Positions 1-27,393 of a DNA stretch of 27,393 nucleotides are shown here, in pieces. Made by a program: the position numbers and the translations under genes. Within the stretch, counting starts at the first letter, position 1. Every line of letters begins with the position of its first letter. The stretch covers positions 1-27,393 of the forward strand of contig NZ_CP053567.1 of assembly GCF_013155125.1 (NCBI RefSeq), given 5' to 3'. The DNA is from Pseudonocardia broussonetiae (lineage in GTDB: Bacteria > Actinomycetota > Actinomycetes > Mycobacteriales > Pseudonocardiaceae). The notes below the pieces were generated by a model. It was not told the DNA's origin, searched no databases, and was given only the letters and a program-made list of their open reading frames with translations.

Positions 1-314
1 GCCATCGACGAGAAGGTGACGACGCGCGGGTCGGGCGGGGACGGCTGCTCCAGGAACGGGGGCGTCGGGGTCAGCCGCTGCTGCACCTCCGAGCCGGTGC
101 GGGTCCGGTAGGCGTGCCACGGGACGCCGCCCAGGAGGTCGGACAGCAGCAGGGAGCAGCGCCACCCGCCGGGCAGCGCCATCCCCCCGCTGTACTCGCC
201 CGTGCTCCAGTCGGGCGCGAGGTTGTCCAGCACGGTGAACGTCTGCGTGCGGCCGGTGTCGGTGTCGGTGGCGACGTACTGCGTGTCCCGGTTGAACAGC
301 TCAGCGAGTCCCAT
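1..314 (-). CDS. Phage portal protein, N-terminal part (continues at 27393)
   Basis: This is the first 104 codons of an HK97-type portal protein, the dodecameric ring at the capsid vertex through which DNA is packaged and ejected. The ATG at 314 overlaps the stop of the upstream membrane-protein gene as TGATG. The frame is open to position 1, and the split codon is completed by base 27393. The joined protein reads SSMALDLIWHGNAIALIS across the junction, which matches the conserved portal segment with WHGNA. The whole protein would be about 410 residues, normal for the family. This continuity is the main evidence that the window is circular or circularly permuted. I am confident of the family from the motif and from its position after the terminase and before the protease. 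Confidence 0.9.
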   Translation of the reverse strand, partial: MGLAELFNRDTQYVATDTDTGRTQTFTVLDNLAPDWSTGEYSGGMALPGGWRCSLLLSDLLGGVPWHAYRTRTGSEVQQRLTPTPPFLEQPSPPDPRVVTFSSM

Positions 315-520
315 CAGGCCACCTCCTCTGCGTTCGGGCCGCTACGGCGAACTGAGGGCGCGCTACGCCGCCCGCTGACGATGTGCTCCGCGGCGGTGGC
401 CACGGCCAGGACGATGAGGCCGTCGACGACCAGCGCCGCACCCAGCGGCAGGAGGATGGCGCCACCCGCGAGGACAGCGACGACGGCGAGGGCCTGGAGG
501 ACGGTAAGGACGAGGTTCAC
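314..520 (-). CDS. Small two-helix membrane protein between terminase and portal
   Basis: This is a 68-residue protein with a GTG start at 520, 11 bp after the terminase stop. It ends TGATG-coupled to the portal start. Residues about 2-46 are almost wholly hydrophobic (LVLTVLQALAVVAVLAGG, then ALVVDGLIVLAVATAAE) and should form two membrane helices. The tail is basic and hydrophilic. I do not recognise a family. A two-helix protein in the late operon could be holin-like or a small inner-membrane protein of unknown role. The start is inferred from coupling and from an AAGGG ribosome-binding sequence. The coding call rests on tight packing between two certain genes and on the hydrophobic pattern. 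Confidence 0.65.
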   Translation of the reverse strand: MNLVLTVLQALAVVAVLAGGAILLPLGAALVVDGLIVLAVATAAEHIVSGRRSAPSVRRSGPNAEEVA

Positions 521-531
521 GGGCGGGCCCT

Positions 532-2007
532 TCAGAACGCCACGGCGCGCGTGCGCCGGGCCGGTGGGGGAGGCAGGGTGCGGGCAATGCGGACCGCACC
601 CGCCGCGGCGTAGGCGGCATCGACGTGGCCGACGCCCTTGCGGGTGAACCGCCATCCGTCGCCCGTGCGGAGCTTCGACGTACCCGCCACGTGAGCGTTC
701 AGGAGCGGGTCGTCGGGGTGGAGGATCTGGCGGGCGACGACCAGGCCGGCGAACTCCTGGCACGCCTCCGTGGCCTCGGTGCCCTTCAGCTCCAGCCCGT
801 CGAGGGCGCGCAGGTCGACGCCCAGCTCGGCGGCCGGCCCCGAGGGGAACCAGCCGACGGCGGCGGGCTTGACCTTCGCCAGGAGCGGGGCCAGCTGGCG
901 GCGGGCGGCGGCCGTCGACGACCACGCGGCGAGGATCTCGACGCGGAGCTTCCCGTCGTCGAGCACCGCGGCACCGGCCAGAGTGACGTGCGCGCCGTCC
1001 GGGGCGACGTCGACGCACGCGGCCACGCGGGTGCGCACCGTGGCCAGCGAGCCGGAGGCGTCGGCGCCGGCCTTCCACGACGCCAGGTCAATCGCGGCGT
1101 CGAGGGCGTCGACCCTCTGGCAGAGGCTTTCGGTCCTGAAGACGGCCGGCGGGTCCGTCATCATCGCCGAGCGGATCGCCGCCTCGGAGACGGTGATCCC
1201 GAGCCCGGGGTTCGCCTGCGCCCACGCCTGCACGTCGTCCAGCTCGCAGCCGTCAGGCGCGCTCCACTCGAACAGCCCGAGCGTCTCGTCCGTCCCGGCG
1301 AGCGCGGTGGACCGCAGGGAGTTGAGCACGACGCTCTGGTCGTCGCCCGCGTTGGAGATCCCCACGATGAGGGCCTCCGGCCGGGCGGTGGTCGTCTTCG
1401 ACAGGGCCGACCAGGCATCCCACGAACGGTGCTCGCGCAGCTCGTCGAGGATCAAGAGATCCACGCTCAGGCCACGGCCGGCGCCCCGGGTCGCGGCGGT
1501 GATGCGGTACCGGGCGCCGTTCGCCAGGGTGAGGCACTGCTCCCCGTTCGCGTACCGGACGTTCTCGACCTCCGCCGCCAGGTCGTCGACCTCGTTCGCC
1601 AGGTCGACCGCGCCGGCCCACGCCTCCCGCGCGATGTCCAGGGACTGCGCCGCACCCAGGACCAACTGACCGTGGCCCATGAACAGGAAGTACAGGGCGA
1701 GGATCTTCAGGAGGAACGTCTTCCCCGCCTGGCGGGAGATCAGGATCAGGACGCGAGCGAACCGGAACCGGCCCGAGGGCAGCAGCTCCAGCAGGTGGAT
1801 CAGCAGCCAACGCTGGTACGGGATCAGCTTGACGCCGACGACGTCGGTCGCGAACGCGACCGCCTCGAACCCGCGCGACGTCTCCGGCGACAGGGCGCAC
1901 CCGCAGCCGCACGGCCCGGGAGGGCCGGTCACGAGGGGCCGGGTCCACTCGCGCGGCGTCGTGGAGCCCATCACCGGCACCGCGGGGGCGTCGAGGACGG
2001 CGGTCAC
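532..2007 (-). CDS. Terminase large subunit (packaging ATPase/nuclease)
   Basis: This protein powers DNA translocation into the prohead and cuts the concatemer. The N-terminal ATPase has the terminase-type Walker A SRQAGKT at about residues 91-97, preceded by a PYQRWLL segment. A Walker B with catalytic acid (LLILDELREH) lies near residue 185. The C-terminal half carries an RNase H-like nuclease, with ACVDVAPDG as the first acidic strand and a final GHVDAAYAAAGA segment holding another Asp. At 491 residues it is a normal length. I chose the GTG at 2007 because it overlaps the stop of the preceding 41-aa gene as GTGA. A GTG at 2019 is possible but overlaps more. The membrane-protein and portal genes follow directly, the usual head-gene order. 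Confidence 0.93.
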   Translation of the reverse strand: MTAVLDAPAVPVMGSTTPREWTRPLVTGPPGPCGCGCALSPETSRGFEAVAFATDVVGVKLIPYQRWLLIHLLELLPSGRFRFARVLILISRQAGKTFLLKILALYFLFMGHGQLVLGAAQSLDIAREAWAGAVDLANEVDDLAAEVENVRYANGEQCLTLANGARYRITAATRGAGRGLSVDLLILDELREHRSWDAWSALSKTTTARPEALIVGISNAGDDQSVVLNSLRSTALAGTDETLGLFEWSAPDGCELDDVQAWAQANPGLGITVSEAAIRSAMMTDPPAVFRTESLCQRVDALDAAIDLASWKAGADASGSLATVRTRVAACVDVAPDGAHVTLAGAAVLDDGKLRVEILAAWSSTAAARRQLAPLLAKVKPAAVGWFPSGPAAELGVDLRALDGLELKGTEATEACQEFAGLVVARQILHPDDPLLNAHVAGTSKLRTGDGWRFTRKGVGHVDAAYAAAGAVRIARTLPPPPARRTRAVAF

Positions 2008-2129
2008 CAGACGGCCCACGCGAACGTCGGGAGCGGCACCGAGGTGGCGAGGGCGTGCGTCACCAGGATGACCGACAAGGTCACCAGCAGCACGATGCCG
2101 ACGAGGCGCAGCAGATCGTCGTGCTTCAC
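2004..2129 (-). CDS. 41-aa single-pass membrane protein between TerS and TerL
   Basis: This short gene has a GTG at 2129 overlapping the TerS stop as GTGA, and a stop overlapping the TerL GTG in the same way. Its translation has a charged start (KHDDLLR), one strongly hydrophobic stretch of about 20 residues (LVGIVLLVTLSVILVTHALA) and a short Trp-containing tail ending AVW. One transmembrane helix is likely. Translational coupling at both ends in an otherwise gapless operon is the best evidence that it is expressed. The function is unknown. Tiny membrane proteins in phage late operons can affect lysis timing or superinfection, but nothing here proves that. Confidence 0.55.
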   Translation of the reverse strand: MKHDDLLRLVGIVLLVTLSVILVTHALATSVPLPTFAWAVW

Positions 2130-2521
2130 GACGCGGCCCCCTCGCGGAGCTGCGTCAGCCGCGACTTTCCCGCCGCCGGTGCAGGCTTCCCCGCGAGCAT
2201 CCGGGACTTCGGCGTCGCACCCAGGGCGTCCAGCGCGGCCTGCAGCTTCGGCCCCAGGTCGACCATCACGACGTGCGCCTCGACCCGCTGCTTCAGCCTC
2301 GACACCATCACCACCGTGTCGGGGTCATAGGGCAGGCCGGCCGCCTCCTCGGCGAGCGCGGCGGCCCCGTCGATCGTCTCCGCGTACTGCAGCGCGAGCG
2401 CCGACATCGCGGCGTCCTCCGGCTGCAGCTTCAGATGGCCGATCGTGGCGCGGACCTGCGCCGTCATCGGACCGTCCGCCGGGGGCGGTGCGGCGGCGAG
2501 CTTGCGGCCCCGACCAGGCAC
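2126..2521 (-). CDS. Terminase small subunit (DNA-recognition component)
   Basis: This is a 131-residue protein immediately upstream of the large terminase. It starts PGRGRKLAAAP, continues with a helical region rich in Ala and Leu, and ends with a basic tail. P27-like small terminases often begin with PGRG. Small subunits bind the packaging site and hand DNA to the large subunit. I use the GTG at 2521, which lies 11 nt after GGGGAGG. The GTG at 2530 is only 2 nt from that sequence. It is the first gene after the putative late promoter at about 2570. The family call rests mostly on position and the N-terminal pattern, because small terminases are poorly conserved. Confidence 0.75.
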   Translation of the reverse strand: MPGRGRKLAAAPPPADGPMTAQVRATIGHLKLQPEDAAMSALALQYAETIDGAAALAEEAAGLPYDPDTVVMVSRLKQRVEAHVVMVDLGPKLQAALDALGATPKSRMLAGKPAPAAGKSRLTQLREGAAS

Positions 2522-2568
2522 TACGGCCACCGCCTCCCCTACACGAGACAGGCGCTACGTGCAAGCCG

Positions 2569-2598
2569 ATCCTAACAGATCATGGCTCTAGCTAGCTA
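2569..2598 (-). promoter_or_regulatory. Putative late-operon promoter with overlapping CTAG palindrome
   Basis: On the minus strand a TAGGAT -10 box occupies 2574-2569, which is the actinobacterial consensus. It would start a transcript near 2562, about 40 nt before the small terminase. No clear -35 is visible. The -35 region instead holds the palindrome TAGCTAGCTA (2589-2598), related to CTAG palindromes at 3032 and 6811. A repressor bound there would block the late operon, or an activator could substitute for the missing -35. Confidence 0.5.
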
Positions 2599-2731
2599 CG
2601 ACGTGGCCCAACCTGGCCCCGGGGTGGCCCCTGGAGAGAGAGATTCAGGTCGGCGGGTGTCCAGCGGCTCCAGATTTCCACCGAAAAACTGCAGGTCAGC
2701 GCGTCGCGGTTGATCTTCACCGATCGGGGGA

Positions 2732-3004
2732 TCAGCTCGCGTCGTCCCACCAGGCGCGGGGCGACGGGGCGGGGTCGTGCTTGCGGGGGTCGCCGACGTG
2801 CAGGTTGCAGGCGGCGCAGGCGGCGACGATCGAGGCGGGGTCGTCGCCGCTGACCTCCCGGCCGACGGTGTGGTGCGCGTGGGTGGCGCGCGTGGTGCAG
2901 ATGCCGGGCACCCGGAGCTGGCACCGGTGCCCGTCCCTGGCCAGCACCCCGGCCCGCACCTTGCGCCAGGCCCTCGTGCTGCCGCCCTCCCATGCCCTGC
3001 TCAC
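2732..3004 (-). CDS. HNH homing/packaging-type endonuclease
   Basis: This is a 90-residue HNH nuclease. It reads RAWEGGSTRAWRKVRA, then LARDGHRCQL with the first Cys, ATHAHHTVGR with the catalytic His pair, and AACAACNLHVG with the second Cys pair and the Asn. The fold is a beta-beta-alpha-metal nuclease with a structural zinc. HNH proteins beside terminase genes often assist cos or headful cleavage, and others are free-standing homing enzymes. Its separate transcription unit next to the origin leaves both possible. I use the GTG at 3004, because relatives usually start just before RAW-GGSTRAWR. A TTG at 3025 is an alternative. The gene faces away from the iteron region. Confidence 0.85.
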   Translation of the reverse strand: MSRAWEGGSTRAWRKVRAGVLARDGHRCQLRVPGICTTRATHAHHTVGREVSGDDPASIVAACAACNLHVGDPRKHDPAPSPRAWWDDAS

Positions 3005-3031
3005 GGCTCCAGGGTACGGCCGCAAGGGGTA

Positions 3032-3043
3032 GGAGCTAGCTCC
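3032..3043. promoter_or_regulatory. Perfect 12-bp palindrome, candidate repressor operator
   Basis: GGAGCTAGCTCC is a perfect palindrome lying just upstream of the HNH gene and at the edge of the iteron cluster. An almost identical site (GGAGCTAACTCC) sits at 6921-6932 between the -35 and -10 of the divergent regulator promoter. CTAG is scarce in this GC-rich sequence outside such sites and the iterons. I infer a binding site for one of the two HTH regulators. Confidence 0.5.
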
Positions 3044-3051
3044 AGCTAGGA

Positions 3052-3322
3052 GGGCCCCGCCTGGGGCCCCGCCTGGGCCCCGCCTGCACGTGATCGTTTA
3101 CAGCGCCGTGACCTGCACGGACCGCTAGGGCCCCGCTAGGCCCCGCCTGTTTGGGAACTTGGATGGCCTCATGTGTGTGCGTGCGCGCGCGTACATACGT
3201 GACTGTTCTCTAAAGTGGCGGGGCCCAGCGGGGCCCGGCGGGGCTTCGCAGGTCAGACCCTATGCAGTGATCCACTTCCTAGCGGGGCCCTAGCGGGGCC
3301 CAGGCGGGGCCAGGCGGGGCCC
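3052..3322. repeat. Probable replication origin: twelve opposed 11-12 bp iterons
   Basis: The 412-bp gap between the HNH gene and the helicase gene holds five forward copies of GGGCCCCGCYWG (starting near 3052, 3064, 3075, 3128, 3138). It also holds seven copies of the reverse complement (near 3216, 3226, 3236, 3279, 3290, 3301, 3311). Neighbouring copies are spaced about 11 bp, so they would face the same side of the helix. The two clusters point toward each other across a spacer at 3150-3215 that is locally less GC-rich. Iterons around an easily melted spacer, beside a primase-polymerase and D5 helicase operon, are the typical layout of a plasmid or phage origin. No Rep-type initiator is seen, so the primase-helicase system itself may recognise the repeats. 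Confidence 0.7.
3170..3201. other. 32-bp uninterrupted purine-pyrimidine alternation between the iteron clusters
   Basis: From 3170 to 3201 purines and pyrimidines alternate without a break, first TG steps, then CG steps, then a TACATACGTG end. Such tracts readily adopt left-handed Z-DNA under negative supercoiling. It lies midway between the two opposed iteron arrays, where strand opening at an origin would be expected. Confidence 0.7.
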
Positions 3323-3364
3323 AAACCGAGTGCGACCTAGATCCGACCATGTTCGGGACGGCCA

Positions 3365-3396
3365 GTAGCCCCGCACCACGGTGGGTGCGGGGCTAC
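3365..3396 (-). terminator. Hairpin terminator of the replication operon
   Basis: A perfect 13-bp inverted repeat (GTAGCCCCGCACC and its complement, loop of 6) lies about 20 bp beyond the helicase stop at 3417. There is no U tract, which is common for GC-rich actinobacterial terminators. It would insulate the origin from the helicase transcript. Confidence 0.7.
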
Positions 3397-3416
3397 GTGC
3401 TGGTCGTGCGGGCGGG

Positions 3417-4958
3417 CTAGGAGCGGCCGGACCTCCACTGGTCTCCGCCGGACATGAATCCGTCGACGGTGGGCGTGTCGCGGACCCGCGTCGTCCACTC
3501 CGGGTTGATCCGCAGGCCCTTGACGTGGCGGGGCTGCTTGCGGCCGTCGACCTTCGGGCGGACGTCGGTCTTCACCGTGGGCATCCTGCTGCGGATGTCG
3601 GTGCTGAACCCGGCGGTGTTCTTCTGCCCGCGGTGGTTCTCGTCGCACCAGAGCCCGTACTCGCGGTACAGCTCCGAGAACGGCACGAGGGCGTTGGGCT
3701 CGTCGTCGAGGCACACCTCGCGCAGGAACGCGGAGATCGGCGAGACGAGGTCGGCCAGCTCCTGCACGGCCTCGACGGACGCGCGGGGCTCCGTGATGCG
3801 CTTCTGCGCCTGCAGGCGGACCACGCCGTCGAGGGACCACTTCAGGATGGCGGCCAGCTCGCCGCGGATGCGGTCCTCGAGCTCGATGTCCTCGCGGCCG
3901 AGGAACGACTCGGTGAGCGTGAGGATGACGAACCGGGACGCCACGGCCCCGGATGCGTCGCCGAACTTGGGCAGCTCGTTGGAGATCAGCATGAGCCGCG
4001 TCGGGAGCGTCCCGATGTAGGCCGGGAGGTTCTTGCGGTCGATGTTCTGCGCGTCCTGCCCGGTGATGGACAGGATGCGCTCGACCACGGTCTCCTGGCC
4101 GTGGGACTGGAGCCGGGCGTCGCCGATGATGCCGAGCGTCTTCCCGATGAGCGGCTGGAGCCCGAAGTTGGTCGCCATGCCGGCGAGCGTCGGCGCGGCG
4201 ACGTTGGCCTTGCCGAGCAGCTCCGTGAGGATGCGCCCGATCGTCGACTTGCCCGACCGGGGCGGCCCGACGACGAGGAGCATCTTCTGAAGGTCCATGC
4301 GGCCCGACAGGGCGTAGCCGAACCACTCTTGCAGGGTGAGCACCTCGTCGGCCTCGTAGAGGAGCCCGTCGGGGCCCTGCACGGGCGGCCAGAGGGTGCG
4401 GAGGAACTTCAGCCACTCCGTCGGCTCCCCGACGGCCGGGTCGTAGGACACGGGGATGCAGACCGACCCGAAGTAGTCGGGGGTCATCGGGTGGAGCTGC
4501 TGGTCGCGCACGTCGACCAGGCCGTTGAGGCAGGGCACCACGTAGGAGGCGCTGGTCGCGGTGGAGAGCCACGAGGGGGAGTCGACGTCGCGCTCGATCA
4601 GGGTCGGCGCCGACATGGCGTCGAGGACCTTGTCGACCTTGCCCTTGTCGGGGGCCCAGGGCTTCGCCTCGACGTCGCCGTCCTTCGTCTTCGCGTAGTA
4701 GGCGGCGAACTCCAGGCGCAGGTAGATGTAGCGCCGCAGCGCCTCGACCTCCTGCGCGACCCAGTGCGGGCCCTCGTACTTCCACCACTCGCCCCGCCAC
4801 CGGCGCAGCAGGAGGTGCTGCTCCTCGGTGAGCTCGCGGAGCAGGATGCGGGCGACGGCGAGCGGGTCGGACGGGGAGGGGAGGATCTCGGCGGTGTTCG
4901 CGGCCTCCTCGGCCGGCGGGGCACCGTCGGGGAACAGCTCGCGGATCGGTGCGGCCAT
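3417..4958 (-). CDS. D5-type superfamily 3 helicase (primase-associated)
   Basis: This is a 513-residue helicase that would unwind the origin and fork. Residues about 90-200 resemble the D5_N region. The Walker A is GPPRSGKST at about 229-237, and the Walker B/sensor region includes RLMLISNELPKFGD, typical of the phage P4/D5 group. The C-terminal part (about 390-490) should hold the winged-helix region. Its ATG overlaps the stop of the primase-polymerase gene as TGATG, so the two are co-translated. Together they make a self-contained replication module, as in many actinophages and integrative plasmids. No frame damage is visible. Confidence 0.92.
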   Translation of the reverse strand: MAAPIRELFPDGAPPAEEAANTAEILPSPSDPLAVARILLRELTEEQHLLLRRWRGEWWKYEGPHWVAQEVEALRRYIYLRLEFAAYYAKTKDGDVEAKPWAPDKGKVDKVLDAMSAPTLIERDVDSPSWLSTATSASYVVPCLNGLVDVRDQQLHPMTPDYFGSVCIPVSYDPAVGEPTEWLKFLRTLWPPVQGPDGLLYEADEVLTLQEWFGYALSGRMDLQKMLLVVGPPRSGKSTIGRILTELLGKANVAAPTLAGMATNFGLQPLIGKTLGIIGDARLQSHGQETVVERILSITGQDAQNIDRKNLPAYIGTLPTRLMLISNELPKFGDASGAVASRFVILTLTESFLGREDIELEDRIRGELAAILKWSLDGVVRLQAQKRITEPRASVEAVQELADLVSPISAFLREVCLDDEPNALVPFSELYREYGLWCDENHRGQKNTAGFSTDIRSRMPTVKTDVRPKVDGRKQPRHVKGLRINPEWTTRVRDTPTVDGFMSGGDQWRSGRS

Positions 4959-5872
4959 CAGGCGGTCCTACTTCCGGTGGAGCGCCGCATGAACTCCGCG
5001 GCGGTCGGGTGCTGCGGTGCAGTAGCGCGGGGGGCGGCGTTGGCCGCGGAGCGAACGGTGGCGAGGGCAGCGCCGTGGACCAGGCCGACGGCGACGGCCG
5101 CGTCGACGAGGGGCGCGGGGTCGAGCCCGCGCTCGTGGGCGCGGCAGGCTGCCCAGTAGAGGCGCCCGTTCCGCTCGCCCTCGTTGGAGTCGGCGACGAA
5201 CTTCACGAGGCTGTCCACGCCGCCCCCGCGGCCGCCGGTGTGGCGCGCGTGGACCGTCGGCGGGTTCATGATCGCCTTGACCCAGTCGGGGGCGTAGGCG
5301 GCGGGGCTCTGGTCGATCCATTCGTAGGTGCCGCCGCTGATGTGCTGCGACGGCGGGGCCACGAGGTAGCCCTTGTTCGTCTTCACGTCCACGCCGGTGC
5401 AGAGCTTGCCCCGGGTCGGTCCGTGGTAGGTCAGCCATCGGTGCCACCCGCCCGACCCCGTCCGGGCGGTCAGCGTAGGCGGCAGGGCGCCGTGCTTGTG
5501 CTCCAGGGCGTCGAGGGCGTCGTCTCCGCCGTTGCGCGGGTCGATGTCGAGGACGAGGACCCCGACGGGCGGCCGGATGCCCCAGTTGCACCCGGGGTAC
5601 TGGCCGAGCCACTCGGCGATGACGCCCATGTCGGTCGTCGCGTCGTAGAGGCCGTGGCCGAGCTGGCCGCACTCGCCCCTGCAGGTGTCGCGCAGCGGGT
5701 CCCCCTTGCGGTGGGCCAGCCCGAGGAGCGGGTGCTTGGCGGGGCTGTGGCAGTCGCCGGGTCCCTTCCCCTCCCGCCGGCCGCAGCCGCACATGCCGTT
5801 GCGGACTCCGTGGAGCGGGAACACGGCGAGGCCGATCTCGGCGTAGCTGGTGAGCATGTCGACGAGGTCCAT
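4958..5872 (-). CDS. Bifunctional primase-polymerase (AEP family)
   Basis: This is a 304-residue archaeo-eukaryotic-type primase with the prim-pol fold. It starts MDLVDMLTSYAEIGLAVFPL, then has a Cys-rich insert (CGCGRREGKGPGDC, followed by SPAKHPLL) and a later CRGEC segment likely to bind zinc. The catalytic metal site is VLVLDIDP (DxD), and GSGGWHRW carries the sGGxH motif that contacts the nucleotide. The length is that of a primase domain alone, with the helicase as a separate downstream gene. The ATG at 5872 overlaps the upstream stop as TGATG, which fixes the start. It would synthesise primers, and perhaps longer DNA, at the iteron origin. Confidence 0.92.
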   Translation of the reverse strand: MDLVDMLTSYAEIGLAVFPLHGVRNGMCGCGRREGKGPGDCHSPAKHPLLGLAHRKGDPLRDTCRGECGQLGHGLYDATTDMGVIAEWLGQYPGCNWGIRPPVGVLVLDIDPRNGGDDALDALEHKHGALPPTLTARTGSGGWHRWLTYHGPTRGKLCTGVDVKTNKGYLVAPPSQHISGGTYEWIDQSPAAYAPDWVKAIMNPPTVHARHTGGRGGGVDSLVKFVADSNEGERNGRLYWAACRAHERGLDPAPLVDAAVAVGLVHGAALATVRSAANAAPRATAPQHPTAAEFMRRSTGSRTA

Positions 5873-6297
5873 CACGCGGCCCGCCCGGCGATCCCGCGGG
5901 CTCGGTTGAGGTCCTGCATCAGGCGGGTGTCCCCGGTGGGCAGGTCCGGGTGCAGGACGCGGGTGAGCGCCTTGAACGCGGCGTCGGCCCGGTCGGGTCC
6001 GACGGCGGCGAACAGAGCTTCGGCCCAGTCGACGCGCGGCCCGGCGGCCGACGGCGGAGTGGCTGTCCTGGCCGTGGGGCGGATGTCCGCGACGGCGTGC
6101 CCGTTCTGGCGGGCCCAGGCGGCGAGCTGGTCTACGTAGAGGCGGTGGACACTCCACGCCTTCCCGATGCCGTCCCAGCGTCGCAGTCCGGCGGGGACGA
6201 TGGCCTTCAGGACCTCGACGAGGACGGGGTCGTAGCGGAACGTGACCCGCACGTACTCAGGTCCGGCACCGTCGTTCTGCAGGGTGATCGTGTTCAC
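5872..6297 (-). CDS. HARP-like plus J-domain-like replication accessory protein
   Basis: This is a 141-residue protein. The N-terminal half (YVRVTFRYDPVLVEVLKAI, then RRWDGIGKAWSV) resembles the HARP domain of SMARCAL1-type annealing helicases. The C-terminal half has an HPD motif in TRVLHPDLPTGDTRLMQ followed by LNRAR, the pattern of J-domain-like segments in phage replication proteins. I infer it helps load or regulate the helicase, or engages host DnaK at the origin. The start is a GTG overlapping the preceding small ORF as GTGA, and the stop is coupled to the primase. The domain assignments rest on short motifs and should be checked by profile search. Confidence 0.75.
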   Translation of the reverse strand: MNTITLQNDGAGPEYVRVTFRYDPVLVEVLKAIVPAGLRRWDGIGKAWSVHRLYVDQLAAWARQNGHAVADIRPTARTATPPSAAGPRVDWAEALFAAVGPDRADAAFKALTRVLHPDLPTGDTRLMQDLNRARGIAGRAA

Positions 6298-6371
6298 CGC
6301 GCACCCCCGACACGGACCGGGCGACGGTTGCTCGCCGCCTCGCGGGCGGTAGGATTCAGGTCGAACTGCAT
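6294..6371 (-). CDS. Possible 25-aa leader peptide upstream of the HARP-like gene
   Basis: This short ORF starts at ATG 6371 and ends GTGA-coupled to the next gene. It reads MQFDLNPTAREAASNRR and then a short basic end. A GGAGAGG sequence lies about 11 nt upstream, a little far for a ribosome-binding site. The frame is open further up to 6515, but that would overlap the XRE gene. It may only serve to couple translation. No function can be named. Confidence 0.35.
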   Translation of the reverse strand: MQFDLNPTAREAASNRRPVRVGGAR

Positions 6372-6456
6372 TGGAGATCGAACCTCTCCGGTGTTGCGGC
6401 GGGTCCAGGTGCTAGGCACACCAGGGCCCGCCTTTTCTTGTCCGCCTGTGGGGAGA

Positions 6457-6780
6457 TCAGGCGGCCGTGCTGGTCTTGCCTTCACACTGTAGCCCACAGT
6501 GAGCCGGTGGCTCATGCATGGCTACTGTGACCCGAGTCACTGAACGATAGGGGTCGGCGAGGATCGCGCGGGCGTCTGCGATCCGCAGCACCCGCACCAG
6601 CCGTTCGTAGGTGCGCCGGTTGACCCCCCGCTTCTCGCCCCGCTCGACGCGGGCGAGGAACGAGACGTCGGCGCCGACGGCCCGAGCGAGGGCGGAGCAC
6701 GAGAGTCCCGACAGCTCCCGGATGACGCGGAGTGCCGGGCCGTTGATCTGCACCGACGTAACGGTGCGCGTCTGGACCAC
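6457..6780 (-). CDS. XRE-family HTH regulator, first gene of the replication operon
   Basis: This 107-residue DNA-binding protein has a central helix-turn-helix: ALRVIRELSGLSCSALARAV as the first helices, then GADVSFLARVERGEKRGV for the recognition helix and following turn. The rest is short, so it is a small Cro/repressor-type protein. The GTG at 6780 lies 6 nt after a TAGGAT -10 box, implying a leaderless mRNA. A CTAG-containing inverted repeat covers the -35 position, suggesting autoregulation. It is divergent from the HTH gene at 6966 across a 185-bp control region, which is the arrangement of a lysogeny switch. Whether it acts as repressor, antirepressor or copy-control protein cannot be told from sequence. 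Confidence 0.85.
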   Translation of the reverse strand: MVQTRTVTSVQINGPALRVIRELSGLSCSALARAVGADVSFLARVERGEKRGVNRRTYERLVRVLRIADARAILADPYRSVTRVTVAMHEPPAHCGLQCEGKTSTAA

Positions 6781-6786
6781 GACGTG

Positions 6787-6823
6787 ATCCTAGCCGGAGA
6801 TGACGACGGAACCTAGCTTAGGT
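6787..6823 (-). promoter_or_regulatory. Leaderless promoter of the XRE gene with overlapping operator
   Basis: The minus-strand -10 TAGGAT is at 6792-6787, placing the transcript start at or next to the GTG at 6780. The sequence 17 bp upstream (TAGGTT, 6815-6810) is a weak -35. It lies inside the inverted repeat ACCTA-GCT-TAGGT at 6811-6823. A protein bound there would occlude RNA polymerase. Confidence 0.6.
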
Positions 6824-6911
6824 CGATCATCCGGCGTGTTGGGCCACGCTCCCGTGTGAGTGAACGACGCTCTGTCGCGCGTTCCCGCTGGTCAACACGG
6901 CCCCGCAGACT

Positions 6912-6941
6912 TTGACAAGCGGAGCTAACTCCGGGCACTAT
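6912..6941 (+). promoter_or_regulatory. Promoter of the divergent regulator with operator in the spacer
   Basis: A perfect -35 TTGACA (6912-6917) and a CACTAT -10 (6936-6941) are separated by 18 bp. The spacer contains CGGAG-CTAA-CTCCG (6920-6933), almost the same as the palindrome at 3032-3043. An operator between the two boxes is a typical repression geometry. Transcription would start near 6948, ahead of a GGGGAG ribosome-binding site and the ATG at 6966. Confidence 0.65.
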
Positions 6942-6965
6942 GGCCCAGTGACGGGGAGCGCACAC

Positions 6966-7826
6966 ATGACAACGACCTTGTTCGATGATGACGACATGGC
7001 CCAACGACCAGACCCAGCCGAGCGGCGCGCGGTGCGCAGGCTCGTCCTCGCCGGGATGCTGCAGAGCATCCGGGCGCGGAACGGCTGGAGCGTCAACGAC
7101 GCCGCGAGTAGGGCGTCCATCGCGCCCATGACCTGGCGACGGCTGGAGGACGGGCTCGACGTCCGCCGCCGGTCCCTCACCGCGGTGGACGGGCTCCTGG
7201 AGCAGCCGTTCGGGACGGTGTCGCGGGCGTTGAACGACGACCTCGTGATGGTGGAGCTGCTGCGCCTGGACCGCGACGACGTCGACGCGGTGGCGCCGGA
7301 GACCTCGGCGAGCTACCTGGATGCCCTGGCCGAGCGCCAGCGGTCCGGGAGCACGGGCGGCGTGCACCACTACCGGAGCGTCACCGACCACATCGGCGTG
7401 ACGGGCAGCGCGGCGTCCGCCGTGGCGAACCTCGGCGCGCTCCGGGCGCAGGCCGGCGGCGGGACCGTGGCTCGCGCCGCGGCCGAACTCGGCGCGCTCC
7501 AGGCCGGGACGCCGTCCGTCGAGAATCTCCTCGCGGGACTCGCGGCGTTCTCGACGCCCAACCCGGGCCCGGTCTCGCAGGCGGCCATGCTCGTCGACCT
7601 CATCACGCGCCGGCCGATGACTCCGGCGCTGGAGAACGCGGTCGCCGCGATCCTGGCGGCCATGCCCGATCTGGTGACGGATCGCCTGCAGGACGCAGCG
7701 CGAGCTGTCGACGTGCTCGCGCTGTCGGAGAACGAGTCGCTGCACGAGGCCGCGGCGGAGGTGGCGCGCCTGGCGACGGACCGCGCGGTGGAGGCCACCA
7801 AGGCGGCCCGGGAGGCCCGGGAGTGA
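6966..7826 (+). CDS. HTH-containing regulator, candidate lysogeny repressor
   Basis: This 286-residue protein has an acidic start (MTTTLFDDDDMAQ) and an XRE-like helix-turn-helix at about residues 25-70, seen in RNGWSVNDAASRASIAPMTW then RRLEDGLDVRRRSLTAVDG. A long Ala-rich helical C-terminal region follows, probably for oligomerisation. I chose the ATG at 6966 because GGGGAG lies 8 nt before it. Starting at 6912 would place the promoter inside the gene. It faces the XRE gene and is followed by a coupled small gene. The layout fits a phage immunity or plasmid copy regulator. I do not recognise a named homologue. Confidence 0.75.
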   Translation: MTTTLFDDDDMAQRPDPAERRAVRRLVLAGMLQSIRARNGWSVNDAASRASIAPMTWRRLEDGLDVRRRSLTAVDGLLEQPFGTVSRALNDDLVMVELLRLDRDDVDAVAPETSASYLDALAERQRSGSTGGVHHYRSVTDHIGVTGSAASAVANLGALRAQAGGGTVARAAAELGALQAGTPSVENLLAGLAAFSTPNPGPVSQAAMLVDLITRRPMTPALENAVAAILAAMPDLVTDRLQDAARAVDVLALSENESLHEAAAEVARLATDRAVEATKAAREARE

Positions 7827-8014
7827 CCGCCCCGGCGGAGCACGGCCCGCGTGTCGGGGACCTCGTCCGGACGGAGGTCGCCGGGTATGTGGTCGAGATG
7901 GAGGACCGGCTCTACGAAGGCCAGCAGCAGTCCGGCCTGGTGATCGCCCTGGACTCCGGCGGCACCGTGTGGCGGCGGTCGGACGACGTCGTGAAGCTGC
8001 CACGCCTCACCTGA
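7823..8014 (+). CDS. Small beta-rich protein coupled to the regulator
   Basis: This 63-residue protein has a GTG start overlapping the upstream stop as GTGA. It looks like a small SH3/KOW-like beta barrel: GDLVRTEVAGYVVEMEDR, then SGLVIALDSGGTVWRRSDD. Such modules bind nucleic acid or protein in other contexts, but no catalytic motif is present. It is probably co-expressed with the HTH regulator at 6966. The stop lies within the first copies of the GGTCAGG repeat cluster. Confidence 0.6.
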   Translation: MTAPAEHGPRVGDLVRTEVAGYVVEMEDRLYEGQQQSGLVIALDSGGTVWRRSDDVVKLPRLT

Positions 8015-8034
8015 CCTGACCAGCACGACAGCGT

Positions 8035-8065
8035 CCCCTGAACCGGCCAGAGCCTGGTTCAGGGG
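8035..8065. terminator. Hairpin terminator downstream of the 7823 gene
   Basis: The arms CCCCTGAACC (8035-8044) and GGTTCAGGGG (8056-8065) form a perfect 10-bp stem with an 11-nt loop. It lies 20 bp after the stop of the plus-strand gene and between convergent transcripts, so it could work in both directions. Confidence 0.65.
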
Positions 8066-8068
8066 GCG

Positions 8069-8092
8069 TGACGGCATGACGGCATGACGGTC
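8069..8092 (-). repeat. Three tandem octamers TGACGGCA (candidate parS-like site A)
   Basis: TGACGGCA, TGACGGCA and TGACGGTC follow each other with an exact 8-bp period. This is the reverse complement of the TGCCGTCA octamer found in arrays at 11657, 12949 and 14014. The array lies between two convergent genes, where no promoter is expected, so a role other than transcriptional control is likely. Confidence 0.65.
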
Positions 8093-8108
8093 AGGTTTCC
8101 CCGTCCCC

Positions 8109-8142
8109 GCTGGTCAGGTGCCATACCGGCCACCTGACCAGC
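8109..8142. terminator. Second hairpin, terminator for the FtsK-like gene
   Basis: GCTGGTCAGGTG (8109-8120) and CACCTGACCAGC (8131-8142) are perfect 12-bp arms with a 10-nt loop, 22 bp beyond the FtsK-like stop. It may be a terminator. It also contains two of the GGTCAGG heptamers, so it could be a protein-binding inverted repeat. Confidence 0.55.
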
Positions 8143-8163
8143 GGGTCAGGATTCCTGACCCGG

Positions 8164-10404
8164 TCAGGCCCCGGAGATCGGGTGGACGGTGGCCTCGCCG
8201 TCGTTGAGCCACTCGCGCTTCACGCCCTTGCCGCTCTTGTTCGCGGTGCGCGACCAGACGGTCCGGGGCTCCACGCCGGCCTGCCGGAGCATCCCGCCCA
8301 GGGCGTCGTTATCGAGGTGCCCCCACGTCGCGGGCCGCAGCGCGGACAGAGCCTCCCGCAGCTCGCCCAGGTGCATCGCGGGCACCGGCGGGTGGTCCAT
8401 GACGTCGCGGACGTCGTCGAGGAGGTCGACCTCGAGCACGGGCTCCGGCGCCTCGCCCGCCGCCTGGCCCGTGAGCATCCCGGCCGCCCTGCGCAGCTCG
8501 AACGCCTTGTCGGCCAGCTCGACCGCCACCGCGACGTCCACCATCTCCGACCACGAACGCACGACCTGCGCGTCCACGTCGTCGCCGCCCTTCAGCCACG
8601 CCATGCCCTTGTCCCGGGTGCCGAACATCGTCGCGTCGATCCCGTTCTTCCGGGCCGACGTCCCGAGGATCTGGTCGTTGTGCGTCTGGTCGGACACCTT
8701 GAACGCGACGCGGATCGAGCAGTTGCCCATGATCGAGGACGGGATGACGTCCGCCTCCGGCCGCTGCGACGCGAGCACGAGGTAGATGCCGGCGGACCGG
8801 CCGACGCGGGACAGGCGGGTGAGCTGCCCGGTGATCTCGTCGCGGATGGCCTTGTCCTCCCGGTTGCCCTTCACGCCGTACTGGGTGCCCTCCTGCACCT
8901 CGTCGTAGAACACGACGATGGGCGACAGCCGCTCCGGGTACTTCGTGGCCAGCGCGCTCGTGACCTTCGGCGACCGCTCCTCCGCGGGGAGCGCCGACAG
9001 GAACTTGGACCGCTTCAGGTACTCGGCGACCAGGCCGCGCAGCTCGCCGGCCACGGCCTCGACGTCGTCGGGGTCGGCACCCTCGTGGAAGGCGTGCGCG
9101 AGCTTGCGCACGTGGTCGAGGTCGCCGGACCGCTTGCCGTCGATGACGACGATGCGCACGCGCAGGTCGAACGCGACCGCGCAGGAGAGCTGCCGGAGCC
9201 ACACCGACTTGCCGAACCCGGAGGCCCCGCCGACGGCGAGGTGCGGTGTCCCGGCGAGGGTGAGGCTGACCCAGCGCATCTCCTCGTCGGTGAACAGCGG
9301 CAGGGGCTCGAAGATGTCGACGGGCTTGCCGGCGGCGAGCGGCCACGGCGGCTGCACGGCCTTGTTCATCGGCTTGTGCGACAGGAACAGGCGGAGGTAG
9401 CCGGGGTGCCGGTCCTCGTTCCCCGACGGCCACACGCACCCGAGGTCGCGTCGGAGCGCCCCGGCGAGCGGGCCGCGCTTGCCGACGACCATCTCGGCGG
9501 TGACGCCGGGCGGGAGCTCCATCTCCAGCGTGTAGCCGTGGGCGCTCGTGGCGACGCCGGGCGCGACGATCCGCACCTCGTCGCGGACGCGGTCGGCGGC
9601 GTTCAAGGTCATGCCGGGCAGGCCGATCCGGCACAGGGCGTCGACGACCATGTCGGCGGTGGGCTTGACCAGCTCCGCGGGCACGGCGTACTTCCTGCCG
9701 GGCGCGAGGGCCTTCCCGACGGGCCGCCCGATCCACCCGAGGGCGAGCACGGCCAGCACAGCGCCCGCCAGGATCGCCCACACGGGCGGCGCGGGGATGC
9801 GGGCGGCCAGGGCAGGGGTGAACCACCACACGGCCACGGCGACGCCGGCGGCGACGCCCAGCTCCCACATCTCCTTGCCGGGGATGAGCTTCACCGTCCA
9901 CACGAACGCGGCCACGGCGAGCACCACGGCGAGCGCGGCGGGGAACGTCCAGGCGAGGGTGGGGACCAGCACCACGACGATGACGGACCCGGCGACCATC
10001 CACCGTGCGTTCAGGTTGGCCTTGCGCACGTTCTGCGCCTTCACGTACTCGGCGGTCTCGGTGTTCCCGGCGTGGGCGTGCCGGACCTGCGCCGAGTCGT
10101 AGTCGTAGAGGTAGCGGGCCAGCAGGGCGACTACGCGGCCGAGACCGCGCGGGCTGTAGACCACGAGGAGCGCCAGCAGTGCCGGGAGGTGGAGCAGGAA
10201 CCGGCCGGTCCGGTACGCGGCCCGGCGGCCGGTCCGACCGGCGGTCGCGGCGAAGGTGTCCCAGGTGCGGAGCCACTCCGGCCGGATGGGCGCGGAGGTG
10301 TCGAGGGCGGGCCGGGACCCCCGGCCGGCGGTGACCGCGTCGAGCACGGTCCGCGGTCGGACCGGCTCCGGTCCGGGGCTCTTGGTCATGTCGATGTCGG
10401 TCAT
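8164..10404 (-). CDS. FtsK/SpoIIIE/TraB-like DNA translocase
   Basis: This is a 746-residue membrane-anchored motor. The N-terminal part carries about four hydrophobic segments (for example LPALLALLVVYS, GSVIVVVLVPTLAW, ALAVVLAVAAFVWTV and AILAGAVLAVLALGWIG). The ATPase has Walker A GASGFGKS at about residues 392-399, Walker B PIVVFYDEVQE near 493-502, and an IYLVLASQRPEAD sensor. A short C-terminal segment after about residue 675 could be a winged helix. Such proteins move double-stranded DNA and in actinomycete plasmids (TraB) transfer the whole element between cells. The ATG at 10404 has AGGAG about 10 nt upstream. It ends an operon with the DUF2637 gene. It is rare beside virion genes, so the element looks hybrid. 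Confidence 0.9.
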   Translation of the reverse strand: MTDIDMTKSPGPEPVRPRTVLDAVTAGRGSRPALDTSAPIRPEWLRTWDTFAATAGRTGRRAAYRTGRFLLHLPALLALLVVYSPRGLGRVVALLARYLYDYDSAQVRHAHAGNTETAEYVKAQNVRKANLNARWMVAGSVIVVVLVPTLAWTFPAALAVVLAVAAFVWTVKLIPGKEMWELGVAAGVAVAVWWFTPALAARIPAPPVWAILAGAVLAVLALGWIGRPVGKALAPGRKYAVPAELVKPTADMVVDALCRIGLPGMTLNAADRVRDEVRIVAPGVATSAHGYTLEMELPPGVTAEMVVGKRGPLAGALRRDLGCVWPSGNEDRHPGYLRLFLSHKPMNKAVQPPWPLAAGKPVDIFEPLPLFTDEEMRWVSLTLAGTPHLAVGGASGFGKSVWLRQLSCAVAFDLRVRIVVIDGKRSGDLDHVRKLAHAFHEGADPDDVEAVAGELRGLVAEYLKRSKFLSALPAEERSPKVTSALATKYPERLSPIVVFYDEVQEGTQYGVKGNREDKAIRDEITGQLTRLSRVGRSAGIYLVLASQRPEADVIPSSIMGNCSIRVAFKVSDQTHNDQILGTSARKNGIDATMFGTRDKGMAWLKGGDDVDAQVVRSWSEMVDVAVAVELADKAFELRRAAGMLTGQAAGEAPEPVLEVDLLDDVRDVMDHPPVPAMHLGELREALSALRPATWGHLDNDALGGMLRQAGVEPRTVWSRTANKSGKGVKREWLNDGEATVHPISGA

Positions 10405-10479
10405 GGCGGTGCGTCTCCTGTCGACGTCGAGGGGCCCCCGGTCCGGCCGGTTCCAGCGGTCCGGACCGGGGGGTCGTGA

Positions 10480-10653
10480 TCAGTGCAGGTGGTCGCGCCA
10501 GTCGTCGGAGTGCGGGACCGGCTGACGGCACTCGGTGCACCGTCGGGCGGGTCGGGATGCCTTCCGACCTGCGGACCGTCGGGTGGTCTGGCCTCCGCTA
10601 CGGACGTGCTGGAACGCCTGGACGAGGCGCCGGACCCACTCGATGAACTTCAC
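10480..10653 (-). CDS. 57-aa zinc-finger-like protein between DUF2637 and FtsK-like genes
   Basis: This GTG-started ORF overlaps the DUF2637 stop as GTGA and has GGAGG just upstream. It reads KFIEWVRRLVQAFQHV, a basic linker, then RCTECRQPVPHSDDWRDHLH at the C terminus. The last part has a C-x2-C and H-x-H pattern suited to one zinc ion. It could bind DNA or partner proteins of the translocase. No named family is recognised. Coupling, ribosome-binding site and the zinc motif support it as a real gene. Confidence 0.65.
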   Translation of the reverse strand: MKFIEWVRRLVQAFQHVRSGGQTTRRSAGRKASRPARRCTECRQPVPHSDDWRDHLH

Positions 10654-11291
10654 GCTGCCTCCATCAGTCGTCGGGCCCGGTCTGCGCCGACCCCGAACTC
10701 GGTCCGCAGCTGCCGCTGCGACGGCATGCCGTCATGCCGTTCGATCCACTCGCGGACCGCCGGGAGCAGCTCGTCGACGTCGGGCTCGTCGAGGGGCTCG
10801 ACGACGGCCAGCGCGGCGGCGGTGGTCTCGGTGGTCCGGTCCGCGGTCTCGGTGGTCCGGTCCGCGGTCTCGGTGGTCCGGTCCGCGGTCCGGGTGGTCC
10901 GACCGGCGACGAGGGCGACCAGCTCCAGCGCGACGGCGAGCGCGACGGGCGGGAACAGATTCACGGCGTACGCCTCGACGGAGGGCTCGACGACGGCCGC
11001 GGAGTTGGCGGCGATCGTCACGACGATGCCGAACACGAACGCGGCCCACGGGCCCCGCCCGACGGGGACGCCTCGACGGCGGCGGACCCACATCACGACG
11101 AGGGCGGCGAGCAACATCCCGTCCACGGACAGCGGGAGGAACGGCGCCATCACCGGGTCGTGCCGGGCGACGACCGTCCGGGCGTGGAGGTAGGACGCGA
11201 CGGCGGCCGGCGCGGCGACGGTGAGCACGACGACGACGCCGAGGAGGCCGGGCCAGGTGCGGACCCACCACTCCCCCACGGCCGGCGGCAT
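10650..11291 (-). CDS. DUF2637 membrane protein with C-terminal helix-turn-helix
   Basis: This is a 213-residue protein. The first 130 residues have four hydrophobic segments and the DUF2637 signature: LPLSVDGMLLAALVVMW preceded by ASYLHARTVV, then FGIVVTIAANSAAVVEP and LFPPVALAVALELVALVAG. A Thr/Asp/Arg repeat linker follows, then a probable winged HTH (WIERHDGMPSQRQLRTEFGV, with GADRARRLMEAA). DUF2637 proteins are common in actinomycete plasmids and integrative elements, often near FtsK-like transfer genes. I infer a membrane partner of the translocase that can also contact DNA. The ATG at 11291 is TGATG-coupled to the upstream gene. Confidence 0.8.
   Translation of the reverse strand: MPPAVGEWWVRTWPGLLGVVVVLTVAAPAAVASYLHARTVVARHDPVMAPFLPLSVDGMLLAALVVMWVRRRRGVPVGRGPWAAFVFGIVVTIAANSAAVVEPSVEAYAVNLFPPVALAVALELVALVAGRTTRTADRTTETADRTTETADRTTETTAAALAVVEPLDEPDVDELLPAVREWIERHDGMPSQRQLRTEFGVGADRARRLMEAA
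10711..10742. repeat. Octamer-like array inside the DUF2637 coding region (site B)
   Basis: Reading the plus strand in steps of 8 gives TGCCGCTG, CGACGGCA, TGCCGTCA and TGCCGTTC. The phase and sequence match the intergenic octamer arrays. Here the bases also encode the HTH helix (HDGMPSQRQ), so the match could partly be coincidence. Confidence 0.4.
10824..10907 (-). repeat. 21-bp tandem repeat, about 3.5 copies, encoding a seven-residue linker repeat
   Basis: Three identical 21-bp units start at 10824, 10845 and 10866, with a diverged fourth at 10887. In the DUF2637 protein they encode the repeated heptapeptide TADRTTE between the membrane domain and the HTH. Copy number probably varies among relatives by slippage, changing the linker length without breaking the frame. 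Confidence 0.8.
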
Positions 11292-11548
11292 CACCGGCCC
11301 GCCCGGATGCGGCGGAGCACGCGACGCCAGGCGCCCCGACCGGAGGCGCCGGCCTCGACGCGGCGACGGATGGCGGCGATCTCGTCGGGGTCGGTGACGA
11401 TGCGCCCGGCGAGCTGCGTCCCGCCGAACAGCGGGCTGCACTCGATGGTGTGGACGTGCTCGTCCTCGTCGGGCTCGAGCAGCGGGGGCACCAGCGTGAG
11501 GTTCGGGGGTGCGGGTTCGGGCAACGGGCGTGCGGCAGACTGCGACAC
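11291..11548 (-). CDS. 85-aa protein, first gene of the translocase operon
   Basis: The GTG at 11548 is preceded by AGGAGAGGAGG, a strong ribosome-binding site, so I use it rather than the longer open frame. The protein has a Pro-rich start (SQSAARPLPEPAPPNLTLVP), an acidic segment (LLEPDEDEHVHTIECSP) and a basic helical end (WRRVLRRIRAGR). No known domain is recognised. It is TGATG-coupled to DUF2637, which suggests a role in the same transfer or membrane complex. Confidence 0.65.
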   Translation of the reverse strand: MSQSAARPLPEPAPPNLTLVPPLLEPDEDEHVHTIECSPLFGGTQLAGRIVTDPDEIAAIRRRVEAGASGRGAWRRVLRRIRAGR

Positions 11549-11582
11549 GGTCCGCCTCCTCTCCTGTCGAGGGGGTGGGCAA

Positions 11583-11617
11583 GGGCCGTCCCGGGAGTCC
11601 AGTCCCGCGGGCGGCCC
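11583..11617 (-). promoter_or_regulatory. Structured leader hairpin upstream of the translocase operon
   Basis: GGGCCG (11583-11588) pairs with CGGCCC (11612-11617). Inner CCC/GGG and GGGA/TCCC pairs extend this to a 13-bp stem around a 6-nt loop. It lies in the minus-strand leader 34 nt before the GTG and could act as an attenuator or a transcript stabiliser. Confidence 0.4.
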
Positions 11618-11656
11618 GTCTTCATGTGCGGGTCGTGCTCGGACACGGTAACGGCG

Positions 11657-11711
11657 TGCCGTCATGCCGTCGCGGTGTCGTGCCGTCAAGGTACCACGCG
11701 CGTGTCATACT
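11657..11711 (+). promoter_or_regulatory. Octamer array (site C) and leaderless promoter of the 11719 gene
   Basis: TGCCGTCA (11657), TGCCGTCG (11665), a diverged unit (11673) and TGCCGTCA (11681) keep an exact 8-bp period. The last unit sits where the -35 of the downstream promoter should be. The -10 is CATACT at 11706-11711, 7 nt before the ATG, so the mRNA would be leaderless. The array lies between divergent operons and could control both. Confidence 0.6.
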
Positions 11712-11718
11712 TGTGAGT

Positions 11719-11988
11719 ATGGAACAGCCTTCTAGCTCCCCCCGTGGGGAGGGTGGTCCCCCGCTCTCCGCCGTCGACGTCGCGTCCTTGCCCGATGGCA
11801 CGCCTGTCGTGGTGACGTGGTCCGGCGGCAACGGACCTCACGACTACGTCATCGCGGTCGACCGCCACGGTGGTCGGTACGCCGCGCGGAACACCGACCC
11901 CGATGACCGCTTCCGTTGGTACAACCCACTCACCTTCGTGGGGACGGAGCGGTGCCACACCCGCGTGTGGTCGGGCGGTACGCGATGA
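11719..11988 (+). CDS. 89-aa beta-rich protein coupled to the recombinase
   Basis: The ATG at 11719 lies 7 nt after a -10 box, suggesting leaderless expression. The protein has a flexible Ser/Pro/Gly start and a beta-rich core (LPDGTPVVVTWSGG, YVIAVDRHGGRYAARN, FRWYNPLTFVG). Its stop overlaps the recombinase start as ATGA, so the two are made together. By position it could be a recombination directionality factor, but it lacks the winged-helix look of typical excisionases. The function is unassigned. Confidence 0.65.
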   Translation: MEQPSSSPRGEGGPPLSAVDVASLPDGTPVVVTWSGGNGPHDYVIAVDRHGGRYAARNTDPDDRFRWYNPLTFVGTERCHTRVWSGGTR

Positions 11989-12950
11989 CGGACCTCATCC
12001 CGACCTTCGGAACCAACCTCGCCCCGTCCGGCGTGCCCCGCGCCGCCCGCGACGAGATCGCCGAGAGGTGGCTCCGCGAGCGCGGGGCGTCCTCGCAGCA
12101 CACCGCCGCCCGCTACCGACGCGACATCCGCGTGTTCTTCGACTGGGCCGACGACCGCGGCCTCGACGTCTTCGCCATGCTGCCGTGGCACATCGGCGAC
12201 TACGCGGCCTTCCTCGCGGAGGGCGGCGCGGGCGAGCTGAAGGCGTCCACACGCGCCGGCCGCCTGAACGCGGTCTCGGCGTTCTTCCGGTTCGTCCAGC
12301 AGAACGTGCGCGACCGCGTCCTCCCCAACCCGGCCGAGCACGTGAAGCGCCCGGTCGTGAAGCGCGAGTCGGTGACGCGCGGCCTCGACGCGGGCGAGCT
12401 CACCGCGCTACGCGGCGAGGCGAAGCGCCGCGGCGCCCGGGAGTACGCGCTCGTGCAGCTGCTCGCCGGGTCCGGTCTCCGGGTGTCGGAGGCGGTCGGC
12501 GCCGACGCGCACCACCTGAAGCGCGAGGGCGGCGAGTGGTACCTCTACGTGAAGCGGAAGGGCCACGACGACCGCGTCCCCGTGCAGGTGCCGCTGCAGG
12601 CCGCGCGGGCGATCAACCGATACCTGCGCGGACGACGCGGGCCCCTGTTCCTCGACAACGGCGGTCGCCGGCTCTCCCGCCAGGCCGCGTCCAACCGCGT
12701 GCAGTTCATGGCCGTGGCCTCGGGCATCACCGGCCGGACGGTCACCCCGCACTCGCTGCGCCACACGGCGACCACGCTCGCGCTCTCGGCGGGGGTGCCC
12801 ATCCGCGCGGTCCAGGTGCAGATGGGCCACTCCTCGACGGAGACGACGGCGCGCTACGACCGGGCGAACCGGCAGCGGGACAACCCGACGGTCACGGCGT
12901 TGGGTGCGCTCATCGACGACGGCGAACAGGGCGACGGTACGGAGGCATGA
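11985..12950 (+). CDS. Tyrosine recombinase (XerC/D-like integrase)
   Basis: This is a 321-residue recombinase. The N-terminal SAM-like core-binding domain spans about residues 25-115 (WLRERGASSQHTAARYRRDI). The catalytic domain has Arg166 in SGLRVSEAV, His256-x-x-Arg259 in HSLRHTATT, His282 in MGHSST and Tyr291 in TARYDRANR, so the full RHRHY set is present. The compact size resembles Xer proteins and small phage integrases without an arm-binding domain. On a circular element it could resolve multimers or integrate at a chromosomal site. No attP can be proved from this sequence alone. Its stop lies two bases into an octamer array. Confidence 0.93.
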   Translation: MTDLIPTFGTNLAPSGVPRAARDEIAERWLRERGASSQHTAARYRRDIRVFFDWADDRGLDVFAMLPWHIGDYAAFLAEGGAGELKASTRAGRLNAVSAFFRFVQQNVRDRVLPNPAEHVKRPVVKRESVTRGLDAGELTALRGEAKRRGAREYALVQLLAGSGLRVSEAVGADAHHLKREGGEWYLYVKRKGHDDRVPVQVPLQAARAINRYLRGRRGPLFLDNGGRRLSRQAASNRVQFMAVASGITGRTVTPHSLRHTATTLALSAGVPIRAVQVQMGHSSTETTARYDRANRQRDNPTVTALGALIDDGEQGDGTEA

Positions 12951-12972
12951 CGGCGTGCCGTCACGACGGCAT
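12949..12972. repeat. Octamer array D at the recombinase/parB junction
   Basis: TGACGGCG (12949), TGCCGTCA (12957) and CGACGGCA (12965) follow in 8-bp phase and alternate in orientation. Weaker units in phase continue to 12996. The array overlaps the ends of two convergent genes, so it is not at a promoter. Confidence 0.55.
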
Positions 12973-13284
12973 GGAGTCGCGGAGTCGTGCCGCCAGGCGC
13001 TCGCGGAGCGCGGGGTCCTGGTCGGCCTCGGCGAACAGGGCGCGGACGACGTCGGCCCGCATCTGCTTGGTGGGCCGGATCCCCGCGCGGGCGACCACGT
13101 CGTCGACGACCCGGTGAGCGCGGTCGTCGTCGGCGGGGTCGACCAGCATCGTGAACTTCCGCCGGGTGGCCGGGGGAGTCACCGGGGTCTGCCCGGCAAC
13201 TACCGGGCTCTGCCTGTCGGTTGGCTCCGGGGCGGTCTCGGCGAGGAGGCCCTCCAGGGAGCGCCGTCGGGGACGCGCGGTCAT
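12961..13284 (-). CDS. Ribbon-helix-helix ParB-like centromere-binding protein
   Basis: This is a 107-residue protein encoded directly after parA with an ATGA overlap. The N-terminal 40 residues are basic and Pro-rich (TARPRRRSLEGLLAETAP) and likely flexible. The C-terminal part reads RRKFTMLVDPADD, then a helix (RAHRVVDDVVARAG), then a second helix (TKQMRADVVRALFAEA), matching the strand-helix-helix of ParG/omega-type partition proteins. In such type Ib systems the flexible N-terminal tail stimulates the ParA ATPase and the RHH binds short tandem repeats. The nearby 8-bp arrays are the obvious candidate sites. The family call is from pattern only. Confidence 0.7.
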   Translation of the reverse strand: MTARPRRRSLEGLLAETAPEPTDRQSPVVAGQTPVTPPATRRKFTMLVDPADDDRAHRVVDDVVARAGIRPTKQMRADVVRALFAEADQDPALRERLAARLRDSMPS

Positions 13285-13961
13285 AGGACGGCCCGCCCGG
13301 GCTTGCGGAGCTGCAGGTCGACCGCGGCGAGCACCTCGTCCGCCAGGGCCCGGTAGTCGGCCTCCGCCAGGCGCGCGTAGGAGTGCAGGCCGGGGATGTC
13401 GAGCACCGTCCCTCCGCGCTCCACGGCCTCGTCGTACACCGCGTACCGGCGGACGACGGTCTCCGCGACGACCAGGCCGGCGCCCCGCAGCTCCGCCTGC
13501 CGCTCGCGGGCGCGGGGGAGCGCCGGGGTCGACACCCTCGTGAACGCGAGGAGGTAGGGCAGGCCCAGCGGGATGACTTCGCCCCGGACGACGCGCAGGG
13601 TGGGGCGGAGGTCCATCGCCTCCGGCGCGGACGGTACGACGAGGAGGTCGGCGACGGGCCGCCCGTCGCCCTGGAGGACCGCCTCGAACGCACCTTCGCG
13701 GGCGCCGGGGAGGTCGACGAGGGCGAGGTCGTAGCCGTCCAGCTCGCGGAGCCGGCGGAGCGCGCGGGGGTCCTGGCCGTCGGCGACGTCGAGGGGGAGG
13801 GCGTCGCCGGCCGCGTCGGCGATGTCGCTCGCGCTGCGGTTCGCGTCGCCGTCGACGAGGAGCACCGACAGGCCGGAGCGGGCGGCGACCGCGGCCAGGG
13901 TGACGGCGGTCGTGGTCTTCGCCGCGCCCCCCTTGGGTCCGCCTACCGCAACAATCCGCAT
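13281..13961 (-). CDS. parA: ParA-type partition ATPase
   Basis: This is a 226-residue small ParA, the size class of type Ib plasmid partition. It begins MRIVAVGGPKGGAAKTTTAV, with the deviant Walker A KGGxxKT. LSVLLVDGDANRSASDIAD gives the A' Asp, and YDLALVDLPGA is Walker B. ParA binds nucleoid DNA with ATP and moves or positions plasmid copies through its centromere-binding partner. The ATG at 13961 lies 8 nt after a -10 box, giving a leaderless message. Its stop is coupled to the RHH partner. The presence of a partition operon strongly suggests that the element is kept as an extrachromosomal circle. Confidence 0.92.
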   Translation of the reverse strand: MRIVAVGGPKGGAAKTTTAVTLAAVAARSGLSVLLVDGDANRSASDIADAAGDALPLDVADGQDPRALRRLRELDGYDLALVDLPGAREGAFEAVLQGDGRPVADLLVVPSAPEAMDLRPTLRVVRGEVIPLGLPYLLAFTRVSTPALPRARERQAELRGAGLVVAETVVRRYAVYDEAVERGGTVLDIPGLHSYARLAEADYRALADEVLAAVDLQLRKPGRAVL

Positions 13962-13969
13962 GTCGGAGC

Positions 13970-13998
13970 ACGGTAGCGGGGCCACGGTGTGGTGTCAC
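13970..13998 (-). promoter_or_regulatory. Leaderless promoter of parA
   Basis: On the minus strand a -35 GTGACA (13998-13993) and a -10 TACCGT (13975-13970) are separated by 17 bp. The start would fall at about 13962, next to the parA ATG at 13961. The octamer array at 14014 is just upstream, well placed for autoregulation by the RHH partner. Confidence 0.65.
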
Positions 13999-14013
13999 GA
14001 CGGCGGGGAGCCG

Positions 14014-14037
14014 TGCCGTCATGCCGTCATGCCGTTG
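14014..14037 (+). repeat. Three tandem octamers TGCCGTCA between parA and the second RHH gene (site E)
   Basis: TGCCGTCA (14014), TGCCGTCA (14022) and TGCCGTTG (14030) are in exact 8-bp phase, with a related CGACGGCG unit in phase at 13998. The array is in the divergent promoter region of parA. This is the best candidate for the main centromere and operator. Confidence 0.7.
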
Positions 14038-14088
14038 GTGTGACCGGAGACACACTAGCCAGTATGTAGCCATCCTCTAGTCATGGGC

Positions 14089-14094
14089 TACTAT
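14089..14094 (+). promoter_or_regulatory. -10 box of the second RHH gene
   Basis: TACTAT lies 6 nt before the ATG at 14101, and no ribosome-binding site is present, so a leaderless transcript is likely. The -35 is not clear. A near-inverted repeat (TAGCCAT and ATGGGCTA) flanks the preceding 25 bp and could be an operator. Confidence 0.45.
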
Positions 14095-14100
14095 TCGGCT

Positions 14101-14289
14101 ATGACGGACACACCGAAGCGAGAGGGCAAGGTCATCCACCCCCGACTCCCCGATGACCTGCACGCCGAGCTGACGACCTACGCGAAGGCGAACGACCGGA
14201 GCGTTCAGAACGCCGTGATCCACCTCCTCCGTCGCGCCCTCGACGCCGAACGCGCCACCCGCGGCGAGGACGGTCTCCACCTCCGATGA
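14101..14289 (+). CDS. Arc-like ribbon-helix-helix DNA-binding protein
   Basis: This is a 62-residue protein with KVIHPRLPDDLHAELTTYA forming the strand and first helix, and NDRSVQNAVIHLLRRALDAE the second helix. This is the pattern of Arc/CopG-type dimers that bind short repeats. I use the ATG at 14101. A GTG/ATG further up would lie inside the promoter. It is divergent from parA and shares the octamer-containing control region, so it may compete with or assist the RHH partition protein. It is followed by an ATGA-coupled micro-ORF. Confidence 0.8.
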   Translation: MTDTPKREGKVIHPRLPDDLHAELTTYAKANDRSVQNAVIHLLRRALDAERATRGEDGLHLR

Positions 14290-14354
14290 ACGTCCGCCTG
14301 GTCCTGGACGACCAGACGGCCCCGCACCACCCGACAGACAGGAACCCCCGATGA
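14286..14354 (+). CDS. 22-aa coupling micro-ORF
   Basis: The ATG at 14286 overlaps the RHH stop as ATGA, and its own stop overlaps the next ATG at 14351 as ATGA. The peptide begins MNVRLVLDDQTAPHH. The double coupling suggests that it is translated, perhaps only to keep ribosomes on the message. A short hairpin (CTGGTC/GACCAG) lies inside. Confidence 0.4.
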   Translation: MNVRLVLDDQTAPHHPTDRNPR

Positions 14355-14935
14355 ACCGCGTCGCCCTCCGCCACGCCGCCCGACAGTTCACCTGCTACTT
14401 CCTCCTGGCCACGGCCGGGCTCTACGTCTGGGGCGGGCTCGCCACCGGCGACTCCCCGCTCACCTACCTGATCTGGGCCGCGGCGTTCCTCGCCTTCGCG
14501 GTCGGCACCTTCGCCTGGCGCTACCGCGACAGCATCACCGCCCAGGAGGACGCCGCCGAGCGGGCCCAGTACGCCGCGACGCTCGCCGCCAACCGCGCCG
14601 AGCACGCCGCGGCGATGGCGCAGCTCTCCGCCGACCTCCGCACCCAGCAGGAGGAGCGGGAGCGCCGCCTCACCGCGGAGGTCCTCGCGGGTGACCGCTG
14701 CGCGATCGACTGCGAGGGCTGCGCCGAGGAGCGCCGCGAGTCCGACCGGCTCGACGCCCAGTTCCGCCGCGAGCGGGCCCAGCGCCACGCCGCCAGCAAG
14801 GTCCTCGTCCACCCCACGCTGCACGAGGAGCGCGTCGCGGGACTGGCCGACCTGAACGACCGCCTGCACCCCGGGTACGTCTCCCACGAGGAGCGCACCG
14901 CCGAGGTCGAGGCGCTGGACGCCCCGCGGGCCTGA
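14351..14935 (+). CDS. Membrane-anchored coiled-coil protein
   Basis: This 194-residue protein has two hydrophobic segments at about residues 13-33 (TCYFLLATAGLYVWGG) and 39-57 (LTYLIWAAAFLAFAVG). A long charged Ala/Glu/Arg-rich helix that should be coiled coil follows (about 60-120). A small Cys cluster (CAIDCEGC) lies near residue 117. AGGAA precedes the start. No family is recognised. In this plasmid-like module it could be a membrane component of DNA transfer or spread, but that is only an inference from neighbours and topology. Confidence 0.65.
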   Translation: MNRVALRHAARQFTCYFLLATAGLYVWGGLATGDSPLTYLIWAAAFLAFAVGTFAWRYRDSITAQEDAAERAQYAATLAANRAEHAAAMAQLSADLRTQQEERERRLTAEVLAGDRCAIDCEGCAEERRESDRLDAQFRRERAQRHAASKVLVHPTLHEERVAGLADLNDRLHPGYVSHEERTAEVEALDAPRA

Positions 14936-14948
14936 CCCCGATGTGACC

Positions 14949-14982
14949 CCCGGCCGGGGGAGCTGGACCTCCCCCGGCCGGG
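14949..14982 (+). terminator. Strong hairpin terminator after the coiled-coil gene
   Basis: CCCGGCCGGGGGAG (14949-14962) and CTCCCCCGGCCGGG (14969-14982) form a perfect 14-bp stem with a 6-nt loop. It sits 13 bp after the stop. Confidence 0.8.
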
Positions 14983-15021
14983 TGCCCGCACCACCCCCCA
15001 ACGCTCGACAGGAGAGCGATC

Positions 15022-15288
15022 ATGCGACACATCACCACCGCCCCGCGCCTGGCCATCCGCCTCGACGACGACACCCTTCTCGCCGTCCCCCCGATCCACC
15101 CGCACACCCCCCGCCACACCCGGGTGCGCATCCTCGAGTACGTCCTCCGCCGCCAGGTCGGCCTGGCGCAGATGCTCGCCGAGGAGGCCGCCGACGACAT
15201 CGAGGGCGTGTCCCGCGAGCACGACCGGCTCTCCGCCGTGCTCCGCCAGACCCCGCACCGCAACGCCCGTGGGGCGGTGGCGGCGTGA
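15022..15288 (+). CDS. 88-aa hypothetical protein
   Basis: The ATG at 15022 is preceded by GACAGGAGA, a leader also seen before three other genes. The protein has a short beta start (APRLAIRLDDDTLLAVPP) and then helices (VRILEYVLRRQVGLAQMLAE, ADDIEGVSREHDRL). It is mostly charged and soluble. It is GTGA-coupled to a DUF4236-like gene. No function is recognised. Confidence 0.6.
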   Translation: MRHITTAPRLAIRLDDDTLLAVPPIHPHTPRHTRVRILEYVLRRQVGLAQMLAEEAADDIEGVSREHDRLSAVLRQTPHRNARGAVAA

Positions 15289-15470
15289 AGTTCCGCGGCC
15301 GGAAGACGTTCTGGGTCGGCCCGCTGTTCTTCACCTTCACCCAGCGGGGCTTCACCTCGTGGGGCGTCGGGGTCGGCCGGTTCCGGCACAACTTCACGCG
15401 CTCCACGACGACCGTCGACACCCCCGGGTTCGGGTCAGTGCACCACCAGCACGGACGCCGCCGCCGGTGA
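15285..15470 (+). CDS. DUF4236-like small protein
   Basis: This is a 61-residue protein with GTG start coupled to the upstream stop. It has the alternating beta pattern of DUF4236: KFRGRKTFWVGPLFFTFTQ, then GFTSWGVGVGRFRHNFT, then a Thr-rich segment leading to TPGFGSV. Such small proteins occur widely in bacterial plasmids and integrative elements, with unknown function. The match is to the pattern of the family, not to a measured alignment. Confidence 0.6.
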   Translation: MKFRGRKTFWVGPLFFTFTQRGFTSWGVGVGRFRHNFTRSTTTVDTPGFGSVHHQHGRRRR

Positions 15471-15487
15471 CCGTGCGGGGGCGGCGG

Positions 15488-15508
15488 CCCGGCTCTGGAC
15501 CGGCCGGG
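15488..15508 (+). terminator. Hairpin after the DUF4236-like gene
   Basis: CCCGGC (15488-15493) and GCCGGG (15503-15508) form a 6-bp stem followed by TTGTCG, 17 bp after the stop. It separates the operon from the RNA gene downstream. Confidence 0.45.
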
Positions 15509-15525
15509 TTGTCGCCCCCACCAGG

Positions 15526-15531
15526 TAAGAT
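15526..15531 (+). promoter_or_regulatory. -10 box of the tmRNA-like RNA
   Basis: TAAGAT is a good actinobacterial -10 and would start transcription at about 15538, 11 nt before the folded RNA, which fits 5' processing by RNase P. No convincing -35 is seen at 17 bp. Confidence 0.5.
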
Positions 15532-15548
15532 CGGCCCTGCACGACGTA

Positions 15549-15627
15549 GGGGATGGACGGCTTCGACTCGGCAGGAAAACCGCACGCGGACCGGCCGGGC
15601 ACCAGGGTTCGACTCCCTGCATCTCCA
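15549..15627 (+). ncRNA. Minimal tmRNA-like RNA: tRNA-like domain without a tag reading frame
   Basis: The 7-bp acceptor stem pairs GGGGATG (15549-15555) with CATCTCC (15620-15626). Its third pair is G-U, the alanine identity element shared by tRNA-Ala and tmRNA. The discriminator is A (15627), and CCA is not encoded. The 5' side continues GACGGCTTCGAC, matching the D-loop segment of actinobacterial tmRNA, with no D stem, as in tmRNA. A 6-bp helix (CTCGGC 15567-15572 with GCCGGG 15594-15599) takes the place of helix P2 and is capped by GG/CC and CCG/CGG pairs. The T arm is CAGGG-TTCGACT-CCCTG (15603-15619). There is no resume codon, stop or pseudoknot region. Acceptor pair 5-68 is A-U where typical tmRNAs have C-G, a compensated change that argues for a functional fold. 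Possible roles are alanine-charged decoy, SmpB sponge or mini-tag donor. Confidence 0.8.
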
Positions 15628-15633
15628 CGCCGA

Positions 15634-15667
15634 GCGCCGGGTCTCGCTCCCCCTCGACACCCGGTGC
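15634..15667 (+). terminator. Hairpin 3' of the tmRNA-like RNA
   Basis: GCGCCGGGT (15634-15642) pairs with ACCCGGTGC (15659-15667) around a 16-nt loop, with one G-U pair. It begins 6 nt after the discriminator and could terminate the RNA or guide 3' processing. It lies also in the leader of the lipoprotein gene. Confidence 0.45.
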
Positions 15668-15688
15668 TCTGCACCTCTGGAGGACTCC

Positions 15689-16018
15689 ATGCGTTCCCTC
15701 ATGCTCGTCGCCCCGCTCCTCGCGCTCGCCCTCACCGCCTGCGCCCCGCCCGCCGCGTCGACCGGCGCCTACCGGGACGCCGTCGAGGCACCCGGCCTGT
15801 TCGACCCGCAGCTCCTGCACCGCGTCGAGGCCGCCGGACATCGGGTGTGCGCCGACCTCTACGACGGCGAGACGTCGCTCGACGACCTCCGCGTCGGGTA
15901 CATCCGGGACGGCATCGGGGGCGACCTCTACACCACGGCGGGCGTCCACGTCGTCACCACGGAGGCCACACGGCACCTCTGCCCGACGATCGGGAGCCGG
16001 TCAGACCCGAGGGCCTGA
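15689..16018 (+). CDS. DUF732-like lipoprotein
   Basis: This is a 109-residue secreted lipoprotein. MRSLMLVAPLLALALTAC is a lipoprotein signal peptide with lipobox LTAC, so Cys18 would be lipidated. The mature part has HRVCADLYDGETSLDDL and a later ATRHLCPTI, a Cys pair like that in actinobacterial DUF732 proteins. TGGAGGA precedes the ATG at 15689. The frame is open further upstream, but without a site, and it would cross the RNA gene. Phage-encoded lipoproteins often alter the cell surface and can exclude superinfecting phages. That role is inference. Confidence 0.75.
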   Translation: MRSLMLVAPLLALALTACAPPAASTGAYRDAVEAPGLFDPQLLHRVEAAGHRVCADLYDGETSLDDLRVGYIRDGIGGDLYTTAGVHVVTTEATRHLCPTIGSRSDPRA

Positions 16019-16037
16019 CCGCCCCACGCACGACCAC

Positions 16038-16075
16038 GGCCCGCACAGCGCCTCGTCAGAGGCTCCGTGCGGGCC
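16038..16075. terminator. Bidirectional hairpin between convergent genes
   Basis: GGCCCGCAC (16038-16046) and GTGCGGGCC (16067-16075) form a 9-bp stem with an inner GCCTC/GAGGC stem. A short T-rich end follows on the plus strand. It separates the lipoprotein gene from the minus-strand late genes. Confidence 0.8.
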
Positions 16076-16100
16076 GTTCGTCGTGGGCCGGGTAGGTCAG

Positions 16101-16367
16101 CTACCCCCAGATCGCGGTGATGATCCCCCCCGCGCCGCCACCGGCGACCATCGCCGCCCCGGTCAGCATCCACCAGGCCCGCTCCAGCTTGGAGATCCGC
16201 TCCTCGTGCGTCGGGTCGACCGCCGGCCTCGTCTCGACGACCCGCATCCGGGCCTCGTGGTCGGTGTGCTGCGCGTTGACGGCCGCGGTCAGGTTGTCGA
16301 GCTTCGTGCCGAGCGTGGCGCCCAGCGTGGCCACCGCGATCTCGATCGCTGTCATCCGCTCGGACAT
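16101..16367 (-). CDS. Holin-like or membrane-anchored coiled-coil protein
   Basis: This is an 88-residue protein. The N-terminal helix has MTAIEIAVATLGATLGTKLD, followed by a charged coiled-coil-like part (HTDHEARMRVVETRPAVD, then ERISKLERAW). It ends with one hydrophobic helix (MLTGAAMVAGGGAGGIITAI). The ATG at 16367 has AGGAGA 9 nt upstream. Phage proteins with this layout (XhlA/DUF2746-like) are found near lysis genes. It is the only holin candidate at the end of the late block, and no endolysin accompanies it. Confidence 0.65.
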   Translation of the reverse strand: MSERMTAIEIAVATLGATLGTKLDNLTAAVNAQHTDHEARMRVVETRPAVDPTHEERISKLERAWWMLTGAAMVAGGGAGGIITAIWG

Positions 16368-16473
16368 GAAGTGTTCTCCTGTCGTGCTCACTGCTGCCCT
16401 GCTCTCTCGCCGACGTCGGCCTTGCCCGGCGTGGTTGGGTGCGCGTGTCCAGGCGCGCGGGGTGGAGGGCCGA

Positions 16474-16500
16474 CGGCGCGGCGGGAGCATCGCCGCGCCG
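16474..16500 (-). terminator. Hairpin at the end of the tail operon
   Basis: CGGCGCGGCG (16474-16483) and CGCCGCGCCG (16491-16500) form a perfect 10-bp stem with a 7-nt loop, 6 bp beyond the stop at 16507. The 139-bp gap to the next gene, where an endolysin could be expected, holds only this hairpin and a short leader. Confidence 0.75.
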
Positions 16501-16506
16501 CCGGGG

Positions 16507-17031
16507 TCAGTAGACGGTGCCGCTGGTCGACACCGTGGCTCCGGCGTCCTCGATGGTCAGCGTGGCGGGAAACGAGGATGAAGCAGCGATCGAGCAGGGC
16601 GCGGTCCCGACGACGCGGTTCCCGACGACGGCCACCCGAAGGAATCCGTTCGCTGTGGCGTGGAAGAAGCCGACGACGACCACCGAGTCCGGCACCCCGT
16701 CGTTGATGTGGTGCACCAGGGCGCGGGCGAGGATTGCCGAGCTCGTAGTCGGCTCCACATCGGTCGTCGTGTGCCGCAGCTCCGTCTGTCCGACAGCAGC
16801 GCCGCCAGTGGGGAACTCCTCCGCATGGAAGCTGACCCGGTAAGAGCGGCCGGCCACGACCGGCGCACGGGCCGAGAGGACGCGGGCTGCCGTGGTGTAC
16901 GTCGCGCTATTGGTGGTGCGCTGGTTCCGGCCGACAATGCCGGCGGCCCGGGTGTCGAGGTTCGACTCCAGGTCAGTGACGGTGGTGTTCAGCTCCGACG
17001 CGCGGAGCTTCTGACCGGCGACGTAGGCCAC
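16507..17031 (-). CDS. Minor tail protein / tail tip component
   Basis: This is a 174-residue protein starting MAYVAGQKLRASELNTTVTD, an opening very common in actinophage minor tail and fibre proteins. The rest is beta-rich (YRVSFHAEEFPTGG, SVVVVGFFHATANGFLRVA, ATLTIEDAGATVSTSG), like a receptor-binding or fibre-head domain. It lies 10 bp after the large LamG tail protein and ends the tail operon. It probably decorates the tail tip or contacts the cell surface. Confidence 0.75.
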   Translation of the reverse strand: MAYVAGQKLRASELNTTVTDLESNLDTRAAGIVGRNQRTTNSATYTTAARVLSARAPVVAGRSYRVSFHAEEFPTGGAAVGQTELRHTTTDVEPTTSSAILARALVHHINDGVPDSVVVVGFFHATANGFLRVAVVGNRVVGTAPCSIAASSSFPATLTIEDAGATVSTSGTVY

Positions 17032-17041
17032 GGTTCCTCCT

Positions 17042-19885
17042 CTACAGCCCGAGCACGGGCGGGTTCCAGACGCGGACGGGAGAGCCGGCGGCCCGGTCGA
17101 TCCCCAGCGCGTTGACGGCGAACGTCTGCGGTGACGCGGTCCCGACGCACGTCGTCGCCCGCACCCGCACCCCGCCGATGTCGAGGTACAGCGGGTAGTC
17201 GTCGGGGTTGGTCGACCACAGCGGGCCCGACGGGGTGGCGACGCTGATCGAGGTCGCCACCGCCGACCGGAACGAATCCATGACGGAGCCGTCGGTGTCG
17301 AGCCGCAGCAGCTCCGGGGCGGTGTCGCCGGTGGTGGCCGCGAGCACGCCGACGACCCACGGCGAGTACGGGGAGCACCGCAGGGTGACCGTCCAGCCGT
17401 ACGGGGACAGCTGCATCGTCATGCCCTCGACGAGGAGGTCCACGTCGCCCGTGGGCATCGCCGCGAGCACCGACCCCACGTTCTCCACGGTGACCCGGGT
17501 CGACGGCTCCAGGGCCAGCACAGCGGGCGCCAGGATGGCCGTAGCGCGGAGGTCGAGCGCCACCGTGGGGTAGCGGTACCCCTCGACGGTGCCCAGGTGG
17601 ACCGCCCACTCCGCGTAGGACGGGACGACCATCCCGTCGTCGGTGTTGACGTCGACCGAGGAGTCGTAGACCCCGATCACCTGCGTGCCCATCGGGCCGG
17701 TGGCGTCCTCGTGGGTGTACTTCGCGCCCGAGCTGCTCGCCGTAGCGCGGTTCACGGTGCGCTGGTCGTCGTCGACCGGCTCGAACGGCCCGACCAGCTG
17801 GTCGGCGTCGAGGACCAGGGCGACCGCGGCGTTCTCCCGCGCGGACCGGCAGATGTAGCGCAGCCCCGGGCCCACCCCGTCGTAGAGGATGCCGAGGTCC
17901 ACCGTCTCGCACTCGCGCAGCAGGTCGACCAGCGCCAGTGGCAGCTGCGGGCCCATCGTCGAGGGCGTCGTCCCGGTGATGTCGACCGGGACGCGCTCCT
18001 CGTCGCAGAGCCGCTCCAGGCGGACCGTTGCGAGCTCACCGGCGTGGGCGGCGGCGGCGGCGGTCAGCGCGGCGACGTCGGGGAGCCCCACGAACACGGC
18101 GACGTGCGCGACCGACACCGGGTCCTCGGTGCCGCCGGGGTTGGGCGGGCCCACGAACTCCAGCGACGTCGGCGCCGGGAACGTCCCCGTGTCCGAACTC
18201 GTGGCGATGAGCACGCCGTCGCGGTAGAGGAACGTGAGGAAGGTGTTGCTGCCGATGTCCTCGATCTCCAGCACGTAGTGGTGCCAGACGTTGTCCCACT
18301 CGAACGGCTGTCCCTGCGCCCAGTTCAGGATGGAGGTCCCGCCGAACCCGGAGGTCAGGACGAACTCGACGGTGCCGTCGGTGAACCACGTACCGGCCAG
18401 GTACAGCGGCGACCCCGACGGCCGGAAGTAGGTGAACGCGCCCGAGCCGGAGGTGTAGCGCATGGACCACGAGATCGTCATGTGGTTGGAGAACAGCGCG
18501 GGCCGGCACGGCAGGACCAGCGCCCCGCCCGCGGAGACCTGCACCGCGCGGCCGGTGGCCGGGTTGTCGGTGTCGTCGCCCCAGCCCACCTTCCCGTAGA
18601 GCGTGCCGCCGGAGTCGATCGGCTGGAACGTGCCCGCCGCCCCGCCGGTGGCCGACGTCGCGGTGGTGGCCGTGTTCTCCTCCTCCAGCGGCCAATACTC
18701 CGCCGGGGAGCTGGACAGCGTCAGGTAGCGGAACAGGGACGACCGCAGCGGGTCCTTGCCCTGGATGAGCCGGCGCAGCACCCCGGCCGCCTCCAGGCGG
18801 ACGACGGGCACTCGGCCCGTGGCGACGTCCCAGCCGGGGGTGAACCCGACCGCGTAGCCCTGGAACACCACCCGGGAGCCGTTGCCGTCGCCGGGGTCGA
18901 CGCTGACCCGCACGGGCACGTTCCGGCGCACGTTCGGCCAGTTCGGGGAGTGTCCACCCAGCGAGTAGGCGGCCGTGGAGTTGTCGAGCGTCATCGTCAC
19001 CCGCGCGGGCGAGGACGCCGACGCCTCGTCGTTGCGGCCGGTGCTGACCGCGATGCGCTGCTCCTGTCGCACGTCGGGCGTGATGTCCGACCACACCCAG
19101 TGGATGCCCTCGGTGTCGGTGAGGTCCGCACCCCACGCGACCTCGACGGCCACGTTCGCGCCGCCGGGCAGCTCCGGGATGAACGCGGTCCCGGTGGGAT
19201 CGACCGGGGCGGGCACCGCCGGGTTGATCTCCAGCCGGACGATGTTCCAGGCGGCCGTCGAGGTGCCGAAGGCGTCCACGGAGTACGGCTCGGTCCCGAG
19301 CGTGTCGTCGAGCTGCCGGTACCCGACCAGGCCGGACACCCCGTCCGCGCCGGGCTGGTCGAACGTCGTCGCCGTCAGGTCCGACGAGGTGGGCACACCG
19401 CGCTTCTGCCACTCCGACGCGGCCACCACGAGGAGCGAGTCCTCCGCCGCCTGCGTGAAGTTGAACGTGGCCGCGTTCAGGGTGGTGGTCGCCATCGCGG
19501 CCGACGCGGCGATGAGGAGTTCGTTCGCGTTCCGCAGGACCAGCACGTCGAGGGACGGCCGGCGGGTCGTCGACGTTGAGCCGGCCGTCGTGACCGTGAC
19601 CGTCATCCCGGTCTGCGCGGTGGGCAGCACGGCGGTCCAGATGGAGGCGTGCCCCTCCTCGCCGGTGGTGGCGAAGTTCGCCAGGCTGCGCTGATTCCAG
19701 ACCAGGCCGGTCGAGTCCGTGACGGTGGCCGTGGTCGTCCCCGAGACGCTGGAGTTCGCCACCACGCACGCCACGAGGACCGTGTCGCCGGGCGGGTCGA
19801 ACGGGGCCGTGGAGACGGTGCTCGACAAGGTGGCCCCGTCGACGTGCGCGGGGGAGGAGGCGTCGACGACGAACGGGAGCGGCAT
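17042..19885 (-). CDS. Large tail protein with LamG-like domain (baseplate/receptor binding)
   Basis: This is a 947-residue protein, the largest in the genome. Residues about 1-220 are beta-rich and Thr/Ser-rich. About 230-400 resembles minor tail/baseplate proteins (GIHWVWSDITPDVRQEQRIA, then RVTMTLDNSTAAYS). About 440-610 is a LamG/concanavalin-like jelly roll (SWSMRYTSGSGAFTYF, DNVWHHYVLEIEDIG, TFLYRDGVLIATSS) likely to bind host sugars. The C-terminal 300 residues look like a tail-tip structural region. It directly follows the tape measure and seems to combine distal-tail, baseplate and adhesin functions that other phages split over several genes. Confidence 0.85.
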   Translation of the reverse strand: MPLPFVVDASSPAHVDGATLSSTVSTAPFDPPGDTVLVACVVANSSVSGTTTATVTDSTGLVWNQRSLANFATTGEEGHASIWTAVLPTAQTGMTVTVTTAGSTSTTRRPSLDVLVLRNANELLIAASAAMATTTLNAATFNFTQAAEDSLLVVAASEWQKRGVPTSSDLTATTFDQPGADGVSGLVGYRQLDDTLGTEPYSVDAFGTSTAAWNIVRLEINPAVPAPVDPTGTAFIPELPGGANVAVEVAWGADLTDTEGIHWVWSDITPDVRQEQRIAVSTGRNDEASASSPARVTMTLDNSTAAYSLGGHSPNWPNVRRNVPVRVSVDPGDGNGSRVVFQGYAVGFTPGWDVATGRVPVVRLEAAGVLRRLIQGKDPLRSSLFRYLTLSSSPAEYWPLEEENTATTATSATGGAAGTFQPIDSGGTLYGKVGWGDDTDNPATGRAVQVSAGGALVLPCRPALFSNHMTISWSMRYTSGSGAFTYFRPSGSPLYLAGTWFTDGTVEFVLTSGFGGTSILNWAQGQPFEWDNVWHHYVLEIEDIGSNTFLTFLYRDGVLIATSSDTGTFPAPTSLEFVGPPNPGGTEDPVSVAHVAVFVGLPDVAALTAAAAAHAGELATVRLERLCDEERVPVDITGTTPSTMGPQLPLALVDLLRECETVDLGILYDGVGPGLRYICRSARENAAVALVLDADQLVGPFEPVDDDQRTVNRATASSSGAKYTHEDATGPMGTQVIGVYDSSVDVNTDDGMVVPSYAEWAVHLGTVEGYRYPTVALDLRATAILAPAVLALEPSTRVTVENVGSVLAAMPTGDVDLLVEGMTMQLSPYGWTVTLRCSPYSPWVVGVLAATTGDTAPELLRLDTDGSVMDSFRSAVATSISVATPSGPLWSTNPDDYPLYLDIGGVRVRATTCVGTASPQTFAVNALGIDRAAGSPVRVWNPPVLGL

Positions 19886-19888
19886 CGG

Positions 19889-21235
19889 TCAGACCTCGAT
19901 CTGAATCTGGCCGGACCGGATCAGCCCCATGATCATTGAGGCGACCGCGTCGGAGGTGTCACCGGCGAACCGCACCGTGGCGGGCCCGCCGCTGTTCCCC
20001 GCGCGGTCCCGGGGGATGACCCGCTCACCGGCCTGGAGCATCGCCATGACCTCCTGGCCCGGGGCGCCCGGAACCACGCCGCCCGTGTGGAACTTCGGGA
20101 GGCGGGGGACGCTGATCCGGTTCCCGCCGATGAACGGAATCCAGCCCGGCACCGTCCACGACAGCCGGCCGATCGTGTTGTTCCAGGCGTCGGCCACGAA
20201 GTTGAACGCCCACCGGAACGGACGCGAGATCGCGCCCGCGATGCCGCCGAACGCGCCCCCGACCCAGCCCGGGATCTGCCGGATGAAGTTCCAGGCGTCG
20301 CCCGCGGTGCGGCGGGCCCAGTCGAACCCGGTGCGGAACGGTGCGGAGATCCACGCACCCACCGCGGCGAACGCCCCGCCGATCCAGCCCGGGACCTGCT
20401 TCAGCCAGTCCCACACCGCGGCCGCGGCCGACTGGATGCCTCCCCATGCGGCGCTCCAGAGGTCGGAGAACCACGTCGTCTGCGTGGCGATCAGGACGAT
20501 GATCGCCACCAGGGCGGCGATGCCCAGCACGATCCACGTCGTCGGGGAGGCGAGCTGCGCGGCGTTCCACCCCCACTGCGCCATCGTCGCCAGACCCATG
20601 ATCCCCACCAGCCCGGACAGCAGCGGGGCGAACATGCCCACGGTGTCGGCGAGCATCTGCATCGGGGCGGGGTTCGCCTCCGACTGCGCGTCGTTCAGGT
20701 CCAGCTGCGAGCCCGTGGCGTCGATCGTCGCCTGCTCCTGGTCGCGGAGCGCCTGCTCGCCGTCCAGCGTCGCCTGGTTCAGGTCGGCCTGCGCCTGGTC
20801 CCGGTCCAGGAGAGCCTGCTTCGCCTCCACGCTGGCCGCGCCGAACTCCTCGACCGCGGCGTTGTAGTCGAGCTGCGCCGTCTCGGCGTCGATCTGCGCC
20901 TGGCGGGCGTCCAGCCCGGCCTGCGTGGCGTCCTGCGTGGCCTGCTTGCCGTCCAGGACGGCCTGGTTGTAGTCGGCCTGCGCCTGCGCCACGTCGTTGA
21001 GCGCACGCTCCAGCCGCATCTGCTTCTGGCGCGCCATGTCCTGCACGTCGGCGAACGCCTGGAACGCGCCCGAGATGTCGTCGACGGCCGTGCTCGCCCC
21101 GTCGATGATGTTGCCCATCTTCGACATGCGGTCGGTGGCGTCACCGACGCCCTGCTCCGCATCCTTCGCCGCCTTCTTCAGCGCGTCGGCGTCACCGGCG
21201 AACGTGACGGTGACCGTGGGGCCCTGGGCGGCCAT
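19889..21235 (-). CDS. Tape measure protein (short)
   Basis: This is a 448-residue protein setting tail length. The N-terminal part has VTVTFAGDADALKKAAKDAE and then a long coiled coil with repeated Q-A-x-x-D patterns (about residues 60-195). A hydrophobic section follows (GLVGIMGLATMAQWGWN, WIVLGIAALVAIIVLIATQ), then Trp-rich repeats (WLKQVPGWIGGAFAAVGAWI, WNFIRQIPGWVGGAFGGIAG), and FHTGGVVPG near the end. Using the usual 1.5 angstrom per residue, the tail would be roughly 65-70 nm, short for a siphovirus. Its ATG is coupled to the gp10-like stop by TGATG. Confidence 0.88.
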   Translation of the reverse strand: MAAQGPTVTVTFAGDADALKKAAKDAEQGVGDATDRMSKMGNIIDGASTAVDDISGAFQAFADVQDMARQKQMRLERALNDVAQAQADYNQAVLDGKQATQDATQAGLDARQAQIDAETAQLDYNAAVEEFGAASVEAKQALLDRDQAQADLNQATLDGEQALRDQEQATIDATGSQLDLNDAQSEANPAPMQMLADTVGMFAPLLSGLVGIMGLATMAQWGWNAAQLASPTTWIVLGIAALVAIIVLIATQTTWFSDLWSAAWGGIQSAAAAVWDWLKQVPGWIGGAFAAVGAWISAPFRTGFDWARRTAGDAWNFIRQIPGWVGGAFGGIAGAISRPFRWAFNFVADAWNNTIGRLSWTVPGWIPFIGGNRISVPRLPKFHTGGVVPGAPGQEVMAMLQAGERVIPRDRAGNSGGPATVRFAGDTSDAVASMIMGLIRSGQIQIEV

Positions 21236-21654
21236 CAGTCGACACCCAGCCCGGCGCCCTCGGAGACCTGCCGGACGGCCTTCTCCATCTCCCTAATGAT
21301 GTCCTCGCGTCGACGGATGATGGCGGGCCAGAGGTAGCGGCCCTCACGGATGAACGGGCGCTTGCTGGTCTTCTTGGGGCCGACGCTGCCGCCGAACTCC
21401 AGGAACCCGAAGTAGGGCACCTTCTTGCCGCCCGCCTTCACTCGGGCCGCGCGCTGCGTCGAGGCCACCCTGACCGACTTCGAGGCCGCGCCGGTCAGCC
21501 GTGGCACCAGCGGGACGGCCTCGTCCACGACGATCTGCGCAGCGTCGTTCGTGGCCTTCCGCAGCAGCTTCGGCAGCTCGGAGTCCACCCGCCGGAGGCC
21601 CCGGATCAGCTCCCGGTAGCCGACGATGTGGATGGCGTCACCGTTCCCGGTCAC
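21235..21654 (-). CDS. HK97 gp10-like tail/neck protein
   Basis: This is a 139-residue protein with the HK97_gp10 pattern: YRELIRGLRRVDSELPKLLR, then DEAVPLVPRLTGAASKSVRV and VPYFGFLEFGGSVGPKKTSK followed by RPFIREGRYLW. In most relatives this gene lies before the tail tube gene. Here it comes after the tail chaperones and directly before the tape measure. It should take part in head-tail joining or tail completion. Confidence 0.85.
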   Translation of the reverse strand: MTGNGDAIHIVGYRELIRGLRRVDSELPKLLRKATNDAAQIVVDEAVPLVPRLTGAASKSVRVASTQRAARVKAGGKKVPYFGFLEFGGSVGPKKTSKRPFIREGRYLWPAIIRRREDIIREMEKAVRQVSEGAGLGVD

Positions 21655-21658
21655 CGCC

Positions 21659-21835
21659 CTACCCCCTGCTCGACTTCGCCTGCAGCATGGCCAGCTCCTG
21701 CTTCTGGGCCTTGCGGCCGTAGTAGACGCCCCACTCCATGAACTCCTGGGCCGTCATCTCGCGGCGCAGCCGGGCGACGGTCATGCCCAGCCGATCCGCG
21801 AGGTAGAACTCGAACTCAAGATCCGTCGTCTCCAT
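21659..21835 (-). CDS. Tail assembly chaperone, frameshifted C-terminal part (T-like)
   Basis: This 58-codon frame reads METTDLEFEFYLADRLGMTV, then RLRREMTAQEFMEWGVYYGR and a short end. It is the classic partner of lambda-type G proteins. It lies in the +1 (equivalently -2) frame of the upstream chaperone. The ATG at 21835 has no ribosome-binding site, so the part is more likely made as a G-T fusion by frameshifting. The frame is open through the likely slip site at 21854-21851. G-T fusions load the tape measure during tail assembly. Confidence 0.75.
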   Translation of the reverse strand: METTDLEFEFYLADRLGMTVARLRREMTAQEFMEWGVYYGRKAQKQELAMLQAKSSRG

Positions 21836-22169
21836 CGCCAGGAACGTCGCTTTTCGCGGCTCCCTCGGCGAGCCCGGACAGCCGGCGGATCGCGTTCGTG
21901 ACCTTGGCGATCACGTCGGGGGTGCTGGCCTTCTGCCACCGCTCCGCCTGCGCGAGGGTCAGCTTCGGCTCGACAAGGCACGTGGAGAGGTTCCGGCGCT
22001 CGACGAGGGTGGCGTCGTCGGTGCCCTTCCCGCTCAGGATCAGCTCGTAGCGGGTCAGGCCCCGGACCTTGACGCGCCGGCCGTTCCCGAGGTCGACGTC
22101 CTCGGTCACGTCGGCGACCGGCGTGAGCAGGTCGTCGAACTGTGCGTATCCGGTGTTCTCGGTGCTCAC
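21816..22169 (-). CDS. Tail assembly chaperone (G-like)
   Basis: This is a 117-residue protein between the tail tube and the tape measure. It starts at the GTG at 22169 with GAGGAG 7 nt upstream. It has the tail-chaperone look: VDLGNGRRVKVRGLTRYELI, then VERRNLSTCLVEPKLTLAQA and VIAKVTNAIRRLSGLAEGAA. The last 12 codons overlap the T-like frame. It should bind the tape measure with the fusion product. Other frames read through this region are shadows. Confidence 0.8.
   Translation of the reverse strand: MSTENTGYAQFDDLLTPVADVTEDVDLGNGRRVKVRGLTRYELILSGKGTDDATLVERRNLSTCLVEPKLTLAQAERWQKASTPDVIAKVTNAIRRLSGLAEGAAKSDVPGDGDDGS
21851..21854 (-). other. Candidate +1 frameshift site in the tail chaperone pair
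   Basis: The G frame reads GCG AAA AGC. The AAA codon can slip forward one base and still pair perfectly, because there are four A residues. Reading then continues GCG ACG TTC CTG GCG ATG into the T-like frame, giving a fusion GAAKATFLAMETTDLEF. The reading change required is +1 or -2, not the usual -1. Confidence 0.55.
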
Positions 22170-22201
22170 TGAATGCTCCTCAGTAGCGCGGTGGGGATGG
22201 A

Positions 22202-22609
22202 TCAGACGCCGACGGTGTCGGCGATGTCGTCGGAGAACTGCAGGGAGCACGACCACGTGACCATGTCGGCCACGGGCGCGGTCTCCTCGTAGCCGGTCAC
22301 GAGGACGTCGACGGTGGCGACGGGCTTGCCGGTGCCGGCGCCCTCCGGCATGTAGACCAGCTGGACCGCGGCAGCGCCCACGAGGGGCCGCAGCACCGCG
22401 CCGGGGCTCACGAGGGCGGTGTTGTCGTAGATGCCGGACACGGTGCCGGTGCCGTCCTTCAGACCGGCCGCGTAGACCTTGCTGCCCTTGCCGAACGTGG
22501 TCACGTCGTGCGTGTCCGCCGAGCGGTTGAACGCGACGTTGTTGGTGTAGACCGAGAGGTCGCCACCGTCGATGGTGACGGCCGTGCCCTTGCCGTGGAC
22601 GAAAGCCAT
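22202..22609 (-). CDS. Major tail (tube) protein
   Basis: This is a 135-residue protein starting MAFVHGKGTAVTIDGGDLSV, then NNVAFNRSADTHDVTTFGKG, a pattern typical of actinophage tail tube subunits. GGAGG precedes the ATG at 22609. The order tail terminator, tube, chaperones, tape measure is standard. It polymerises as hexameric rings on the tape measure. Confidence 0.88.
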   Translation of the reverse strand: MAFVHGKGTAVTIDGGDLSVYTNNVAFNRSADTHDVTTFGKGSKVYAAGLKDGTGTVSGIYDNTALVSPGAVLRPLVGAAAVQLVYMPEGAGTGKPVATVDVLVTGYEETAPVADMVTWSCSLQFSDDIADTVGV

Positions 22610-22610
22610 G

Positions 22611-23015
22611 TCAGCCTCCAGAGCCGATGATGTCGATGTAGAACGTGGCGGCGAGGTACTCGACCCCGGCCACGGTGATGACCCCGAACTCGCAGCGGTC
22701 GACACGCGCGGAGTCGTAGGCGGTCGGGGTGTGCGCCTCGATGCGGGCCTTGACCGAGGAGGCGCCGGAGCCGTCGGCGTAGACGGCGAGGGTGTCCCGC
22801 GCGGTGCGGGTGTCGACCTTCCCGACCATGACGATGACCGGGATCTCCGCCTGATCGGAGCCGCGTGCCATCGTCGAGTCGTAGGTCAGCGGGTCCGGCC
22901 AGGCGACGACGGCCGCCGGGGGCGAGATCCGGTCGGCCCAGTAGGGGAAGACGCGGAGGTCGTCGATGGTGTCGAGCGCGGCGGCCAGGTCATCCATAAC
23001 GGCGGCGAGGTTCAC
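22611..23015 (-). CDS. Tail terminator / gpU-like protein
   Basis: This is a 134-residue protein with GTG at 23015 overlapping the connector stop as GTGA. It has NLAAVMDDLAAALDTIDDLR, PPAAVVAWPDPLTYD and IPVIVMVGKVDTRTARDTL, which resemble tail completion proteins that cap the tube end. It sits directly before the tail tube gene, the normal place. The family call is from position and general pattern. Confidence 0.75.
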   Translation of the reverse strand: MNLAAVMDDLAAALDTIDDLRVFPYWADRISPPAAVVAWPDPLTYDSTMARGSDQAEIPVIVMVGKVDTRTARDTLAVYADGSGASSVKARIEAHTPTAYDSARVDRCEFGVITVAGVEYLAATFYIDIIGSGG

Positions 23016-23644
23016 GCGAAGATCACCCGGCCACGGCGGAGCCGGTAGTCGGCGAGGGCGACCTCGACGTCCGGGTCCACCTTCGCCAGGAGCCGCATCT
23101 CCGACCCGGCGTCGGGCGACCCGGCGATCCCGTAGGGGCTGTCACGCCGCTGCAGGAGCCGAGACGCCTGCAGCAGAGTGGCCTGCTTGACCGCGTCCGG
23201 GACCGCCGTCCAGCCCCAGAGGGCGGTGACCTTGACCCCGGCGTCCGCCCCGTTGACGGCCACCGAGGAGGCCGGGCGGACGACCAGCTCGGTGTAGGGC
23301 CGCGCCTTCTGCGGAGCGTTCACGGGGCGGAGCGCGTGGAGCGTGACCGTCTCGGAGTAGGTCTCGTCTCCGGCGGCGTCGAACGCCACCGCCAGGCCGA
23401 CCAGGGTCATCAGGTCGTCGATCTCGACGTACCACCGGGAACGGTGGGCGTCGTAGCGTGCCGTGTAGTAGCGCGCCTCCGGTGCGGCGACCACGCCGAA
23501 CTGGCGATGCGTCACCGCGTCGATCGCGCGGGAAGCGGCGGCGATGGCAAGGCCCATCTGCACGTCGTCCTGCGCGTCCGCGTCAGGGATGCGGACGAAC
23601 GAACGCAGCTCGATCGTCGTGCAGTAGTCAGGTGCCCATGCCAT
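23012..23644 (-). CDS. Head-tail connector (gp6/gp15-like adaptor)
   Basis: This is a 210-residue protein with the adaptor pattern: an N-terminal helical region (DVQMGLAIAAASRAIDAVTH, then RQFG), a beta middle (RWYVEIDDLMTLVGLAVAFD), and GWTAVPDAVKQATLLQASRL followed by LQRRDSPYG. These proteins form a ring between portal and tail. GGGGGAG precedes the ATG at 23644. It sits between head-decoration genes and the tail terminator. Confidence 0.85.
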   Translation of the reverse strand: MAWAPDYCTTIELRSFVRIPDADAQDDVQMGLAIAAASRAIDAVTHRQFGVVAAPEARYYTARYDAHRSRWYVEIDDLMTLVGLAVAFDAAGDETYSETVTLHALRPVNAPQKARPYTELVVRPASSVAVNGADAGVKVTALWGWTAVPDAVKQATLLQASRLLQRRDSPYGIAGSPDAGSEMRLLAKVDPDVEVALADYRLRRGRVIFA

Positions 23645-23656
23645 CGTCGTCTCCCC

Positions 23657-23983
23657 CTACACCGCGTGGAGCACGGCGAAAGTCACCGATGTGGTCGCGG
23701 ACCAGGCGACGTCGGCGAGCCCGTCGGCGGACCGGTAGGTGCCCGGCGGGAGCGGCACCATCCGGTTCGCCCCAGCCGGGACGGTCACCCCACGCTCGGG
23801 GATCGCGAGACCGTCCACGTTCCCCGGAGTGGTCAGGGTGGCCGTCACCGGTGAGGCGCTGGCGTTGACCACGTGCAGGAAGGTGTTCCGGCTCGGGGTG
23901 AACCGGTCCCCCCCGGGCGACGCGGCCGAATACACCGGGGCCGCGCCGTCCAGGGCGAGGTTCTGAGTCGAGACCGTGGCCAT
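23657..23983 (-). CDS. Small beta-rich head protein (possible decoration)
   Basis: This is a 108-residue protein, MATVSTQNLALDGAAPVYSA at the start, then HVVNASASPVTATLTTPG and RMVPLPPGTYRSADGLADVA. The Ig-like beta pattern and place after the capsid suggest a decoration or head-completion protein. It is TGATG-coupled to the upstream 61-aa gene. The exact role is unknown. Confidence 0.7.
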   Translation of the reverse strand: MATVSTQNLALDGAAPVYSAASPGGDRFTPSRNTFLHVVNASASPVTATLTTPGNVDGLAIPERGVTVPAGANRMVPLPPGTYRSADGLADVAWSATTSVTFAVLHAV

Positions 23984-24168
23984 CAGTTCAGCCCCACCAG
24001 GCCGAACGCCTCCAGGCGCGTGATCAGCAGGTTGATCGCTGCGCGGGCCTCAGCGTCGACCGTCGCACCGCCCACGGGGGCGGGGATGGCGACCTGCCGG
24101 CCCACCGGCTCGACGTCGCCGACGCCGAACAGCTCGGTCTTCAGGAACTCGTGCGAGGGCGTGGCCAT
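23983..24168 (-). CDS. Small protein downstream of the capsid, head-fibre-like
   Basis: This is a 61-residue protein starting 3 bp after the capsid stop. MATPSHEFLKTELFGVGDVE is followed by a linker and a helix (AEARAAINLLITRLEAFGLV). Short proteins with this helical end occur after capsid genes in many phages and resemble the base of head fibres. The role is not established. Confidence 0.65.
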   Translation of the reverse strand: MATPSHEFLKTELFGVGDVEPVGRQVAIPAPVGGATVDAEARAAINLLITRLEAFGLVGLN

Positions 24169-24171
24169 GGC

Positions 24172-25467
24172 TCAGGCCGCCGTGATGACGAGCCGCTTGA
24201 CCGAGGACCCGGCGTACTTCACGTACACCGCGGTGTACGCCCAGATGCCCAGCCGGATGATCTCCGGGCCGTCCGGCTCCTCGTAGCGGAACCGCAGGGT
24301 GGGCGACTCGAACAGGATCGTGTCCGACGCCCGCGCGACGAGGATGCTCTCCGGGTAGGCGGTGATGCCGTCGGAGGCCAGAACGCCGAGCCCGTGGATG
24401 CGGCCGTCGACCGCGACGGAACCGGTGCCGATGACGTTCATCGCGCCGCCCGAGTCGGACGGGATGAGCGGCCGGCCGGAACCGTCCTTCATCTTCAGCA
24501 GCGAGCCGTAGCGGGTCACACCGGACACCAGCACGTCAGCGGGGAGCTTGCGTGCCGACCGGACCGCGGTCGCCGTGGTGATGATGTCGTCCGACACCGC
24601 CAGGTTGCCCAGAGCCGTCGTGAACGCGGCCTCGGTGGCGTAGGTGACCGTCGCGGCACCGGCGGAGGTGACCATCGCGGCGACGACCTTCGCCTCCACC
24701 TTGGTGTTGTAGGCGGCGATCAGGTCGCTATAGATGAGCGCGTCGACGGCGGGGTTGCCCGAGTCGAGCATCTGCCGGGACACCTTCTGCCCGCCGGCCG
24801 TGGCCAGCGGCGACACGGTGTCGACGCCGGAGTCCCACGCATTGGTGAACGTGGTCGGCGCGTTCTCGGCCTGCTCCAGGACCACGGCGTCGGTGCCGGC
24901 GGTCTGCTTCGGCATCGAGATCGGCGCGGCCGAGGTGAGCGGGATGTTCCGCACGGCGGCGGCCACCCGGCGCTGCTGCCGGGCCAGCTCGGCGAACTCC
25001 GAGGACATCCAGACGGGCGGGATGACGCCGGGGCCCTCGGTGGCCATGCCGAGCGCGCGGTTGTGCTCGGTCAGCCGGCGGATCGCGTCGCCGTCCTGCA
25101 GCGAGCGCGCGGCGAAGAGGTCGGCGAAGAAGCCGTTGCTCCCGTCGCGCCGGTAGTGGCCGGGGTCGCGGTCGCGGGACTGCGCGTTCCCGACGCGGGT
25201 CGCGCCGGTCGCGGTCTCCCGGTTGTGGGTGGTGTCGGCCTCGACCTGCGCGGCGGTCGCGGCCACGGCGGCGTGCCGGGTCTCGATCTCGGTCAGCGAC
25301 TCGATGGTGTCGGCCAGCTTGCGCGCCTCGGCGCCCTGGTCGGTGACGGAGCGCAGCTCGTCCTCGGTGAGGTCGCGGTTGGCGTCAGCGGCGCGGGACT
25401 GGAGTCCCTCGATGCTGGTTCGGAGGGCTTCGTACTTCGCGCGCTGTGCGACGAGGTAGGGGTTCAC
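24172..25467 (-). CDS. Major capsid protein (HK97 fold)
   Basis: This is a 431-residue protein. The first 100 or so residues are a charged helical delta/scaffold domain (NPYLVAQRAKYEALRTSIEG). The shell domain begins near residue 120 (GPGVIPPVWMSSEFAELARQ) and includes RNIPLTSAAPISMPKQTAGT, GQKVSRQMLDSGNPAVDALI and a C-terminal ESPTLRFRYEEPDGPEIIRL. The protease upstream would remove the delta domain during maturation. The GTG at 25467 has GGGAG 7 nt upstream. It has its own putative promoter and a 150-nt leader. Confidence 0.92.
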   Translation of the reverse strand: MNPYLVAQRAKYEALRTSIEGLQSRAADANRDLTEDELRSVTDQGAEARKLADTIESLTEIETRHAAVAATAAQVEADTTHNRETATGATRVGNAQSRDRDPGHYRRDGSNGFFADLFAARSLQDGDAIRRLTEHNRALGMATEGPGVIPPVWMSSEFAELARQQRRVAAAVRNIPLTSAAPISMPKQTAGTDAVVLEQAENAPTTFTNAWDSGVDTVSPLATAGGQKVSRQMLDSGNPAVDALIYSDLIAAYNTKVEAKVVAAMVTSAGAATVTYATEAAFTTALGNLAVSDDIITTATAVRSARKLPADVLVSGVTRYGSLLKMKDGSGRPLIPSDSGGAMNVIGTGSVAVDGRIHGLGVLASDGITAYPESILVARASDTILFESPTLRFRYEEPDGPEIIRLGIWAYTAVYVKYAGSSVKRLVITAA

Positions 25468-25693
25468 GGGGTAGCTCCCGGGGTCGAACGGACGGGGGAT
25501 GCGTCCGAGTGACCGGGGTGTCGCCTACCGGGGAGCCCGTGGTGTCGGCGTCGAGGAGAGGCCGGGGTGACGGGGCCGGTACCGGGGTGCCGGTGTCGCG
25601 CTGGTCGTGCAGCTAACTTCAGCCATGATCGTACATGAGCGGGGAAGGGGGATCCCCCAGTCGTTGGGGTCTGCCCAACAACTCCCCGGGCCG
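25468..25693 (-). promoter_or_regulatory. Protease-capsid gap: hairpin, putative promoter and repeated leader
   Basis: This is the longest gap inside the late block (226 bp). Next to the protease stop is a GTTGGG/CCCAAC hairpin (25663-25679) and a perfect palindrome GGGGGATCCCCC (25647-25658). A TACGAT -10 on the minus strand is at 25633-25628, without a clear -35. The leader then contains three CCGGGGTG repeats (plus strand 25513, 25562, 25582). I infer extra transcription and perhaps leader-based control of the capsid gene. Confidence 0.5.
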
Positions 25694-26293
25694 CTACGCG
25701 ACGGGCAGGGTCGGCAGACCCGCGAGGATCTGCGCCGCCTGCGCCGCCCGGTTCGCCGCGCCGCACGTGCACACCGGGGCGTCGGGCAGCTCGTCGTGCA
25801 CCGCCTCCCGGACCGCCGACACGAGGGCCCCGCGGCCGTAGGCACCCGCGAGCACGACGGACACCTCGACGAGGTCCGCGCGCACCCGCTCGATCGTGCC
25901 GTCCTCCAGGCGGCGATCCTGGCGGGCGCGGAACCCGATGCTCAGCTCGTCGAGCACGCCGTCCTCCAGGAGCGTGAGGGTCTCGTCCCCGGCCGGGGTG
26001 GCCGACACCCGCCACGCACCCCACAGCCCGGCCGCGTCGTCGCGCAGCTCGATGGCGCGCCCGATCAGCGCACCTCCGTGGACCATGTGCTCGCGGGTGA
26101 ACCGCACCCGGTTGGGGGCGCGCAGCTGGTGGGCGAACGCGCCCCGGGCGAACTGCTCGACGAGCGTCGAGTCGATCCGCTGCGGGCGCGCGTAGGGGAC
26201 GGCGATCCCCTCGACGGTCCGCCCGTCGCCGCCCTTCGCGGCGGAACGGATCTGCAGGTCCGGCGTGAACGACCGGATCAGGTCGGCGCTCAT
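25694..26293 (-). CDS. HK97-family prohead protease
   Basis: This is a 199-residue serine protease (S78-like). It has RTVEGIAVPYARPQRIDST, FARGAFAHQL, then VRFTREHMVHGGALIGRA with the catalytic His, and LDELSIGFRARQDRR with the catalytic Ser. LVEVSVVLAGAYGRGALVS closes the domain. It cleaves the capsid delta domain. The ATG at 26293 overlaps the upstream stop as ATGA. The order portal, miniprotein, protease, capsid is typical of HK97-type phages apart from the inserted small gene. Confidence 0.92.
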   Translation of the reverse strand: MSADLIRSFTPDLQIRSAAKGGDGRTVEGIAVPYARPQRIDSTLVEQFARGAFAHQLRAPNRVRFTREHMVHGGALIGRAIELRDDAAGLWGAWRVSATPAGDETLTLLEDGVLDELSIGFRARQDRRLEDGTIERVRADLVEVSVVLAGAYGRGALVSAVREAVHDELPDAPVCTCGAANRAAQAAQILAGLPTLPVA

Positions 26294-26478
26294 CGGGGCC
26301 CCTTCGGGTCGGCCAGCCCGCGGTGCGTCTGACGGTGGGCGGAGCACAGGCCGCGCCACTCCGGGGTGGCGCTGCAGACGTTGCACGTCGGGGGCGGTGG
26401 GGGAGTCTGCTCCTCGACGGGAGCGGGGAGCTCCACCTCGTCGCGGGCGTGACGGGGGCGCGGGCGGGGTGCGGTCAC
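26290..26478 (-). CDS. 62-aa zinc-finger-like protein between portal and protease
   Basis: GTG at 26478 overlaps the portal stop as GTGA, and the end overlaps the protease start as ATGA. The N-terminal part is basic and Pro-rich (TAPRPRPRHARDEVELPAP). The C-terminal part has CNVCSATPEWRGLCSAHRQ, a C-x2-C-x10-C-x2-H pattern fit for one zinc ion. It may bind DNA or the portal during packaging. No named family is recognised. Confidence 0.65.
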   Translation of the reverse strand: MTAPRPRPRHARDEVELPAPVEEQTPPPPPTCNVCSATPEWRGLCSAHRQTHRGLADPKGPR

Positions 26479-27393
26479 GATGCCTCCTCGGCGTCGGCGG
26501 TGGGAAGGCCCGGCGCAGCGGGCGGGGGAGCGGGCGGCGCGGGGGCTGCCGCCTTCCGCTGCGCCGGGGTCAGGGGCGGCCGGTTCTCCAGCGCGCGGAT
26601 CTCGTCGTCCGTCAGCCACCGGCCGATGGCGAGGGCGTGCGCCTGGTAGCGGGTCAGCGTGTCGGCGCGCAGGATCGCGTCGAGGTTCGCCTTCGCCTCC
26701 GTACCGCGCGGCATGTGCAGCGTGAACGTCTGCTCGAACCGCTGCAGGTGCCCGTGCAGGCTGAACTTCACGAGGTTCACGGCCTGCTGCTCGATGTTGC
26801 TGTACGTCATCGAGTCGCCGGCCACGCCGAGCCACGACGGATCGAGCCCGAACAGCAGCGCCGTCTCGTGCAGGGAGAACTTGCGCGCGTCGAGGAGCTG
26901 CGTCTCGGTGGGGTCCCAGGCCAGCGGCTCGAACTTCGTCCGCGCGTTCAGCACGGCGACCGTGCGGTCCCGCTGCGACCGGAGCCACCCCGCCTTGACG
27001 ACGTCGGCCTCCTCCTGGTCGAGGGGCTCCTCGACGGTGTCCTCGACGGTGAGCACGCCCGACGGAACCGCCGACGTCCCGAGGGAACGCGCCTGACGGC
27101 CCTGCTCGGTGGCGAGCGCGAGCGTCCCGGAGAGGTGCTGCTCCAGGACGCCCATCCCGCGGAGAGCGCCGGGGCGGCACGGGCCCTTGACGTGGACGAC
27201 CTCCGTCGAGGGGTACCACCGGCCGCCGATCAGGTAGGCGATGGTGCCGATCGGGAGCGGCGCCCCGTCGTAGGCGCCGATCCGCTTCACCTGGACGTCC
27301 TCGGCCTTGACCGGGAGGTAGCTCGTCGGCCACCCCTCACGGCTCCGCGACGAGATCAGCGCGATGGCGTTCCCGTGCCAGATGAGATCGAGC
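26475..27393 (-). CDS. Phage portal protein, C-terminal part (continues from position 1)
   Basis: This continues the portal gene from position 1 in frame, starting inside the codon completed by base 27393 and ending at 26475 after EEAS. It has LDLIWHGNAIALISSRSREG, IGGRWYPSTEVVHVKGPCRP followed by GALRGMGVLE, then MTYSNIEQQAVNLVKFSLHG and the RFEQTFTLHM segment, all typical of HK97-type portals. The C-terminal tail is Pro/Ala-rich. The stop is GTGA-coupled to the zinc-finger-like gene. Confidence 0.92.
   Translation of the reverse strand, partial: LDLIWHGNAIALISSRSREGWPTSYLPVKAEDVQVKRIGAYDGAPLPIGTIAYLIGGRWYPSTEVVHVKGPCRPGALRGMGVLEQHLSGTLALATEQGRQARSLGTSAVPSGVLTVEDTVEEPLDQEEADVVKAGWLRSQRDRTVAVLNARTKFEPLAWDPTETQLLDARKFSLHETALLFGLDPSWLGVAGDSMTYSNIEQQAVNLVKFSLHGHLQRFEQTFTLHMPRGTEAKANLDAILRADTLTRYQAHALAIGRWLTDDEIRALENRPPLTPAQRKAAAPAPPAPPPAAPGLPTADAEEAS

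Follow-up and report, generated by a model that had tools for sequence, protein, structure and literature searches.

A phage-borne tmRNA reduced to its tRNA-like domain, and its relatives in phage genomes and Poribacteria

Mycobacteriophage DS6A is listed as carrying a tmRNA that consists of the tRNA-like domain (TLD) only (PMC4131195, PMC11915505). According to PMC4131195, a DS6A-like TLD molecule strongly inhibits tmRNA whether or not it can be charged, perhaps by titrating SmpB, and PMC11915505 reports inhibition of the endogenous tmRNA by a TLD-only form in E. coli; both sources attribute the result to Mao et al. 2009. In the 2025 tmRNA database, which has 97,179 sequences, the class "standard, no CDS" contains 9 unique ones, apparently including DS6A (PMC11915505). 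The same source describes jakobid and other mitochondrial tmRNAs that lack a tag frame and are kept together with SmpB.

The window analysed here, a complete contig of 27,393 bases, carries an RNA of this type. The first-pass annotation had described a 79-nt TLD-only tmRNA on a phage-like element, and the letters at 15549-15627 are as it said; the RNA scores 86.2 bits with R1, a covariance model built from 49 distinct relatives with the window excluded. Its further remark that no phage counterpart had been described does not stand, as DS6A was already listed as TLD-only (PMC4131195, PMC11915505). Like the DS6A RNA, the window RNA is phage-borne and has no tag frame, a TLD with little else (PMC4131195), and by description, which is how DS6A is known here, it belongs to the DS6A kind, already known. 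What is new is the size of the family, a conserved position ahead of capsid genes and a chromosomal form in Poribacteria: DS6A is one phage, whereas the relatives collected here comprise at least 119 distinct sequences, almost all of them from viral contigs. Neither a phage-wide TLD-only family nor a Poribacteria form was found in the open-licence literature, a weak absence given that scope. The RNA and its immediate surroundings are made up as follows (forward strand).

15549..15627, +: mini-tmRNA (TLD with a capped P2), 79 nt; R1 86.2 bits, RF00023 36.1 bits with the same ends
15549..15555 (RNA 1-7), +: acceptor stem, 5' strand, GGGGATG (sequence, R1 alignment)
15556..15566 (RNA 8-18), +: D-loop-like segment of 11 nt without a D stem, including CGGCTTCGA (sequence, R1 alignment)
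15567..15572 (RNA 19-24), +: P2 stub, 5' strand, CTCGGC (R1 alignment)
RNA 25-31: AGGAAAA between the P2 5' strand and the cap hairpin
15580..15589 (RNA 32-41), +: cap hairpin CCG-CACG-CGG (R1 alignment), helix 3 of the covariation count
RNA 42-45: ACCG between the cap hairpin and the P2 3' strand
15594..15599 (RNA 46-51), +: P2 stub, 3' strand, GCCGGG (R1 alignment)
RNA 52-54: CAC between P2 and the T arm
15603..15619 (RNA 55-71), +: T arm CAGGG-TTCGACT-CCCTG (R1 alignment)
15620..15627, +: acceptor 3' strand CATCTCC with U70 (RNA 72-78), then A73 (RNA 79) (sequence, R1 alignment)
15526..15531, +: TAAGAT, -10-like by eye, 17 bases 5' of the RNA
15632..15669, +: 11-bp hairpin GAGCGCCGGGT/ACCCGGTGCTC 3' of the RNA (fold), perhaps a terminator, without a T run
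15689..16018, +: gene for a 109-aa lipoprotein-like protein, DUF732 (lipobox by eye)

The tRNA-like domain is laid out as in bacterial tmRNA (RF00023): a 7-bp acceptor with G3-U70 at its third pair, a D-loop segment CGGCTTCGAC of the UUCGAC type without a D stem, a T arm and A73. P2 (CTCGGC/GCCGGG) forms six pairs, one of them U-G, and all 21 pairs form when the RNA is aligned to R1. The mRNA-like domain is missing. In the RF00023 alignment there is no tag frame and there are no pseudoknots, and just 34 nt separate the UUCGA segment from the region of the T arm; the window RNA is 79 nt long and lacks pseudoknots, resume codon and tag, against 372 nt for the host tmRNA. Equally, the D stem and anticodon arm of a tRNA are absent. 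The bases after 15627 are ACG, not CCA. Mitochondrial and plastid tagless tmRNAs, likened here by description, have also lost the mRNA-like part, and the mitochondrial ones are kept with SmpB; they differ in that their genes are partly permuted and the plastid cases measure about 65 bp (PMC11915505). Folded as a single sequence the window RNA is unremarkable (z -0.81): its T arm is missing from the minimum-energy structure and present in the centroid, and in a longer stretch around the RNA it appears in neither. A consensus scan around the RNA returned no promoter and no terminator.

At the gathering threshold, RF00023 reported no match in the window, and ARAGORN called neither a tRNA nor a tmRNA there. 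The Rfam search proposed in the first-pass annotation therefore gave a divided answer: RF00023 matches exactly 15549-15627 and runs over model ends 1-374 (E 4.7e-13), but its 36.1 bits lie below the curated cut-off of 47. Since the fold is not special, the Rfam score falls short and ARAGORN is empty, the identity of the RNA rests on comparison. RF00023 bits alone do not part it from tRNA-like matches, because a different host locus of 76 nt reaches 42.3 bits; moreover, the window copy was absent from the matches listed when the host genome was searched with RF00023, so this search misses the mini form. The mini RNAs of all 11 bacterial contigs matched by pattern score 52-70 bits on RF00023. 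The R1 model separates the classes. It gives the window RNA its 86.2 bits at E 2.8e-18 (R1 E-values are rough), relatives of other shapes outside the model 57.5-77.5 bits, and the host tRNA-like loci and full tmRNAs searched at most 33.2 bits. Besides the window, the best match was 42.8 bits across a phylum sample of 396 genomes (395 others) and 39 bits across 60 related genomes (59 others), in scans that scored a few candidates per genome, so that misses are possible. The window RNA thus belongs to the R1-defined phage mini-tmRNA family, at 86.2 bits against at most 42.8 in the 396 genomes.

The relatives were collected with three patterns. Pattern 1, a TLD with a short middle, matched 34 viral contigs; the looser pattern 2, with the 3' acceptor side free, matched 101 viral and 11 bacterial genome contigs (112 loci, 70 distinct sequences); and pattern 3, with the 5' acceptor side free, matched at least 120 contigs. 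At least 179 viral contigs matching pattern 2 or 3 were collected. The distinct relatives matching pattern 3 number at least 119, measure 69-82 nt (mode 79) and have viral contigs as their source, with no more than three bacterial ones. At least 78 pattern-3 loci were new; 52 were scored with R1, of which 51 reached at least 53 bits and one 44.6, the 26 loci L264-L289 being outside the scoring. The alignment of 49 distinct sequences (A1) leaves out the window, L036 (87 nt), the 60-70-nt forms and the L056/L065/L113 type, which is nevertheless counted among the at least 119, as is L222, whose acceptor has five pairs. The L056/L065/L113 type has a mini-tmRNA-like stretch that is ambiguous because, in L056, ARAGORN calls a 343-nt tmRNA across it. 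In four further forms of 60-69 nt (L067, L089, L094 and L095; 58.7-62.3 bits) P2 is a plain hairpin; because the caps differ among these short forms, they suggest more than one loss of the mRNA-like part.

On the 49 relatives RNAalifold finds the acceptor, P2, the cap hairpin and the T arm, 21 pairs in all, and the stems covary, as the first-pass annotation had asked of homologues. The covariation score is 0.597, against 0.126 +/- 0.012 in shuffled alignments and at most 0.130 in a slid control. Cells changed on both sides number 237 (63.7 +/- 7.9 in shuffles), and 97.2% of cells are paired (73.8% in shuffles). A weaker statistic counts the pairs that show any two-sided change and gives 12 against 10.7 +/- 0.6, a value reached by 21 of 500 shuffles. 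The search itself demanded GGGG, G7, GG and TTCGAC as well as most T-loop bases, so that the conservation of these is no evidence; it left free P2, the hairpin, the outer T stem and pairs 5-68 and 6-67. Among the 49, pair 5-68 is C-G in 32, G-C in 4, U-A in 4, A-U in 2, G-U in 1 and unpaired as aligned in 6. The A-U of the window RNA at this pair, which the first-pass annotation read as a compensated change, is therefore ordinary covariation. Six A1 acceptors (L050, L060, L070, L072, L077 and L099) show apparent mismatches at pairs 5 and 6 because their start was taken one base late; by eye, seven pairs form if it is moved one base earlier. A chance fold was rejected on the R1 score, obtained without the window in the model, and on the covariation.

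The identity element on which AlaRS chiefly relies is G3-U70. In the matches of pattern 2, which left the 3' acceptor side free, U70, C71, C72 and A73 occur in 69 of 70 distinct sequences; the exception, L063, lacks two bases relative to the otherwise identical L011 type. G3 stands opposite U70 in 119 of 119 distinct sequences among the matches listed in the pooled pattern-3 set, a figure for which RNA starts were chosen for best pairing and U70 was a criterion of the pattern. Pairs 4-69, 5-68 and 6-67 vary across the at least 119 distinct sequences while G3-U70 is constant; the GGGG is altered at its fourth base in at least 22 sequences, and there are at least 24 acceptor types overall. Phage isolates agree on G3-U70: BRock has GGGUUUG/CAAAUCC, and LuckySocke and GiJojo have GGGUCUG/CAGAUCC. 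An invariant G3-U70 suggests a use for alanylation as well and, amid freely varying pairs, makes that question directly testable.

Eight named phages carry the RNA.

Streptomyces phage Shaeky: R1 91.3 bits, full-length match
Streptomyces phage LuckySocke: R1 86.6 bits, full-length match
Streptomyces phage GiJojo: R1 86.6 bits, full-length match
Streptomyces phage pSt2308: R1 85.7 bits, full-length match
Streptomyces phage BRock: R1 77.3 bits, full-length match
Stenotrophomonas virus Jojan60: R1 84.9 bits, full-length match
Pontimonas phage phiPsal1: R1 75.9 bits, full-length match
Streptomyces phage Alone3 (L297), 787-863: decayed-looking copy, R1 58.8 bits

None of the eight records annotates an RNA at the site, and in two, Jojan60 and GiJojo, a protein call overlaps it. 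Seven other named phages that blast had suggested are not carriers by R1: Xanthomonas Rb1, Stenotrophomonas QDWS359, Pseudomonas SM1, Enterococcus EfsSzw-1, Tunturi_4 and Phass-1 score at most 36.8 bits, and for Niklas no match is listed. Moorella MCACPph1, at 30.0 bits, is not one either. A query of the L011 type returned no matches in phages, and distant blastn with one relative returned none in plasmids. Among 58 loci scanned with ARAGORN, 12 have tRNA genes and L056 alone has a tmRNA call over the mini RNA.

In phiPsal1 the order is prohead protease gene, two small genes, mini-tmRNA, major capsid gene. A homologue of this capsid lies 3' of the mini-tmRNA on the same strand in 14 further loci whose neighbours were examined (the capsid-adjacent loci are L011, L016, L025, L033, L039, L044, L059, L064, L087, L097, L105, L106, L233, L238 and L204). 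The 15 capsids share pairwise identities of 41-90% (median 58), and a site held constant 5' of the capsid gene despite this divergence argues for selection. Among 144 flanking proteins examined of 178 picked, one major-head family accounts for 21 and one head-protease family for 9; a single protein matches PTH2. In several capsid-adjacent loci a T-run hairpin and a -10-like box lie directly 5' of the RNA, by eye.

The window copy is not near the capsid gene; it lies 2.6 kb past the integrase gene and is followed by the DUF732 lipoprotein-like gene. The element has phage genes (terminase, portal, prohead protease, capsid, connector and tail) together with genes for a primase, a helicase, a tyrosine integrase, ParA and an FtsK-like protein, and is perhaps a phage-plasmid. 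It is probably circular: a 410-aa minus-strand frame containing the portal gene spans the joined contig ends, and the grade is held at probable because a 591-aa frame on the opposite strand spans them as well and the contig has no end repeat. Megablast of positions 1-25000 of the 27,393 found no match among plasmids and phages.

The host has the partners that such an RNA would need. Its full tmRNA, 372 nt, is intact on the host contig C1, with the SmpB gene about 1.1 kb away, and of its three RF-1 family proteins one, about 155 aa long, carries GGQ plus a basic tail and is ArfB-like by eye. In 46 viral records searched, many of them fragments, SmpB was found in none and an RF-1 family protein in one. 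Blastn found no second copy of the window RNA in the host genome, and the host tmRNA acceptor is GGGGGTG/CACCTCC against GGGGATG/CATCTCC in the window RNA. A fragment of host ssrA, an outcome that the first-pass annotation had named as fatal to its case, was rejected on these grounds, as was an attachment copy. In tRNA-dependent lysogeny, a tRNA supplied by the phage stands in for one that the host loses on integration (PMC10865867); this analogue was rejected too, because the host tmRNA is intact and could not be replaced by an RNA that lacks a tag frame.

The computed support for the reading that we favor, and which we hold to be somewhat more probable than not, consists of the structure and its covariation, the conserved alanylation identity, the rarity of such RNAs in related genomes and the presence of the host partners. 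On this reading the mini-tmRNA would be a phage-borne competitor of host tmRNA for SmpB and stalled ribosomes that stops trans-translation. It would be matured like a tRNA, given CCA and alanine by host enzymes via G3-U70 and A73, and bound by host SmpB and EF-Tu. Competing with host tmRNA for SmpB and stalled ribosomes, it would, because it has no resume codon, stop trans-translation and tagging in lysogeny or infection, leaving stalled ribosomes to be released by a back-up, for instance the host ArfB-like protein. The decoy or inhibitor role raised in the first-pass annotation, anchored in the inhibition reported for a similar molecule, is the best-supported function (PMC4131195, PMC11915505). 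A pure SmpB sink leaves the invariant G3-U70 unexplained, because the reported inhibition needs no charging (PMC4131195). The kept charging signal fits a charged competitor or an active rescue without a tag, and we therefore rank inhibition of trans-translation above active tagless rescue. In such a rescue, which we consider unlikely, Ala-mini-tmRNA with SmpB would enter stalled ribosomes, accept the nascent chain and add one alanine to it, ArfB or peptidyl-tRNA hydrolase would release the product, and phage proteins would be spared the degradation tag. The alanylation identity without exception, the tagless mitochondrial tmRNAs retained with SmpB in jakobids and others (PMC11915505), the PTH2 match in one of the 144 flanking proteins and the place before a capsid gene in 15 loci speak for it; a similar molecule, however, inhibits tmRNA even when it cannot be charged (PMC4131195), and of the 46 viral records a single one holds an RF-1 family protein and none holds SmpB.

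The tRNA-like acceptor and T arm, and the same-strand capsid gene 3' of the RNA in 15 loci, would also suit a sink for AlaRS or EF-Tu, or a tRNA-like processing signal at which the mRNA of the next gene is trimmed. This is distinctly unlikely, as P2, the cap and the GGAC 5' of the T arm are conserved to a degree that a tRNA would not need and the window copy is not near the capsid gene; the tmRNA-type D-loop was a search criterion and hence no evidence. The decayed-looking Alone3 copy, at 58.8 bits, speaks for a relic, a TLD left from a captured tmRNA and of no present use. Compensated changes run through the whole family, however (237 two-sided changes against 63.7), all 21 pairs of the window RNA are intact, so that the first-pass annotation was right to argue against a decayed fragment, and the site is kept across wide capsid divergence; a relic is quite improbable. 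Least credible of all is an odd but ordinary tRNA: the ends are tRNA-like and tRNA-like loci also score on RF00023, but there is no D stem and no 5-bp/7-nt anticodon arm, ARAGORN reports no tRNA, and the RNA stands more than 43 R1 bits above the next match in 396 genomes. An ordinary tRNA was rejected on the empty ARAGORN result, the R1 scores and this gap.

A chromosomal form of the RNA is found in Poribacteria, where eight metagenome-assembled genomes (MAGs; contigs L045, L046, L048, L049 and L052-L055) carry an 83-nt mini-tmRNA at 63-65 bits with R1 and three more of 84 genomes of the phylum carry a diverged version at 53-57 bits. One conserved gene adjoins the RNA in seven of the eight (in L053 a PLP-dependent decarboxylase gene takes this place), and on the other side a conserved gene is present in four of the eight (in L053 a Na/Ca exchanger gene). 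In alignment the RNA is far better conserved than its own upstream flank. Six of the eight MAGs have a full tmRNA with adjoining SmpB elsewhere in the genome, and the assemblies of the other two have neither. The Poribacteria form likely had a separate origin, because the arm that replaces P2 differs from that of the phage class.

The family turns a one-phage curiosity into a large class of RNAs (at least 119 distinct sequences against the 9 "standard, no CDS" entries of the database; PMC11915505) and points to ribosome rescue as a process that phages manipulate, while the Poribacteria copy asks whether a bacterium regulates its own trans-translation by a mini-tmRNA. A more far-reaching reading, which is doubtful, would be that phages have long kept, or repeatedly produced, an alanylated TLD-only tmRNA that, far from being a passive SmpB sink, enters stalled ribosomes with host SmpB, takes over nascent chains without a tag and rewires rescue in infection, and that in a Poribacteria lineage an RNA of this kind has become fixed on the chromosome as a second tmRNA gene beside the full one. 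The copies in phages of laboratory Streptomyces are open to deletion. Alone3 has the gene order of LuckySocke, whose mini-tmRNA is intact, and the two form a natural comparison pair. In L205 (Tunturiibacter phage Tunturi_4), at 1119-1530, an annotated RF-1 domain release factor gene lies directly 5' of a tmRNA-like 3' end.
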